The notes beneath the pieces are model-generated. The model saw only the letters and a list, made by a program, of their open reading frames with translations. It was not told where the DNA came from and did no database searches. A program made the translations under genes and the position numbers. 64,000 nt of DNA from Pseudomonadota bacterium (GTDB lineage Bacteria; Verrucomicrobiota; Verrucomicrobiia; Limisphaerales; SXTU01). How positions within the stretch are numbered: the stretch's first letter is position 1; the number at the start of each line of letters is the position of its first letter. The stretch lies in contig RFVF01000010.1 of the NCBI GenBank assembly GCA_009922615.1, positions 1 through 64,000 of the forward strand, in the 5' to 3' direction. Of the stretch, positions 1-64,000 are shown one piece after another.

Positions 1-384
<384 letters not shown>

Positions 385-504
385 AATTAGGTCGCTAATC
401 CGCAAGGGTTGGAATGGCTCAATATCTTATCGCACAATTCAATATTCAAAAAGTCAGCTCTTTAAGAACTCAGTTCTACCTTCAGTTCGGTTAGACTCCG
501 GCGT

Positions 505-580
505 GGGGCTGTAGCTCAGTTGGTAGAGCGGTAGCTTTGCAAGCTATAGGTCAGGAGTTCGACCCTCCTCAGCTCCACCA
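505..580 (+). tRNA. tRNA-Ala(TGC)
   Basis: A 76-nt cloverleaf in the 16S-23S spacer. The acceptor stem GGGGCTG pairs with CAGCTCC by Watson-Crick and G-U pairs, and the anticodon loop CTTGCAA region reads TGC. The CCA end is encoded in the DNA. The Ala gene comes before Ile here, the reverse of the usual Ile-Ala order in rrn spacers. Confidence 0.97.
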
Positions 581-586
581 TTACAT

Positions 587-663
587 GGGCCTGTAGCTCA
601 GTTGGTTAGAGCATGCGCTTGATAAGCGCAGGGTCACTGGTTCGAATCCAGTCAGGCCCACCA
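587..663 (+). tRNA. tRNA-Ile(GAT)
   Basis: A 77-nt tRNA only 6 nt after tRNA-Ala. Acceptor arms GGGCCTG and CAGGCCC pair perfectly. The anticodon stem and loop GCGCTTGATAAGCGC give anticodon GAT. The CCA is encoded. It is cotranscribed with the rRNA genes. Confidence 0.97.
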
Positions 664-768
664 CTTTTGCCGGCGTCTTCGGATGCCAGCGAACGTTCTT
701 TGAAAACTACACACAATAAGGGCATATACATTTCGCCGGAATTACTCACATTTTGAGTAATAATTTGT

Positions 769-3343
<2,575 letters not shown>

Positions 3344-3434
3344 GCTTTCTTTGAAAGCAGTTGAATGGTGAAGTTAATGTATGCTACTTGTGTGTAGTTT
3401 TCAGGGAACTCCTTGAGTTCTTTTAAATTTTTTT

Positions 3435-3548
3435 TGGTGGCCACAAAGCTGCGGCCCGACCCGATCCCATCCCGAACTCGGCCGTCAAACGCAGCATTGC
3501 CGATGGTAGTGGTTGTATAGCCTCCGCGAGAGTAGGTTGCCGCCAAAT
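3435..3548 (+). rRNA. rrf: 5S ribosomal RNA
   Basis: About 114 nt beginning TGGTGGCCACAAAGC and ending GGTTGCCGCCA, whose ends pair as helix I. The core CGATCCCATCCCGAACTCGG is typical of bacterial 5S. It lies 90 nt after 23S and is followed directly by a terminator. Confidence 0.95.
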
Positions 3549-3559
3549 CTTTCAAATCA

Positions 3560-3590
3560 AGAGCCGGACAAATGTCCGGCTCTTTTTTTG
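3560..3590 (+). terminator. rrn operon intrinsic terminator
   Basis: A perfect 9-bp stem GAGCCGGAC/GTCCGGCTC with a 4-nt loop, followed by seven T residues, 12 nt after the 5S gene. Confidence 0.95.
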
Positions 3591-3670
3591 TCCGTATACG
3601 TATCCAATTGCGGAAAACTGAAAATACGGCTTGCGGTGCAAGCCCGCTTTCCGTTAGAAGGTAGTGACTT

Positions 3671-4426
3671 ATGGCAGCTATTGGCCGTTTCCAAAAAGGT
3701 GACGAGACGTTTTTTGCAAAGGTTGTGGACGGCGAACTCTTTCGTCTGCACGGGGATGTTTTTGGCTCTCCCTCCTTCGACAAGAAACCCCTCTCGGTCA
3801 AGGGCATCAAAACCCTTACGCCGGTTCAGCCAACCAAGATCATCGCTGTGGGTCTGAACTACGCTGACCACGCCCGCGAATCCGGAAAACCGCTGCCCAA
3901 GGAGCCGCTCTTCTGGCTCAAGGCACCCACTTCCCTCATACCCGACGGTGCGAAGATCGAGGTTCCGTTCCCGACCCACCGGACGGATTACGAGGCCGAA
4001 CTGGCCATCATCATCGGCCGCAAGGTGCGGAATGTCACGCCTGCGGCCGCGGCCCGCTATATATTCGGTTATACGGCCGCACAGGACGTCAGCGACCGCA
4101 CCATTCAGAACGCCGAGAGCCAATGGGCACGCGCCAAATCCTTTGACACCTTCACACCGCTCGGACCTTACGTGGAGACGAAAATCGACCCGCATGACTT
4201 AACCATTCAGCTCTTCCAGAACGGCCAGCTTCGGCAAAACTCGAACACCAGTCAGATGATCTTCAACTGCTTCTCGCTGGTCAGCTTCATCTCCACGAAC
4301 ATGACCCTCCTGCCGGGCGATGTTATCGTCACTGGCACTCCCAGCGGGGTCGGCCCCATCGAGTCTGGCGACCGCTTGGAAGTCCGCATCCAGGGACTCG
4401 CGCCGTTGGTCAACACCGTCAAGTAA
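3671..4426 (+). CDS. fumarylacetoacetate hydrolase (FAH) family protein
   Basis: 251 aa. The FAH fold is recognisable from GLNYADHARE (res 61-70), the metal-binding acidic pair in DYEAEL (E108, E110), the third ligand region AAQDVSD (about 137-143), and the C-terminal TGTPSGVG turn that lines the active site. Family members hydrolyse or decarboxylate acylpyruvates and related 2-oxo acids in degradation of aromatic compounds, or act as oxaloacetate decarboxylases; the substrate cannot be read from sequence. It begins about 80 nt after the rRNA terminator and is a single-gene unit, separated from proS by a hairpin. The ATG at 3671 is the first start of the frame, and the length is typical for the compact bacterial members. 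Confidence 0.88.
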   Translation: MAAIGRFQKGDETFFAKVVDGELFRLHGDVFGSPSFDKKPLSVKGIKTLTPVQPTKIIAVGLNYADHARESGKPLPKEPLFWLKAPTSLIPDGAKIEVPFPTHRTDYEAELAIIIGRKVRNVTPAAAARYIFGYTAAQDVSDRTIQNAESQWARAKSFDTFTPLGPYVETKIDPHDLTIQLFQNGQLRQNSNTSQMIFNCFSLVSFISTNMTLLPGDVIVTGTPSGVGPIESGDRLEVRIQGLAPLVNTVK

Positions 4427-4444
4427 GCCTTCCGGTTTTCTTCT

Positions 4445-4480
4445 GGCCGTCGGGAAATGTTTTCTCGACGGCCTTCTTGC
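4445..4480 (+). terminator. terminator-like hairpin between FAH gene and proS
   Basis: GGCCGTCG (4445-4452) pairs perfectly with CGACGGCC (4466-4473), and the stem can extend inwards through GAAA/TTTC to leave a 3-nt loop. It is followed by TTCTTG, a weak T tract. It probably ends or attenuates transcription from the FAH gene. Confidence 0.6.
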
Positions 4481-4511
4481 TAAGAGATTTCAACTTAACC
4501 GCACTGCTGTC

Positions 4512-6230
4512 ATGCGTTGGTCCCAATATTTCATTCCCACTCTCAAGGAAACCCCCGCCGAAGCGGAGATTCTTTCGCACAAACTCCTTCTGCGCGCAGG
4601 CTTGGTGCGCAAATTGACCGGCGGTCTCTACACCTTCCTGCCCATCGGACTGCGTGTGCTGCGCAAAATCGAGAACATCATCCGTGAGGAAATGAACCGT
4701 GCCGGCGCGGTGGAAGTCCTCATGCCTGCGCTGCAGCCGCCCGAAATTTGGCAGCAATCCGGTCGCTATGAGACTGCACGGGACGTGCTCTACAAAGTCA
4801 AGGACCGCGCCAACAAGGAATGGGTGCTCGGCCCTACCCACGAGGAAGTTATCACCACGCTCGTCGCTGGTGAAATCTCCAGTTATCGCCAGATGCCCAA
4901 GAACTACTATCAGATCCAAGTCAAATTTCGCGACGAGATCCGCCCGCGCTTCGGTCTGATGCGCGCCAAGGAATTCATCATGAAAGATGCCTATTCCTTC
5001 GATGCCAGCGACGAGGGCGCGATGGTGGCCTATCGCAAGATGTATGACGCCTACACCCGCATCTTCAACCGTTGCGGCCTGCGCAATTTTCCTGTCGAAG
5101 CCGACACCGGCGTCATCGGTGGCAATCACTCCCACGAATTCATGGTCCCGGCCGAGACCGGCGAAAACGATGTGGTTTATTGCGAAGCCTGCGGATACGC
5201 CGCGAACATCGAGAAAGCCACCAGCGGCCTGCCGAAGACTGCCGCTCGCGAGCTGGGTGCCGCCGTGGAGAAATTCGCAACGCCCGGGGTTGTTACCATC
5301 GAGGCCCTTGGCAAGGCTCCCTACAGCGTCCCGGCAAACCGCCAGATCAAGACCCTCGTTTATATCGCTGACAGCCACCCGCTCATCATTCTCGTTCGTG
5401 GCGACGACCAGTTGAATGAGACCAAGCTACTCGCCAAAACCGGAGCGGTCGCCGTGCGTCCGGCTAATGCGGAAGAAATCGTTCCGTTGCTGGGCGCGAA
5501 GCCCGGTTCGCTCGGAGCCGTTGTCAACGTCCCTGCCACCGTGAAAGTCATCGCTGACGAACGCCTCCGTGGCGCAAACGACATGACCACCGGGGCCAAC
5601 GAAGACGGCTTCCACCTCCGCAATGTCTCGATGGAGCGCGACGTCAAGGTTTCGGACTGGTTTGATCTCCGCACTGTGACCAAGGGCGAACCCTGCGCCA
5701 AATGCGGCCAGAGCCTGAAAATCCAGCGCGCCATCGAGGTTGGCCACGTCTTCAAACTCGGCACCAAATACAGTGAGAAGCTCAACGCCAACTTCCTCGA
5801 CGCCGAGGGCAAGTCCAAGCCCTGCGTCATGGGCTGCTACGGCATCGGCGTCACGCGCACGCTCCAGGCCGTCATCGAGCAGTGCAACGACAAGGACGGC
5901 ATCGTCTGGCCGGTAGCGGTCGCGCCCTTTGCCGTCTGCATCACCCCGTTGGTGGTGGCGAAAGATTCGCCAGTCATGCAGCTCGCCGAAAAAATTTATA
6001 CGGACCTCACCGCCGCCGGCATCGAAGTCATCTTGGACGACCGCGACGACCGTCCGGGTGTGAAGTTCAAGGATGCCGACCTCGTGGGCTTTCCGCTACG
6101 CTTGGGCATCGGGGAAAAATCCATGGCCAAGGGCGAAGTGGAGTTCAAACCACGCGGCGGCGAACTCACGGCCATCAAGGCCGACGAAGTGCTCGTCAAG
6201 GTCCGAGAGTTTCTTGCCTCGCGTGTTTGA
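4512..6230 (+). CDS. proS: prolyl-tRNA synthetase, bacterial type
   Basis: 572 aa, matching the usual ~570 aa of bacterial-type ProRS. Class II signatures are present: motif 1 region GGLYTFLPIGLRVL, motif 2 FRDEIRPRFGLMRAKEF, motif 3 GCYGIGVTR. Between motifs 2 and 3 lies the inserted editing domain (INS, YbaK-like; about res 230-380) that hydrolyses misacylated Ala-tRNA(Pro), and the C-terminal anticodon-binding domain follows. The ATG at 4512 (MRWSQYFIPTLKE) is chosen because homology starts there; the open frame continues upstream into the FAH gene without coding signature. It charges tRNA-Pro in the cytoplasm. Confidence 0.97.
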   Translation: MRWSQYFIPTLKETPAEAEILSHKLLLRAGLVRKLTGGLYTFLPIGLRVLRKIENIIREEMNRAGAVEVLMPALQPPEIWQQSGRYETARDVLYKVKDRANKEWVLGPTHEEVITTLVAGEISSYRQMPKNYYQIQVKFRDEIRPRFGLMRAKEFIMKDAYSFDASDEGAMVAYRKMYDAYTRIFNRCGLRNFPVEADTGVIGGNHSHEFMVPAETGENDVVYCEACGYAANIEKATSGLPKTAARELGAAVEKFATPGVVTIEALGKAPYSVPANRQIKTLVYIADSHPLIILVRGDDQLNETKLLAKTGAVAVRPANAEEIVPLLGAKPGSLGAVVNVPATVKVIADERLRGANDMTTGANEDGFHLRNVSMERDVKVSDWFDLRTVTKGEPCAKCGQSLKIQRAIEVGHVFKLGTKYSEKLNANFLDAEGKSKPCVMGCYGIGVTRTLQAVIEQCNDKDGIVWPVAVAPFAVCITPLVVAKDSPVMQLAEKIYTDLTAAGIEVILDDRDDRPGVKFKDADLVGFPLRLGIGEKSMAKGEVEFKPRGGELTAIKADEVLVKVREFLASRV

Positions 6231-6277
6231 GGTGGGTTTGCAGTTCAATGGGGCGCACTGACGTCGGTTGCGCAGCA

Positions 6278-7396
6278 TCAAGCCGCGCTCGCAGGCATGC
6301 GCGCCTCCACCAGTCGCCCCGCATCATCCTGCTGCACGATGCAGAAATCAGCGGGCTCACCAGGGGCGATCGTATTTCGCAATCCCATCAGTTCCGCCGG
6401 ACGCAGGGAGAAGTGCGGCCAAACTTCCTGCCACTTCTTCCCGAGCATTTCCGCCGCACCTTTGATGCCGTCAACGGGGCGCAGCGCCGAGCCAGCAAAG
6501 TTTGGTTTGCCCGGCTGCCGCACGATTTGATCTGTGCCGACTTCCAGCTCAATGCTCCCAATTGTGTAGCGTCCCGGTGGCGCACCAGCCGCAGACATGG
6601 CGTCCGTGGTGTAATAAATCCGCTCCGCTGGCAGCGCGCGGTGCATGTGCCGAAAGAGTAGGGGAGAGACATGGTGCGTGTCGGGTATCAAGCTCGGCAT
6701 GATTCCCGGTGTATCGAAGACCCGCCACAGAATGTTGTCGTGCCGGTCGAGCTGTTGTGGAATGCCATTGCCCAGATGCGTGAAACCACGCGCGCCCGCC
6801 GCGACCGCCGCGCGGATGGTGTCAGCGGACGCATTCGTGTGCCCCAAGCTCACGACAATCCCGAGCGAGGTGGCAAGCCGGATGATTTCCAGCGAGCCTA
6901 CCCGTTCTGGCGCGAGCGTGAGCAGGACCGGATCACGCCCCGTCACCGCCCTCAGTTCGTGCAGGTCCGCCGCCGTCGCGTCGCGCATCACGGCGGGATT
7001 GTGCGCCCCTTTGAAGCCGACTTCCGGCGAGAGAAACGGCCCTTCAATATGCCAGCCGGCCATCGCGGCGCGTAGCTCGGGATGCGCGTCGCGCAACGCC
7101 CGCGTGACACGCACCCGGGCCATCAGCTTCTGCCAATCGTCCGTGATGAGCGTGAAAAAGAAACGTCCGCAGCCATCCCGCCTCAACTGGCGCGCCGCCG
7201 AAAGCAAGTGTGCCTCCGTGAGCTGATCGTTGCGTTGGAAATCCACACCGCCGTAGCCGTTCAGCAACGTCGGAGCCAGCCAGTTGCAGCTCTCCGTGTC
7301 GTCGTCATATACGTCCGTGATAACGCCGCCCGCCCAAGTCACGCGCAGCGGCCGGCCCGTGGCAAAGTCGCGGCCACAAATTTCACCCGAATGCAT
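6278..7396 (-). CDS. NagA-like N-acetylglucosamine-6-phosphate deacetylase
   Basis: 372 aa amidohydrolase. NagA-type motifs in order: a P-T-L-N-G-Y-G-G-V-D start of the barrel (replacing the usual HxH with N-G-Y-G-G-V-D), AGWHIEGPFLSP with the metal-ligand Glu, SLGHTNA with a metal His, THLGNGIPQ (usually HLFNAM) and TDAMSAAG with the catalytic Asp. It would deacetylate GlcNAc-6-P or a related amino sugar phosphate, feeding aminosugar recycling. The altered HLFNAM box and the absence of nagB or a PTS gene nearby leave the exact substrate open. It is convergent with proS, 47 nt apart. Confidence 0.85.
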   Translation of the reverse strand: MHSGEICGRDFATGRPLRVTWAGGVITDVYDDDTESCNWLAPTLLNGYGGVDFQRNDQLTEAHLLSAARQLRRDGCGRFFFTLITDDWQKLMARVRVTRALRDAHPELRAAMAGWHIEGPFLSPEVGFKGAHNPAVMRDATAADLHELRAVTGRDPVLLTLAPERVGSLEIIRLATSLGIVVSLGHTNASADTIRAAVAAGARGFTHLGNGIPQQLDRHDNILWRVFDTPGIMPSLIPDTHHVSPLLFRHMHRALPAERIYYTTDAMSAAGAPPGRYTIGSIELEVGTDQIVRQPGKPNFAGSALRPVDGIKGAAEMLGKKWQEVWPHFSLRPAELMGLRNTIAPGEPADFCIVQQDDAGRLVEARMPASAA

Positions 7397-7551
7397 GGCG
7401 GATTCCTAAGGCCGGAGCTGATTCAGGACGAGCAAAATCCACGATGAGTATTGTCCGGCTTTGCTTTACCAAACCGGGAAAATCAGCGCTATGCTCGATC
7501 CTAAAAGTGCAGGAAGAAAGTCAGACTGCCCAACGGAGTTGTGAACAAAGC

Positions 7552-7581
7552 TTGCGTGGCTGCACACAGCTTTCCTACATT
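7552..7581 (+). promoter_or_regulatory. candidate promoter of tRNA-Cys
   Basis: TTGCGT (7552-7557) and TACATT (7576-7581) are separated by 18 bp and end 15 nt before the mature tRNA start. They were chosen by position and consensus only. Confidence 0.4.
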
Positions 7582-7596
7582 CGGCGCGCCTTGAGT

Positions 7597-7671
7597 GGCG
7601 GAGTAGCCAAGTGGTAAGGCAGGGCTCTGCAAAAGCCCCATTCGTCGGTTCGATTCCGACCTCCGCCTCCA
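7597..7671 (+). tRNA. tRNA-Cys(GCA), integration target
   Basis: A 75-nt cloverleaf. The acceptor arms GGCGGAG/CTCCGCC pair perfectly, the anticodon loop CTGCAAA gives GCA, the T arm is TCGGTTCGATTCCGA, and CCA is encoded. Its last 23 nt recur with one mismatch at 22145-22167, and a tyrosine recombinase gene starts 125 nt downstream, so the 3' end is the attachment site of an integrative element. Confidence 0.97.
7649..7671 (+). repeat. attL: 3' end of tRNA-Cys
   Basis: The 23-bp segment starting TTCGATTCCGAC and ending TCCGCCTCCA is repeated in the same orientation at 22145-22167 with a single C/T difference (position 7661). Tyrosine recombinases commonly use tRNA 3' ends as attB and restore the gene on integration. 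The recombinase gene lies just inside. Confidence 0.8.
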
Positions 7672-7795
7672 GTCAGTAAACGGGTTTCGGTCCTTGCGAC
7701 TGGCCGCTACTGGTTCAGAACTCACTCACCACTGGGCCACTACGGGTTAACGCGAGGGGAGCTCGTTGCGCCACGATTCATGACCAGCAACGATC

Positions 7796-8804
7796 ATGAA
7801 TCATCAGTTCATCCTCTTCCGGCGTGCCGGGGTCTTCTATTGCGAAGACACGCGCTCCGGCAAACAGACCAGCCTGCGCACCAAGGACCGCGCGGAGGCG
7901 CAGACGCTCTTGCACGCCAAGAACGAAGCCACCCGCCAGCCCCAGCTTAACCGCCAGATTGCCCGGGCCTACTGGATGGGAACCGACCCCTTGGCCACCG
8001 CGCGCACGTGGCAACACGTGCTGGACGAAATGATCCGGCTCAAGACCGGGGCCAACCGCGCCCGCTGGCAGGTGGCCGCCAACTCGAAGGCCTTCGACCC
8101 GCTGCGCCGGTTGCTCCTGATCGAAACGCAGGCCGAGCACCTCCTGCACGTGCTGGCGGGGTGCAAAGTCTCGACCAACGTTTACCTGCGCCGCCTGCAC
8201 AACTTCGCCTTGGACATGAACTGGCTGCCGTGCTCGATCATCCCGCGCCGCCAGTGGCCCCCCCGTGCAGTTCAAGGAGAAGCGCGCCATCACCAGCGAA
8301 GAGCATCAGCGCATCCTCGCGGCGGAGCGCAACCCCGAGCGGCGCGCGTTCTATGAGTTGTGCTGGCACCTTGGCGGGAGCCAGGGTGACTTGGCGCAGC
8401 TCCGCGCCGAGGACATTGACTGGAACAACCAGACCGTGAGCTTCTTCCGGCACAAGACCGGCACCGTGACCTTGCAGCATCTGGGGCCGGAAGCCATGCG
8501 CCTGCTGGCCGATATGCCCGGTGAGGGAATGCTCTTCCCCTATCTGGCCAGTCTGCGCGCCAATGACCGCGCCACGGAGTTTCACCAACGGTGCCAGCAG
8601 TTGGGCATCACGGGAGTTTCCCTGCACAGCTACCGCTACGCGTGGGCGGAACGGGCGAAATCAGCCGGCTACCCCGAACGCTTCGCGCAGGAGGCGCTGG
8701 GCCACAACAGCAAGGCGGTGCACCGTGCCTATGCGCGCCGGGCCTTGGTGAAGCTACCCTCGCTGGAGGAATACGAGGCCCGCGCGGCCGCTGCCCAAAC
8801 TTAG
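7796..8804 (+). pseudogene. tyrosine recombinase (integrase) with a frameshift in a C7 run
   Basis: Two overlapping frames together give one ~335-aa integrase. The first (7796 to about 8262) ends in RRQWPP; the second (8265-8804) resumes with VQFKEKRAITSEEH. One C too many in the run of seven C at about 8257-8263 causes the shift; with six C the frame reads RQWPPVQFKEKR, collinear with the intact paralogue at 22341-23426. The second part carries the catalytic HSYR, LGHNSKAVH and AYAR tyrosine boxes. The usual GLR box arginine is absent (HLGGSQGDLAQL). It lies 125 nt from tRNA-Cys, facing inwards. It may be a true pseudogene, a sequencing error in a homopolymer, or slippage-dependent expression. 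Confidence 0.88.
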
Positions 8805-9112
8805 GCCGCCAGCCGGGCCGGCTCGTGCCGTTGCTCCGTCCGCTTGCGCTGGTTCTGTTCCTGCCAGTAGCGGGTGATGGCCGCCGTGGCCCGGTGCAGC
8901 CACTTCTCGTCCCGTGACAGTTCCAAGACTTCCCGAGTCGCGAAGAACTTGATGCCGTTCTGCGGCGGATTACCCAGCGGCTTGAGCAAGTTCGCGGATA
9001 CCAGAATCGGCACGTCGTGCAACTGGCAGTTGACGACCCAGCCGACCTGTTCCGCCGTCAACCGGGCGGGCAGTTGGCGCAGCGTCAGAAAGCGGTATTG
9101 CTCGTCGCGCAT
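8801..9112 (-). CDS. small element-encoded protein, HTH-like, function unknown
   Basis: 103 aa. Around res 10-75 the sequence reads like a helix-turn-helix specificity domain (LTAEQVGWVVNC...VPILVSANLLKPLG...KFFATREVLEL), followed by a basic helical tail (YWQEQNQRKRTEQR). That pattern resembles excisionase or MerR-like DNA-binding modules, but I cannot assign a family. It sits 1 nt behind the rep gene in the same leftward operon and converges on the integrase with a 4-nt overlap of the stops. A role as excisionase or Rep accessory factor is an inference from position. Confidence 0.65.
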   Translation of the reverse strand: MRDEQYRFLTLRQLPARLTAEQVGWVVNCQLHDVPILVSANLLKPLGNPPQNGIKFFATREVLELSRDEKWLHRATAAITRYWQEQNQRKRTEQRHEPARLAA

Positions 9113-9113
9113 G

Positions 9114-9569
9114 TTACTCCAGCCTGAAGTTCGCGTTCTGCGGATGCCGTTGATCCAGCAGCTTCACATTCCACCAGGCCCCCTCCTTGGTCACATACTT
9201 GGCGCAGTAGTCCGCCACATCATCGCGGTTGTTGACCGGCTCGATGCGATTGCGCCCGTAGCGATGGAACCACTCCCGCCAGATGTCCCGGCGGCACCGG
9301 TTCTGGCAGTCGCACCACAGCGCATGCACGTGGAAGCCGTCCCGCCCCGGGTTCTGTTCCAACGCGTAGAAGTAGGACACGCCCCGCAACTCGGTCCGCA
9401 TGAACTTCTCGTAGCAGCGTTGCGCCGACCAAACCGACGCCTCCCACGCAAAGGTCAGATGCGAGATCACCTGCCACGGGGCCAAGCCATGCACCCAGTC
9501 GCCCATCTCGACATTCAGCTGGGCAGCCTTCAATCGCTGCTCCGGCTCCATATTCCTTGCGCCATTCAT
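9114..9569 (-). CDS. small HUH-endonuclease replication initiator (Rep)
   Basis: 151 aa. The HUH metal-binding motif is GFHVHALW (His-Val-His, about res 92-94), preceded by motif-1-like VISHLTFAW, and the tyrosine motif is DYCAKYVTK (about 119-127). The motif order and spacing fit rolling-circle initiators of small plasmids, ssDNA phages and mobilisable elements, which nick at the double-strand origin and form a 5'-phosphotyrosine. At 151 aa it is little more than the nuclease domain; there is no helicase part. Downstream lies the 103-aa HTH-like gene, and upstream (9607-9660) a large hairpin that could be the nick site. Start chosen at the first ATG, 9569. Confidence 0.78.
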   Translation of the reverse strand: MNGARNMEPEQRLKAAQLNVEMGDWVHGLAPWQVISHLTFAWEASVWSAQRCYEKFMRTELRGVSYFYALEQNPGRDGFHVHALWCDCQNRCRRDIWREWFHRYGRNRIEPVNNRDDVADYCAKYVTKEGAWWNVKLLDQRHPQNANFRLE

Positions 9570-9606
9570 CGTTGCCTCATCGTTTCAAGACACACCTCTC
9601 GGACAA

Positions 9607-9660
9607 GGATGGTTGGACCGGCAGCGCGCGCTGCGCGCGCCGCCGCCGGTCCAACCGTCC
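9607..9660. repeat. large inverted repeat upstream of rep, candidate nick/origin hairpin
   Basis: GGATGGTTGGACCGG (9607-9621) pairs with CCGGTCCAACCGTCC (9646-9660) over 15 bp with one G-T mismatch. The loop holds a 14-bp palindrome GCAGCGCGCGCTGC (9621-9634). The structure lies 38 nt upstream of the rep start. There is no T tract on either side, so a simple terminator is less likely than a Rep-recognised cruciform. Confidence 0.6.
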
Positions 9661-9685
9661 ACGGGGCCGTCCTGGGTGGCCACGT

Positions 9686-10024
9686 TCATGCCAAGGCCTG
9701 CACGCTGGCCGCCCGGATGATGACGCCGTTCTTGGCGTCAAAATGGTTCGGCTCCATCAGGTCGAACTCGACCACCAGGCGCTGCCCCTCCGTGAAGGGG
9801 CAGGCAAAGTCCTTGGCGGCGTGATCGAGGCTCTGGACACTGCGTGGGCACCACGTCTGCACCGTGGGGGCCTTGCCGTCGGCGCACTGGACCTCGTAGA
9901 GGTTCACCACGCCGACGGTGCGTTTGGCTTTGTTTTGGATTTCCTTGTGGCGATGCGCCACGAACTTGACCAAGACCACCCGACGGCCGGCCAAGAACTG
10001 TTCCACTGCGGTTTGCTGGTTCAT
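9686..10024 (-). CDS. conserved-looking element protein, possible ssDNA-binding protein
   Basis: 112 aa, starting MNQQTAVEQFLAGRR at 10024 with a 4-nt ATGA overlap with the upstream XRE gene, so the two are translationally coupled. The predicted beta-rich core (VVLVKFVAHRHKE...VGVVNLYEVQCADG...QRLVVEFDLMEP) and small size, together with its place directly before rep, suggest an OB-fold ssDNA-binding protein, as in rolling-circle phages and elements. No diagnostic motif is visible, so this is a hypothesis only. Confidence 0.6.
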   Translation of the reverse strand: MNQQTAVEQFLAGRRVVLVKFVAHRHKEIQNKAKRTVGVVNLYEVQCADGKAPTVQTWCPRSVQSLDHAAKDFACPFTEGQRLVVEFDLMEPNHFDAKNGVIIRAASVQALA

Positions 10025-10344
10025 ACTTGCGCCTTGGGCTTCATGACGCGGCCGGGGACGCCACTCCCGCCGCCGTTGAGCTTCACAACGATCAGTCCCT
10101 GGTCTGCCACCGGCACGCTGGACGGGCGCGCGGAAAGGGTTTCGGGCCCGGCAACGAGGCGGAAGACTTCCTCGATGGGGCACCTAAAGTAGCCCGCGAT
10201 GCGGAACATCATCTCCCCGCTGGGTTGTAGCTGCCCGCCTTCCAGCCGCGTGACATACGACCGCGAGACGCCAATTTGGCGGGCCAAATGCGCCTTGGAC
10301 ACCTTCCGGTGTTCGCGATGTTGTTTGACGTGGTTGGCGAGCAT
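10021..10344 (-). CDS. XRE/Cro-CI family transcriptional regulator
   Basis: 107 aa. A standard XRE helix-turn-helix spans about res 5-60 (VSKAHLARQIGVSRSYVTRLEGGQLQPSGEMM as HTH and following helix). The C-terminal 40 residues are unassigned. ATG 10344 is preferred because the domain starts directly after it; the open frame runs further upstream into the divergent promoter region. It is the first gene of the leftward replication operon and is divergent from a second XRE gene across 112 bp, an arrangement like a phage repressor/Cro switch. Confidence 0.85.
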   Translation of the reverse strand: MLANHVKQHREHRKVSKAHLARQIGVSRSYVTRLEGGQLQPSGEMMFRIAGYFRCPIEEVFRLVAGPETLSARPSSVPVADQGLIVVKLNGGGSGVPGRVMKPKAQV

Positions 10345-10456
10345 GGCCGATTTCCTGCGCTCACCGTGCGCCACTGTCGCCTCTAAGGCAACGCCATTCT
10401 GCTCGATTCTGTATTTTGTGTTGCCTGCGAGTAAACGACGGTTTATTATCATCCCG
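10345..10456. promoter_or_regulatory. divergent control region between two XRE regulators
   Basis: This is the 112-bp gap between the two XRE genes and must hold back-to-back promoters and operators for the replication operon and for the XRE-immA operon. I see a local AT-rich patch (TGTATTTTGTGTT, and GGTTTATTATCATC just before the 10457 start), but no repeat clear enough to call an operator. Confidence 0.5.
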
Positions 10457-10828
10457 ATGATAGAACAACAACCAACCTCGGCCCCGGACCGCTTTTTACG
10501 CTTGCTGCGCCGGGCGGTGCACAGTCGGGGCGTGTCCTTGCGCGAAGTGGCCCGCCAAGCCGGGGTTTCCGCCGCCTATCTCTCCCGTCTGCTCAATGGT
10601 GAGCGGGGAGTCCCCGCCGACGAGACCATTGCCAAGTTGGAAGAGGTGCTCGACATCCAGCCCCGGGGCATCCTGTTCGATGCCGCTGGCCGGCATGACT
10701 CGGTGGTGGCGCAGGTCACCAACAAGGACCCTGATCGCGTGTTGATGCGCTCACTGGCCCCCCTCTCCGCTTCGGAATACGAGCGGGTGGTTCAGTATGC
10801 CCGACGCCTCGCCAAGAAATACGAATGA
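10457..10828 (+). CDS. XRE family transcriptional regulator (repressor paired with ImmA)
   Basis: 123 aa. The HTH at about res 20-75 reads VSLREVARQAGVSAAYLSRLLNGERGVP followed by ETIAKLEEVL, a CI-like DNA-binding domain; the C-terminal half is short and lacks a LexA-type peptidase. It overlaps the ImmA/IrrE metallopeptidase gene by 4 nt (ATGA). In ICEBs1-type systems the peptidase cleaves such a repressor after an SOS or quorum signal, releasing excision and replication genes. The same logic is likely here, by inference from gene order. Confidence 0.87.
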   Translation: MIEQQPTSAPDRFLRLLRRAVHSRGVSLREVARQAGVSAAYLSRLLNGERGVPADETIAKLEEVLDIQPRGILFDAAGRHDSVVAQVTNKDPDRVLMRSLAPLSASEYERVVQYARRLAKKYE

Positions 10829-11340
10829 GTTCCGCCCCCTGTCATTCCATCCGCGATCTGGCCGCCTACTTCGGGCTGGAGATCGAATACCTCGACGACC
10901 CAGAGGTCGAGGTTCTAGGCTTTCTCGACCCGTCTGAGGAGCCTCGATACATCGCGGTCCGCCGTGGTTTGGAGCCTATCGAGGAGGAGTTCACCATCGC
11001 CCACGAAATCGGGCATTATTTGCTTCATCCCGGCAAGCGAGCCAGGAAGCTGTCATGGCCCTTATGGAGCCTGCCCTTGGACCTCAAGCTTTACCAGTTC
11101 TTCGTCCGCGCTCACCGAATGGAAGTTCATAGGACCCTCGGCTGCGAAGCGCAGGCCGACATCTGGGCTGTCGCAATCCTTTATCGGCTCGGCAAATACG
11201 ATCAACTGGCACGCTTTGTAACGGGAAACTATTGGCTTTCCCGTTGGTTCCTCCTGGTTCGGGCCATCAGCATCGCGAAGGCATTCCCTCGTATGCTCGT
11301 GGTCAGTTTCCTGTCGTTCGCGCGGGCGCTGATTACGTAG
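10825..11340 (+). CDS. ImmA/IrrE family metallo-endopeptidase
   Basis: 171 aa. The zinc-binding HEIGH motif sits in FTIAHEIGHYLLHPGK (about res 56-71), and a downstream acidic residue in CEAQADIWAVAILY (about 110-123) supplies the third ligand, the COG2856 pattern. It is coupled to the upstream XRE repressor by ATGA overlap. The expected substrate is that repressor or the divergent one. The C-terminal ~45 residues are hydrophobic and basic. It is followed by a weak hairpin terminator. Confidence 0.9.
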   Translation: MSSAPCHSIRDLAAYFGLEIEYLDDPEVEVLGFLDPSEEPRYIAVRRGLEPIEEEFTIAHEIGHYLLHPGKRARKLSWPLWSLPLDLKLYQFFVRAHRMEVHRTLGCEAQADIWAVAILYRLGKYDQLARFVTGNYWLSRWFLLVRAISIAKAFPRMLVVSFLSFARALIT

Positions 11341-11353
11341 GAACTCAAGCCAT

Positions 11354-11378
11354 GCGCAGTTGTAAGCTGCGCGGTTTT
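11354..11378 (+). terminator. weak intrinsic terminator after immA-like gene
   Basis: GCGCAG (11354-11359) pairs with CTGCGC (11367-11372) around a 7-nt loop and is followed by GGTTTT. It marks the likely end of the rightward regulator operon, just before the convergent cysA. Confidence 0.55.
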
Positions 11379-11389
11379 AGCTCTGCGGT

Positions 11390-12493
11390 TCAGATGCCAT
11401 CGCCCGGGCTGGGGCCGAGATGGTGGGTGACGGAAACTTCGGGCGGAAGCAATTCGCCTTCACGGGCGAGCACGCGGTATTGGCGGATTTGGAGGGAGAT
11501 TTTGCGGCCTTCAGTGAGATTGAGTCGCGCGTATTCCTCCTTCGACATGCGGGCGCGGATGATGAGGCCGCTGGGGAATTCCAGTTCAAGCCGCAGTAGA
11601 ACACCCAAGAAGTAGGTGTGGCGCAGCACTGCAAAGTGGCGATAGGCCATGAGGTCGTTGGACACCTGCACAGCGTAGGGGCGGAAGCCGATGCGAAGGC
11701 GCTGGCCGTCGGCGACACCGTGGGTGGGGAACTCCAGCTCGCCGCAGCGCGCAACGCCCTCGCGAACCTCGCAGTCGAGGACGTTCATCACGCCGATGAA
11801 GCGTGCGACGAACTCGCTCGCCGGCTCCTCATACACCTCGCGTGGCGTGCCGATTTGCGCGAGCCGGCCTTTATCGAAGACGACAATGCGGTTGCTAACC
11901 TCCATCGCCTCCTCCTGATCGTGGGTGACAAAGATGGTCGTGACGTTCAGCTCGTGGTGGAGGTTCACCAGCATCTCGCGAAGCTCCTGCCGGATTTTAG
12001 CATCCACAGCGGCGAATGGTTCGTCGAGCAGGAGAACGTCCGGCTTTGGCGCGAGCGCACGAGCCAACGCGACGCGCTGGCGCTGGCCGCCGGAAAGCTG
12101 GTGCGGGAAGCGTTTTGCCAAGTCTTTCAAACCGAGCAGCTCAATCAGCTCGGCCACGCGCGCATCGCGGTCGGCTTTCGCCCATTTCTTGATTAGCAGG
12201 CCGAAGGCGATGTTGTCCGCCACGCTCATGCTCTTGAAGAGCGCGTAGCCTTGGAACACGAAGCCGATGTTGCGTTTCTGCACGGGCACGTCGTTGACAC
12301 GTTTGCCGCGCACGAGAATCTCACCCGCAGTGGGCATTTCGAGGCCGGAAATCATGCGCAGCACGGTGGTCTTGCCGCAGCCGGACGGCCCGAGCAGCGC
12401 GACGAGCTGGCCGTCGGCGACGGTGAAGCTCACGTCGTTGACGGCGGAAACGCCGCCGAACTGTTTGGTGATGTTCTTTAGCTCGATGCTCAT
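11390..12493 (-). CDS. cysA: sulfate/thiosulfate ABC transporter ATP-binding protein
   Basis: 367 aa. ABC ATPase motifs: Walker A GPSGCGKTT, Q-loop GFVFQGYALF, signature LSGGQRQRVALARAL, Walker B DVLLLDEPFAAVD and H-loop FVTHDQEEA. The C-terminal ~120 residues form the TOBE-like regulatory part typical of CysA. It powers sulfate import with CysT and CysW. ATG 12493 overlaps the cysW stop by 4 nt (ATGA), which fixes the start against the longer open frame. It is the last gene of the leftward sulfur operon. Confidence 0.95.
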   Translation of the reverse strand: MSIELKNITKQFGGVSAVNDVSFTVADGQLVALLGPSGCGKTTVLRMISGLEMPTAGEILVRGKRVNDVPVQKRNIGFVFQGYALFKSMSVADNIAFGLLIKKWAKADRDARVAELIELLGLKDLAKRFPHQLSGGQRQRVALARALAPKPDVLLLDEPFAAVDAKIRQELREMLVNLHHELNVTTIFVTHDQEEAMEVSNRIVVFDKGRLAQIGTPREVYEEPASEFVARFIGVMNVLDCEVREGVARCGELEFPTHGVADGQRLRIGFRPYAVQVSNDLMAYRHFAVLRHTYFLGVLLRLELEFPSGLIIRARMSKEEYARLNLTEGRKISLQIRQYRVLAREGELLPPEVSVTHHLGPSPGDGI

Positions 12494-13392
12494 TGCGTGA
12501 TTGCCTGTTCCGCCTGCTGCGCCAGTGTCTCCAGCTTCGCCTCGCGCCATTCCAGCCAGGTCTTTAAGCCCAGTGTCAGCAACGCGCCGAGCGCGAGGAT
12601 GCTCGCCACGGCGAAGGCGGCGGCACCTTGATACTCGTTGTAGAGCTTCTCGACGTGCAGCGGGACGGTGTCGGTCTTGCCAGTAATGTGGCCGCTGACG
12701 ACGCTGACCGCGCCAAACTCCCCGACGCAGCGCGCGATGCAGAGGATGGTGCCGTAGAGCAGGCCCATCTTCACGCTGGGCAGCGTGACATACCAAAAGG
12801 TCTGCCAGCCGTTTGCGCCGAGCGTCAGCGCGGATTGCTCTTGGTCCGAGCCGGCAGCCTGCATGATGGGAATCAACTCACGCGCGACGAACGGGAAGGT
12901 GACGAAGAGCGTCGCCAGCACGATGCCGGGCACGGCAAAGATGATGCGGATTTCGCGGTCGGCCAGCCACTCGCCAAAGTAGCCTTGCAGGCCGAACAGC
13001 ACGACGAACATCAGGCCCGCCACGACGGGCGACACGGAGAAAGGCAGGTCAATCAGCGTGACGAGCAGCGACTTGCCCCGAAACTCGAACTTGGTGATGG
13101 CCCACGCGGCAGCGAGACCGAAGAGGACGTTGAGCGGCATGCAGATGACCGTGACGAGCAGCGTGAGCTTCATCGCGGCGATGGTGTCGGGATGCTTGAG
13201 CGCGTCCCAATAAACCGTGAAGCCCTTGGCGAACGCCTGCGCGAAGACGTTCACCAGAGGCAGCAGCAGGAAGACGAGCGAGAACAGTAGCGCGACGGTG
13301 ATGAGCAGCCACTTCACGAAGGGCGCTTCCTCTGTGCCGCGCTGCGATTTGCGCTGGCCCGCGTTGAGTTTGGGTTTGGGAATGCCGGCCAT
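12490..13392 (-). CDS. cysW: sulfate ABC transporter permease CysW
   Basis: 300 aa inner-membrane permease with six predicted segments and the cytoplasmic EAA-type loop (SALTLGANGWQTFWYVTLPSVKMGLLYG). CVGEFGAVSVVSGHITGKTDTVPLHVE is the CysW hallmark region near the fifth segment. It starts at ATG 13392, 1 nt after the cysT stop. The N-terminus carries a charged ~25-residue extension before the first segment. It forms the sulfate channel with CysT. Confidence 0.95.
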   Translation of the reverse strand: MAGIPKPKLNAGQRKSQRGTEEAPFVKWLLITVALLFSLVFLLLPLVNVFAQAFAKGFTVYWDALKHPDTIAAMKLTLLVTVICMPLNVLFGLAAAWAITKFEFRGKSLLVTLIDLPFSVSPVVAGLMFVVLFGLQGYFGEWLADREIRIIFAVPGIVLATLFVTFPFVARELIPIMQAAGSDQEQSALTLGANGWQTFWYVTLPSVKMGLLYGTILCIARCVGEFGAVSVVSGHITGKTDTVPLHVEKLYNEYQGAAAFAVASILALGALLTLGLKTWLEWREAKLETLAQQAEQAITQ

Positions 13393-13393
13393 G

Positions 13394-14218
13394 TTAGCGA
13401 GAGAAGCGGTTGGCCCACTGTTCGAGCACGTTGATGACTCCGAGCAGTGCGAAGGAGATGACGAGCAGCACCACGGCCAGCGCCATCGCGCCGGTGTAGT
13501 CGTATTCCTCCAGTCGGATGACGATGAGGTAGGGCGCAATTTCGGTCTTCATCGGGAGGTTGCCGGAGATGAAGACGACGGAGCCGTATTCGCCAATGGC
13601 CCGTGCAAACGCGAGCGCGAAGCCGGTCATCACCGGCGGCAGCAGCGTCGGCGCGATGACGCTGACGAAGGTTCGCAGGCGTCCCGCGCCGAGCGTGGCC
13701 GCCGCCTCCTCCACGTCGCGGTCGAGATGTTCGAGCACCGGTTGGAGCGTGCGCACGACGAACGGCATCCCGACAAACGTGAGCGCGATGACCACGCCCA
13801 GCGGCGTGAACGCGCCCTTGATGCCCAGCGGCACGAGGAACTGCCCCAGCCAGCCGTTGGCCGAAAACAGGTTTGCCAGCGTCAGGCCCGCGACCGCCGT
13901 GGGCAGCGCGAACGGGAAGTCCACCAGCGCGTCTATGAAGCGCCGGCCCGGGAAGTCGTAGCGCACCAGCACCCACGCCAGCAGCGTGCCGAACACCGCG
14001 TTGATGACGGCGGCGGCAAGCGACGCACCGAACGTGAGCTGGTAGGCCGCGAGCGCGCGGTCCGTGGTGGCGAGCCTCCAGAAGTCCGCCCACGAGAGGC
14101 TGAACGTGCGCAGGAACAGCCCGCCGATGGGAACGAGCACCAGTACGCTCAGGTAAAAGAGCGTGAAGCCCATCGTCAGCCCGAAGCCGGGCAGGACTCG
14201 GTAGCGTTTCTCAGCCAT
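13394..14218 (-). CDS. cysT: sulfate ABC transporter permease CysT
   Basis: 274 aa, with a first membrane segment at res 12-35 and an EAA loop AAATLGAGRLRTFVSVIAPTLLPP typical of CysT/CysU. ARAIGEYGSVVFISGNLPMKTEIAP matches the conserved family segment before the last helices. It is the partner of CysW. It lies 44 nt behind the prepilin-like gene in the same direction. Confidence 0.95.
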   Translation of the reverse strand: MAEKRYRVLPGFGLTMGFTLFYLSVLVLVPIGGLFLRTFSLSWADFWRLATTDRALAAYQLTFGASLAAAVINAVFGTLLAWVLVRYDFPGRRFIDALVDFPFALPTAVAGLTLANLFSANGWLGQFLVPLGIKGAFTPLGVVIALTFVGMPFVVRTLQPVLEHLDRDVEEAAATLGAGRLRTFVSVIAPTLLPPVMTGFALAFARAIGEYGSVVFISGNLPMKTEIAPYLIVIRLEEYDYTGAMALAVVLLVISFALLGVINVLEQWANRFSR

Positions 14219-14262
14219 GCGGAGTGGACAAGGTTAGCGCGCGCATCGGGTGGTCAACAATC

Positions 14263-15087
14263 TCAGAATCCACCGTTACCGCTGCGGAGGCGGGTGAACA
14301 GTTTCACGTTGGCACCGGGCTGCCAGAGCTGGTTGGCGCTGTCGTCGGTGGTGTCGCCGAGTTCGCCAAACTCCACCGGCGCGGGCGCACCGGGCTGGTA
14401 GGGCGGCATCTTCACGCTGACGCTGTGCCCGTCTGCCGCCGTGGCGGTCATGCTCCAATTGTGCCGCACCATGCCCCCGGAGTTTCCGATGGTCGGGTTA
14501 GCACCGGGGGCATTCCAGCCCGTGCGATGGTTGTTCAGGCCGCTGGCCGCCGCGCTGAACTGGCCGTTGCCGGGCATTTTCTCGGTGATGATTTGGAGCT
14601 TGTGCGGGTAGGGCATCTGCGCGCCGCGCAGCGCGGTTGGAGTGTTGAAATCCGGGTCGCGGAAGATGTGCCGGTTCGCGCGGTAGTCCTCCTTGTAGCC
14701 GAAGGCACCGGAGCTGTCGCTTTTCTCCGTGGGGCAGTCGAAGATGCGCGGCTGCTGGTTGTTCTTCGCGCCAAGGGAGCGGAGCAACTGGCTCGGCCAC
14801 GAAGTTGGATCCAGGAGCGCGCCCGGTGCGGCGGCGGTGACGTTCACGCCAAACGGGAAGTGGTCGTCTTCGTCGTCCTTGTAGAGTTGCGTAGCGAGAC
14901 CCATTTGCTTGTTGTTATTGAGGCATTTCGACTGATGCACTTTGGCCCGGGCTTTTGCCAGTGATGGCAGAAGCAGTCCTGCGAGGGTGGCGATGATGCC
15001 GATGACCACCAGCAGTTCCAGCAGGGTGAAGGCACCAACTGGCTTGGTGGCGCGGAAGGAGGCGATGTTTCCAATGCGAGTTTTCAC
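14263..15087 (-). CDS. prepilin-like protein with type IV N-terminal methylation motif
   Basis: 274 aa. The type III/IV prepilin cleavage site and hydrophobic helix are clear: [20 protein letters not shown] at res 18-38, with cleavage expected after Gly. The rest ([10 protein letters not shown]..., then an all-beta globular part) is like the pseudopilin-type exported proteins found in large numbers in Verrucomicrobiota and Planctomycetota, related to DUF1559 and GspH. Function unknown. It interrupts the sulfur operon between cysK and cysT, with no evident link to sulfur metabolism. Confidence 0.85.
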
Positions 15088-15228
15088 GGTTCGTGTGAGT
15101 TGTCATTTCAATCACAGGAACCTCCGCTCGTGGGGTCGTTTCCCGGCTCAGTTGATAAAGGGCCTCCATCGTCTGGTGGGCAAGGGGTGCTGATCGGTGG
15201 CTTGATGCTCGTGGATTTTTGTTTACCG

Positions 15229-16242
15229 TCACGGATGACCGATGAGCTTGGCAACCCGTGTGGGCAGCGATTGGGCAACCAATCCGTCGAGCGTGTCGCT
15301 TTCCACGCCGACGTCATCAAAGAGCCATGAGGACAGGTAGCGCTCCGCGCCGGAGGGTGCGATGGCGACGATGGTCTTGCTTTGGTTCTCCGGGCGTTTC
15401 GCCACTTCCAGCGCGGCCCACACTATCGCCCCGCTGGAAATGCCGACGGGAATGCCGTCAAGCTGGTTGATTTCCTTGGCGAGCGGCCCTGAATTCTCTT
15501 CTTTGACGCCAATGACTTCGTCCACGATGGCACGGTTTAGGTTGTCCGGGATAAACCCCGCGCCGATGCCTTGAAGCCTGTGTGCCCCCGGCTTGCCGCC
15601 GGAGATGACCGGAGACTTCGCCGGCTCCACGGCGATGGCCTTGAAGCCCGGTCGGCGCTGCTTGATGACCTCAGCCACGCCCGTGATGGTGCCGCCCGTG
15701 CCAACCCCGGCGACGACGAAGTCCACCTTGCCGTCAGTGTCTCGCCAGATTTCCTCCGCCGTGGTGCGGCGATGAATGGCCGGGTTGGAGGGGTTGGAAA
15801 ACTGCTGGAGAATGACGCTGTTCGGGATTTGCGCGTGCAACTCCTCAGCCTTGGCAATCGCGCCCTTCATGCCCTTGCTTCCTTCTGTGAGCACCAGCTT
15901 CGCGCCGAGAATCTTCAGCAGTTTGCGTCGTTCGAGGCTCATGGTCTCGGGCATGGTAAGCACGAGCTTCAGTCCGTGAGCAGCAGCAACGAACGCAAGC
16001 GCGATGCCGGTGTTGCCGCTGGTCGGCTCTATGAGGGTCGTTTCGGGGTTAATCCGTCCTGCCTGAAGCGCGTCCTCCACCATCGCGACGCCGATGCGGT
16101 CCTTTACGCTGGAAAGTGGGTTGAAGAATTCGAGCTTGAGCAGCACGTCGGCGAGCGCGCCGTGCTTCTTCGCCGTGCGGTTGAGGCGCACGAGCGGCGT
16201 GTTGCCGATGGTTTCGGTAATGGAGTTGAAGATGCGTGACAT
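15229..16242 (-). CDS. cysK: cysteine synthase A (O-acetylserine sulfhydrylase)
   Basis: 337 aa PLP enzyme. The Schiff-base lysine lies in [11 protein letters not shown], the substrate loop is [10 protein letters not shown], the phosphate loop is [10 protein letters not shown], and GISSGA lies near the end. Family members combine O-acetylserine with sulfide to give cysteine. ATG 16242 ([20 protein letters not shown]) matches the usual N-terminus. The C-terminal ~25 residues past the conserved end ([16 protein letters not shown]...) are an unusual extension. It sits between a peptidase-like gene and the prepilin-like gene in the sulfate operon. Confidence 0.95.
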
Positions 16243-16312
16243 GGAAATGGGCCGTAGCGGGGCGTCACCCTGTTCCGGAGAACAATGGTGCGGGCGACGC
16301 ACCCGCCACGGG

Positions 16313-17140
16313 TCAAATGTTCTGGGCGTAGGCGATGAACTGGCTGTATTCGGTCAGGATGGTTTGCAGCGCCGAGGAGAAGGCCTCGATCTGATGCTTG
16401 GCGGGTGCGCGTTGCGGCGTCTCGAAAGTGATTTCAAACGGGCGCTCCGACTGGCCGGGCGGGGCCTGGAGCATTCCGCGATAGCCCCGGTTGATGATCC
16501 CATTGGCCGCCGGGAAGCCGTCAATCTCCTGGCTGTGATTCCGAGGCAAGAAGCCGGCAGCGCTTGTCAGCGCGGGTTCCAGCAGAAACTCGGACAGCAC
16601 ATCGCAGCCTACGAAGCCATAGAGCCCGTCGCTGGTGTCGTCCGTGTGCAGCGTGATGAGGCCGTGGAAGGCGTGCAGATAAATCTCGCTCTCCAGCAGC
16701 CGCACCTCCGGCTGCGTGGAGTGGTTCCAGAACTCGCGGTTCAAGTCCCGGCCGGTGCGCGCATGGCGAGTGCCGTCCTCGAATCCGGTCGGGTTGCAGA
16801 CCGGATAGATGAACAGCGCGTAGCCTTTCGCGATGTTCGGGTTCGCCTCCAGCGCGGCGACGAAGCGGGCGAGGGCCAGCGCGCCTTCCGGCTCGTCACC
16901 ATGGATGGCCGCGAAGATGCCAATGCGGAGAATCTCGCCACCACCCTGCGGCCCGAGATAGACGTAGCGCGGCAGGCTGTAAACACGGCCTTCGCTCTCG
17001 AACTCACCGAGCGGCTTGCGGATGAGATTCGTCGAACGCGAGGCGATGTCGTCGAGCGGGGCTAGCACGGCGTCCAGCGGGCGCTTCGTCGGCGCAGCGG
17101 CGGGGGCGAGGGCGAAGTCTTTCACAAAAGTGGTGGTCAT
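16313..17140 (-). CDS. M14-type succinylglutamate desuccinylase/aspartoacylase family protein
   Basis: 275 aa. The zinc motif HGDEPEG (about res 82-88, His and Glu ligands), DLNREFWN (substrate Arg) and a C-terminal catalytic Glu in FEITFETP fit the AstE/AspA branch of M14 carboxypeptidases. The conserved YVCNPTG-like segment ([12 protein letters not shown]) is also present. It should hydrolyse an N-acyl amino acid or a small peptide. Its position between sbp and cysK suggests release of a sulfur amino acid or deacylation of a sulfur-containing substrate, but this is speculation. ATG 17140 is chosen because the longer frame overlaps sbp by over 60 nt. Confidence 0.85.
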
Positions 17141-17208
17141 GTCGGGATGCGTTGCGGCTCCGAGGGCGGCGGCTGGAATGCACGCCAGCCGCCGCCGGAG
17201 GAACCAGG

Positions 17209-18204
17209 TCACTTTCTCTGGATTTGGTCGAAGATGCCGCCGTCGGCGAAGTGTGTTTTGTTCGCTTTGGCCCAGCCGCCGAAGACTTCATCAATCGTGA
17301 AGAGGCTCAACTTGACGAACTGGCCGGCGTATTTGGCGAGTGCCTTCTCCGAGCGTGGGCGGTAGAAGTTTTTCCCTGCGATGTCCTGCCCTTCGTCCGA
17401 GTAAAGGTAGTCGAGGTAGCCCTTCGCCACGTCGGCGGTCCCCTTCCGCTTTGTGACGCGGTCCACCAGCGCCACGGTCGGCTCGGCGAGGATGCTGACA
17501 GACGGCGTGATGATTTCGAACTTGTCAGGCCCTGCCTCGCGCAACGCCGCGTAAGCCTCGTTCTCCCAGTTCACGAGCACGTCGCCAATGCCGCGCTGGA
17601 TGAATGTGGTCGTCGCCCCGCGCGCCCCGGTGTCAAATACCGGCACGTTCTTGTAGAACTTCGCAACAAACTCCTTGGCCTTGGCCTCGTCGCCGTTGTT
17701 TTGCTTCAACGCGTAGCCCCACGCCGCGAGATACGTCCAACGCGCCGCGCCGGAGGTCTTCGGGTTCGCTGGGATGATGCCGACGCCGGGTTTAATAAGG
17801 TCGTTCCAGTCCTTGATGCCCTTGGGATTTCCCTTCCGCACGAGAAAGACAATCGTGCTGGTGTAGGGCGCACTGTTGTGCGGCAGGCGTGCTTGCCAAT
17901 CCTTCGGCAGCAGCCGGCCCTTCTCGGCAATGGCATCCACGTCGTAGGCCAGCGCGAGCGTCACCACGTCGGCTTCGAGTCCGTCAATGACGCTGCGGGC
18001 CTGCTTGCCCGAGCCGCCGTGCGACTGCTGAACCGTGACCTTGTCACCGGTTTTTGCCTGCCAGTGCTTGGCGAAGGCCGTGTTAAACTCCTGATATAAC
18101 TCACGGGTCGGGTCGTAGGAGACGTTGAGGAGCTTCAAATCTTTGGCCCCGGCGCTAGACAGCGCCAGCGCGAATACAAAGAAGATCGCGGCGATGCTTT
18201 TCAT
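17209..18204 (-). CDS. sbp: sulfate ABC transporter substrate-binding protein
   Basis: 331 aa with an N-terminal signal peptide ([20 protein letters not shown]). The family signature [16 protein letters not shown] follows directly, then [17 protein letters not shown], which lines the sulfate pocket, and [22 protein letters not shown] near the end. It is the periplasmic binding protein for the CysTWA transporter encoded downstream; splitting the two by cysK and two unrelated genes is unusual. Confidence 0.95.
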
Positions 18205-18240
18205 AAAGGTTGAAATACTTTTGGGTGAATTGCGCGCCTA

Positions 18241-19674
18241 CTAAAAGGCCAGTTGCACGCGGGTGAACACTACATTCTCCGACTGCCGCGCGACGATGCC
18301 CGGCGCCGTGGTGGCGGCGCGTGTGCCTGTGCCGCCGCCGCTGACGAAATCAAAAGTCGTGTGCGAGAAGCTGGTCTTCAACGTGATGTTCCGGTTCAGA
18401 TACCAGTTCAAGCCAAATGACCAAGCCTGCGCCCCGCTGGCGGAGGTGGCGGGGTTCGCGAAGACCGGGAAAGCCGCCTCGTCCACGTTCAGCTCGGCGT
18501 AGCGCGCGACGAGCTGCCAGGCACCCCAGCCACCTTCACTCAGGCTGAACGGATGCGTTGGATTCACGCCGCCCTTGTAGGCCGCCGTTTCGCCCGTCAG
18601 CAAATAGGAGCCGGTAATTTCCCAGCCGGTGTTCTCCAGGCGCACCGATGACAACGGGGCTGCGCCGGTGCGGCTCAGGCGCTGGTTCGAGATGACGTAT
18701 TCACCGAACAGGCCAAAGGGGCCGTAGTAGTAATAGCCCTGGGGCGAGAGCCGCCAGTGTTCGCCGTTCGCATTGACCACCCCGGTGGTGGGGTTGTAGG
18801 CGAAGAACTGCTGCTGGCCGTCCGTGGCGTAGCCGCCGAGCGTGCCGCCGGTCGTGGCAGGCAGGGAAGTGTTGTTATGCTCGCTGCCGTAGCTGCCGCC
18901 GAGGCCGAAGCCCAGGCCGCGCAGGAAGGAATCGGCCTCCGGCTTGAAGGGCTGGAAGAAGATGCGACCGGCAAATTCCTTCGTGTCGTCGGTGTCGAGG
19001 TTCGTCGAGTTCCGGGCGTCGCCGGAGCCGTTGAACACTCCGCCGGCGTAGCTCACGCGGCCGCTGAACGCCTCGCCGTGCAACTGCACGCCGAGGTCGC
19101 GGTTGGGCGTTAGGGCGGTCGGGAGCGCGCGCTCGTTGAAGAGCGTCTCCACATCTACCGTGAGCTGTTCCAGGCCGACGGGCGACTTGAACTTGCCCAC
19201 CTTGAGCTGCAGCTCGGGAAACGCGCGGTAGTTCAGGAACGCGTCAAAAATCTGGGCCGTGGGGCCGCCGAAGTCCGGCACGAACTGGAAGTCGAAGTCC
19301 CGGTAAACCGTTCCCTCGATAATCGGACGCGCCCGCCGCACGAGGAAGCCGTCGTTGCCGGCGATCCCGTGGTCGCGGAAGAAAGTGCGGGAATCCAACT
19401 GGAGGACGCCGCGCAGCCGGAGGGCGAACGCTTCGTCGGCCGAGGTGAACCCAAAGCCCTTCTCACCGAGGACAATGGAAGGCGTGGTTTTGGCCTTGGC
19501 CGTGGTTTCTTCGTCCTTCAGCTCCTGCTTGCGTTCGAGGACTTTGAGCTTCTGCTCCAGCTCTTCGATCTTCTGGAGGAGCTTCTGGTCGGTGGCACTT
19601 TGGGCGCGGACGGAGGCCGGGAGCAACAGCACGCCGGCGAGGACGGATACGGTGACAAACTGGGGGATCTTCAT
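18241..19674 (-). CDS. outer-membrane porin, OprO/OprP-like, with coiled-coil N-terminus
   Basis: 477 aa. A signal peptide (about res 1-24, ending SVRAQS) is followed by a coiled coil (KIEELEQKLKVLERKQELKD, about 35-55) and a beta-rich region with DSRTFF...RRARPIIEGTVY and YRDFDFQFVPDFGG, typical of phosphate-selective porins O and P. It ends in aromatic F (VQLAF), an OMP assembly signal. Located in a sulfate operon, it is likely the outer-membrane entry for sulfate or organosulfur anions. Confidence 0.9.
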   Translation of the reverse strand: MKIPQFVTVSVLAGVLLLPASVRAQSATDQKLLQKIEELEQKLKVLERKQELKDEETTAKAKTTPSIVLGEKGFGFTSADEAFALRLRGVLQLDSRTFFRDHGIAGNDGFLVRRARPIIEGTVYRDFDFQFVPDFGGPTAQIFDAFLNYRAFPELQLKVGKFKSPVGLEQLTVDVETLFNERALPTALTPNRDLGVQLHGEAFSGRVSYAGGVFNGSGDARNSTNLDTDDTKEFAGRIFFQPFKPEADSFLRGLGFGLGGSYGSEHNNTSLPATTGGTLGGYATDGQQQFFAYNPTTGVVNANGEHWRLSPQGYYYYGPFGLFGEYVISNQRLSRTGAAPLSSVRLENTGWEITGSYLLTGETAAYKGGVNPTHPFSLSEGGWGAWQLVARYAELNVDEAAFPVFANPATSASGAQAWSFGLNWYLNRNITLKTSFSHTTFDFVSGGGTGTRAATTAPGIVARQSENVVFTRVQLAF

Positions 19675-19728
19675 CTGTGTTTCTTTCAGGCGCGGACTTC
19701 CGGTGGGCCCGGTCAGTCCACGAAGGAA

Positions 19729-19941
19729 CTAGGTGGTTGATCCTCCAGAGGTCTGGTCGGGTTTCAGGTTTTTGCGGTTCTCGTTGTCCAGGCGGAACTT
19801 CTCAGTCCGCTCCACCTGCACCACGCGCGAATCGTGGACGGTGATCTGGACGACGCCGTAACGGAGCTGCCCGACCTGCTCGGCCACGAGGGCCTGCCAG
19901 TCGTTCTGCGCTTCATTTCGGATTGCCGATGGTTTCGACAT
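19729..19941 (-). CDS. YezD-like DUF2292 small protein
   Basis: 70 aa. The core VGQLRYGVVQITVHDSRVVQVERTEK matches the short DUF2292/YezD family, which in other bacteria often sits in sulfur assimilation operons. Molecular function unknown. It is the first gene of the leftward sulfur operon; its ATG at 19941 lies behind a candidate promoter and Rrf2 operator. Confidence 0.85.
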   Translation of the reverse strand: MSKPSAIRNEAQNDWQALVAEQVGQLRYGVVQITVHDSRVVQVERTEKFRLDNENRKNLKPDQTSGGSTT

Positions 19942-19947
19942 GAGGTG

Positions 19948-19977
19948 AATCTACACCAAAACTCTACTAAGTCAATA
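19948..19977 (-). promoter_or_regulatory. candidate promoter and Rrf2 operator of the sulfur operon
   Basis: On the minus strand TTGACT (19975-19970) and TAGATT (19953-19948) are spaced by 16 bp, just upstream of the 19941 start. The -35 overlaps the imperfect dyad CTATTGACTTAGTAG (19977-19963), so a dimeric repressor bound there would block polymerase. The divergent Rrf2 gene is the obvious candidate regulator. Confidence 0.5.
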
Positions 19978-20084
19978 GGGATTAAGATGATTGATAAAAA
20001 ACCTTTAAAAAAAGGCTTTTTTCGCGTTTCTATCAGTCCTTTTGCAATCTTGACCAGATTGATGCGCCTTTCCATCATCCGGCC

Positions 20085-20546
20085 ATGAAACTCTCCGTGC
20101 GGGGCGAATATGCGTTGCGTGCCTTGCTGGTGTTGGGCCTGAACTACGACCGCGATGTGGTGCGCATCCAGACCATCTCCGACCAGCAAAATATCCCGAA
20201 GCGTTTCCTCGAACAAATCCTCACCGATCTCAAGTCGCTTGGCGTCGTGGAGAGCCGGCGGGGCGTGACCGGCGGCTACCGGCTGGCCCGCCCACCGGAA
20301 TTCGTGTCGCTCGCGGCGGTCATCCGCCACATCGAGGGACCGCTCGCGCCAGTTAGCTGCGTGAGCGAACGATTTTACGAAAAATGCTCGTGCCCGGATG
20401 AAAGCAAATGCGCCATCCGCAGCGTGATGAAGGAAGTGCGCGAGGCCATCGTGAAGATTCTGGAAAACGTGACTGTGGCCCAGATGTGTGAACGCGTGAA
20501 GCTGCTCCAAGGCGAGCACGCGAATCCTTTGGACTATGTGATCTGA
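20085..20546 (+). CDS. Rrf2 family transcriptional regulator
   Basis: 153 aa. The winged helix (MKLSVRGEYALRALLVLG...ISDQQNIPKRFLEQILTDLKSLGVVESRRG) is the Rrf2 signature. Res ~85-106 hold four cysteines (C-x9-C-x-C-x5-C in SCVSERFYEKCSCPDESKCA), possibly an Fe-S or metal site as in IscR/NsrR relatives, though the spacing differs from IscR. It is divergent from the sulfur operon across 143 bp and likely represses it in sulfur sufficiency like CymR. Confidence 0.9.
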   Translation: MKLSVRGEYALRALLVLGLNYDRDVVRIQTISDQQNIPKRFLEQILTDLKSLGVVESRRGVTGGYRLARPPEFVSLAAVIRHIEGPLAPVSCVSERFYEKCSCPDESKCAIRSVMKEVREAIVKILENVTVAQMCERVKLLQGEHANPLDYVI

Positions 20547-20815
20547 GCCGCACCCACTAGGTCACATACGTTAGAACTTGAAGGAACTGCGCGGCGTGGG
20601 GATGGATGTCATTACCACTCTTAACATCCCGACGTCGCGAGCCAAATGGACTCGGTGCGGCAAATCGTGAAAACGACCATCCATGAGATCGCGCCGGTCG
20701 ACGCGTCGCTCATCGCCTTCGACGGCACGAACAGCCGGCGTCGGCTCGCTCACGGCGGATTGGGAGCGGTTCTTCGAGTTGAAACGCATCCGAGCGCGAG
20801 GAGAAGCCGCGTTGG

Positions 20816-21115
20816 GTGTCGCTGGAGGTGACCGAGGAAGAGCCGGTAATCTTCGACATTCTCACGCGCCCGGCACCGGCTTTGAACGCCGCCGCGCGTG
20901 CCGAGGTAAAGAAAGTCGCCCGCGATTTGCTGAACCGGCTCAAGCACTGCTGGTGCTCAACTGGCGGCAGAAATCCACTACCCGCTCGCAGCTCAAGCTC
21001 GCCATTGAGGACGTGCTCAACACGCTTCCCGCAGCCTACGACCGCCCCCTTTACGCGCAAAAGTGCTCCGCCCTCTTCGAGCAAGTTTACGAGAGCTATC
21101 CGAGCGGGATACGGG
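20816..21115 (+). pseudogene. hsdR C-terminal remnant (type I restriction subunit R)
   Basis: The first frame reads LEVTEEEPVIFDILTRP... and KKVARDLLNRLK, then a frameshift near 20945 continues as ALLVLNWRQKSTTRSQ, then AIEDVLNTLPAAYD and CSALFEQVYESYP. This is the end of the HsdR/DUF3387 family (helical C-terminal domain). The N-terminal nuclease and motor parts are missing here; a separate piece of the motor lies at 23442-24110. Upstream 20547-20815 has no recognisable gene. Confidence 0.75.
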
Positions 21116-21629
21116 CGTGCATGCCGCCGCTTAGACTCGGACGTCGCTGACTGCAACCCTTCAGCACCGCTGCGCTGGCTTCCGCGAAGCCTGCTGAAAG
21201 TCGCAGACTGCCGACTCGGTTGGTAGCCTGACTCCAGCATTTCGGCGTCGGATCACACCGCTCTAATTCGCCAGCGCTCCTGACCTCCGCCCGCTCGCCT
21301 CCGGCTTTTTCTCCGTTCCGTGACGCGCCGCCGAAATGCCGAAGACAGGCCCGGAGAATACTCGCCCGTCATGGTGGCTGCTCCTCCCCTGCCAGCCACT
21401 CCACCCGCCTCGCCCGCTGCGCGGAATTGGCGGCGTTGCCGGTCGTTTTCAGATCCTTTTCCGCTGTGCTCCTCCGGCCGGCCTCCCGGTCTGTCGCCCT
21501 CCCGGGGCCGCTCCGCCGGGGTGTCTCGCGGTGCCCTCTGAAGACTACTCCCACGGACAAGCCCGGCTCCACGGCCCTTCCTCGCGCAGGGCGACAGACC
21601 GAAGACGAACAGCCGGGCAAAAAAAGACC
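21116..21629. other. 514-bp GC-rich stretch without a recognised gene
   Basis: Between the hsdR remnant and the 21630 gene I find no gene with family signatures. Open frames here are arginine- and proline-rich frame shadows of high-GC DNA. No tRNA or clear hairpin with a T tract was seen. Confidence 0.6.
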
Positions 21630-22001
21630 ATGAAAACTAAACACATTATCTCTGGGCTCAAGAGCCGATCCGAACAGCCCGACACTGGTTTGCCCCGCAT
21701 CGACTTCGCCTCGCGGCGGTTGAATCGCCGCATGAGCACTTCTGCCTTGTTGAACCTCTTGCGGCGCGGTGCGCCTAGATTCTTCGAGCTGGCCGAGGTC
21801 GTGGGCCGCTGGGTCTGGATTCAGTTTGAGTGCGAGCCGGCGGTGGAAACCCGGCGGCAATTGGCGCAACTCGGCTTCCATTGGAACGCCACCCGGCAGG
21901 CGTGGCAGCACCCGTGCGGCGTGTATCGGGACGCGGGCGTGATGTTCGACCCGCGCCGCAAGTTCGGCAGTTACTTCGCGGCGGACATGATGCTGCCGTA
22001 A
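21630..22001 (+). CDS. hypothetical mobile-element protein
   Basis: 123 aa, ATG 21630 preceded by a purine run (AAAAAAAGACC). The C-terminal half has a compact aromatic motif series: FFELAEVVGRWVWIQFE, LAQLGFHWNATRQAWQHPCG. I recall similar small proteins near integrases and conjugation genes, but cannot name a family or function. It lies just left of the att-like repeat at 22145, so it marks the right end of the first element or the left flank of the second. Confidence 0.6.
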   Translation: MKTKHIISGLKSRSEQPDTGLPRIDFASRRLNRRMSTSALLNLLRRGAPRFFELAEVVGRWVWIQFECEPAVETRRQLAQLGFHWNATRQAWQHPCGVYRDAGVMFDPRRKFGSYFAADMMLP

Positions 22002-22018
22002 CTGATCACTCTACTTGC

Positions 22019-22048
22019 ACTGTCAGTGAAACTGTCAGTGAACGGGTT
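22019..22048 (+). repeat. tandem 12-bp repeat plus copy of the attL-flanking sequence
   Basis: ACTGTCAGTGAA is repeated twice (22019-22030, 22031-22042). The second copy continues as GTCAGTGAACGGGTT (22034-22048), which differs in one base from the 15 bp directly after tRNA-Cys (7672-7686). Such repeats next to att sites may be recombinase arm-binding sites. Confidence 0.6.
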
Positions 22049-22144
22049 CAAATTGTTAGGGCTAGTAGTGAAAAGTTCATCCCAGTTGTGCTTGAGATTG
22101 CTCACAAATTCGCCATTTTCTATCCAATCGAATCGTGGACGGCT

Positions 22145-22167
22145 TTCGATTCCGACTTCCGCCTCCA
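22145..22167 (+). repeat. second att-like copy of the tRNA-Cys 3' end
   Basis: A direct repeat of 7649-7671, 22 of 23 bases identical, including an encoded CCA. The rest of a tRNA is absent: upstream bases cannot fold as the 5' half. It closes the first element on the right and at the same time forms the left end of a second element whose intact recombinase starts 174 nt downstream. Confidence 0.8.
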
Positions 22168-22214
22168 AGTCTAACCGCATGTGCGGTAGTGGTTTAGGAG
22201 GAAGAGGGTCCATC

Positions 22215-22236
22215 ACGGACACCAAAACGGACACCA
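22215..22236 (+). repeat. short direct repeats before recombinase gene
   Basis: ACGGACACCA occurs at 22215-22224 and 22227-22236 (12-bp period), between the att-like repeat and the recombinase gene, a typical place for recombinase or excisionase binding. Confidence 0.45.
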
Positions 22237-22340
22237 GTTTCCCGACTCCGCAAGAACTTGGCGTAACCGGCGATAACTCGCCCACTACTCGCTAACTTCA
22301 CGGACTCGGCCCCGAATATCTTCGCGGTTGCCTGACAACC

Positions 22341-23426
22341 ATGAAGACCCGATACCGCTTAATCCGCCGGGGCATCCGCCGCAACGCCTTCTACTGCGTG
22401 GACACCTCCACTGGCAAACGCACCAGCCTGCGCACCGGCAACGAAGAGGAAGCCCGGCAAATCATCGCCGCGAAAAATCAGGCCACGCGGCAACCCGTGC
22501 TCAACCTGCAAATCGCGAAAGCGTATCTCGCAGGCAGCGACAACGGCATCACCACGCGCACGTGGCAGCAGGCCATCGAAGCACTGCTGAACACGAAACA
22601 AGGAGCGAACCAAGTGCGCTGGCGCACCGTCCTCAAGGACCGGGCGCTGGCTCCACTGTGGTCCCGCGTGATCATCGAGACGCCCGGCGAACTGCTGTTG
22701 CGCGCGCTGCAAGTGGGCACCGTCTCGACCAATGTTTACCTGCGCCGCCTGCACAACTTCTGCGTGGACATGAACTGGTTGCCGTGGCCGCTCATCTCCA
22801 AGCGCCAGTGGCCCGCCGTGCGATTCAAGGACAAGCGGGGAATCACTGCCGAAGAACACGCGCGCATCGTGGCGCGGGAGGTGAACCCCGAGCGTAAGTC
22901 ATTCTATCAGCTAGCATGGCACTTGGGCGCTTCCCAATCTGACTTGGCACACCTGCAAGCCGAGGACGTGAACTGGTCGGCCCGCATCATCTGCTTCGTG
23001 CGGATGAAGACCCGGGCGCGCAACGTTACTCCGCCGCAGATTCGCTTTGGCAAGGAAGTGGCAGACATCTTGGCGACCCTTCCGCAAGCTGGCCCGCTCT
23101 TCCCTTACTTGTGCACCGTGCGGGCCAACGACCGGGCGACGGAGTTCCGCCAACGCTGCGTGGGCTTGGGCATTCAAGGGGTGAGCCTGCATTCCTATCG
23201 TTACGCGTGGGCGGAACGCGCGCAGACCGTGGGCTACCCTGAGCGATTTGCGCAACTGGCCTTGGGCCACAACAGCAAAGCCGTGCATCGGGCGTATGCG
23301 AAGAAAGCGCAAGTGACGCTGCCCCCGTTGGAAGACTACGAGCGCAACCTGACCGAGGCGGTGATCGTGCCGTTTCGTTCCGCCCCGGCTGGCAGCGACC
23401 AGCGAGCGTTTACTCGGACACAGTGA
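22341..23426 (+). CDS. tyrosine recombinase (integrase), intact
   Basis: 361 aa, full length and unbroken. The C-terminal catalytic half shows VSLHSYRYAWAERA (His-x-x-Arg), LGHNSKAVHRAYAK (His and nucleophile Tyr) and a beta-strand Lys region KTRARNVTPPQI. The first Arg box normally GLRxSEL is replaced by HLGASQSDLAHL, as in the frameshifted paralogue at 7796-8804, so both belong to one divergent subfamily. The N-terminal ~170 residues act as core-binding domain (TSLRTGNEEEARQIIAAKNQATRQ). It lies 174 nt inside the att-like repeat, facing into the second element, and could act on both att copies. Confidence 0.93.
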   Translation: MKTRYRLIRRGIRRNAFYCVDTSTGKRTSLRTGNEEEARQIIAAKNQATRQPVLNLQIAKAYLAGSDNGITTRTWQQAIEALLNTKQGANQVRWRTVLKDRALAPLWSRVIIETPGELLLRALQVGTVSTNVYLRRLHNFCVDMNWLPWPLISKRQWPAVRFKDKRGITAEEHARIVAREVNPERKSFYQLAWHLGASQSDLAHLQAEDVNWSARIICFVRMKTRARNVTPPQIRFGKEVADILATLPQAGPLFPYLCTVRANDRATEFRQRCVGLGIQGVSLHSYRYAWAERAQTVGYPERFAQLALGHNSKAVHRAYAKKAQVTLPPLEDYERNLTEAVIVPFRSAPAGSDQRAFTRTQ

Positions 23427-23441
23427 GTTCGTGCCCCTCAC

Positions 23442-24110
23442 GATGACGAGAGCCGCATCGCCAAGCTGGGCCTGAACGCGAGCGAGCTGCCGAAGCTGGA
23501 CGCGGAGTTTGAGGAGATCACCGAAGGCGAGGGGCAGACGAAGAAGGAGAAGCTCAAAACCAAGTGGGCCGCGCTGGAGGCGCTGGTGGGCGATCCGAAA
23601 CGCATCGCGCTCATCGCCGCCGATTTGGTGGCGCACTTTGAAAAGCGCACCGAGGCGATGGTGGTCTGCATGAGTCGCCGCATCTGCGTGGACCTTTACG
23701 AAGCGCTCATCAAGCTGCACCTTGAGTGGGTGAGCGCGAAGGATGACGACACCGAAGCCGAGAAGGGCAAAGCGTGCGTGATGAAAGTCATCATGACCGG
23801 CAGCGCTGATGACGGCCCCGACTGGCAGCCCCACATCCGCAACAAGGAGAAGCGACGCGCGATGGCGAACCGTTTCAAGGACAGCTAAGACCCATTCCGC
23901 ATCGTCATCGTGCGCGACATGTGGCTGACCGATTTCGACGCGTCTTGCCTGCACACCATGTATGCCGACAAGCCCATGCAGGGCCACGGACTCATGCAGG
24001 CCATTGCCCGCGTGAACCGCGTCTTTCGCGACAAGCCGGGCGGTCTGGTGGTGGATTACCTCGGCCTCGCCGATCAGTTCAAGCACGGCCTCGCCTACGA
24101 TATTCCGCCA
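23442..24110 (+). pseudogene. hsdR motor-domain remnant (type I restriction subunit R)
   Basis: One frame reads [22 protein letters not shown], then [47 protein letters not shown] and [21 protein letters not shown], is stopped by TAA at 23886-23888, and continues with [39 protein letters not shown] and [19 protein letters not shown]. This is the second RecA-like motor domain of HsdR (helicase motifs V and VI). Both ends of the gene are missing and no hsdM or hsdS is nearby, so it is dead. Confidence 0.85.
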
Positions 24111-24144
24111 CTCAGTCCCAAATTCGTGGCGTTGTGCTCAGCTG

Positions 24145-25101
24145 CTAAGCGCGACACACCTCGTCTAAATGGCGAAAGATGGCGTTGACCAAAGACTTTG
24201 CACGTTGTGCGGGGCGGAAGTAGTGGTCCACGCCCCAGACGGGGAAAAGCTCGCCCGGCCACTTGAGCGCATCGGACAAAAGGACGGTCCCATCGTTTGG
24301 CCCGAGGCGCGCGATGATGCGATGGCAGAACCGCGAATGCGGCGTGGCCAAGTGCGCGCGCAACGGAAAGCCGACGAAGCTCCACAGTCTCATGTGCGTG
24401 GGCAACCGCACTGCTCCGCACAACGGCGAGCCGGGGGCGTGGCACATGTCGGTGATGAAGCCGAAGTCGCGGCGCTGAATCCGGTATTGTAACCGCATCA
24501 CCCAGGAACGCACCCGGCTGGCCGGGATCCAGTCTGCCATCGGCGTTCCATCCAGAGGGCCGCACAGGTTGACCCACGCCACGACCTTGTGGAACAGCTG
24601 CGGTGCATCCGGCCGGGCGAGCGCGAGTTTGAGGTCCGGGCCGCCTTTGCTCACCGTGACCAAGACGAGTTTCCCGGCGGGTTGGTGCTTCAACCACTCG
24701 GCGAGCAGCGTCGCGTTCTGCTGCACGGAGCCGCGGCTGGCCAAGGGCACGAAGTCGCAGGGCAGGCTGAGCTCCGCCGCCGCCTCGCGCACCACTTTGC
24801 CATCGCTGCCCAAGGCCGGGCGCTCGACATAAAGTGCGCCGGGGACGATGACAATTTTCCAGTCTGCTTTCAGCGGTTCGACTTGGGGTGGGGCCAGCAA
24901 GGTTTCGATTCGCTCGATGAACGAGGCATGAGTGGGGCACCGGCGAAGGCGGTCGTAGAGCAGAGCAGTGGCGAAATCCACGCCGTGCTGGCGGGTAATT
25001 TCCTGAAGGCTGGCTGCGTCAAGCGCAGCCAGGGTTGGAAATTTCTGCCACGCGGAGACGCGCTGAAGCAACGCCTGCTCGCTTTCGAAACGGCTGGCCA
25101 T
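24145..25101 (-). CDS. alpha/beta-hydrolase-fold protein (lipase/esterase-like)
   Basis: 318 aa. A hydrolase fold is suggested by a nucleophile elbow-like VTVSKGGPD (Ser in T-V-S-K-G, not canonical GxSxG), then [14 protein letters not shown], where the acid residue of lipases lies, and a C-terminal GVDHYFRP with the probable catalytic His. There is no signal peptide. ATG 25101 ([12 protein letters not shown]) is 6 nt after the upstream stop; a longer start at 25170 would overlap it. Last gene of the leftward arm after the Rieske and SnoaL-like genes; it may cleave or transfer an acyl group in that pathway. Confidence 0.75.
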
Positions 25102-25106
25102 CCGCT

Positions 25107-25715
25107 TCAAACCCCGGCCTTGCGACGACGCCCCACCCGCCAGCCAAGAATCAAGCCCGTTGCCAGGCAAGCGACGCCGGCGAGGACGGCGGCGCGCTCG
25201 GCGAGGTTCAGCAGCACGTTGTCGAACAGGTTGGTGGAGGCGTGCAGGCTGGCGATGAGCCAGCGTCCGTTTTCCTTGACGAGCGTGGCACTCCAGCGCC
25301 CTTTGATGTTCAGTGGCTTGCCGCCGGTGAGGACGAAGCGTTCATCTGTGCCGCCCCAGCAGACTCCGGTGTCCCCGCCGTAGAGGATGGTCAGCTCGTC
25401 CACGGTGATATCACACTTGAAGCTGTCCACGAGCTTGTTCGGCCCCTTCATCACGCGGTCAAAATAGGCGCGCACTCCGGCGTGGCCACGGCTGACCTCG
25501 GCGTTGTGCCAGGTGACGACGCAGTTGGTGTGAAGGAACGGCTCGATGCCGGCGAGGTCTCCGCGGTTGATGGCGGCCAGCAAGCCATCGCGGAGAGCGC
25601 GCAGTTCCTGATGCGCAGGGTCTTCGGGCGGCGCGGCGGCTTGAGCTCCGGTGCGGGGCAGGCAGGCTAGACTGAAGGTGAGGGCGATGAGGAGGGTCAG
25701 GCGGGTTGTATTCAT
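25107..25715 (-). CDS. exported SnoaL/NTF2-like (DUF4440-type) protein with C-terminal anchor
   Basis: 202 aa. Signal peptide res 1-25 (MNTTRLTLLIALTFSLACLP), then an NTF2-like domain (ELRALRDGLLAAINRGDLAGIEPFL...CVVTWHNAEVSRGHAGVRAYF...GRWSATLVKENGRWLIASLHAS), then a hydrophobic helix (AAVLAGVACLATGLILGW) with an RRRK tail. The start ATG 25715 overlaps the Rieske stop by 4 nt (ATGA). This fold includes isomerases, cyclases and binding proteins. The membrane anchor suggests action at the cytoplasmic membrane, outer side. Confidence 0.8.
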   Translation of the reverse strand: MNTTRLTLLIALTFSLACLPRTGAQAAAPPEDPAHQELRALRDGLLAAINRGDLAGIEPFLHTNCVVTWHNAEVSRGHAGVRAYFDRVMKGPNKLVDSFKCDITVDELTILYGGDTGVCWGGTDERFVLTGGKPLNIKGRWSATLVKENGRWLIASLHASTNLFDNVLLNLAERAAVLAGVACLATGLILGWRVGRRRKAGV

Positions 25716-26791
25716 GAGCATCGGAGATGGGGCGCGCCAGCAGGTTGAAACGTTGAGTCGGGTTTTTCCGCAGCCTCGGAGAGCGGACGGTCCGAACCTT
25801 GCGGCAGCGTGGCCAACCAATGAAGGCAACGGACCATTTCGACATCCGCCGAGATCAGGCGCGTGGGTTGATACCGGATGTCGCGAATGAGTTCCGCCTC
25901 CGCGAGCAAATGGCCGCGCGTCAGCCACCGCCGCAGCGGCAGTCCCAGCGCTGGCCAGCCGCGCCGTGCAAATGTCATCACATGGCAACGGGTTTGATGG
26001 CCCTCGGCCGGCTCATAAATCACGAGAAACCGGCTGTGGGCACGGGGAAACTTGGCCTCCACTAGGAACAGGCTGCCGCCCCAGTTGGTGATCGTCACCG
26101 CCACCGTCGCCCCGGCCAGCAAACGCAAGACCCGGTCACGCACGGAGGGTCCGACGACTTCAGCCACATATCGGGTCCGGCGGGCCTGCGGCGCGGGGCA
26201 GTCCACGACGGGCGGCCCCTGGAGTTTGCGCTCATGCACCGTCTCGAAATGCTGTGTGTCGAAACCCTGCGCCACCATCAGGAACCAGCTCCCGTGCGCA
26301 ACGAAGGAAAAGGGCGGCGTGGCACAAAAATTCTCTGGCGATTCGCCCGCGAAGAACGGCAGTGGGAACAGCTTCTCCGGCCCCCAAAAGAAAAACATCG
26401 CGCCGTGGCGCAATTCTGCCGGAAAGCTTTCCTGCCGCGCGAACCCCGGAATCTCCGCCTGCGCCGGGATATCCTCGCACCGGCCGTCACGACCAAAACG
26501 CCAGTGATGAAAGGGGCATTGCAGCGTTTCACCCACGACCCGGCCCCGGCCGAGATTTGCCCCGAGATGGGCGCAGCGCGCGTCCATCACCGCGACACGC
26601 CCGGTGGCCGTCCGGAATCCAACCAAGTCCCGGCCCAACATCCGTCGCGCCACCGGCCCACGCTTCAGTTCACGCTCCGTGCAGAAAAAATACCACGAGG
26701 CCGGCGCCACTGGAAAACTGCCGGGCGCGGGCGCGCGGAGCTCCGCCGCCCGCAGCGATTCCGAGGCGGGTGCATAAGTGGTTGCAGTCAT
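25712..26791 (-). CDS. Rieske non-heme iron oxygenase
   Basis: 359 aa from ATG 26791. The Rieske [2Fe-2S] site is CAHLGANLGRG...CPFHHW (C-x-H, 16-17 residues, C-x2-H; about res 68-90). The mononuclear iron triad fits D-x2-H-x4-H in FDTQHFETVHERKL (about 185-198). Such alpha subunits hydroxylate, desaturate or demethylate lipophilic substrates with a ferredoxin partner, which is not encoded nearby. It leads the leftward arm and is divergent from the desaturase across 108 bp, so both arms are probably controlled together. Confidence 0.9.
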   Translation of the reverse strand: MTATTYAPASESLRAAELRAPAPGSFPVAPASWYFFCTERELKRGPVARRMLGRDLVGFRTATGRVAVMDARCAHLGANLGRGRVVGETLQCPFHHWRFGRDGRCEDIPAQAEIPGFARQESFPAELRHGAMFFFWGPEKLFPLPFFAGESPENFCATPPFSFVAHGSWFLMVAQGFDTQHFETVHERKLQGPPVVDCPAPQARRTRYVAEVVGPSVRDRVLRLLAGATVAVTITNWGGSLFLVEAKFPRAHSRFLVIYEPAEGHQTRCHVMTFARRGWPALGLPLRRWLTRGHLLAEAELIRDIRYQPTRLISADVEMVRCLHWLATLPQGSDRPLSEAAEKPDSTFQPAGAPHLRCS

Positions 26792-26899
26792 CGGGCTGGG
26801 CTCCAGAGTTAGAATTTCAACCCCCGACTTGCAAGCGAATAGCGGGTGGGCGGGTAGGCCGGAACTTGCCAAACATTGCTCCGTGCTTAGAGTGCCCGT

Positions 26900-27853
26900 G
26901 TGGATCCAATGGTGTCTTCCAGCCACAGCGGCCTCACTCCGCCACCGGTGGACATGCCTGTCCCCAACGGGCTCAATCTCGCTTTGTCGCTGTGCGTCTT
27001 CAGCGCGGCGTTGGGGTTGCTCTGGCTCGGGTCACACGTGGAGAGCCATTGGGCCGTGGTGGGCGTAGGGATGCTTTTTTCCTATCTCCTGCTCACGAAC
27101 TACGCGCTGCTGCACGAGGCGAGCCACGGCAACCTTCAGTCTGACCCGCGCCGCAATTACACGCTTGGGTTGCTGGCGGGGCTGCTTTTCCCCATGCCCT
27201 TTACCCTCATGCGCAGCACGCACCAAGGGCACCACGTTCACAACCGCACCGACGTGGAGATGTTCGACCTCTACTACCCGCACGACAACCGCTTCATCAA
27301 ATATGTCCGCTGGTATGGCATCCTGCTCGGCTTCTTCTGGCCGCTTGTGCCGCTGGGGGCGGTGCTGTTTTCAGTGTTTCCAGCCGCTTGGCGCGCACGT
27401 GTATTTGACCGGTTCAAACCCACCGGCTACCTGCTGAACGGCGTGCAGAACGCCGCCGTCTGGCTCGTGCGCGCGGAGACGCTGCTCATCAGCGCGTTCT
27501 TTCTCCTGCTGTTCTGGCTCCTGGAACTGCGTTGGCAAAACACGCTCGTGCTTTACCTGTGCTTCGCCTTCAACTGGTCCACGCGCCAATACATCGGCCA
27601 TGCGTTCACCAAGCGCGACGTCATCGAGGGTGCGTGGAATCTCCGGCACAATCGCCTGATGAGTTTCGTGCTCCTTCATGGCGAGCACGACCTCAACCAC
27701 CATCGCCATCCCGAAATCCCGTGGCGATACCTGCCGAACCTCTCGCCTGCGAACGAGGAGCGGCCCAACTACCTCCTGCAATACTGGCGGCAGTGGCTCG
27801 GCCCGCGCCCCAATACGGAGCCAGAGCCGAAGCCGCTCGGTGCCACAACATGA
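26900..27853 (+). CDS. membrane fatty acid desaturase/hydroxylase family protein
   Basis: 317 aa (GTG 26900; ATG 26909 is an alternative). Three histidine boxes: HEASHGN (about res 72-78), HQGHHVHN (108-115) and HDLNHHRHPEIPW near the C-terminus, the di-iron ligand set of integral membrane desaturases. There are four to six hydrophobic segments (e.g. ALSLCVFSAALGLLWLG, LISAFFLLLFWLLEL). Substrates are acyl lipids, sphingoid bases or carotenoids. First gene of a seven-gene rightward operon; its stop overlaps the PAP2 start by 4 nt. Confidence 0.9.
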   Translation: MDPMVSSSHSGLTPPPVDMPVPNGLNLALSLCVFSAALGLLWLGSHVESHWAVVGVGMLFSYLLLTNYALLHEASHGNLQSDPRRNYTLGLLAGLLFPMPFTLMRSTHQGHHVHNRTDVEMFDLYYPHDNRFIKYVRWYGILLGFFWPLVPLGAVLFSVFPAAWRARVFDRFKPTGYLLNGVQNAAVWLVRAETLLISAFFLLLFWLLELRWQNTLVLYLCFAFNWSTRQYIGHAFTKRDVIEGAWNLRHNRLMSFVLLHGEHDLNHHRHPEIPWRYLPNLSPANEERPNYLLQYWRQWLGPRPNTEPEPKPLGATT

Positions 27854-28503
27854 ACGGTGCCCGGCGGGAACCCTTCCTCGCCTGGCCGGGCGGGGAGCAT
27901 TTGAAGTTCGCAGCGGGCCGCATCCTGCTCGTCTCGCTTTGGTTCGCGCTCATCTTCGGCGGCGCGGACTGGCTCACCGCGCAACGCGTCTTGCGGGTGC
28001 GCATCCACATGGATTGGGAACTTGGCCTCCCGCTCCTTCCGGAATTCACCCTTGCCTACATGTCCATTTACGCTGTGTTTCTCGCCGTCCCCTTCGTGCT
28101 GCGCACCCGGTTGGAGCTTGAGAGCCTCGCGCGAGAACAGGCCACCGCCATCGCGCTGGCCGGCGTGGGATTCTTGTTGTTGCCAGCTGACCTCGCTTAC
28201 GCCCCGCCGGCCAACCTTGGTGGGTGGGAACCGCTCTTCCGTTTTGCCGACTGGTTGAATCTCGACCACAACCTCGTCCCCTCGCTGCATGTTGCGTTGA
28301 GCGTGATTTGCCTGGAGCACTTCGCCCCGCACGCGACCACGACCGGTGCCTGGCTCCTGCGCGGCTGGGGCGTGCTCATCGCTGTCTCCACGCTGCTGAC
28401 ACACCAGCATCACTTTCTTGATGTGGTCATGGGCTACGCCCTTGCGCTCGGCGTGGTGTGGCAAGGCCGGCGCACAGAGCTTCACCTGCCTTGTGTCATC
28501 TAA
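27850..28503 (+). CDS. PAP2-family membrane phosphatase or phosphotransferase
   Basis: 217 aa, ATG 27850 in an ATGA overlap with the desaturase. The PAP2 catalytic residues lie in LVPSLHVALS (C2 motif, PSxH) and TLLTHQHHFLDVV (C3, HxxxxD variant). Five to six membrane segments. The sequence resembles the branch that includes inositol-phosphoceramide synthase-like enzymes more than PgpB. It may dephosphorylate a lipid phosphate or transfer a headgroup within the cluster's pathway. Confidence 0.85.
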   Translation: MNGARREPFLAWPGGEHLKFAAGRILLVSLWFALIFGGADWLTAQRVLRVRIHMDWELGLPLLPEFTLAYMSIYAVFLAVPFVLRTRLELESLAREQATAIALAGVGFLLLPADLAYAPPANLGGWEPLFRFADWLNLDHNLVPSLHVALSVICLEHFAPHATTTGAWLLRGWGVLIAVSTLLTHQHHFLDVVMGYALALGVVWQGRRTELHLPCVI

Positions 28504-28579
28504 TAATCCCCGTGTCGCATTGGTTTTTCCAAACGCTTTGTTGCGTCATTGCGCTTGAGCCGCTCCGGCTCGAGGCCTA

Positions 28580-29977
28580 ATGCTCGCACCCATGTCAGCC
28601 CGCCGACTCAAGCTCGCGCTGATCTCGCCGAAGGGCCCGCTCTACCGGCATCGCGGCGGCATCTTCAAAAAGTCCCTGCGCTACCAACCGCTCACGCTCA
28701 CCACGCTGGCGGCGCTGGTGCCGGCGGAGTTGGACGTGGAGTTGCAACTCCTCGATGAAGGCATTGCCGACGTGGCGCCGGATTTGGACGCAGACCTTGT
28801 GGGCTTCACAGTCATCACCGGCACCGCGCCACGCGCCTACGAACTTGCGGCGCACTTCCGGCGACGCGGCATCGCGGTCGTGATGGGTGGGCCGCATGTG
28901 ACGCTTATTCCTGACGACGCCGCTCCGCACGCCGACGCCGTGGTCGTCGGTTACGCCGAGGACACCTGGCCGCAATTGCTTCGTGACTTCGTCGCCGGGG
29001 AGTTGAAGCCGCGCTACGAGCAAGCGCCGACGCTCGACATGGCGAACCGCCCTTTCCCGCGCCGTGAACTCCTGCCCAGCCGTCACTACCTCACCAACGA
29101 TGTCTTCGAGGCCACGCGCGGCTGCGTCCACAGTTGTGACTTCTGCGTCGTGCCCACTGCGTGGGGCAAGAAGCCTTATCAAAAGCCCGTCGCCGATGTG
29201 GTCGCGGACATCCGCCAGCACGGCGCGCGCAAGCTCATCTTCGTGGACCTCAATCTCGTCGCTGACAGGGGCCACGCGAAGGACCTCTTCACCGCGCTCA
29301 TCCCGCTGCGCCTGCAATGGTATGGCCTCGCCACCGTGCTGCTGGCCGACGACCCGGAGCTGCTCGAACTCGCCGCGCGCAGCGGTTGTCGCGGCCTGCT
29401 GATGGGCTTGGAATCCATCTCTCCTGCGAATCTCAAGCAGAGCCGCAAGGGCTTCAACACGCCCGACGACTACGCGCGCGTCGTCGAGCGCCTCCACGCA
29501 CACGGCATCGCGCTGCAAGGCTGCTTCGTCTTCGGCCTCGACCATGACGAGCCAGACGTGTTTCTCAAGACCGCCGAGTTCGCCGTCGAGTCAAAGATTG
29601 ACCTACCGCGCTTTGCCATCGTCACGCCGTTTCCCAACACCGGCCTCTACCAGCGCCTCGTCGCCGAGGGTCGCCTGCTCACGCGTAACTGGGAACTCTA
29701 CGATGGCCAACACGTCGTGTTTCAGCCTGCGTGCATGAGCGTGGACGAGTTGCAGCGCGGCACCGAGGCCGCATGGAAGCATGCTTACAGCCTCCGCTCT
29801 ATCGCACGCCGGATCCGCCATTCGCCCGCGCCGTGGCCCGTGAAGCTCGGCACCAACCTCGGCTACCGCTTCTACGCGAACCATCTCAGCCAGTTTTACA
29901 ATTGCGACTGGATCATCGGAAATGCCGAACGGCGAACTCCGAATCGGGAACCTCAGTCAGCGTTGGCCGCCCGATGA
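28580..29977 (+). CDS. radical SAM protein with N-terminal B12-binding-like domain (1)
   Basis: 465 aa (ATG 28580 or 28592). The N-terminal ~130 residues form a B12-binding-like Rossmann domain (VGFTVITGTAPRAYELAAHFRRRG, VVMGGPHVTLIPDDA), without a clear DxHxxG, so cobalamin binding is uncertain. The radical SAM cluster motif is ATRGCVHSCDFCVVP (C-x3-C-x2-C, about res 182-189). A Elp3/MiaB-like barrel follows (GLLMGLESISPANLKQSRKGF, FVFGLDHDEPDVF). BchE/HpnJ-type relatives methylate, cyclise or rearrange lipophilic substrates. It is a tandem paralogue of the next gene. Confidence 0.9.
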   Translation: MLAPMSARRLKLALISPKGPLYRHRGGIFKKSLRYQPLTLTTLAALVPAELDVELQLLDEGIADVAPDLDADLVGFTVITGTAPRAYELAAHFRRRGIAVVMGGPHVTLIPDDAAPHADAVVVGYAEDTWPQLLRDFVAGELKPRYEQAPTLDMANRPFPRRELLPSRHYLTNDVFEATRGCVHSCDFCVVPTAWGKKPYQKPVADVVADIRQHGARKLIFVDLNLVADRGHAKDLFTALIPLRLQWYGLATVLLADDPELLELAARSGCRGLLMGLESISPANLKQSRKGFNTPDDYARVVERLHAHGIALQGCFVFGLDHDEPDVFLKTAEFAVESKIDLPRFAIVTPFPNTGLYQRLVAEGRLLTRNWELYDGQHVVFQPACMSVDELQRGTEAAWKHAYSLRSIARRIRHSPAPWPVKLGTNLGYRFYANHLSQFYNCDWIIGNAERRTPNREPQSALAAR

Positions 29978-30014
29978 ATTCATCATTCATTATCCGCCAT
30001 TCGACATTTCTGCC

Positions 30015-31370
30015 ATGCGTCTGACCATCATCCATCCCTGCATCGGTCGGCGCGTCGGACAGGACTACATTCGCACCTGGCAGATGGAACCGCTGCCCGC
30101 CGCCACGCTCGCCGGTCTCACGCCAAAGGATGTTCAAGTGCGCTTTCACGACGACCGGATGGAAGAAATTCCCTTCGACGAACCCACTGAATTGGTCGCC
30201 ATCAGTGTCGAGACCTATACCGCGAAGCGCGCGTATCAAATTGCATCCGAGTATCGGAAGCGCCGCGTGCCCGTCGTAATGGGCGGCTTCCACGCGTCGC
30301 TTTGCCCCGATGAAGTTGCGCGCTACGCCGAGGCCGTCGTCTGTGGCGAGGCCGAGCAGCTCTGGCCGCAGGTGCTCGATGACGCGCGCCACGGGACGTT
30401 GCAGAAATTCTATCGCCAAACCGGTCGCTCTTCGCTCGCGGACATGCGTCCCGACCGTTCCATCTTCCGGGGCAAGCGCTACCTGCCCATCGGCCTAGTC
30501 GAGGCTGGGCGCGGCTGCCACTTCAAGTGCGACTTCTGTGCCGTGCAGACCGTCTTCAACGCCAGCCAGACGCGCCGGCCAGTGGATGCCATTCTCGCTG
30601 AGATTGCTGCCGTGCGCCACGAGCGGAAGCTGTTCTTCTTCGTGGACGACAACATCACTTCCAACCTTGCCGAGGCGAAGGAATTCCTCCGCGCGCTTGC
30701 CCCGCTTCGCGTCCGCTGGGTTAGCCAGTCGTCCATCAACGCCGCGCACGACGAGGAGTTCCTCGAACTGCTCGCGCTTAGCGGCTGCCAGGGCGTGCTC
30801 ATCGGCTTCGAGAGCTTGAACCCCGCGAACCTCAAGGCGATGAACAAGTCTTTCAACACGATGCGTGGTGGCTTCGCGCAAGCACTGGCGAACCTCCGCC
30901 GCCACCGCATCCGTGTTTATGGCACGTTCATCTTTGGCTACGATGGCGACACGCCGGACAGTTTTGCGGCGAGCGTGGACTTCGCGGAGGAACACGCTTT
31001 TTACATCGCCGCGTTCAACCACCTCACGCCGTTCCCCGGCACGCCACTCTACCAACGGCTCCAGGCCGAAGGCCGCCTCCTCTACGACGCATGGTGGCTC
31101 GACGAACGCTACAGCTACAACCAGATCCCCTTCCGCCCACGCGGCATGGAGCCGGAGACGCTCCGCCAAAACTGCCTGCGCGCGCGCCGCCGGTTCTACT
31201 CATGGCCCAGCATTCTCCGACGGGGCTGCGGCGATGCGAATCGCGCCAACTGGTTCATGTGGCGGAATTTTTTTCTCATCAACGCGCTGCACCGCGACGA
31301 CGTGAGCCTGCGCGATCACTACCCGCTCGGAGACGAAGCATGGCAGGGACAACTCTTGCTCGCGAACTAG
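30015..31370 (+). CDS. radical SAM protein with N-terminal B12-binding-like domain (2)
   Basis: 451 aa from ATG 30015 (MRLTIIHPCIGRRVG); the frame is open further up, but homology begins here. The layout equals the preceding gene: Rossmann domain with VVMGGFHASLCPDEV, cluster motif AGRGCHFKCDFCAVQ, then FFFVDDNITSN and GVLIGFESLNPANLKAMNKSF. Similarity of the two suggests duplication and divergence, probably to act on successive intermediates. It overlaps the next gene by 31 nt. Confidence 0.9.
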   Translation: MRLTIIHPCIGRRVGQDYIRTWQMEPLPAATLAGLTPKDVQVRFHDDRMEEIPFDEPTELVAISVETYTAKRAYQIASEYRKRRVPVVMGGFHASLCPDEVARYAEAVVCGEAEQLWPQVLDDARHGTLQKFYRQTGRSSLADMRPDRSIFRGKRYLPIGLVEAGRGCHFKCDFCAVQTVFNASQTRRPVDAILAEIAAVRHERKLFFFVDDNITSNLAEAKEFLRALAPLRVRWVSQSSINAAHDEEFLELLALSGCQGVLIGFESLNPANLKAMNKSFNTMRGGFAQALANLRRHRIRVYGTFIFGYDGDTPDSFAASVDFAEEHAFYIAAFNHLTPFPGTPLYQRLQAEGRLLYDAWWLDERYSYNQIPFRPRGMEPETLRQNCLRARRRFYSWPSILRRGCGDANRANWFMWRNFFLINALHRDDVSLRDHYPLGDEAWQGQLLLAN

Positions 31371-32422
31371 CGCCAGCCAGCGCCAGCCACGTGGAATTCG
31401 CCATCGCCACCGAAGCCGATGACGCGGACCTGCGCCGCCTGCTCCGCGAGAATCCGATGGCGGGGCGAGTCAGCCTCTCGCTTGAACGTGAGCCGAATTT
31501 CTTCGCAAGCTTCTGCGGCGCGGAGCAGCAAACCATCGTCGCACGTGCGCGTGGCCGATTGGCCTGTGCCGGCTGGTGCGTGTTTCAGGAAAGATTTGTG
31601 AACGGCATGCCCCGCCGCGTCGGCTACCTCGGCGGGCTGCGGCTGGACCGGCACTTCGCAGGACGCTTCGACCTCGTGAGACGGGGCTACCAATTTTTCC
31701 ATGAGCTGCAAAGCGAACAGCCCGCAGACTTCTACTTTACCAGCATCGCCGCCGACAACGGGCGGGCACAGCGATTTCTCGAACGTGGGCTGTCCGGCTT
31801 GCCACACTACGCACCGATCGCCGACTTCGTTACGCTGCTAATGCCTGTCACTTGTAGCAATGAGGCGGACTTCGCCGTCGAGTTCGCATCCCATCCGCTT
31901 CCTCGCGTCGGTTGCTCCGGCGGCAAGCTGGACCATCTCGTTCCGTGCCTACGCCACGATTTCCCATTGGAATCCTTCATTGACGTCGAAGTTCACGGCC
32001 AAACTGCACAAGCCGCGCTGTGGGATCAGCGGGCCTTCAAGCAAACCGTTGTCCGCAGCTACTCGCGAATGGTGCGGCTAGCCCGGCCGTTCCTAAATTT
32101 CGCCGCGCAAGCGATCGGGAAGCCGCGCTTACCGGCCATCGGCAAGCCGCTCGCACACGCATTTGTTACTCACTTGGTGGCCGCGCCGACAGCGGAGCGC
32201 GCGTTGGTGGCCTTGCTGTCACAGTTGCGCCAACATGCCCGTGCGCTTGGGTTGGACTTCCTCACCCTTGGCTTCGATGCACGCGATCCTCGCTTGACCA
32301 TCGTGCGCCGAGCCTTTCGCTGCCGCGAGTATCACAGCCGGCTCTACTCGGTTAATTGGGACGACATGCCCGCAGTTGCGCTCGACGACAGACTATGCTC
32401 CCCGGAGGTCGCGCTCTTGTGA
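31340..32422 (+). CDS. GNAT-like acyltransferase (1)
   Basis: 360 aa from ATG 31340, inside the end of the upstream gene (31-nt overlap). The N-terminal part has a GNAT-type start (ATEADDADLRRLLRENPMAGRVSLSLEREPNFF), the acetyl-CoA region is less clear (RRVGYLGGLRLDRHFAGRFDLVRRGYQFFHEL), and a second half of ~180 residues repeats a weak GNAT-like pattern. Possible CoA- or carrier-dependent N- or O-acyl transfer. Its stop overlaps the next start (GTGA). Confidence 0.75.
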   Translation: MAGTTLARELAPASASHVEFAIATEADDADLRRLLRENPMAGRVSLSLEREPNFFASFCGAEQQTIVARARGRLACAGWCVFQERFVNGMPRRVGYLGGLRLDRHFAGRFDLVRRGYQFFHELQSEQPADFYFTSIAADNGRAQRFLERGLSGLPHYAPIADFVTLLMPVTCSNEADFAVEFASHPLPRVGCSGGKLDHLVPCLRHDFPLESFIDVEVHGQTAQAALWDQRAFKQTVVRSYSRMVRLARPFLNFAAQAIGKPRLPAIGKPLAHAFVTHLVAAPTAERALVALLSQLRQHARALGLDFLTLGFDARDPRLTIVRRAFRCREYHSRLYSVNWDDMPAVALDDRLCSPEVALL

Positions 32423-33165
32423 AACCCGGTGCCACGAAAATCTCCGCTGAACTGGCCGCGCAATCCGCGCTCACCGCGGGACAGCGTGATGCGATGTTCC
32501 AACTGCTCACGGCGCACTTCGACGGGGTCGCGCGTGGGCAGTTCGAGCAGGATCTCGCCGAGAAGAACTGGGTGCTGTTGCTGGCGCGCGGCGAACGGTT
32601 GGTCGGCTTCACCACACTGCTCGCCTACGAGACCGAGTTCGCCGGTGAGCCGCTGGCCGTCATTTACTCGGGTGACACCATCGTCGCAGCGGAAGCGTGG
32701 GGCAGCACCCTGCTGCCGCGCGCGTGGATTGCGGCGGTGAACCAAGTGCGCGCCTCGCTCACGCCCACGCGCTGCGTCTGGCTCCTGCTCACCTCCGGCT
32801 TCCGCACCTACCGCTTCCTGCCGGTGTTTTGGCGCGAGTTTTGGCCGCGATGGGATGTGTCAACACCGCCCGAACAGGTCCAACTCTTGGAGCACCTCGC
32901 TTGCGAACGCTTCGGCCCGCAGTTCAACCCAACGACCGGTCTCGTTCGCTTCGACCGGCCGCAGCGCCTGTGCGATGTGCTGAACCACATTCCCGCCGGG
33001 CGTGCGACTGATCCACACATCGCCTTCTTCCTTGGCCGCAATCCCGGCCACGTGCGCGGCGACGAACTGGTGTGCCTCACGGAGATTGCCCTGGAGAACC
33101 TGACCCCAGCCGGCTGGCGCATGGTCAACTCGCCCGTCCATGAATTTAGCTGCGACACTCGCTAA
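32419..33165 (+). CDS. GNAT-like acyltransferase (2)
   Basis: 248 aa from GTG 32419, which overlaps the upstream stop as GTGA; ATG 32395 is an in-frame alternative. The core includes WVLLLARGERLVGFTTLLAY, AVIYSGDTIVAAEAWGS and CVWLLLTSGFRTYRFLPVFW, compatible with a GNAT fold, but the pyrophosphate loop is not canonical, so the call is tentative. It overlaps the GH3 gene by 26 nt. The pairing of two such proteins with a GH3 enzyme suggests amide or ester formation. Confidence 0.65.
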   Translation: MKPGATKISAELAAQSALTAGQRDAMFQLLTAHFDGVARGQFEQDLAEKNWVLLLARGERLVGFTTLLAYETEFAGEPLAVIYSGDTIVAAEAWGSTLLPRAWIAAVNQVRASLTPTRCVWLLLTSGFRTYRFLPVFWREFWPRWDVSTPPEQVQLLEHLACERFGPQFNPTTGLVRFDRPQRLCDVLNHIPAGRATDPHIAFFLGRNPGHVRGDELVCLTEIALENLTPAGWRMVNSPVHEFSCDTR

Positions 33166-34747
33166 CTCGCTCTGGACCGCGTCAAGCGTGCCCGCGTGGC
33201 TGCGCTTTTCTCACGCGCTTCACCAGCCGGGCGTGGCACAGCGCACACTTCTTCTGCGGCAACTACACAAGAACGCAGACACTGCCTTCGGAAAAGCGCA
33301 CGGCTTTGCGGAGATCACCGGCTACGAGGAATTCACTCGGCGCGTTCCACTCGCGGATTACGACGTGTTCCAGCCTTGGATTGAGCGCATCCGTCAAGGT
33401 GAAGCGAACGTGCTGACTCGCGACGCAGTCACGCATCTGATACCCACCAGCGGCTCGACAAGCGCGCGAAAGCTCATCCCGTTCACCGCCGGATTGCAGT
33501 CCGAGTTTAACGCGGCCATCGGACCGTGGCTCGTAGACCTCGCGCGTCACCATCCAAGTGTGCTAGGTGGTGCAGCATATTGGTCCGTGTCGCCCGCGTT
33601 ACTGCCCGCCGTGCCTGAGGAATCCGCCGTGCCCATCGGTTTTGACAGCGACGCGGCCTATCTGGGCGGCGCACGGCAGCATTTGGTGGAGGCCGTGCTC
33701 GCCGTCCCCGCTGAAACCCAACAACTCACCACGCTCGACTCATGGCGTTACGTGACATTGCTGGGCCTGCTGCGCCGGCGTGACCTGCGCCTCATCTCCA
33801 TCTGGCATCCGTCCTTCCTTGGGCTCCTATTAGACGCCTTGCCGGGGTTTTGGGACGACCTGCTGCATGACGTGGCAGCCGGAACGTGCCGCCACGCCGG
33901 CGAATTTCCCAGCGCCGCGCGCTGGCGCGGTCAGGCGGCGGCGCAACCGGCGCGCGCCGTAGAACTGGCTCGCCTGAACCCCCATTTTCCCGCGCGATTT
34001 TGGCCTGAACTGTGCGTCATCAGTTGCTGGGGGGACGCGGCAGCCACGCTGGCGCTACCGGATTTGCAGCGACGTTTTCCGCACATACCCATTCAGCCGA
34101 AGGGCCTGCTCGCCACCGAGGCTTTCGTCAGCTTGCCCCTCGCGAACCAGCACCCGCTGGCTGTCATGTCGCACTTCTTCGAGTTTCTGGACGACTCTGG
34201 CAGTGTCCTTCTCGCGGATGAACTACGAGCGGATGCCGAATATGAGCCAGTCGTCACCACCGCTGGTGGCCTGTGCCGATATCGTTTGGGGGACCGCGTG
34301 CGGGTGACGGGCCATGTGCGGCGCACGCCATCGCTGCGATTCCTCGGCCGCACCAGCAACGTATCCGACCTGTTTGGCGAAAAAATTTCTGAAGCCTTCG
34401 TGGTTGAGGCTTTGCGCGAAGCCTTCTCTGGCGTTGACGCCGCCCCGGCTTATTGCCAGCTGGCTCCGGAGCCATCCGAAGGGGGCTGGCGCTACACGCT
34501 TTTCGTTGAGTGCGAACCACGAGTTGAATGGGAGGAATCACTAGACCGTGCCCTTCACCGCAACCCTCACTATGCCTGCTGTCGCAAGCTGGGCCAGTTG
34601 CTACCGCCGAATGTGGTGAAGGCAACCGGCCAATCCAGCACGACTCGGCTTCTGGCGAAAACCTCGCCGGGCACACCGATCGGAGCCATCAAGCCAGCCA
34701 CACTGTCCGGCCACTGCACGTGGAAGCGAACGCCGCCCGAATGTTAG
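33140..34747 (+). CDS. GH3 family acyl-adenylating / acyl-acid amido synthetase
   Basis: 535 aa, close to the usual 550-600. GH3 hallmarks: LIPTSGSTSARKLIPFT (P-loop-like ATP motif, about res 100-116), a YWSVSPA segment, LLATEAFVSLPL and CRYRLGDRVRVTG (Y-R-x-G-D, about 377). Plant GH3 and bacterial relatives adenylate a carboxylic acid and join it to an amino acid or amine. It ends the rightward operon; 3 nt later recombinase remnants begin. The likely substrates are the acids produced by the upstream desaturase and oxygenase, by inference. Confidence 0.9.
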   Translation: MNLAATLANSLWTASSVPAWLRFSHALHQPGVAQRTLLLRQLHKNADTAFGKAHGFAEITGYEEFTRRVPLADYDVFQPWIERIRQGEANVLTRDAVTHLIPTSGSTSARKLIPFTAGLQSEFNAAIGPWLVDLARHHPSVLGGAAYWSVSPALLPAVPEESAVPIGFDSDAAYLGGARQHLVEAVLAVPAETQQLTTLDSWRYVTLLGLLRRRDLRLISIWHPSFLGLLLDALPGFWDDLLHDVAAGTCRHAGEFPSAARWRGQAAAQPARAVELARLNPHFPARFWPELCVISCWGDAAATLALPDLQRRFPHIPIQPKGLLATEAFVSLPLANQHPLAVMSHFFEFLDDSGSVLLADELRADAEYEPVVTTAGGLCRYRLGDRVRVTGHVRRTPSLRFLGRTSNVSDLFGEKISEAFVVEALREAFSGVDAAPAYCQLAPEPSEGGWRYTLFVECEPRVEWEESLDRALHRNPHYACCRKLGQLLPPNVVKATGQSSTTRLLAKTSPGTPIGAIKPATLSGHCTWKRTPPEC

Positions 34748-34749
34748 GC

Positions 34750-34940
34750 GACGAATTCCAGCTTGGAACGATCCACTGGTGAGCGGAAACTCCACCGGCA
34801 CCAGCGTGGGCGTGGGCGGACTCTGCGAGTGGGCCTGACCCTGGCCCTCCCAATCATCCAGCGAGGCCACCGTGACCTCCGCATGCTTCGCATAGGCCTG
34901 ATGCACCGCCTTGGAGTTGTGTCCCAGCGCCTGCTGTGCG
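34750..34940 (-). pseudogene. tyrosine recombinase C-terminal remnant (minus strand)
   Basis: On the minus strand: QQALGHNSKAVHQAYAKH, then EVTVASLDDWE and PTPTLVPVEF. The LGHNSKAVHxAY box with the catalytic Tyr is the same as in the recombinases at 7796 and 22341. Only ~60 codons remain. It abuts the end of the GH3 gene. Confidence 0.85.
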
Positions 34941-34976
34941 AACCGCCCCGCCCACGCCCACGCTGGTGCCGGTGGA
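34791..34976. repeat. 29-bp inverted repeat from two recombinase tails
   Basis: 34791-34819 and 34948-34976 are perfect reverse complements (29 bp, coding for PTPTLVPV in each copy). The right copy belongs to a second, plus-strand recombinase tail (PPTPTLVPVDFRFAEVAG, 34951-35040). Two element ends were thus joined tail to tail. Confidence 0.85.
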
Positions 34977-35045
34977 CTTTCGCTTCGCAGAGGTGGCAGG
35001 CCGCAATCGCACTGAGAGCGCCGGGGCAGAGCAAGGCTACTTCCC
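34948..35045 (+). pseudogene. tyrosine recombinase extreme C-terminal remnant (plus strand)
   Basis: PPTPTLVPVDFRFAEVAGRN and the following ~12 residues correspond to the tail after the catalytic domain. It is in inverted orientation to the remnant at 34750-34940. No catalytic residues remain. It marks the right border of the island. Confidence 0.6.
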
Positions 35046-35067
35046 GTCCAGCCGCTTCACTGGCTCA

Positions 35068-37887
35068 CTACTTCCCCGCCGGCTTCGGCCTCGCGTCGTA
35101 TTCCCGCCAGAAGTCCTCGGCGGTTTGTTTGGGGTGAGGATAGCCTGTAGCGGGTGCGAAAACCGGACTCCCTCCTCCTCCCACAGGAACCGGGGAAAGA
35201 CGTTTCAGCTTGGGCAGATGGCGCAAGACGGACACATCCTTCACATTCCCGGGAAGTATGATCTCCTCCAAGCTGGTGCACTCCGTGAGTAGACTCAGAT
35301 CAACGATTTTCGTGTTGTCCAAACGGAGCCATTTCAGAGGCATTTTCGCCACCGGTTTCAGGTCTGAAACCGGAGTCTTGGTGGCCTCGATAAATTCCAG
35401 TTGAGCGCTCCGGCTTAGGGGACTCAGGTCCCTTATGCCGGTTTCATTAATGGCCAGCAGCTTCAGTGGCGCACCAGCCAAGGCGGCGAGGCTGGTGATC
35501 GCAGGTCCGCTGCAGCTGAACTTTGTAAGTGGCAGGCCGGCGAGCGGCCCAAGGTCCGAGACAGACGCATGCCTGAGTTCGAGTCTTTCCAGATGCTTGC
35601 ATTGGGCGAGGGGAGTCAGGTCGCGGACGCGGGTGGAGCCCCATAAGTTAAGCTCCTCCAAAGGCATCCCCGCCAACGGGCTGAGGTCGCCGACTTCAGT
35701 GTTCAGAAGTGAGAGCGATTTCAGCTTCATTCCTCGGAGCGGGGCAATGTCGGCCAACGGCGATCTGGGATCGTGGTCATGGCCCTGGACAACCAAGCGC
35801 TCCAAGGGCACCCCGCGCAGGGGCGTCAGGTCGGATACCTTGGTGAGTATGAAAGACAATTCTCTGAGCGGCAATCCCGCAAGCGTGCTGAGGTCGGTGA
35901 TGGGGCTCTCATTGAAGCTGAGCACGGTGACGGGGAGACCCTTGAGCACCGAGAAATCGGCCATCGTTGCTCCCCCAAAATCGATCCTGAAAGTTCCATC
36001 GGGAAGGGCTTCGACCCGGTTGTCCCGCCAGCCCTGCTGCTTCCGAACGTCGCGGAGGCGGCTCAAGATGGCGGTGCGGGTGGCCGCAATGTCCGGGTCG
36101 AGCAGGGCGGCCAGCGGAGCGGCTTCGAGCACGCGCTTTTGTGCTCGCAGGGCGGCGAGAAGCTGGAGTTTTTGATCGCGCTTCAGTTCCGCGCCGCCGC
36201 TTTCCCGCAGCAGTTTGTCGCACAGGGCAAGATTGGCCTTCGCGGCTTCGTCCGTCGGCCGCAGGGCGAGCACCCGGCGGTAGTCTTCCGCCGCCTCCGT
36301 GAGTTGCTCGGCCGACTGCCGCAGGTGCGCGCGCCGGAGGCGATAGTCCGCTGCCGCTTCGTCGAGCTGGATGGCGTAGCCGAGCTTTTCGAGAGCCGCA
36401 TCGCGCTTGCCGTCGGCGAAATCAACCTGCGCCTGGGTGTAAAAGACCGGAGCCGTGCGACGGAGGTCTGCGAGCGTGGTGTTGGCCCTTAGCTCGTTGG
36501 CTTTGGCCACCCGTTCAGCCTCAGCGGCCCGCGCAGCAGCTTCCTGCGCAGCCCGCTTCTCAGCGTTCACTTTGAAGAGGAAGCCGATGGTAAGCAGCAC
36601 GATCAGGGAGGCAGCAGCCGTCAAGGCCTTGTGCCGGTGGATGAACAGCCGCACCAAGGTCAGCGCATTGGCGTTCTCCGCACTCGTCGCAAACCCGCCT
36701 TGATACGCCACGATGTCGCGCGTGAACTCCGCGACGGATTGGTAACGCTGCGCCTTGTCCCGTGTCAGCGCCTTCATCGTCACGGCCGAGAGCGCGGCGG
36801 GCACCTTCCCCTCCGGACAGTGCGGCAGCGGATGAATCTTGCGTGGCTCGGTCATCGCACCGGTCGCTCTGGGCTTGGCCTGCGTGGTGGAACTGGGCGC
36901 GTTGAAGGCCGTGGGCGGCGCGATGGTCCCGCTGCGCACCTTGGACAAAATCTCCTCCAGCGAATCGCCTTCCACCGGTGGGCGCAGTGTGAGCAGCGCG
37001 TAGAGGATGCCGCCCAAGGAGAAGATGTCCGAACGGCCGTCCAGCTCGGCAATCTTGCCCTCCGCCTGCTCGGGGGACATGAAGTGCGGCGTGCCCATCA
37101 CCGCGCCTTCCAGCGTGGCAAAGGCACCGCTTGGCCTGGCGGGTTCGGGGTCTTGTGAACCGAATGTGAGCTTGTGTGCCGAGGCATTGCCGGTGCCGAC
37201 GGCCATGGTGGCGTCGTCCGCGGCCGATGAACCAGCGACGAGCGTGGCGTCGGCTTCGGCACTCTGGTCGGCGACCAAGGTGGCTTGGTCCTCGGCAGCA
37301 GGTGAGTTAAGCGGCAGCGTGCCCGTCGGCCCGGTCTGGCCCAGTTGGCCGCGCAGGGGCAAGGTCTTGGCCGCTTCCTCCGCTGCCGCGCTGCCGGGCA
37401 GGAGCTTGGCCAGGCCCCAGTCCATCACCAGCACTTCGCCGAACTCGCCCACCATGATGTTCTGCGGCTTCAGGTCCCGGTGGATGATCCCGCGCGAATG
37501 TGCGAAGGCCACGGCGTCGCAGACTTTCTGGAAGATGGTCAGCAGGGCGTTGAGCGGATACTTGGCCAGGGTCTCCTGGTCCCCGGCCTTCAGCTTGCCG
37601 ATGACGTCGTGCAGGGTGACACCCACGACGAGCTTCATGGTGTAGAAGAGCCGGCCTTGCTCATCGGTGCCCACGTCATGGACGGGAACAATGTTCGGAT
37701 GCGCTAGCTGCCCGAGCACGCGGGCTTCTTGCAGGAAGCGCTGCTGTTCCTCCTCGGGGGCGTTGCGCCGGAGCATGACTTTCATGGCCACGCTGCGGCC
37801 CAGCTTCTGGTCGCGGGCATCCAGCACTGCGCCCATGCCACCCCGCGCGATCTCACGGCCGGGGCGATAGGCGAAAGCGGGGGTCAT
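35068..37887 (-). CDS. membrane Ser/Thr protein kinase with TPR-like and leucine-rich repeats
   Basis: 939 aa. The kinase domain spans res ~8-385: G-loop IARGGMGAVLDARD, VAMKVM lysine, HRDLKPQN catalytic loop, DWG in VMDWGLAK in place of DFG, then a ~100-residue insertion and GTPHFMSPEQA. A membrane segment lies at ~420-440 (ALTAAASLIVLLTIGFLF), a charged helical/TPR-like region at ~445-590, and about ten leucine-rich repeats at ~660-890 of the type LSPLAGMPLEELNL. It would phosphorylate cytoplasmic partners in response to a ligand outside. No phosphatase or known partner is nearby; the exported protein gene at 38008 follows the same strand. Confidence 0.93.
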   Translation of the reverse strand: MTPAFAYRPGREIARGGMGAVLDARDQKLGRSVAMKVMLRRNAPEEEQQRFLQEARVLGQLAHPNIVPVHDVGTDEQGRLFYTMKLVVGVTLHDVIGKLKAGDQETLAKYPLNALLTIFQKVCDAVAFAHSRGIIHRDLKPQNIMVGEFGEVLVMDWGLAKLLPGSAAAEEAAKTLPLRGQLGQTGPTGTLPLNSPAAEDQATLVADQSAEADATLVAGSSAADDATMAVGTGNASAHKLTFGSQDPEPARPSGAFATLEGAVMGTPHFMSPEQAEGKIAELDGRSDIFSLGGILYALLTLRPPVEGDSLEEILSKVRSGTIAPPTAFNAPSSTTQAKPRATGAMTEPRKIHPLPHCPEGKVPAALSAVTMKALTRDKAQRYQSVAEFTRDIVAYQGGFATSAENANALTLVRLFIHRHKALTAAASLIVLLTIGFLFKVNAEKRAAQEAAARAAEAERVAKANELRANTTLADLRRTAPVFYTQAQVDFADGKRDAALEKLGYAIQLDEAAADYRLRRAHLRQSAEQLTEAAEDYRRVLALRPTDEAAKANLALCDKLLRESGGAELKRDQKLQLLAALRAQKRVLEAAPLAALLDPDIAATRTAILSRLRDVRKQQGWRDNRVEALPDGTFRIDFGGATMADFSVLKGLPVTVLSFNESPITDLSTLAGLPLRELSFILTKVSDLTPLRGVPLERLVVQGHDHDPRSPLADIAPLRGMKLKSLSLLNTEVGDLSPLAGMPLEELNLWGSTRVRDLTPLAQCKHLERLELRHASVSDLGPLAGLPLTKFSCSGPAITSLAALAGAPLKLLAINETGIRDLSPLSRSAQLEFIEATKTPVSDLKPVAKMPLKWLRLDNTKIVDLSLLTECTSLEEIILPGNVKDVSVLRHLPKLKRLSPVPVGGGGSPVFAPATGYPHPKQTAEDFWREYDARPKPAGK

Positions 37888-38007
37888 GTGTTGCGCCGCA
37901 GGTTAGCGCAATCTCACTGCCCGTCCAGCCGCTTCAACTTTTTCGGGGGGATGTTCTTCACCCGGGCGACGCAGCTTTAGCGCAGCGTCCGGAATGACCG
38001 GAAAAGC

Positions 38008-38745
38008 TCAACGGTAGGGCTCGCAACTGATCGTATTCGAGAGTTTGAAGCCTGAGAGCTTCACGTTCGTGCCCACTTCCCCATCCAGAAATCCGCCTTT
38101 GAACGTAACCGTGGCGGCGGCAGTGTCGTGGACATACTTGCCGCCCTCTTTACCCTCCAGATTCGTGTAGGTGCCGTCGGCTTTTAAGACAAATCCCAAC
38201 CCGATGAGCAACTGGCCCCCAGTGCCATAGCTGGCCCACTCTCCCATCGGCAGTTTGACTACTTTGGCAGGGCTTGCCCCGGTAGGCGCGGGAGCCGGCT
38301 TGTTGGCGGCAGGCTTCCCCGGCAGCGAATTGACCGGAATCGCACTGACCCCCTCAGCGGGGTTGGCTTTGGAGACGGATTTGGGCGGTGTGAGCGGGCC
38401 TTCCACTTTCCAGCCACCAAAGTCATCCTCGGACAGGATGAACCTTTCGTCCTCGAAAGTTCCCACCGTCGTCTGGCCGTAGTATTTGTTGGCCGGAAAG
38501 CCCGTGCCGTAGTCATGCACCTGCGCGGTTACTAGAAAGGGATATGCGCCGGACTTGGGCGTCCCCGCTTTCACGCTTTGAAACAGCACAGTGCGTTCCT
38601 TCGCCCAATCCGGCTTCAATTTTTGCAGCCGGGCGACCAAGACAGCTTGAAACTGCTCGACGGTGGGTGCGGATTGAGCAGGGGCTGAAACGGCGCACAC
38701 GAGGGCTAGAGTCATCAGTGCCCCGGCTAAAATGGATTTATGCAT
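38008..38745 (-). CDS. exported protein of unknown function
   Basis: 245 aa with a signal peptide (MHKSILAGALMTLALVCAVSAPAQS). The N-terminal domain (res 30-125) is followed by a Pro/Ala-rich linker (GKPAANKPAPAPTG) and a C-terminal beta domain (YGTGGQLLIGLGFVLKADGTYTN...KYVHDTAAATVTFKGGFLDG). It resembles a lipocalin or copper-resistance-like barrel only in general. I recognise no family. Confidence 0.8.
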   Translation of the reverse strand: MHKSILAGALMTLALVCAVSAPAQSAPTVEQFQAVLVARLQKLKPDWAKERTVLFQSVKAGTPKSGAYPFLVTAQVHDYGTGFPANKYYGQTTVGTFEDERFILSEDDFGGWKVEGPLTPPKSVSKANPAEGVSAIPVNSLPGKPAANKPAPAPTGASPAKVVKLPMGEWASYGTGGQLLIGLGFVLKADGTYTNLEGKEGGKYVHDTAAATVTFKGGFLDGEVGTNVKLSGFKLSNTISCEPYR

Positions 38746-38987
38746 GGGTGTAAAGCATCAGAGGTTGGTCGACCGAAGATATTTAGCTGCCCCCCGGCAT
38801 TTATGCAAACCTCTCGGCAATCAGGCGACCCGTTTTGGGCAATAACGCAAACTCAGCGAACTGTAAACGCCGGTTGAAAAATGAGACAGGTCACGAGTTT
38901 GATATGGCGGTCGGAAATTGCAGCAGCCTGATCAACGATGAAGCATGTATCGCACTATGGAAGACTGAGCCGAGATACGAAAGTGCG

Positions 38988-39354
38988 TGATCGTGAGCAA
39001 GGTGAGTAAGCGGGAGATTCTCCGGGAGACGGGATGCACTGGAAGACGCTCCAGAAGATGCTCATGCATCCGGAGCCACCGGGTTACAGACAGCGTAAAC
39101 TTCGGCCCCAGCAGAAGCTTGCGCTATACCAGGAGCGGTTGGAACAGATCATGAAGTAGGACCAGTTGCTGCGGCGCAAGCAGCGGCACACTGCCAAACG
39201 CATTTGGGAGCGGCTTAAAGAGGCTGGTTTCAAGGGCGGTTACATGGTGGTGCAGGAGGTGGTGCGGGAACTGACACAGCGCAACCAGGAAGTGTTCGTG
39301 CCGCTGGTGCACCCGCCGAGCGAGGCGCAGATGGATTACGGCACGCTTTTTTAG
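38988..39354 (+). pseudogene. IS21-type transposase (istA) remnant
   Basis: Decayed coding sequence: VSKREILRETG (HTH), HWKTLQKMLMHPEPPGYRQR, LALYQERLEQIMK, a TAG stop at 39157-39159, then LLRRKQRHTAKRIWERLKEAGF, MVVQEVVRELTQRNQEVFVPL and SEAQMDYGTLF, where the first catalytic Asp region starts (QxDxG). The rest of istA and istB is absent. The flanks 38746-38987 and 39355-39682 hold no other gene; a run of ten C lies at 39602-39611. Confidence 0.8.
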
Positions 39355-39682
39355 GCCTCTAGTGCCGTCGGGATGCACTTTGAGAATGGTTCAGTCCAAG
39401 GCTGCGCACTCAATCCTGATCCCTAGGATTTGCCTTTGTCGCAGCCGGATGAATATTCGATCTAGCACCCCGCTAAGCTTCAGTTGTTCATCCGGGTGTG
39501 GATGGCGTGCCAGTTGCCAACATTCCTTGGTTTATCTGCGCTATTTGCAGCCATGTTCGGCCACATGCAGCAGGGCCGTGCGCAAGTCTCAGACTAGTCG
39601 TCCCCCCCCCCGATTTACGAAGGTTTTACAAACCGAAGTTTGACCCACCGCCGCGAATTTGCTTCGCTCGAATCACGTTGGC

Positions 39683-40636
39683 ATGAGTTCACTTCGATCT
39701 TCCCTCGCTGCGGTCGTGCAATGGTTCGATTCGGACTACGGCAGCCAGCGCCTCGTCATGCCCCACGCCCAGCCTGACAAGGTGGACGTGGGCCGTAGTT
39801 TTGCCTTCGTCTTCCTGCACGCCATGTGCCTAGGCGTGCTGTGGGTCGGCTGGAGCTGGACCGCTGTGACCGTGGCCGTCGCACTCTACTTCGTGCGAAT
39901 GTTCGCGATCACCGGCTTTTACCACCGCTACTTTTCGCATCGGAGCTTCCAGACCTCGCGGTTTATGCAGTTCCTGTTTGCAGTGCTCGGCACCTCCGCC
40001 ATCCAACGCGGCCCACTTTGGTGGGCGGCACATCATCGGCACCACCATCAGCATTCGGACGAAGAAGCGGATACGCATTCACCGAAGCAGCACGGTTTCT
40101 GGTGGGCGCACATGGGCTGGATCACCAACGCCCGCAACTTCCCCACCGACTATAGCCGTATCAAAGACTTCGCAAAGTATCCCGAACTCGTCTTTCTCAA
40201 TCGCTTCGACGCGCTCGTGCCGCTGCTGCTCGGCGTGGCGCTCTACGGCACTGGCGCGTGGTTGGAACGCGCGCGCCCCGAGCTCGGCACTTCCGGCGGG
40301 CAACTCCTGATCTGGGGGTTCATCAGCACCGTCGTTCTCTTTCATTGCACGTGCTTCATCAACTCCCTTGCACATGTCTTTGGCCGCCGCCGCTTCGTCA
40401 CCAGCGACACCAGCCGCAACAGTTTGTTGTTAGCCTTGCTCACCCTCGGCGAGGGCTGGCACAACAACCATCACCACTACATGCACTCCACTCGCCAAGG
40501 CTTCTACTGGTGGGAAATCGATTTCACCTATTACGGCCTCAAGGTGCTCTCGTGGACTGGGCTGATTTGGAATCTACGCCCCGTGCCGGACGAGGTGCTG
40601 AAGGCAGGGCGGAATAAGATCGGCACGCAAGCCTAA
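39683..40636 (+). CDS. acyl-CoA/acyl-lipid delta-9 type desaturase
   Basis: 317 aa from ATG 39683. Histidine boxes: HRYFSH (about res 81-86), HRHHHQHSD (118-126) and HNNHHHYMHS near res 260, the stearoyl-CoA desaturase pattern with two membrane hairpins. It makes monounsaturated acyl chains, the substrate for the cyclopropane synthases encoded downstream. Its stop and the next start overlap in TAATG. First gene of a seven-gene lipid operon. Confidence 0.93.
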   Translation: MSSLRSSLAAVVQWFDSDYGSQRLVMPHAQPDKVDVGRSFAFVFLHAMCLGVLWVGWSWTAVTVAVALYFVRMFAITGFYHRYFSHRSFQTSRFMQFLFAVLGTSAIQRGPLWWAAHHRHHHQHSDEEADTHSPKQHGFWWAHMGWITNARNFPTDYSRIKDFAKYPELVFLNRFDALVPLLLGVALYGTGAWLERARPELGTSGGQLLIWGFISTVVLFHCTCFINSLAHVFGRRRFVTSDTSRNSLLLALLTLGEGWHNNHHHYMHSTRQGFYWWEIDFTYYGLKVLSWTGLIWNLRPVPDEVLKAGRNKIGTQA

Positions 40637-41919
40637 TGGCCTCGCAGCGTCTCGCCATTATCGGCACCGGCATCGCCGGCCTGGGCTGCGCGCATTTTCT
40701 TCAGTCGCGCTTCGACCTTACGCTCTTCGAGCAGGCGGATTACCCCGGCGGCCACACCAACACCATTGCCGTCCCTGAAGGCTCCGACAGCGTCGCCTTC
40801 GACACCGGCTTCATGGTCTATAACGAGGTCACCTACCCGCACCTCACCCGCCTCTTCCGCGAGTTGGGCGTGCGCGTGAAGCCGACGAAGATGTCCTTCA
40901 GCGTCCAGCACCGGCCCAGCGGCATCGAGTTCAGCGGCAGCAGCCTGAACCACCTCTTCGCCCAACGCCGCAACCTCCTCCGCCCGCGCTTCTGGCGAAT
41001 GCTCGCGCAAGTCAACCGCTTCAACGCCGAGGCCGTCGCCGCGCTCACCGACCCCGCGTTCGCCGCGATGACCGTGGCCGACTACGTCCGCGCACGCGGC
41101 TACGGCGACGACTTTCTCCGCCTCTACCTCGTGCCCATGAGCGGCGCGGTCTGGAGCACGCCGCCCGAGCTGATGTTGGAGTTCCCCGCCGTCACTCTGC
41201 TGCGCTTTTTCCACAACCACGGCTTCCTCGGCCTGCACACGCAGCACCCATGGCTCACCGTGGACGGCGGCGCCAAGCAATACGTGGACAAGCTCCTCAC
41301 CCCGCTCCGCGCGCAAAACCGCGTCCGCCTCAACGCGAAGGTCACTACCGTCCGCCGCACCACCGACGCCGTGGCCGTCACCACAGCCGACGGCCGCACC
41401 GAGCACTTTGACCGCGTCATCCTAGCCGCCCACGCTGACCAATCCCTCGCCCTTCTCGCCGACGCCAACGCCACCGAGCGCCGGCTCCTCGGCGCGTTCC
41501 GCTACCAGCCGAACCTCGCCACCGTCCACACCGACGCCTCCGTGATGCCCCGCACGCGCCTCGCGTGGTCCTCGTGGAACTACCGCGTGGAGCGCACCGC
41601 CGATGGCCGCGAAGTCCCGTCCACCATCTACTGGATGAACTCGCTGCAAGGCGTCTCCGACCGCGAGAACTACTTCGTCTCCATCAACGGCGCGGAGCAC
41701 ATCGCAGCCGACAAAGTCCTCTGCTGCATCGAGTATCAACACCCGCTCTTCAATCTCGCCGCCACGCAGGCGCAGGCCGAACTCCCGTCGCTCAACACGC
41801 GCCCGGCCAACCGCGTCTTCTTCGCCGGCAGCTACTTCCGCTACGGGTTCCACGAAGACGCGTTCAGCTCCGCGCTGGATTGCAGCCGGGCGGTGAGTGG
41901 GGAGAGGATTTGGGAATGA
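40636..41919 (+). CDS. FAD-dependent amine oxidase-type oxidoreductase
   Basis: 427 aa. N-terminal dinucleotide fold LAIIGTGIAGLGCAHFLQ with FEQADYPGGHTNT, and a C-terminal FAD-contact segment FFAGSYFRYGFHEDAFSSA. It belongs to the flavoprotein group regularly linked to DUF1365 and cyclopropane synthase genes in bacteria; in alphaproteobacteria such clusters are involved in modified fatty acids and oxidative stress response. Substrate not known here, possibly an unsaturated or methylated acyl chain. Confidence 0.9.
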   Translation: MASQRLAIIGTGIAGLGCAHFLQSRFDLTLFEQADYPGGHTNTIAVPEGSDSVAFDTGFMVYNEVTYPHLTRLFRELGVRVKPTKMSFSVQHRPSGIEFSGSSLNHLFAQRRNLLRPRFWRMLAQVNRFNAEAVAALTDPAFAAMTVADYVRARGYGDDFLRLYLVPMSGAVWSTPPELMLEFPAVTLLRFFHNHGFLGLHTQHPWLTVDGGAKQYVDKLLTPLRAQNRVRLNAKVTTVRRTTDAVAVTTADGRTEHFDRVILAAHADQSLALLADANATERRLLGAFRYQPNLATVHTDASVMPRTRLAWSSWNYRVERTADGREVPSTIYWMNSLQGVSDRENYFVSINGAEHIAADKVLCCIEYQHPLFNLAATQAQAELPSLNTRPANRVFFAGSYFRYGFHEDAFSSALDCSRAVSGERIWE

Positions 41920-42752
41920 GCGTCCCACCTGTGGCGGCGCTCCGCTCCTGTCTCTACGACTGCTCCGTGATGCACCACCGGCTCGGGCCCAAGGAGCACC
42001 ATTTCCGCTACGGCATTTTCCAGTTCTGCCTCGATCTTGACGAACTCGACGCGCTCTCCGCCCGGCACCGTCTCTTCCACCACAACAGGCCTGCCCTCTA
42101 CCGCTTCAATGACTCCGACCACTTGCCTGCAGCAGAAGGCTTGGGAACAAAGGCAGCCATTCTCGCTTGGATCACATCCCAAGGCCTCTCGCTCCCCGCC
42201 GACACCCGCGTCCTCCTCCTCACGCACTGCCGTGTCTTTGGCTACATCTTCAACCCGGTCTCGTTCTACTTCTGCCTCGACGCTCGAGACCGTCCGCTCT
42301 GCGCCATCGCCGAGGTCGGCAACACCTTCGGCGAGCTAAAACCCTTCCTCCTCGGCCCCGAGCACTTCGATGGCGAAGATCGCTTCCACCGCATCGTGCC
42401 GAAATACTTTTACGTCTCCCCTTTCTCCGCGCTCGACCTCGAGTTCGACTTCAAGCTCCGCGTCCCCGGTGAGCAGCTCGACATCCACATCGACGACCGC
42501 GAGGGCGACCGCCCCATCCTCCTTACCGCCCTCACTGGCCGCCGCCTCCCGCTCACCGACGCGAATCTCGCGCGCCTTACGCTCAAGTATCCGCTCATCA
42601 CCTTGCGGGTCATCACGCTCATCCACTGGCACGCGCTCAAGCTCTGGTGGAAAAACGTCCCGTGGCATCGCAAGGCCGCGAACCCCCAACTTCAGCAAGG
42701 GGTGTTCAACGCTCACGCTTCGTTGAGAAATGGAGCCCCACCGAAATCCTGA
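41916..42752 (+). CDS. DUF1365 family protein
   Basis: 278 aa from ATG 41916, in ATGA overlap with the flavoprotein. The family signature is HCRVFGYIFNPVSFYFC (about res 100-116) with preceding HHRLGPKEHHFRY. Biochemical function unproven; the family co-occurs strictly with the flavoprotein and CFA synthase, so it probably acts in the same lipid modification. Confidence 0.92.
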   Translation: MSVPPVAALRSCLYDCSVMHHRLGPKEHHFRYGIFQFCLDLDELDALSARHRLFHHNRPALYRFNDSDHLPAAEGLGTKAAILAWITSQGLSLPADTRVLLLTHCRVFGYIFNPVSFYFCLDARDRPLCAIAEVGNTFGELKPFLLGPEHFDGEDRFHRIVPKYFYVSPFSALDLEFDFKLRVPGEQLDIHIDDREGDRPILLTALTGRRLPLTDANLARLTLKYPLITLRVITLIHWHALKLWWKNVPWHRKAANPQLQQGVFNAHASLRNGAPPKS

Positions 42753-42851
42753 CGCGTGCTGGTCATCGTTCCATTTTCACATGTCTGTCACCGGTCAACC
42801 TTTCTCTACGTTTGCGCTTCGTCGTCTTCGCGTTACCTTCAGCCAGACTGC

Positions 42852-44117
42852 ATGAGCACCACAACTCGGATTCATCAACCCACGCATCGCGCTAAGCCCG
42901 CTGCCAGTGCAGGGTTTTATCAGCGCACGATCGATGGGGCCCTCGCCAAGATGCCGTTGGGCTGCCTGGAGGCAACGCTGCCTGACGGTTCTGTCCGCCG
43001 GTTCGGGAATGAGCCGAAACCCACCGCGAAGTTGCGTATCCTGCGGCACACTTTCTTTAAGCGTTGCGTTCTCTTCGGCGACATCGGTTTTGGCGAAGCT
43101 TACGTGGATGGCGATTGGGACACGGACGATTTGCCCGCCGTGCTGGCTTGGTTCATAGAGAACGTCGAGCACGCCCCCGGCATGTCCGGCTCCAAGCGTA
43201 GCCCGCTTGCTCTGAATCTTTTGCGTGGTGCAAACCGCATGAGACACTTGCTCCGCCCCAATTCGGTGGCGGTTAGCCGTCGCAACATAGCCGAGCATTA
43301 CGACCTCGGGAACCACTTCTACCGTCTTTGGCTCGACCCTTCGATGACCTACTCGTGCGGCCTCTTTGTCTCGCCCGAGCTGACGCTCGAACAGGCGCAG
43401 ACCGCAAAGTATGACGCCCTCTGCCGCAGCCTACGACTCAAGCCCACTGACCATTTGCTCGAAATCGGCTCCGGTTGGGGCGGCATGGCTTGTCACGCGG
43501 CGAAGAATTACGGCTGCCGCGTCACCACGCTGACTATCTCCGAGGCACAGCTCGCCTACTGCCAGAAACGTTTCGCCCGCGAAGATGTTGCCGACCGCGT
43601 CGATGTCCGACTACAGGACTATCGCCACACCACCGGCCAGTTCGACAAAATCGTGTCCATCGAGATGCTCGAAGCTGTCGGCGAGCGCTATGTGGACGCC
43701 TACTTCGCCCAGTGCGCGCGCCTCCTCAAGCGCGACGGCTTGCTTGCCCTCCAATACATCACCAGCCCGGACAGCCGCTACGACCAGTTCCGCAAGGGTG
43801 TGGATTGGATTCAGAAACACGTCTTCCCCGGCTCACTTCTGATGTCCGTGGGCCGCGTCACCCAGGCGCTTCAGCGTGGCACGGATCTACATCTGCACAA
43901 CCTTCATGACATGGGCCACCACTACGTCCGCACGCTTCGTGAATGGCGCGCGCGCTTCAATGCGCATCACCCAGAGCTGCGCAAACTGCACTTCGATGAT
44001 CACTTCATTCGCAAATGGAATTACTATCTCAGCTACTGCGAAGCCGCCTTCGCCCAGCGAAATATAAGCGTGGTTCAAGCCCTCTACACGCGGCCGAACA
44101 ACCGCACTCTGATATAG
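42852..44117 (+). CDS. cyclopropane-fatty-acyl-phospholipid synthase family protein
   Basis: 421 aa from ATG 42852. SAM-dependent methyltransferase: YDLGNHFYRLWLDPSMTYSCG (substrate/active site block of CFA synthases), motif I LLEIGSGWGGMACHAA, and later SIEMLEAVGERY, YITSPDSRY. It adds a methylene or methyl group from SAM to the double bond of membrane acyl chains. An ~80-nt gap separates it from DUF1365. Confidence 0.93.
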   Translation: MSTTTRIHQPTHRAKPAASAGFYQRTIDGALAKMPLGCLEATLPDGSVRRFGNEPKPTAKLRILRHTFFKRCVLFGDIGFGEAYVDGDWDTDDLPAVLAWFIENVEHAPGMSGSKRSPLALNLLRGANRMRHLLRPNSVAVSRRNIAEHYDLGNHFYRLWLDPSMTYSCGLFVSPELTLEQAQTAKYDALCRSLRLKPTDHLLEIGSGWGGMACHAAKNYGCRVTTLTISEAQLAYCQKRFAREDVADRVDVRLQDYRHTTGQFDKIVSIEMLEAVGERYVDAYFAQCARLLKRDGLLALQYITSPDSRYDQFRKGVDWIQKHVFPGSLLMSVGRVTQALQRGTDLHLHNLHDMGHHYVRTLREWRARFNAHHPELRKLHFDDHFIRKWNYYLSYCEAAFAQRNISVVQALYTRPNNRTLI

Positions 44118-44215
44118 CCACGGATGAAACATGGAAGAGCGGCTGTTCTTGCTAAACCCTTGGTTTTGTATTGTCCGTGTTTCTTGCGTGTTCCATCCGT
44201 CCCTTAAAGCTTCCC

Positions 44216-44551
44216 ATGATCATTGTGCTTCGTATCGCCGCCGCCTTCGTTCTAATCACGATGCTCGCCGTGACGGGTTGGGCCAGCTCGGAAGTCGCGT
44301 TGTGGATGACGCCGCGTGAAGTCGCTACACACCCGTGGTTTATCGCCACGCTGTTTGACACCTACTTCGCGTTTCTCACCTTCTTTGTCTGGCTCGCCTA
44401 CAAGGAGACCTCGAATCTCGCCCGTGTCCTCTGGCTCCTGGCCATCCTCTTCCTCGGCAACATCGCGATGGCGATTTACCTCCTGCGCGAACTCTTCCGT
44501 CTGCCCGCCAACGCGACGATGGAAGACCTGTTGATACGGAGTAAGGCATAA
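44216..44551 (+). CDS. DUF1475-like small membrane protein
   Basis: 111 aa from ATG 44216 with three hydrophobic segments (IVLRIAAAFVLITMLAVTG; TLFDTYFAFLTFFVWLAY; VLWLLAILFLGNIAMAIYLL). It is typical of the short membrane protein found between CFA and DUF1295 genes. Function unknown; probably part of the membrane complex handling lipids. Confidence 0.8.
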   Translation: MIIVLRIAAAFVLITMLAVTGWASSEVALWMTPREVATHPWFIATLFDTYFAFLTFFVWLAYKETSNLARVLWLLAILFLGNIAMAIYLLRELFRLPANATMEDLLIRSKA

Positions 44552-44570
44552 AGGTTTCGCGCAACTTACC

Positions 44571-45962
44571 GTGTTAATTGATTTTCTAACAGTGGTTGGC
44601 CTCGCGCTGGCGTTCGTCGTCGTGGAGATGACGACCACGTGGTTCGTCTCGCGGAAGCTGAACAACTTCAGCATCGTGGATGCTGTGTGGTCCGTCGGCT
44701 TTGCTCCCATCGCAGCCCTGTATCTTCTGAGCCGGAAACATCAGCCCGAACAGTGCGTGCTATTCGTTCTCATGGTGGCGTTCTGGAGCCTCCGCCTCGG
44801 AATCCACCTTGCCTTGCGCATCGCCAGGCACCACCCGCATGAAGACGTGCGCTATGCAAAGCTCCGAACCGACTGGGGCTCGGATGCCGACCGGAAGATG
44901 TTCTGGTTCTTCCAGCTGCAAGGCGGCCTCCAAGTCGTCCTTTCCCTCCCTTTCCTTTTCGCCTGCTCCCGTCCGACCGACCCGAAACTATCGCTTGGCT
45001 CCGATTGGTTTGCCCTCACTGGCTGTGCGCTCTGGCTCACCGGCCTCCTCGGCGAATCCCTCGCCGACCGCCAGCTCGCCCGCTTCCGCGCGGACCCGGC
45101 GAACAAGGGCAAGGTCTGCCAAACCGGTCTGTGGAACTACTCGCGGCACCCGAACTACTTCTTCGAGTGGCTGGTGTGGGTAGGCTACGCCGTGTTCGCG
45201 CTCGGCTCGCCGTGGGGCTGGCTGGGCCTCATCGCGCCCGCGCTGATGCTGCACTTCCTCCTCAACGTCACCGGCATCCCGATGACCGAGGAGCTGTCCC
45301 TCAAGTCCAAGGGCGACGCCTACCGCGCCTACCAACGCACCACCAGCGCCTTCGTGCCGTGGTTCAAGCGAACCACCAAATGTGCCTACAACCTTGGCGA
45401 AACACTTCGAAATGACCTTCTTCTCCGCGAAGCGGTTGCCCACCAACGGGAATGGAATTCCTATTCGAATGCTTTTAAACGCGCGTGGTCCGCATTCCTT
45501 GCCAAAAGCGCTCAAGAGCCGTGCTTGGTCGCTTGGGCCACCGAGGCGTTGTGTGACGGAAAGGAAACGCCCAGCTTGCGCATTTTGGCCGGAATGGATG
45601 CAATAAATGAGCCGCTGGATGTTCAGGAGCGTTTCAAGAAAGCTGTCCGTGAACTTGGGTGGGAGCCACCGTCCGACATGCGACTGGTCGGGTTGCTGTC
45701 GGCCTTGGAGGTCGTAACTCAGATTAAGAGCGGCGAAGTGGAACCAGAACGAGGCCTTCGGGAAATACTTACCATGTGGCAAAACAACGATTATCCGTCA
45801 GCCCTCGGAGGATTCGTTCAGGTAGAAGATGTCCTCTACTGGGACGAGACCGACCGACCCAAAAATTACGACTTAAAGAAAGCCGTGCTCGCCGAAGTTG
45901 AAGTGCTCCTGAGCGGAGTTGCGGCGATTGAAGATGAACTTTCAAATTTGGGCCATGATTGA
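44571..45962 (+). CDS. DUF1295 membrane protein fused to an extra C-terminal domain
   Basis: 463 aa, GTG start 44571. Res 1-268 are a complete DUF1295 protein (steroid 5-alpha-reductase-like): several membrane helices, [15 protein letters not shown] and the end [20 protein letters not shown]. The frame then continues for ~195 residues with a soluble domain ([24 protein letters not shown]... [21 protein letters not shown] ... [14 protein letters not shown]), which I do not recognise. The added part looks AT-richer than its neighbours. It overlaps the next gene by 8 nt. Confidence 0.85.
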
Positions 45963-46986
45963 CCCCCTCCTCGAACGCAATCTTCTCCCCGACCCGCTGC
46001 TCCGCTTCGGCATCCGACGCCTGCTGGCGCAGCGGTTGCGCGAGGAGGACAAGGGCAGTGCCGATGCGCAGCGCACGCATTTGCAGGCGCTCATCGAGGA
46101 ACTGCGCCGTTCGCCCATCGCCATCGAGACAGCGGCGGCGAACGAGCAGCATTACGAGGTGCCCACGCGCTTCTACCAGCTCTGCCTCGGGCCGCGCCTG
46201 AAATACAGCGGCGCGCTTTGGCCCGCCGGCGTCACCACGCTCGCCGAGGCCGAGGAGCAGATGCTCACGCTCTACGCCGAGCGCGCCCAGCTCGCCGACG
46301 GCCAGGACATTCTCGAACTCGGCTGCGGCTGGGGTTCGCTCTCGCTGTGGATGGCGGAGAGGTTTCCCAAGTCCCGCATCACCGGCGTCTCGAACTCACG
46401 GACGCAGAAGGAGTTCATTGATGCCGAGGCGGGCCGGCGCGGCCTGAAAAACGTCCGCATCATCACCTGCGATATGAACCGCTTCGACATCGAGGCCGGT
46501 AGCTTCGACCGCGTGGTGTCCATCGAGATGTTCGAACACATGAAGAACTACCAGCGGCTGCTCGCGAACATTGCGCGCTGGCTGCGGCCGGGTGGACAGC
46601 TCTTCGTCCACATCTTCACGCACAAGGAATTTGCCTACCACTTCGTCGCGCGGGACGAGACGGACTGGATGGCCCGCTACTTCTTCACCGGCGGCATCAT
46701 GCCCAGCGACGACCTGCTGCTCTACTTTCAAGACGACCTCCGCTTCGTGAACCACTGGCGCGTCAACGGCCAGCACTACGAGAAGACCGCCAACGCCTGG
46801 CTCGCGAATATGGACGCGAACGAACCGGAGATTCGGAAGATCTTCGCCGCCACCTACGGCGTGGGGAACGAGACCAAATGGTGGGTTTACTGGCGGGTCT
46901 TCTACATGGCCTGCGCGGAGCTGTGGGGCTACCGCGAAGGCAACGAGTGGCTGGTCTCGCACTACTTATTTCGCAAGCCCGGGTGA
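45955..46986 (+). CDS. cyclopropane synthase-like SAM methyltransferase (2)
   Basis: 343 aa from ATG 45955. [20 protein letters not shown] replaces the CFA YDLGNxFY block, motif I is [15 protein letters not shown], followed by [13 protein letters not shown] and [12 protein letters not shown]. This shorter subgroup typically ends the desaturase-flavoprotein-DUF1365-CFA-DUF1295 operon. It probably methylates an acyl chain at the double bond or a related lipid. Confidence 0.9.
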
Positions 46987-47351
46987 GACTGCGCTTCAGG
47001 CGACGCCCGCTCGGATTGTTGCGTAATGTGCGTGCGCGATTTGAATTCAGATGGCGCCGATGCTTTAAAAGACCTGTGTGGGAGAGAGGCAGAACTCGCG
47101 GATAAAGGCACTGCGCCACAACGGCCCGCTCCGCTCGGGGGGAGATCAACCTCACGGACAGCTTGGGCTTGGGCGCTGGGGTGAGCTGCCGCTTCTAAGC
47201 AATTTCCGGCCCGTGGCTGAAAACCGGATCCAGCCGTGCCTTCGTGTGCCGGCTGCACTGCAAAGGGTTGCAGTGCCAATCCGCTCAATTGCCGCTGCCG
47301 GGATTTCCCTTCGACCTCGCGCAGTCTTGGGCTAGGTTGGCCGTGGCTTCG
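46987..47351. other. 365-bp intergenic stretch before pckG
   Basis: No gene or RNA recognised. It should contain the pckG promoter. A short near-palindrome GCACTGCAAAGGGTTGCAGTGC (47259-47280) stands out and could be an operator, but its function is unknown. Confidence 0.5.
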
Positions 47352-49148
47352 ATGACCGTCATTGCTCCACCCATGAACACCGCCTTCGCTGTGCCCGCGA
47401 TTTATCACAACGCGCACGTCACCCGTTGGGTGGCGGAAGTCGCGCAGCTCTGCCGGCCTGACCGCATCCAATGGTGCGACGGTTCAGCGGCGGAGAAGGA
47501 AGCACTCACTGCCGAGGCCGTCTCGCTCGGCATCCTCATCCCGCTGAACCAGCAGAAACGGCCCGGTTGCTATTACCATCGCTCGAATCCCAACGACGTG
47601 GCGCGCGTTGAGCAATGCACGTTCATCTGCACGCCCACGCCGGACGAAGCCGGCCCGACGAATAACTGGGCTGATCCCGCCGAGATGTCGACGAAGCTCA
47701 ATGCGTTGCTCGCCGGCGCGATGCAGGGTCGCACGCTGTATGTCGTGCCATTCCTCATGGGGCCGCCTGGCTCGCCACTGGCGCGCGTCGGTGTGGAGTT
47801 GACCGATTCGATCTATGTGGTCCTGAGCATGGGCATCATGACGCGCATGGGCTGCGTGGCCTTGGAGCAGCTCGGCGACAGCGAGCGCTTCACGCGCGGC
47901 ATCCACTCCATGCTGGATGTGAATCCTGAGCGGCGTTACATCGCGCACTTCCCCAACGAGAACCTGCTCATCTCCGTTGGCTCCAACTACGGCGGCAATG
48001 TCCTGCTTGGAAAAAAGTGCATGGCGTTGCGGTTGGCCTCGCACTGGGGGCGCGACGAGGGCTGGCTCGCCGAGCACATGCTGATCCTCGGCGTGGAATC
48101 GCCCACGGGCGACAAGACGTTCATCGCCGGCGCGTTTCCCAGCGCGTGCGGCAAGACGAACTTCGCGATGCTAAATCCGCCCGCGCGCTTCGCCGGCTGG
48201 AAGGTCTGGACTGTCGGCGACGACATCGCGTGGATGAAGCCCGGCGCGGACGGGCGCCTGTATGCGATCAACCCCGAAACCGGCTACTTCGGCGTCGTGC
48301 CGGGCACGAACTACAAGTCGAACCCCAACGCGATGGAGTGCATGCGGAAGGACACCATCTTCACCAACGTCGCGTTGACGCCCGATGGCGACGTGTGGTG
48401 GGAAGGCAAGGATGAGCCGCCACCTGCCGAATGCCTCGACTGGCGTGGTCAGCGCTGGACGCCGGACTCGAAGGAGAAGGCCGCGCACCCCAACAGCCGC
48501 TTTTGCGCGCCGATGACGAACAACCCGATGCTTGCGCCCGAGGTGAACGACCCCGCTGGCGTGCCCATCAGCGCGATCATCTTCGGCGGCCGGCGCACGA
48601 ACACGATGCCGCTCGTGTATCAGGCCTTCAACTGGGTCCACGGCGTTTATGTCGGTGCGACCATTGGCTCCGAGACCACCGCCGCTGCCGTCGGTGCAGT
48701 CGGCCAAGTGCGCCGTGACCCAATGGCGATGCTGCCCTTCTGCGGCTACAACATGGGTGACTACTTCCGCCACTGGTTGCAAATGCGACGCGTCATCAAG
48801 TCGCCCCCGCGCATCTTCCACGTGAACTGGTTTCGCAAGGACGCCGCCGGCAAGTTCCTCTGGCCCGGCTACAGCGAGAACATGCGCGTGCTCAAGTGGA
48901 TCGTGGACCGCTGCCGGGGCGAGGCGAACGCGAACGAGGCGCTGCTCGGCTGGGTGCCCAGCGCGCAGGACTTCGACCTCGACGGACTGGATGGCTTCAA
49001 CGCAGAACGTCTCGAACAGGCGCAAAGCACTGACGTCGAGGAATGGCGGCGCGAAGTGCTCCAGCAGGACGAGTTGTTCATCAAGCTCTACTCGCACCTG
49101 CCGAAGGAGATTATCTTTCAGCGGGAGCTTTTGATTGCGCGGTTGTGA
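47352..49148 (+). CDS. pckG: phosphoenolpyruvate carboxykinase, GTP-dependent
   Basis: 598 aa from ATG 47352 (47373 is an alternative), the length of GTP-type enzymes. Kinase motif [13 protein letters not shown] holds the P-loop, GDDIAWMK the metal Asp, and [16 protein letters not shown] the nucleotide-specificity region. [18 protein letters not shown] binds the substrate. It converts oxaloacetate and GTP to PEP, CO2 and GDP, in gluconeogenesis. Confidence 0.97.
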
Positions 49149-49244
49149 GTGGGCTTGGGTTGAAATGTGATTAGTGCTTAGTTTCTCCACGGATGTGCCT
49201 GGGTCCGCGCCACTGTCGCCGACTAATCACTAACCACTGTTTCC

Positions 49245-49604
49245 GTGATGTCCCGTTCCCAACCGCTCTGTCCCGCCGCCGATCTCCCGCCCGGCACGAC
49301 GCGCAAGTTCATCTTCACCTACGAGGGCATTCGGCGCGAGGGTTTCGCGGCGAACGTGCGCGGGCACTTGGTCGCCTATGAGAACGCCTGTCGGCACATT
49401 CCCATCCCGCTGGATGACGACGGAGACTTTTTCACCACCGACGGCGAGTTCTTCATCTGCCGCACCCATGGCGCGATTTACGAGCCGTTGAACGGGCGTT
49501 GCATTCACGGTCCGTGCGGCGGTCTCAGCCTCAAGCCCCTGCGCGTCGTGGATGTGCAAGGCGAGCTGTGGGTGGTGCTGCCCGATGAGCCGCCGGCAGA
49601 GTGA
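49245..49604 (+). CDS. small Rieske [2Fe-2S] protein
   Basis: 119 aa consisting only of a Rieske domain: ACRHIPIPLD (C-x-H) and FICRTHGAIYEPLNGRCIHGPC (C-x2-H). No signal peptide, so a soluble ferredoxin-type electron carrier or an assimilatory reductase subunit such as NirD. It could in principle serve the Rieske oxygenase at 25712, but nothing in context links them. Confidence 0.9.
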   Translation: MMSRSQPLCPAADLPPGTTRKFIFTYEGIRREGFAANVRGHLVAYENACRHIPIPLDDDGDFFTTDGEFFICRTHGAIYEPLNGRCIHGPCGGLSLKPLRVVDVQGELWVVLPDEPPAE

Positions 49605-49616
49605 GGTGGCGGTTCG

Positions 49617-50051
49617 TCACGTCAGCAGCGTCACGCACGGTGAGTTGTCCGGCGTGAGCGGATTGGTGGTGAAGTCCGCTGAGATCAGTCGCCCGCGCCA
49701 GTCGGTGATGAGCGCGCGGACCACACCCAAGTCCAGCCGCTCGTGCGTGGCGGGATAGGGACGGAAGTTTTCCTCCGCGAGCTTCAGCAACGCGGCGGCA
49801 GGGCGGAGGCGTGGGTATTTCAGGCAGTCCTTTTGCAGATGAACGAACGCGCCGGCAAGCTGGATGAGACCCTTGTAGAAGTTGCCGTTCGGTCCGTGGC
49901 GGTCGGCGAGCCAGAGTTCCTCCAGCACGTCGTGGGCTTCGTAGAACTGACCGCGATTGAAGCACGCGAACCAGCCGAGGTAGTGCGCGTCGAGGTCGCG
50001 GCCCTGAAGGTCGGCGATGAGCGCGGCGATTTTGGGAGACTTGTGGGACAT
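49617..50051 (-). CDS. DUF309 protein
   Basis: 144 aa from ATG 50051. The DUF309 signature is FNRGQFYEAHDVLEELWLAD...NFYKGLIQLAGAFVHLQK. Helical protein of unknown function. Last gene behind thrC-moaD-NIL on the minus strand, 61 nt from the NIL gene, so possibly in the same transcript. Confidence 0.9.
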   Translation of the reverse strand: MSHKSPKIAALIADLQGRDLDAHYLGWFACFNRGQFYEAHDVLEELWLADRHGPNGNFYKGLIQLAGAFVHLQKDCLKYPRLRPAAALLKLAEENFRPYPATHERLDLGVVRALITDWRGRLISADFTTNPLTPDNSPCVTLLT

Positions 50052-50112
50052 GAGGAGCGCCGAGCATCGCTCGGCATGAGCCGTGATCAGCCGAGCAATG
50101 CTCGGCGCTCCG

Positions 50113-50415
50113 CTAACTTTCCAGCACGCTGATCTCCACCGGCTCGACCTCGATGCCGAGGCTTTCGAGCCACTTGATGGCCGCACGAATTTCCGAGCGC
50201 GCGCCGTCGAGTTCGAGGCAGACGATGCCGATGTCCTTGCCCACGCTGACCTGTCGCAGGTTGAAGACGACCTTGAACTTCTGCCCCAGCTCCCAAATCA
50301 CCGGGCGCGTGATGAGCGGCGCGGGGAAGGTGAGCCACAGCCGCGACTTGGATTGGCGCGGATCGGGCGGAAGCTTCGGCTCGGCTTTGGCGGCGGTCTT
50401 CTTCCTGGCAGGCAT
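50113..50415 (-). CDS. NIL domain protein
   Basis: 100 aa from ATG 50415. After a Lys-rich N-terminus (MPARKKTAAKAEPK) the whole rest is one NIL domain: SRLWLTFPAPLITRPVIWEL...FNLRQVSVGKDIGIVCLELDG. NIL domains occur at the C-terminus of the methionine importer MetN, where they sense methionine, and in ferredoxin-fused proteins linked to homocysteine synthesis in methanogens. No ferredoxin cysteines here. It lies 16 nt behind the MoaD-like gene. Confidence 0.88.
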   Translation of the reverse strand: MPARKKTAAKAEPKLPPDPRQSKSRLWLTFPAPLITRPVIWELGQKFKVVFNLRQVSVGKDIGIVCLELDGARSEIRAAIKWLESLGIEVEPVEISVLES

Positions 50416-50431
50416 GCGTCGGTCCTTGAGG

Positions 50432-50707
50432 CTAGCCCCCCGCAATCGCCGGGATGATGCTGATTTCGTCGCCGTCTTTGAGGGGCGTGGCCTGGTTTTC
50501 GAGGAAGCGGATGTCCTCCTCGTTCACATATACGTTCACGAAGCGGCGGACTTCGCCTTTGTCGTCGAGCAGGCGGTCCTTGATGCCGGGGAACTTGATC
50601 TGCATTTCAGCGATGGCTGCGCCGACGTTGGCGGCGGTGACGGTGACGACTTCCTCGCCGCCGGTGAGCTGGCGGAGCGGGGTGGGGATGCGAACTTTGG
50701 TGGGCAT
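50432..50707 (-). CDS. MoaD/ThiS-family sulfur carrier protein
   Basis: 91 aa ubiquitin-like protein with the obligatory Gly-Gly C-terminus (IIPAIAGG). The beta-grasp core reads VRIPTPLRQLTGGEEVVTV and FVNVYVNEEDIRFLENQATP, ending DGDEISIIP. Adenylation and thiocarboxylation of the terminal Gly would make it a sulfide donor like CysO, ThiS or HcyS. No moaE or other molybdopterin gene is nearby; it lies 20 nt after the threonine synthase-like gene under a SAM riboswitch. Confidence 0.92.
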   Translation of the reverse strand: MPTKVRIPTPLRQLTGGEEVVTVTAANVGAAIAEMQIKFPGIKDRLLDDKGEVRRFVNVYVNEEDIRFLENQATPLKDGDEISIIPAIAGG

Positions 50708-50727
50708 GATCTGGATGATTAAATGGT

Positions 50728-51990
50728 TTATGCGGTGACGGCGACCTTTTCCTCGTCCTTCAGCATCGCCTCGAACTCGCGCAGGCTGGGGCGAATCTCG
50801 CGGGTCTGGCCGACGTGGCCGGTCATCGCTTCGAGCGTCTTGAGGCCATTGCCGGTGATGCAGAGGACGGCGGAGTCGGTCGCGGGAATCTTGCCGGAGG
50901 CGATGAGCTTCTTCGCCACGCCCACGGTCACGCCTCCGGCGGTCTCGGCGAAGATGCCTTCGCACTCGGCCAGCAGGCGGATGCCTTCGCGCACCTCGTC
51001 GTCGGTCACGTCCTCGGCGTGGCCGGCGGTTTCCTTCATCACCTTGAGCGCGTAGAAGCCGTCGGCGGGCGTGCCGATGGCGAGGCTCTTGGCGATGGTG
51101 TTCGGCTTCACGGGTTTGAAGAAATCGAGCCCCGCCTTCTCCGCGGCGCTGATGGGATTACAGCCCGTAGCTTGCGCGCCGTGGATGTGCCATTTGCCCT
51201 CGGACACAAGGCCGAGCTTCGCGAACTCCTGGTAACTCTTGTGAATCTTCGTCAGCAACGAACCGCTGGCCATCGGCACCACGGTGTGTTGCGGCGTGCG
51301 CCAGCCGAGCTGCTCGCAAATCTCGAAGCCCATGCTCTTGCTACCCTCGGCGTAGTAGGGCCGCATGTTCACGTTCACGAAGGCCCAGCCAAACTTGCCG
51401 GCGATTTCCGCGCAGAGGCGGTTCACCTCGTCGTAGTGACCCTTGATGCCGATGACGTTCGCGCCATAGACGAGGGAGTTGACGACCTTGCCCAGCTCGA
51501 GGTCCGACGGGATGAAGACGTAGGACTTGAGGCCGGCGGACGCGGCGTTCGCGGCGACGGAGTTGGCGAGGTTGCCAGTGGAAGCGCAGGCGACGGTCTT
51601 GAAGCCGAGTTCCTGCGAGCGGCTGAGCGCGACGCTCACGACGCGGTCTTTGAAGGAAAGCGTCGGATAATTAACCGCGTCGTTCTTCACCCACAGCTCG
51701 CGGATGCCGAGGCGTTTGGCGAGCCGATCCGCCTTCACCAGCGGCGTGTAGCCGACTTGCGTTCCCACCGTCGGCTGGCCCGCGATGGGCAGCAGCTCGC
51801 GGTAGCGCCACATGGTGCGCGGGCGCGCTTCGATGGCGGCGCGGGTGAGCGACTGCCGGATGCGGTCGTAGTCGTAAGCGACTTCGAGCGGGCCGAAGTC
51901 GAACTCGCAGACGTGTGTGGCGCTGAGGGGATACTCCTTGCCGCACTCGCGGCACTTGAGCGCCTTCATGAAACCTTCGTGCTTGTCCAT
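50728..51990 (-). CDS. thrC: threonine synthase-like PLP enzyme under SAM riboswitch control
   Basis: 420 aa from ATG 51990 (51969 is an alternative). N-terminal zinc-ribbon-like CRECGKEYPLSATHVCEF, PLP lysine in YPTLSFKDRVVSVAL, phosphate loop CASTGNLANSVAANAA, and ETAGGVTVGVAKKL near the end. It belongs to the threonine synthase group (O-phosphohomoserine to threonine), in the subgroup that I recall being followed by MoaD-like genes in actinobacteria too. The SAM-I riboswitch and sulfur-carrier neighbour argue for use of O-phosphohomoserine in homocysteine synthesis. Assignment as plain ThrC is the conservative alternative. Confidence 0.88.
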   Translation of the reverse strand: MDKHEGFMKALKCRECGKEYPLSATHVCEFDFGPLEVAYDYDRIRQSLTRAAIEARPRTMWRYRELLPIAGQPTVGTQVGYTPLVKADRLAKRLGIRELWVKNDAVNYPTLSFKDRVVSVALSRSQELGFKTVACASTGNLANSVAANAASAGLKSYVFIPSDLELGKVVNSLVYGANVIGIKGHYDEVNRLCAEIAGKFGWAFVNVNMRPYYAEGSKSMGFEICEQLGWRTPQHTVVPMASGSLLTKIHKSYQEFAKLGLVSEGKWHIHGAQATGCNPISAAEKAGLDFFKPVKPNTIAKSLAIGTPADGFYALKVMKETAGHAEDVTDDEVREGIRLLAECEGIFAETAGGVTVGVAKKLIASGKIPATDSAVLCITGNGLKTLEAMTGHVGQTREIRPSLREFEAMLKDEEKVAVTA

Positions 51991-52021
51991 AGCTGTTTGC
52001 CGAATCGCGTTCCGTTTTGGG

Positions 52022-52059
52022 GCAAACAAAAGCCCCGTCTCATCTGGATGAGAAGGGGC
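52022..52059 (-). terminator. riboswitch-controlled intrinsic terminator
   Basis: On the minus strand GCCCCTTCTCAT (from 52059) pairs with ATGAGACGGGGC over a 4-nt loop (CCAG), followed by TTTTGTTTG. The 5' arm CTTCTCATC is perfectly complementary to the aptamer 3' end GATGAGAAG, giving the alternative antiterminator. Confidence 0.93.
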
Positions 52060-52078
52060 CGGACAGTCGAGCGCTCTT

Positions 52079-52196
52079 CTCATCTTTCCCCCGGCCTCGC
52101 GGTCGGAGCTGGACTTGGCACCTGGTCGTTGCGGAACGCGCCGCAACCGGTTGCCGTGACGTCATCGGGCCAGTCCCTCAGTCACTCTGGATGAGT
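52079..52196 (-). promoter_or_regulatory. SAM-I (S-box) riboswitch
   Basis: The minus-strand leader of the thrC-like gene carries the S-box consensus in order: CTCATCCAGAGTGACTGAGG with P1 5' strand, GGACTGGCCCGATGAC, CACGGCAACC, a variable hairpin (GTTGCGG...CCGCAAC region), GGTGCCAAGTCCAGC and GAAAGATGAG closing P1. P1 pairs CTCATC (52195-52190) with GATGAG (52084-52079). With SAM bound, the downstream terminator forms and the operon is off. Confidence 0.95.
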
Positions 52197-52362
52197 GTCC
52201 GCCTCGCGGCGAACGGGGCGGAAAGTGGCAGTTCTGCGGCGCGTGTGTCAATGGGTTTTTCCTCGCCAGTCAGCGACGCGCGTTACTCCGCCGGCGGGTG
52301 GCCGACCCTTTTCCGCTTCCCGCTGCGCGCGGGGCTGCCTACGCTCCGGCGGATTGCGGATT

Positions 52363-53289
52363 ATGAACACGATTCTCCTCGGCAAAAGCTCCCTGCGCAC
52401 CAGCCGTCTGGCTTACGGTTGCTGGCGCATCGCGGACACGGAAGAGCAGGGCCGCACCGTCGGCCGTGCAGCCATTCTCGCGGCGCTCGAAGCGGGTTAC
52501 ACGCTCTTCGACCACGCGGACATATACTGTGGCGGCCGCGCGGAAAAGGCCTTTGGCGACGTGCTGCGCGAAGTCAGCGGGATGCGTCAGCGCGTGTTCA
52601 TTGCCACGAAATGCGGCATCCGCCTCGCGGGCGAGCCGCTGCCGGAAGCGCCGGTGCGCTACGATTTCTCGGCGGCGCACATCGTGTGGAGCTGTGAGCA
52701 GTCGCTGCGGCGGCTCGGCATCGAGACGATTGACCTGTATCAGTTGCACCGGCCCGACTGGCTGATGAACCCGGACGAGGTGGCCGTCGCCTTCAACCAA
52801 CTGCGGCAGCAGGGCAAGGTGCGCGAGTTCGGCGTGAGTAATTTCCGTCCCTCGCAAGTCACTGCGTTGCAACGCGCGCTGGCTTTCCCGCTGCTCGTAA
52901 ATCAGGTGGAGATCAGCCTGGCGAACCTCAGCACCTTCACCGACGGCACGCTTGATCAATGCCTCGCCGAGCGCATGACCCCGCTGGCGTGGAGTCCGCT
53001 CGCGGGCGGTTTGTTGGCCGACGGCGCGCGGCGACTCCTGCCGTCCCAAGAAAGCTATCGCGTGGAACGCATCATCGTGGAATTGGACGCGCTGGCCCGT
53101 GTGCGCGGCAGCACCCGCGGCACGGTCGCAATGGCGTGGTTGCTGAAACATCCGGCCGGCATCGTGCCTATCGTCGGCTCGACCAAACCGGAGAAGATTC
53201 GCGAGGGAGCCAATGCGCCACGAGTCGAGCTAACGCGTGAGGAGTGGTATCGCCTGCTGGAAGCGGCGCGCGGCGAGCGGCTGCCGTGA
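52363..53289 (+). CDS. aldo/keto reductase
   Basis: 308 aa from ATG 52363. The catalytic tetrad is visible: Asp and Tyr in FDHADIYCGGRAEK, Lys in IATKCGI, His in YQLHRPDW; NADPH-binding VGSTKPEKIREG lies near the end. It resembles the YdhF subgroup. It reduces a carbonyl compound; substrate unknown. Divergent from the thrC operon, whose riboswitch lies 166 nt upstream. Confidence 0.93.
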   Translation: MNTILLGKSSLRTSRLAYGCWRIADTEEQGRTVGRAAILAALEAGYTLFDHADIYCGGRAEKAFGDVLREVSGMRQRVFIATKCGIRLAGEPLPEAPVRYDFSAAHIVWSCEQSLRRLGIETIDLYQLHRPDWLMNPDEVAVAFNQLRQQGKVREFGVSNFRPSQVTALQRALAFPLLVNQVEISLANLSTFTDGTLDQCLAERMTPLAWSPLAGGLLADGARRLLPSQESYRVERIIVELDALARVRGSTRGTVAMAWLLKHPAGIVPIVGSTKPEKIREGANAPRVELTREEWYRLLEAARGERLP

Positions 53290-53293
53290 CGCG

Positions 53294-54514
53294 TCACTGC
53301 GGCTTTTTCACCGCGTGATGCAGTTTGCTCCACGCCAGAAAACCGGCAAGCAACGACACCACCGCACACGCCAGATACGGCCACGAAGGATGCACGTCGA
53401 AGAGCGTCGCCGCGAAGATCGGGCCGAAGATGCGCGCAAGACTACCTGCGCTTTGCGCAACGCCGAGGGTCGCGCCTTGTTCGTCGGCGGGAGCAAGTTG
53501 TGACAGCATTCCAAACACCGGTGGCCGCGTGAGGCTGGAACCGATGGCCAGCATCGCCAGCGCACCGAGCAGCAGTGGCCATGTTTTGACAAACGGCAGC
53601 ATGCCCAGGCTCACCGCCACCAAGCCGAGGCTCAATGCGATCAGCGTTGGCTCGCCGAACTTCTTCACTGCGCGGCCGAGCGGCCCGCCTTGCACGAGCG
53701 CGCCCACCAGGCCGCAGAACGTGTAGAGGTAAACTACCTTATCGTCGAACGTATGCACCACGCCTTTGATCGTCTCGAACTTCAGCCCGAAGTTTAGGCT
53801 CACCAGCAACCCCAGCGTCGTCTCAAAGCACGCGAAGCTGAACGTGGCGAGAAAGAACACCAGCACGAGCAGCGCGATGCCGGGCCTTTGCAGCGTGTGT
53901 TTCATCTGTAGCCAACGCGGTCGTTGCGCGGCGGCGTTCGCACCCGGCTGCCAGCTCTCCGGCAGGCGCGCGAAGGCGAAAAGAAAGTTCGCGCCACACA
54001 GCGCGGCGGCAATCCAACCGGGTGCGGTGACGCCGCCGAACTTCATGCCCAAGCCGCCGAGCGCCGGGCCGAAAATAAATCCCAGCCCGAACGCCATGCC
54101 CACGAGGCCCATTTTCTTCGAGCGTTCTTCGGGGGGCGTGATATCCGCGATGTAGGCTTGGGCGACAGTGATGTTCGCACCGCAGATGCCAGCGAACGCC
54201 CGTGAAAGAAAGAGCAGCACGATCGCGGTCTGACCGGCCTGGCCGGAGCCGACTGCGAAGATCGCATACGAAATCGCCGAGCCCGCCGTGCTCACGAGCA
54301 ACACCGGCCGCCGCCCGATACGATCCGAAAGCCGGCCCCATACCGGGGCGAAGATGAACTGCATCGCCGAGAAGGACGCCATCAGCAAACCGATGACCAA
54401 GCCGCTCGCTTCGAGCGTTTTCGCAAACACTGGCAGCAGCGGCAGCACGATCCCGAACCCGATGAGGTCCAGGAACACGGTCAAAAAAATCACCAGCAAC
54501 GAGGGCTTCTTCAT
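53294..54514 (-). CDS. MFS transporter, TetA-like drug efflux group
   Basis: 406 aa with about twelve membrane segments. MFS motif A is GRLSDRIGRRPVLL (between helices 2 and 3), and helix 5 has ALGGLGMKFG. The sequence has the pattern of the TCR/Tet subfamily of proton-coupled drug antiporters. Single gene, convergent with the AKR gene. Confidence 0.9.
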   Translation of the reverse strand: MKKPSLLVIFLTVFLDLIGFGIVLPLLPVFAKTLEASGLVIGLLMASFSAMQFIFAPVWGRLSDRIGRRPVLLVSTAGSAISYAIFAVGSGQAGQTAIVLLFLSRAFAGICGANITVAQAYIADITPPEERSKKMGLVGMAFGLGFIFGPALGGLGMKFGGVTAPGWIAAALCGANFLFAFARLPESWQPGANAAAQRPRWLQMKHTLQRPGIALLVLVFFLATFSFACFETTLGLLVSLNFGLKFETIKGVVHTFDDKVVYLYTFCGLVGALVQGGPLGRAVKKFGEPTLIALSLGLVAVSLGMLPFVKTWPLLLGALAMLAIGSSLTRPPVFGMLSQLAPADEQGATLGVAQSAGSLARIFGPIFAATLFDVHPSWPYLACAVVSLLAGFLAWSKLHHAVKKPQ

Positions 54515-54620
54515 GTCAATTCAGAGCGCGGACGTTATCGGGTTGCCGCGGGCGGGGTAAGGAGAAAATCACACCCCGGGATTGCGGCCCTTGCCCCGGC
54601 TGCTATGCTCGGCCACCAAA

Positions 54621-55754
54621 ATGGACACCGCCAAACGCATCACGGTCCGCGCCCGCTCGGCGCTCTTTGGCATGCAAGAGGGTGGCCTGCTGCTGGTCAT
54701 TCTCCTGCTGGGCACCGTGCTCGCCCTCTGCGGTGGCACGGTGAAAGTGCCGAAACTTCGCGTCAACGAACGCGGCGAACGCGAGCGCGTCTTCACCGAG
54801 GTCAAAGGCGAGCGTGTCCCGGTCTTGGAAGAACGGAACAAATTCTTCAATTACCAGAACCTTGCGCAGCTTGCCAAGGACACGAGCTTCATCGGCATCA
54901 TGGCGGTGGGCGCAACGTTCATCATCATCGCCGGCCAGATCGACTTGAGCGTGGGCGCGATCTACGCGCTGGCCTCGGTGGTGGGCGCGATGGTGTTCCG
55001 GGCTTTCGGTCCCGGCGGCGCGCTGGCCAGCTCGCCGCCGCACGAAGCATTGATTCTGGGTATCACCGCCTGCCTGGTCGTCGGCTTGCTCTGTGGTGTG
55101 CTCAACGGTGTGATGGTCACCACGCTCAAGGTGCACCCGTTCATCATCACGCTGGGCACGATGGCGATCTTTCGCGGTGAAGCCTTCGTAATTACCAGCG
55201 GGCAATCCATCGGTGATTTCCCCGAAGCCTTCCGCTACCTGATCCGCTGGGAAACCGGCGATGGCCTGAGTCTCGTGCCGCTTGCGGTGATGCTGGCCGT
55301 GATGGTCGGCGGAACGATCTACCTTACCTGTCTCGCGCCGGGGCGGCATGCTTACGCGGTCGGCGGCAACGAGCTCGCCAGCCGGTTCAGTGGCATCCGC
55401 GTGGAACTGGTGAAGCTGAAGATGTTCATCTACTCCGGCCTCACGGCGGGCGTCGCGGCGCTGCTGGCCATCGGTTACTACGGCAGCGCGACGAGTGGCG
55501 ATGGACAAGGCTACGAGCTTGACGTGATTGCCGCCGCCGTCGTCGGCGGTGCCAGCCTCTCCGGTGGCAAAGGCTCCGCGCTCGGCGCGATCCTTGGCGC
55601 GCTCATCATCAAGATGATCGACAACGGCATCGTGATCCTCGGCATCGACCAGAACTACAGCCGCATCATCATCGGCGCGGCGGTGATCCTCGCGGTGGTG
55701 CTGGATCAGTTCAACGGCTGGTGGACGCGGCGGCGGATGGCAAGGGCGGCGTAA
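54621..55754 (+). CDS. ABC sugar transporter permease, RbsC-like
   Basis: 377 aa from ATG 54621. Res 65-375 are the ribose/xylose-type permease domain: GIMAVGATFIIIAGQIDLSVG (the IDLSVG hallmark), NGVMVTTLKVHPFIITLGTM and VVGGASLSGGKGSALGAILGAL. A ~50-residue insert between the first helix and the domain (VPKLRVNERGERERVFTEV) is charged and unusual. Neither an ATPase nor a binding protein gene lies next to it. Confidence 0.9.
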   Translation: MDTAKRITVRARSALFGMQEGGLLLVILLLGTVLALCGGTVKVPKLRVNERGERERVFTEVKGERVPVLEERNKFFNYQNLAQLAKDTSFIGIMAVGATFIIIAGQIDLSVGAIYALASVVGAMVFRAFGPGGALASSPPHEALILGITACLVVGLLCGVLNGVMVTTLKVHPFIITLGTMAIFRGEAFVITSGQSIGDFPEAFRYLIRWETGDGLSLVPLAVMLAVMVGGTIYLTCLAPGRHAYAVGGNELASRFSGIRVELVKLKMFIYSGLTAGVAALLAIGYYGSATSGDGQGYELDVIAAAVVGGASLSGGKGSALGAILGALIIKMIDNGIVILGIDQNYSRIIIGAAVILAVVLDQFNGWWTRRRMARAA

Positions 55755-55790
55755 GACGGGCACCCCTGTCCGGCGCGCTGGGAAATTCCG

Positions 55791-56072
55791 TCAAGCCAGC
55801 TCGACCCTGAGTCGTCGGCCCAAGGCCAAGGCCGCCCGCTCCAGAAGCTGCAAAGTCAGCGGTGATTCGGTTTCGGAGAATAACTGATCAAGCGTTGCTC
55901 GACTGGTCTTCATACGGCTGGCGAGCGTTGCGCGGGAGATGCGACGGCGCTTCATCTCCTGTTCCAACTGCCAAGTCACGACGCGCCGGAGCGCGCCCGC
56001 CTCGCAATCCGCAAGCAAGCCTTCTTCCTTCAGGAAGTCGTCAAAGTTGGAGCCGACGTGCGCTTTCTTCAT
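55791..56072 (-). CDS. HigA-type antitoxin, XRE family
   Basis: 93 aa from ATG 56072. The HTH region is ISRATLASRMKTSRATLDQLFSE with following LQLLERAALALGR. Position 4 nt behind a HigB-type toxin shows a higBA-like toxin-first module. It should bind and neutralise the toxin and repress the shared promoter. Confidence 0.88.
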   Translation of the reverse strand: MKKAHVGSNFDDFLKEEGLLADCEAGALRRVVTWQLEQEMKRRRISRATLASRMKTSRATLDQLFSETESPLTLQLLERAALALGRRLRVELA

Positions 56073-56076
56073 GGGG

Positions 56077-56421
56077 TCATTGTAGCAGTCGCAACCGGGA
56101 TTTTGCCAATGCCAAGTCATCCGCCGGCGTCTTCTGCGATTTCTTGATGAAACCATGCAGCAGGATCATCCGGCCCACGTCTGCCGTGAACAGGACACGC
56201 GCGATGCCATCGGGCAGCCGGACGCGCACTTCCCATAAGTCGCGGTCCAGTTTGCGAACCAGTGGCATCCCCAGCGGCCAGCCGAACTGCACAGTCTTGA
56301 TGTCCTCCCCGATGATGCGGCGGGGCTCGCGAGGCAGTAACTTGAGCCACTCACGGACTGGCTCGCGTCCCGTCTCGGTCTTGAAGAAATTGACGGACAA
56401 TCTGGGGGCTGGGTTGTCCAT
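56077..56421 (-). CDS. HigB-type toxin (RelE superfamily, phage Gp49-like)
   Basis: 114 aa from ATG 56421. Conserved segments: VNFFKTETGREPVREWLKLLP, GMPLVRKLDRDLWEVRVRLPDG, ARVLFTADVGRMILLHGFIKKSQKTP. These match Gp49-like HigB toxins, ribosome-dependent mRNA nucleases. It starts 15 nt after the trpE stop on the same strand. Confidence 0.9.
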   Translation of the reverse strand: MDNPAPRLSVNFFKTETGREPVREWLKLLPREPRRIIGEDIKTVQFGWPLGMPLVRKLDRDLWEVRVRLPDGIARVLFTADVGRMILLHGFIKKSQKTPADDLALAKSRLRLLQ

Positions 56422-56436
56422 CGAAAGCACCGCAGC

Positions 56437-57966
56437 TCAATCCAAGCGCGCAAATGTCTCCGCCAACGCCACGGCCTTCCGCATCGCCTTGGACTTGTTG
56501 ACCGTTTCCTGAAACTCCGCCTCGGGGTTGCTGTCCGTCACCCAGCCGCCGCCGGCTTGCACGAAGACTTGCCCGTCCTTGACCAGCGCGGTGCGGATCG
56601 TGATCGCCGTGTCGCAATTGCCGTTGAAACTGAAGTAGCCCACGCAGCCCGCGTAAGGCCCGCGCGTGGTGCCTTCCAGTTCGGAAATGATCTGCATCGC
56701 GCGGATCTTTGGCGCGCCGCTCACCGTGCCCGCCGGGAACGTCGCGCGCATCAGGTCAAACGCCGTCTTGTCCGCCGCGAGTTTGCCTTCCACCTGCGAC
56801 ACGATGTGCATCACGTGGCTGTAGCGCTCGATGACCATCAGCTCCTTGACCTGCACGCTGCCGTAATCGCACACCCGGCCGATGTCGTTGCGCGCGAGGT
56901 CCACGAGCATCACGTGCTCGGCGCGCTCCTTCGGGTCGGCGAGCAATTCCTTCTCCATCGCCAAGTCCTCGTCGTGCGTCGCGCCGCGCGGGCGCGTGCC
57001 GGCGATGGGCCGGATCTCAATCAGCTTGTCCTCGCACCGCACGTGAATCTCCGGTGACACGCCGACGAGCGCAAACTCGCCCAGCTCGAGCAGGAACATA
57101 TACGGCGACGGATTGATCGTCCGCGCGGCGCGGTAGATGTCCAGCGCGCTGGCCTTCACGTCCGCGCTGAACCGCTGCGAACCGACGACCTGGATGATGT
57201 CGCCCGCCGTGATGTGGGTCTTGGCCTCCAGCACGTTGGCGATGAACTTTTCCTTCGGCGTGTTCGACTCGAACGGCGCGGGCGCGACCACCGACGGCAG
57301 CGTGGCGGGCACGTGATGCGTGGGTTGTTCGAGCAATGAAACCAGCCGGTCAATTTCCTCAACCGCCCGCTCATAGGCTTCCTCCGGCGAGGCCGCGTCG
57401 TCCAAAACCGCGTTCACCAAAATCGTGATCGTCTGTTGCGCGCGGTCGAAGACGAGCAACTCGTCCGCGATGAGAAAATACAACGTCGGCGTGCCCAGCT
57501 CGTCCTTCGGCGGGCGCGGCACGATCGGCTCCACGTCGTGGATGAACTCGTAGCCGATGAAGCCCACCGCCCCGCCCGTGAAGCGCGGCAGCCCCGGCAC
57601 GTTCACCGGCCGGTAGCGCGCCAGCACGCGCTCGACGACTTCGAGACCGTCGCGCACGCACTGCTCACACGGTTCCTTGCCGGGCGCGGGGATGGCGAAC
57701 TTCTCGACGACTTTGCCCTCCGCGATGACCTCGATGCAATTGGCCGTTTGTTTGATGACGGCGCGCGGATTGCAGCCAACGAACGAATAGCGGCCCAAGT
57801 GCTCGCCGCCTTCCACCGACTCGAAGAGGAACGATTCGCCCTGGCCGCGAATTTTTTTGTAGGCCGAGAGCGGCGTCTCGAAATCCGCGAGGATGTGGCG
57901 CGTCACGGGAATCAAGTTCCCCTGCGACGCCAGCTTCAAAAAGTCATCAAGCTTCGGCGAATACAT
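56437..57966 (-). CDS. trpE: anthranilate synthase component I
   Basis: 509 aa. It starts MYSPKLDDFLKLASQGNL at 57966. N-terminal allosteric region with SFLFESVEGGEHLGRYSFVG, then the chorismate-binding domain: GDIIQVVGSQRFS, IRPIAGTRPRGAT, MLVDLARNDIGRVC, TFPAGTVSGAPKIRAM and AGGGWVTDSNPEAEFQET. It makes anthranilate from chorismate with the glutaminase TrpG, which is not in the window. The LLESVEGG-like motif implies feedback inhibition by Trp. Confidence 0.95.
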   Translation of the reverse strand: MYSPKLDDFLKLASQGNLIPVTRHILADFETPLSAYKKIRGQGESFLFESVEGGEHLGRYSFVGCNPRAVIKQTANCIEVIAEGKVVEKFAIPAPGKEPCEQCVRDGLEVVERVLARYRPVNVPGLPRFTGGAVGFIGYEFIHDVEPIVPRPPKDELGTPTLYFLIADELLVFDRAQQTITILVNAVLDDAASPEEAYERAVEEIDRLVSLLEQPTHHVPATLPSVVAPAPFESNTPKEKFIANVLEAKTHITAGDIIQVVGSQRFSADVKASALDIYRAARTINPSPYMFLLELGEFALVGVSPEIHVRCEDKLIEIRPIAGTRPRGATHDEDLAMEKELLADPKERAEHVMLVDLARNDIGRVCDYGSVQVKELMVIERYSHVMHIVSQVEGKLAADKTAFDLMRATFPAGTVSGAPKIRAMQIISELEGTTRGPYAGCVGYFSFNGNCDTAITIRTALVKDGQVFVQAGGGWVTDSNPEAEFQETVNKSKAMRKAVALAETFARLD

Positions 57967-58236
57967 TTCGTGCGGGCACCTTACCGTAAGTCGGCGGTCC
58001 GGCGGAAGCCCCAAGACGAGGTGGCGGCCATCTCGCTGGCTTCTCTCGCCTCCTTTGGCGTCCGCGCTCGCCGCATTATAGCAAAGGTCCTAGGGGATGA
58101 AGGGCAGGGGGGATGATGAGTGCTCGGCTTCAAGCAATCGCGGGATACCGTGGTGAAGCTTGCGGGCCGCAGTGAAGGAGGAAACCCAGCCGCTGCGGGC
58201 GCATTCTCTGCCCTCCAGTTCCAATCCGAGTCGGGC

Positions 58237-59478
58237 TTACTTGTCTGGTCGCTGGCTGGCGGCCTTGAGCTTGGGATACCACTGGTTCACGAAGTCGAGG
58301 GACCATTGGGCGGTCCGGTCTTTGTGGCAGATATTGCAACTGTTGGGGTCACCGTTCTTCAGGGTGATGGCGGGGGAGATGAAGTCGAACGTATGGTTGC
58401 GGGCTTCGGCGGCGACGGAGTTTTCGCCGGTCTTGGCCATGTGACATTCGATGCAGCGGCTGCCGGTGCTGTTGGCGGCGTGATGCGTGTGTTCGGGCAG
58501 GGTCTTTTCTTTCAAGTGCTGGCGCTGGCCGGGGGCGTGGCAGGTGAGGCAGAGCGCGTTGTTGCTGGCGGACTTAATGGTCATGGCGGTGTGGCGGCCG
58601 CTGTGGGAATCGTGACAGTTGGAGCACTGCAGGTGGGCGTCGTGCATGACGCTTTGCACAAAGGTGTTGCCTTGCACGCGGTTTTTCTTGGCGGTGCCGT
58701 TGTGCCAGAACTCCGGCGTGACCTTGCCGTCGGGAGCGAAGCCTTGCCAGAATTTGTTCAGATCATCGCCGGGTTGATAGCCGACAGCCCAGGCGTATTC
58801 GGTCTGCGGGCCGTGGGGGCGACCGGCCTGATGGCACGCAAGGCACACCTGCATGGAGCGCTCGATGGAGAGGCGGGCGGGATTGACGATGTCCTCGATG
58901 CGGGAGTTTTCGGAGTGCTTGCGGCCCGCGCCGTGGCAGCTTTCGCACGAGATGTTCAGCTCCTGCCACTTCTGCGCCTGCACGTCGAGGCCGGTGCTGT
59001 GACAGCCGGCACAGAGTTTGAAGTTGGAACGGTGCTTCCAATCTTTGTGCCCTTCCCACCACCAGTCGGACTTGGCGGTGTAGGGCTGCCACTTCTTTTC
59101 CGCCACGCTCCATTGACCGTTGAAGACGACTTCCTCGCCGTTGACCTCGACGAGGTAGCGCTGCTTCCAGCGGCTGCCGACGACGCCTTTGACATCCTTT
59201 AGCGCCGGGTGGTTCGTGCTCGGGATGCTGAAGTCGCCGACGATGGTTTTGCCGGGGCCGTCGGCGATGGGGCGTTGGACCATCTTGCTGTGCAGGGTGC
59301 CTTGCCAGCCTTGATAATGACTGGCGTGGCAGGTGGCGCATTTCTCCGCGCCAACGAATTGTGTGGGGTCGATTTGGGGCAGCGCGTCAAGTTTCAGCTC
59401 CACCGGCACGGCGGCGTGGCTGGCGACGGCGAGCACCGCGACCACCGCGAGCGCGCGTAGGAGGACAAGGGCATTCAT
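58237..59478 (-). CDS. octaheme c-type cytochrome, exported
   Basis: 413 aa with a signal peptide (MNALVLLRALAVVAVLAVAS). Eight CxxCH heme sites: CATCH, CAGCH, CESCH, CLACH, CSNCH, CLTCH, CIECH, CNICH. The first is followed by HYQGWQGTLHSKM, as in cytochrome c554/NapC-linked multiheme proteins. No CXXCK site, so not NrfA-like. Probably a periplasmic electron carrier or reductase. Single gene; 57967-58236 upstream on the other side shows nothing recognisable. Confidence 0.93.
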   Translation of the reverse strand: MNALVLLRALAVVAVLAVASHAAVPVELKLDALPQIDPTQFVGAEKCATCHASHYQGWQGTLHSKMVQRPIADGPGKTIVGDFSIPSTNHPALKDVKGVVGSRWKQRYLVEVNGEEVVFNGQWSVAEKKWQPYTAKSDWWWEGHKDWKHRSNFKLCAGCHSTGLDVQAQKWQELNISCESCHGAGRKHSENSRIEDIVNPARLSIERSMQVCLACHQAGRPHGPQTEYAWAVGYQPGDDLNKFWQGFAPDGKVTPEFWHNGTAKKNRVQGNTFVQSVMHDAHLQCSNCHDSHSGRHTAMTIKSASNNALCLTCHAPGQRQHLKEKTLPEHTHHAANSTGSRCIECHMAKTGENSVAAEARNHTFDFISPAITLKNGDPNSCNICHKDRTAQWSLDFVNQWYPKLKAASQRPDK

Positions 59479-59624
59479 GGCGTGTTGAGCAACGGCAAGT
59501 TACGTCTATTATCACGGGGATTGGCGGAATGACCAGTCGTAAGCGGAACGGTAGGATGCACGTTTAACGGTCCCCGCTAGAATTCAATCTGTCGGCTCCG
59601 GCAACTTGCTGCTTCACTCTCCGC

Positions 59625-61574
59625 ATGGCTTCGTTGAATGCACTGCTCGGCGGCAATGCCGGCATCTACCAGCTCCGCTCCAAGGCGCCCGGACCGACGG
59701 GTGCGTTACCGCTCGATGCGGACATGCTCTTGCACCAGCCCAGCGGGAATCTTTTCGGCTGGACGCAGAACGCCGGCATGGGCTGGAACCCCGCCGAGCT
59801 GGGCCGCAAACAATTCCTCATCCTCAGCACCGAGGGTGGCCGTCGTGCGCCGGACGGCTCGCCCATCGCGCTGGGCTATCACACGGGGCATTGGGAAATT
59901 GGGTTACTCGTCGAAGCGGCGGCGAAGGAGTTCAAGCGCCTGCAAGCGATTCCCTTCGCGGGCTGCGTCTCCGACCCGTGCGACGGGCGCACGCAAGGGA
60001 CGACGGGCATGTTCGACTCGCTCCCGTATCGCAACGACGCCGCCATCGTTTTCCGCCGGCTCATCCGCTCGTTGCCCACGCGACGCGGCGTGCTCGGAGT
60101 TGCGACGTGCGACAAGGGTCTGCCCGCGATGATGATGGCGCTGGCAGGGATGCGTGACTTGCCCAGCGTCCTCGTGCCCGGCGGCGTGACGTTGCCACCC
60201 ACGAATGGCGAGGACGCCGGTGCGGTGCAAACACTCGGGGCCCGCTTCTCACACGGTCTGATATCGCTGACGGAGGCAGCGGAGCTCGGCTGTCGTGCGT
60301 GCGGCACGCCCGGTGGCGGCTGTCAGTTCCTCGGCACGGCGGCGACCTCGCAAGTCGTCGGTGAAGCCCTCGGCCTCTCGCTCCCGCACAGCGCGCTTGC
60401 GCCATCGGGCGAACCGGTCTGGACGGAACTTGCGGTCAGCTCCGCGCGGGCGTTAGTGGAACTGGAGCAACGCGGCCTCAAGTCCCGCGACATCCTCACC
60501 GACGCGGCGATTCGCAACGCCATGGTCGTCCACGCGGCCTTCGGCGGCTCCACGAACTTGCTGCTGCACATCCCCGCCATCGCGCACGCCGCCGGGCTGA
60601 AGCGGCCGACGGTAGAAGATTGGATTGCCGTGAACCGCGCCGTCCCTCGCCTCGTGAGCGTGCTGCCGAACGGACCCGTTCACCACCCGACCGTCCGCGT
60701 GTTCCTCGCGGGCGGCGTGCCGGAGGTGATGTTGCATTTGCATCGGTTGGGCTTGCTCGACACGCGTGTGCTGACCGCGAGTGGCGCGACGCTGGACGAA
60801 GTTTTGAACTGGTGGGAAGCGAGCGAGCGCCGCACAAAGTTCCGCGAACTCCTCTGCGTGCAAGACGGCGTGGACCCGGACGAAGTCATTTTCTCGCCCG
60901 AGCGCGCGAAGGCCCGCGGGCTCACGAGCACCGTCACCTTCCCGCGCGGCAACCTCGCGCCCGAGGGCGCGGTCATCAAGAGCACGGCCATTGATCCGAG
61001 CGTGGTGGATGCCGACGGCGTGTATCGCAAGGAAGGGCCGGCGAAAGTTTTCACCAGCGAACGCGCGGCCATCGCGGCCATCAAGGAGAAGCGCATCGCC
61101 GCCGGAGGCATTCTCGTGCTCGCCGGTTGCGGCCCGATGGGCACGGGCATGGAGGAAACCTACCAGCTCACCAGCTCGCTCAAGCATCTGCCCTTCGGCA
61201 AGCACGTCGCGCTCATCACGGACGCACGCTTCAGCGGCGTGAGCACCGGCGCGTGCATCGGGCACGTTGGTCCCGAGGCGCTCGCGGGCGGGCCGCTGGG
61301 CAAACTCCGCGACGGCGATGTGATCCGCATCATCGTTGACCGGAACACAAACACCGGCAGCGTGGACTTCATCGGCGAAAGCGGCGGCGCGAAGTTCAGC
61401 CCAGATGAAGGTGCGACCACCTTGGCGAAACGTCCTTCGCGCGATGACTTGAAGCCCAACGACAACCTCCCCGACGACACGAAGCTCTGGGCCGCGTTGC
61501 AAGCCATCAGCGGCGGCACCTGGGGCGGCTGCGTGTTCGATGCGGACGCCGTGGTCGCGAAATTACAGGCGTGA
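59625..61574 (+). CDS. IlvD/Edd family dehydratase, YjhG/YagF (xylonate dehydratase) type
   Basis: 649 aa, the length of YjhG/YagF proteins. Fe-S cluster cysteines lie in [27 protein letters not shown] and [21 protein letters not shown]. Further family blocks: [37 protein letters not shown] and [23 protein letters not shown]. Family members dehydrate sugar acids such as D-xylonate to 2-keto-3-deoxy acids. No sugar operon surrounds it. Confidence 0.93.
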
Positions 61575-61661
61575 GAATGGCGCGAGATTTGCGTTGTTCA
61601 TCCACGTGGATTGCGCTTAATTCCTCTCGTCAACACAGCCAACTTCTAACCAACACGTGCC

Positions 61662-62114
61662 ATGGAAATCACCGACTCCGTCGCCACCATCCTCCAGCAC
61701 AAGGGCCAGGTTCCCGTCCAGTCCGTCGCGCCCGCTACCACGGTCTTTGACGCCATCAAGCTCATGGCCGACCGCAATATCGGCTGCGTGCTGGTGATGG
61801 AGGGCGGTGCGTTGCTCGGCATCCTCTCCGAGCGCGATTACACGCGGAAGGTCGTGTTGCAGGGTCGCTCGTCCAAGACCACCACCGTTCGCGAGATCAT
61901 GACGGCCAACGTCATCTGCGTCACGCCGCAGCACGGCGTCGAGGCGACCTTGCGCATCGTCACCGAGAACCGCGTGCGGCATCTGCCCGTCCGGGACGGC
62001 GACCGGATCGTCGGCCTCATCTCCATTGGCGATCTCGTGAAATGGGTCATTCACGCCCAACGTTCCGCACTCAATCAGTTGGAAGCCTATGTGGCGGGCG
62101 GATATCCCGGCTGA
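61662..62114 (+). CDS. CBS-domain pair protein
   Basis: 150 aa with two CBS domains (about res 10-65 and 78-135): [32 protein letters not shown], then [29 protein letters not shown]. Such proteins bind adenine nucleotides and act as energy sensors for a partner that is not evident here. It lies 87 nt after the dehydratase. Confidence 0.93.
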
Positions 62115-62193
62115 ACGAGGCAAAACTTCTTTCAATCCCGAACCCGCTTCCCTCGTCCACTTCCCACTCGAACGCTGCAACACTCATAGCCCT

Positions 62194-63657
62194 ATGATCC
62201 GAATCCCTGGCGAACCCGGCAAAGACCTTTGCGACAAACATCTTGGCATCACCCGCCGCGACATCCTCCGCATCGGCGGCTCCGGCCTCATGGGCCTCTC
62301 GCTCGGCGGCGCAATGAAGCTTCAGGCCCTCGCCAACCCAGCCACTGGCGGACGCGGCTGGGGCAAGGCCAAGAGCGTCATCATGATTTACCTCCAGGGC
62401 GGTCCTTCGCACCTCGACTTGTGGGACCCGAAGGAGAACGTGCCCGACAACGTGAAATCAGTTTTCGCGCCCATCGCGACCAAACTCACCGGCGTCAAAT
62501 ACACCGAACTCCTGCCCAAGCTCGCGAAGGTGAACGACAAGTTCACCATGATCCGCTCGATGAGCTACACGCCCAACGGCCTCTTCAACCACACGGCGGC
62601 CATCTACCAGATCATGACCGGCTACACGACGGACAAGGTCTCGCCGTCCGGCCAGCTTGAGCCGCCCAGCCCGAAGGATTTCCCGAACTTCGGCTCGAAT
62701 ATCATCCGCCTCAAGCCGCCCACCGAGCCGATGCTTCCGTTCGTTCAGTTTCCGCGCCCGTTGCAGGAATCGAACGTCGTCGGCAAAGGTGGCAACGCCG
62801 GCTTCCTCGGTAAGGCCTACGATCCTTACACGCTCTTCCCGGACGGTGACGACATGGATATGGCGAAAATGGACAAGATCAAGGTGGACGACCTCAACCT
62901 CCGCCCCGATATGTTCGCCGTCCGCCTCCAGCGCCGCGCCAAGCTTCGCGACGAACTCAGCGATGCGATGCCTGAGATCGAAAAGGCCGTCGCCAACTAC
63001 AATCTCGACGACTACTACAAGCAGGCGATGAACCTCATCGTCTCCGGTCGCGCCCGCGAGGCCTTCGACCTCAATCAGGAACCGGACAAGCTCCGCGACC
63101 GTTACGGCCGCAACACCTTCGGCCAGAGCTGCCTCCTCGCCCGCCGCCTTGTCGAGGCCGGCACGCGCGTCGTGGAACTCATCTGGCCCAAGGTCGCCAA
63201 CTCGGACAATCACTCGTGGGACGTTCACGTGGGCCTCAACGACCGCATGAAGAAGCAAAGCGCCCCGATGCTCGACACCGGGCTCTCCGCGCTCTTCGAG
63301 GACTTGGACTCCCGCGGTCTCCTCGCCGAGACACTCGTCGTCGCGATCGGCGAATTTGGCCGCAGCCCGCAGAAGGGCGTCAGCACCAGCGGCAATGGCA
63401 ACAGCGCGGATGGTCGCGACCACTGGCCGTATTGCTACACCAGCGTCATCGGCGGTGCCGGCATCAAGCGCGGCTACGTCCACGGCCAGTCCGATAAGAC
63501 CGGCTCCGCGCCCGTCGAAGACCCCGTCCACCCGGCGGAATTGCTCGCAACGATCTACCACAGCTTCGGCATCGACCCCGAGACCGTGGTGATGAATCAC
63601 CTCAACCAGCCGCGTGAACTCGTGAAGGCCAAGGCCGTCACGAAGCTCTTCGCGTAA
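62194..63657 (+). CDS. DUF1501 protein with Tat-type signal
   Basis: 487 aa from ATG 62194. N-terminal Tat-like motif [20 protein letters not shown], then the DUF1501 (sulfatase-like fold) features [57 protein letters not shown] and [11 protein letters not shown]...[10 protein letters not shown]. These exported proteins are abundant in PVC bacteria, often paired with DUF1553/DUF1549 cytochromes, which are absent here. Confidence 0.93.
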
Positions 63658-63717
63658 GCCTCCGTTTCCCGTAGACCGAAACGCGCGTTCATGGCGCGAG
63701 CCCGTTGCTTTCTGCCG

Positions 63718-64000
63718 TCAATGCAAGATCGGCAAATCGTGCGGCTGGCGAATCAACTCCGCGTCGAGGTCGAGGAAGAAGTCCAAGCGACGTGAGGTTT
63801 CCTCGTCGTCGATCGCGCGGGCCATGAGGATGTAAGTGGCGTAGTGGTTGCCTTCGGACTCGACCAGGCTGGCGTAGAAGGCGGCGAGCTCGGGGTCGTG
63901 TGGCGGGAGCTCGCGCGCGAGGATTTGGAACTTCTCGCAGCTCCGCCCCTCGATGAGCGCGCAGCAGATGAGGTGGTCAATCACTTGGAACCGGATGCCT
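63718..64000 (-). CDS. miaE: tRNA-(ms2io6A)-hydroxylase-like protein, C-terminal part
   Basis: Partial: 93 residues up to the stop, continuing beyond the window edge without an authentic start. VIDHLICCALIEGRSCEKFQIL, SLVESEGNHYATYILMAR and RLDFFLDLDAELI carry the Glu and ExxH-type iron ligands of the MiaE ferritin-like di-iron enzyme that hydroxylates the isopentenyl group of A37 in tRNA. Confidence 0.88.
   Translation of the reverse strand, partial: GIRFQVIDHLICCALIEGRSCEKFQILARELPPHDPELAAFYASLVESEGNHYATYILMARAIDDEETSRRLDFFLDLDAELIRQPHDLPILH

What the first reader, a model, noticed from the sequence alone, without database searches (positions are those of the whole stretch)
50113..52196. 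SAM-riboswitch operon of a ThrC-like enzyme, a MoaD-like sulfur carrier and a NIL protein: candidate thiocarboxylate route to homocysteine
Seen: a SAM-I aptamer with terminator/antiterminator precedes a threonine synthase-like gene, followed at 20 and 16 nt by a Gly-Gly-ending beta-grasp carrier and a NIL-domain protein. Known: SAM-I riboswitches turn off methionine and SAM supply genes; CysO/CysM and HcyS systems use carrier thiocarboxylates to make cysteine or homocysteine; NIL domains are tied to methionine transport and homocysteine synthesis. Inference: the PLP enzyme may act on O-phosphohomoserine with the carrier's thiocarboxylate to give homocysteine, so shutdown by SAM makes sense, which it would not for threonine.
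Basis: partly seen in the sequence, partly recalled or inferred. Interest (0 to 1): 0.88.

Follow-up and report, generated by a model that had tools for sequence, protein, structure and literature searches.

The report
SAM-switched homocysteine operon with NIL partner
A group of bacteria that lack the textbook enzymes for making homocysteine, the precursor of methionine, carry a small SAM-controlled operon that very probably makes it with a threonine-synthase look-alike fed by a protein sulfur carrier, plus a third, unexplained partner protein.

Summary
In detail: a SAM-I riboswitch (74 bits) with terminator and antiterminator, a ThrC-like PLP enzyme, a Gly-Gly-ending ThiS/MoaD-type carrier and a NIL protein, gaps 20 and 16 nt. 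In 240 genomes of the phylum, all 10 with this gene lack full-length MetB/C/Y/Z-type enzymes, against 13 of 230 without it (p 8e-12, not corrected for relatedness). The window's genome has two further ThrC genes, one in a hom-thrC-lysC cluster; MetX and DUF39 were not found, MetH was. The MetM clade (43 chosen sequences, 100/100, with Nonomuraea SAM-I-metM-metO) has a remodelled active site. What I did not find in the papers searched is NIL as a standing partner: in 64 of 89 loci, and fused behind the carrier's Gly-Gly in 8, as if released by the JAMM protease encoded near 18 loci. The operon also suits a published homocysteine gap in Methylacidiphilum. No activity was tested.

The parts
52077..52197 (-). 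SAM-I (S-box) riboswitch aptamer
   Evidence: RF00162, 74.1 bits, E 1.7e-15; one per genome, just upstream of this gene, in 14 of 20 order-level genomes
52024..52060 (-). intrinsic terminator hairpin and T-rich tail; its 5' arm can pair with the aptamer P1 3' strand (antiterminator)
   Evidence: sequence and fold; terminator-like hairpin in 14 of 14 order-level leaders, P1-leader complement of at least 7 nt in 12 of 14 (no shuffled control); not listed by the generic scan
50728..51990 (-). metM-like gene: threonine-synthase-fold PLP enzyme with N-terminal Cys motif, 420 aa
   Evidence: PF00291, TIGR00260; MetM clade 100/100; clade-specific active-site residues
50432..50707 (-). metO-like gene: ThiS/MoaD-type beta-grasp sulfur carrier ending Gly-Gly, 91 aa
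   Evidence: PF02597 E 3.2e-18; carrier found in 84 of 89 metM loci
50113..50415 (-). NIL-domain protein, 100 aa
   Evidence: PF09383 40.7 bits; profile of 36 relatives matches the C-terminal domain of MetN (3dhx, E 9e-10); in 64 of 89 loci, in one frame with the carrier in 8

Best explanation
This is the homocysteine-forming operon of the bacterium, of the MetM/MetO type with a NIL partner. An E1-like MoeB-rhodanese enzyme encoded elsewhere adenylates the carrier's Gly-Gly end and loads it with sulfur as a thiocarboxylate. The ThrC-fold PLP enzyme eliminates phosphate from O-phosphohomoserine and, instead of adding water as threonine synthase does, accepts sulfur from the carrier thiocarboxylate, giving homocysteine after hydrolysis. 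MetH then makes methionine. High SAM stabilises the aptamer, the terminator forms and the operon is shut off. NIL most likely binds methionine or homocysteine and regulates or assists the carrier/enzyme pair. Shown: anatomy, clade membership, conservation, no classical enzymes found, other ThrC genes present. Inferred: substrate, thiocarboxylate chemistry, which E1 acts, the sense of the switch, and the role of NIL.
For: SAM-I with terminator/antiterminator anatomy. In the phylum, 10 of 10 metM genomes lack PF01053 at E<=1e-60 against 13 of 230 others, p 7.9e-12. A further ThrC in 24 of 25 metM genomes, the exception being 71% complete; in the window's genome hom-thrC-lysC on contig C91 and another ThrC on C290. 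MetX not found in 23 of 24 and DUF39 in 24 of 24 genomes searched; MetH present in the window's genome. MetM clade 100/100, including Nonomuraea with SAM-I-metM-metO. All 43 clade members carry Leu141, Arg210, Tyr213 and Ala304 where ten ThrC sequences of the phylum have Thr, Asn, Arg and Arg. Neighbours elsewhere include cysteine synthase, sulfite reductase, ATP sulfurylase, a PALP-TusA fusion, ThiF and JAMM. Published MetM and its SAM riboswitch (PMC12172450 passages).
Against: No activity data. The enzyme is above the curated cut-off of the threonine synthase model TIGR00260 (272 vs 167 bits). A cyanobacterial relative (51.6% identical to Streptomyces MetM) is reported to act as threonine synthase and deaminase, without a rise in methionine (PMC12172450), so clade membership alone does not fix the product. 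No TIGR00191 homoserine kinase in the window's genome. The MoeB-type E1 is also in metM-negative genomes (27 of 29 with a match over 250 bits), so its presence is needed but not specific. The genome is a 92.6% complete assembly, so absences are soft. 13 of 230 phylum genomes without metM also lack PF01053. Outside the order five of six leaders inspected showed no convincing terminator. I could not read the MetM paper or fetch a Streptomyces MetM sequence.
Confidence: 0.86

Rival explanations
1. An ordinary threonine synthase placed under SAM control to set the threonine/methionine branch.
For: TIGR00260 (threonine synthase) 272 bits, over its cut-off of 167; the five solved sequences matched at E<=1e-40 are threonine synthases; a cyanobacterial relative has ThrC activity (PMC12172450).
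Against: Other ThrC genes exist in 24 of 25 metM genomes, including two 0.9 Mb genomes; an OFF switch on ThrC would act in the wrong direction; carrier and sulfur-assimilation neighbours; exclusion with PF01053; the ThrC arginines at 213 and 304 are replaced in all 43 members; the window protein scores below the PRK08197 threonine synthase cut-off (285 vs 303) while the C290 paralogue scores 592.
Confidence: 0.06
2. A carrier-dependent cysteine synthase, like CysM/CysO, acting on O-phosphoserine or O-acetylserine.
For: Same carrier logic; cysteine synthase genes lie beside metM in several phyla, so the carrier may serve both.
Against: The enzyme is closest to ThrC, not to CysK/CysM; the cysteine synthases are separate genes; homocysteine is the step that no other gene found here explains.
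Confidence: 0.04
3. A bifunctional enzyme that makes both threonine and homocysteine, with the carrier and SAM tilting the balance.
For: Report on a cyanobacterial relative.
Against: Dedicated ThrC genes are kept alongside.
Confidence: 0.04

Closest known systems
MetM/MetO pathway of Streptomyces (Hasebe et al. 2024, AEM 90:e01247-24)
   Same: ThrC-homologous enzyme using O-phosphohomoserine, SAM riboswitch upstream of metM (from the citing paper); carrier gene metO downstream (recalled). A Nonomuraea locus shows SAM-I-metM-metO directly.
   Different: Here a NIL gene follows as third gene, not found in the Nonomuraea locus; Verrucomicrobiota host; in other phyla carrier-NIL fusions and linked JAMM and ThiF genes.
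HcyS/HcyD with MetY of Wolinella (protein thiocarboxylate pathway; recalled, the pathway is named in PMC5764234)
   Same: Thiocarboxylated carrier gives homocysteine; JAMM-type protease trims the carrier (recalled).
   Different: Uses a PF01053 enzyme (MetY) on O-acetylhomoserine (recalled); no full-length PF01053 and no MetX found here.
CysM/CysO/Mec+ of Mycobacterium (recalled)
   Same: Carrier thiocarboxylate, E1, JAMM protease, PLP fold-type II enzyme.
   Different: Makes cysteine with a CysK-family enzyme.
DUF39 (HcyBio) + NIL-ferredoxin route (PMC5764234 passages)
   Same: A NIL domain tied to homocysteine synthesis.
   Different: No DUF39 in 24 of 24 genomes searched; here NIL stands alone or is in one frame with a carrier, with no conserved Cys.
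MetN C-terminal (C2/NIL) domain
   Same: Sequence match of the NIL profile (3dhx, E 9e-10); C2 binds methionine at its dimer interface (PMC10710835 passage).
   Different: Not part of a transporter.

Membership tests
MetM/MetO homocysteine synthase system | ThrC-fold PLP enzyme in one clade with the actinobacterial SAM-I-metM-metO gene | tested here: met
   Clade of 43 rows, 100/100; Nonomuraea used as stand-in, Streptomyces MetM sequence not obtained
MetM/MetO homocysteine synthase system | SAM riboswitch upstream of metM | tested here: met
MetM/MetO homocysteine synthase system | adjacent sulfur carrier with C-terminal Gly-Gly | tested here: met
MetM/MetO homocysteine synthase system | classical homocysteine enzymes missing, separate threonine synthase present | tested here: met
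   assembly 92.6% complete
MetM/MetO homocysteine synthase system | homoserine kinase supplies O-phosphohomoserine | tested here: inconclusive
   TIGR00191 not found in the window's genome, present in 7 of 24; other kinase types not searched
MetM/MetO homocysteine synthase system | O-phosphohomoserine plus thiocarboxylated carrier gives homocysteine | not testable with these tools
   needs assay
HcyS/HcyD/MetY | PF01053 MetY-type enzyme | tested here: not met
   No full-length PF01053 in the window's genome; its eight partial matches belong to other families
DUF39/NIL-ferredoxin pathway | PF01837 protein in the genome | tested here: not met
   0 of 24 genomes; the control search rang in 3 of 14 known genomes
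CysM/CysO | CysK/CysM-family enzyme | tested here: not met
   ThrC models score far above the cysteine synthase model listed (272-285 vs 39 bits)
SAM-I riboswitch | Rfam RF00162 above gathering score | tested here: met
   74.1 vs 44.4 bits
SAM-I riboswitch | SAM binding and transcription OFF response | not testable with these tools
   anatomy fits an OFF switch

The most novel reading that the evidence does not exclude
NIL is a true third component of a widespread homocysteine synthase: a methionine- or homocysteine-binding subunit made together with the carrier, in several phyla as one precursor (carrier-GlyGly-NIL) that a JAMM protease must cut to free both. The pathway would then be controlled twice by its end product, by SAM on the RNA and by methionine/homocysteine on the protein, and cleaved carrier-regulator precursors would be a bacterial parallel to ubiquitin fusion precursors.
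Probability: 0.35. Interest if true: 0.68.

Novelty: new variant of a known kind. Interest (0 to 1): 0.55.

Why it matters
It gives a testable homocysteine route for bacteria in which the classical enzymes are not found. One published metabolic model of Methylacidiphilum fumariolicum states that no genomic evidence for homocysteine formation could be found (PMC12341988 passage); a SAM-I-metM-metO-NIL operon is present in Methylacidimicrobium tartarophylax, another verrucomicrobial species (L096). Genes that models call threonine synthase may in many genomes be homocysteine synthases. It also points to NIL as an unstudied partner of a sulfur carrier.

Tried and rejected
Rejected: plain threonine synthase, cysteine synthase, DUF39 pathway (see rivals). 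A sulfur-relay role for NIL is disfavoured: no cysteine is conserved in 36 NIL sequences.

Led nowhere: PF01053 in the 20 relatives gave many weak partial matches, some over Pfam's cut-off of 27 bits; for the window's genome I took out all eight (six over the cut-off) and found DegT-type, class I/II and class V aminotransferases and a serine hydroxymethyltransferase; those of the other genomes were not examined one by one. In one search at most seven candidates per genome were scored; the metM genomes printed there had all candidates scored except the window's (7 of 12, but 15 of 15). Papers: ten searches. I saw passages only of PMC12172450, PMC5764234, PMC12452182 (14, tandem riboswitches, no use), PMC12341988, PMC7857596 (54, no use), PMC7311316 and PMC10710835; the rest as listings. 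None describes NIL with a sulfur carrier. No Streptomyces MetM was found in the plasmid collection. The generic scan found no promoter and missed the terminator. AlphaFold of the NIL protein never finished (ticket; asked again), so no fold comparison was made. The first tree had one row (L145) read on the wrong strand; one search is the corrected tree. Row L150 stays on a long branch there and was left out of the residue comparison, as were the E. coli-type ThrC rows.
Full report
OBSERVATION. On the minus strand, in order, lie a SAM-I aptamer at 52197-52077 (RF00162, 74.1 bits, gathering 44.4), a GC-rich terminator hairpin with a T-rich tail at 52060-52024, a ThrC-like gene at 51990-50728, a ThiS/MoaD-type carrier at 50707-50432 ending IAGG, and a NIL protein at 50415-50113. 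The gaps are 20 and 16 nt. The terminator's 5' arm is complementary over 9 nt to the 3' strand of aptamer stem P1, the usual design of a transcriptional OFF switch. A terminator-like hairpin was found in 14 of 14 leaders of the order, and a P1-leader complement of 7 nt or more in 12 of 14; of six leaders outside the order only one (L050) showed a convincing terminator (no shuffled control). The consensus scanner did not list the window's terminator.

CONSERVATION. Among 20 genomes (the window's, 10 of its genus, 9 of its order) the ThrC-like gene (78% identity or more) is in 16, and all 16 carry the carrier and the NIL gene next to it, in five with about 400-670 nt between carrier and NIL. SAM-I was found exactly once in 14 of the 20, each time just upstream of this gene. 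The two gene-positive genomes without it (G003, G008) have the gene at a contig edge. In G012, G013, G014 and G018 neither the gene nor the riboswitch was found.

PATHWAY CONTEXT. In the window's genome and 18 of 19 relatives PF01053 gave only weak partial matches (at most about 35 bits, some over Pfam's cut-off of 27); only G018, which has no metM-like gene, has full-length members (431 and 418 bits) and MetX. The eight matches of the window's genome are DegT-type, class I/II and class V aminotransferases and a serine hydroxymethyltransferase. In 240 genomes drawn from the phylum, 10 have the ThrC-like gene (E<=1e-80) and 217 have PF01053 (E<=1e-60). None has both: nine of the ten are printed without a match; the tenth, G140, is not among the printed positives and so must be one of three unprinted negatives. 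13 of the other 230 also lack PF01053. The chance of such exclusion is 7.9e-12, not corrected for relatedness; the ten fall in six genera and five families. HcyBio/DUF39 was found in 0 of 24 genomes, MetX in 1 of 24, full or partial MetH in 16 of 24, among them the window's (1549 bits). A TIGR00191 homoserine kinase was found in 7 of 24, not in the window's genome, so the source of O-phosphohomoserine there is open; such gaps are known elsewhere (PMC7311316 passage on TIGR02535).

OTHER THREONINE SYNTHASES. 24 of 25 metM-positive genomes carry at least one further TIGR00260 match; the exception, G008, is 71% complete. The window's genome has an E. coli-type thrC (PF14821) between homoserine dehydrogenase and aspartate kinase on contig C91 and a PRK08197-type paralogue on C290. 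Two 0.9 Mb genomes (G055, G076) keep both the metM-like gene and a ThrC. A SAM OFF switch on the methionine branch makes sense; on threonine synthase it would act the wrong way.

CLADE AND ACTIVE SITE. A tree of 65 chosen sequences puts 43 metM-like proteins in one group with 100/100 support, apart from ThrC proteins of the phylum (one search had one row on the wrong strand). The group includes Nonomuraea gerenzanensis, an actinomycete with SAM-I (68.7 bits), metM and a carrier ending AGG, and no NIL found in the 9 kb locus. All 43 share Leu141, Arg210, Tyr213, Ala304 and Thr385, where ten ThrC sequences of the phylum (group a) have Thr, Asn, Arg, Arg and Asp; the sister group b shares only the two Arg with them; one long-branched row and the E. 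coli-type rows were left out. The loop ASGSL (Ala and Ser in all 43, Gly and Leu in at least 95%) stands in place of GNAGN. From recalled structures of Thermus ThrC, the Arg at the position of Tyr213 and the GNAGN loop touch substrate or cofactor phosphate; I did not check this with a structure.

KNOWN SYSTEM. PMC12172450 (passages) cites Hasebe et al. 2024 for MetM, a homocysteine synthase of Streptomyces that uses O-phosphohomoserine and has an upstream SAM riboswitch. I recall that the downstream gene metO encodes a thiocarboxylate carrier; the paper itself was not held. The window's operon is therefore a member of that kind by anatomy and clade. The same citing paper reports threonine synthase and deaminase activity for a cyanobacterial relative and no rise in methionine, which is the strongest caution against reading function from the clade.

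WHAT IS ADDED: NIL. A scan of genome contigs gave at least 591 relatives; the best 80 were kept. With nine loci this makes 89 loci (L049-L137), from Verrucomicrobiota, Kiritimatiellota, Nitrospirota, Nitrospinota, Thermodesulfobacteriota, Myxococcota, Mariprofundus, Omnitrophota, Margulisiibacteriota and a cyanobacterium by record titles (some MAG names are doubtful). The carrier is seen in 84, NIL in 64, SAM-I in 52 (6 of 9 by Rfam, 46 of 80 by my own model), ThiF in 26 and a JAMM protease in 18 (flanks of at most 5 kb, some cut by contig ends; the SAM-I model was trained on 20 aptamers, several of them from these loci). In 8 loci one frame encodes carrier then NIL with the Gly-Gly inside (one, L125, is cut by the contig end); Pfam confirms both domains in the two tested (L089, L112). 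Outside the Verrucomicrobiota with bare Gly-Gly most carriers have 1-22 residues after it or a NIL fusion. JAMM genes are near 16 of 37 carriers with a tail or fusion and 2 of 46 bare ones (p 2e-5, not corrected for relatedness); so 21 of the 37 have none within the flank. Among 25 metM-positive genomes of the phylum only G140 has a strong Prok-JAB match (85.9 bits; the others below 29), and G140 has a carrier with a tail. This suggests that tails and NIL fusions are cut off by the protease, as recalled for other carriers. The NIL profile matches the C-terminal domain of MetN in solved structures (E 9e-10), which binds methionine at its dimer interface (PMC10710835 passage), and no cysteine is conserved. 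A methionine- or homocysteine-sensing role is my preferred but untested reading. NIL is not universal: 25 of 89 loci show none (some cut short), among them L050-L052 and the cyanobacterium, and Nonomuraea lacks it, so it cannot be essential to the reaction everywhere. None of the ten paper searches showed a report of NIL with a sulfur carrier; the MetM paper itself could not be read and may mention it.

NEIGHBOURS ELSEWHERE. I chose 20 proteins near metM in 13 loci of other phyla: 12 are PALP enzymes (one fused to TusA), 3 are sulfite/nitrite reductase-type, 1 is ATP sulfurylase, and 4 are unrelated or unmatched. Eight of those PALP enzymes and one were run against NCBIfam and all match cysteine synthase models best, six over a curated cut-off. 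ThiF and JAMM were confirmed by Pfam in L116 and L113. This is a sulfur-assimilation setting.

LITERATURE GAP. A metabolic model of Methylacidiphilum fumariolicum says that no genomic evidence for homocysteine formation could be identified (PMC12341988 passage). Methylacidimicrobium tartarophylax, a named verrucomicrobial species, has SAM-I, metM, metO and NIL (L096), so the route found here is a ready candidate for that gap; a genome bearing the name Methylacidiphilum was not itself examined.

VERDICT. Observation confirmed; interpretation supported and, in its core chemistry, already published for Streptomyces; the NIL partner, the carrier-NIL fusions and the exclusion pattern in Verrucomicrobiota are the new part.

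Noticed in passing
window 49617-50057 (-) and 50054-50111: A DUF309 gene follows NIL and recurs beside it in the 11 genomes of the genus; a 22-nt inverted repeat, 95% complementary, lies between them. Whether DUF309 belongs to the operon is unknown.
   Followed up: partly
L017 and L018 (G016, G015): Two tandem, diverged carrier genes between metM and NIL.
   Followed up: no
G012, G013, G014 and 13 of 230 phylum genomes: Genomes with neither the metM-like gene nor full-length PF01053: auxotrophs or another unknown route.
   Followed up: no
window's genome, contig C290:18029-19201 (L183): A second ThrC-type paralogue (PRK08197, 592 bits) besides the hom-thrC-lysC gene; its role is unclear.
   Followed up: partly
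window's genome: No TIGR00191 homoserine kinase found although hom and thrC are present.
   Followed up: no
window's genome, contig C288 (L196:997-3096, -): One 700-aa frame joins a low-molecular-weight phosphatase domain, a ribose/galactose isomerase (RpiB) domain and serine hydroxymethyltransferase; frames of similar length gave the same match region in relatives.
   Followed up: no
L134:7399-8601: A cysteine synthase-like enzyme fused to TusA next to metM-metO-ThiF.
   Followed up: no
NZ_LT559118.1 (L188): An 11.85 Mb record labelled plasmid I with 10 annotated features in the plasmid collection; by size probably the chromosome.
   Followed up: no
L067, L071: Contigs titled Akkermansia muciniphila carry metM 85% identical to the window's; the names look wrong for these MAGs.
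   Followed up: no
window 1-3548: rRNA operon 16S(partial)-tRNA-Ala-tRNA-Ile-23S-5S.
   Followed up: no
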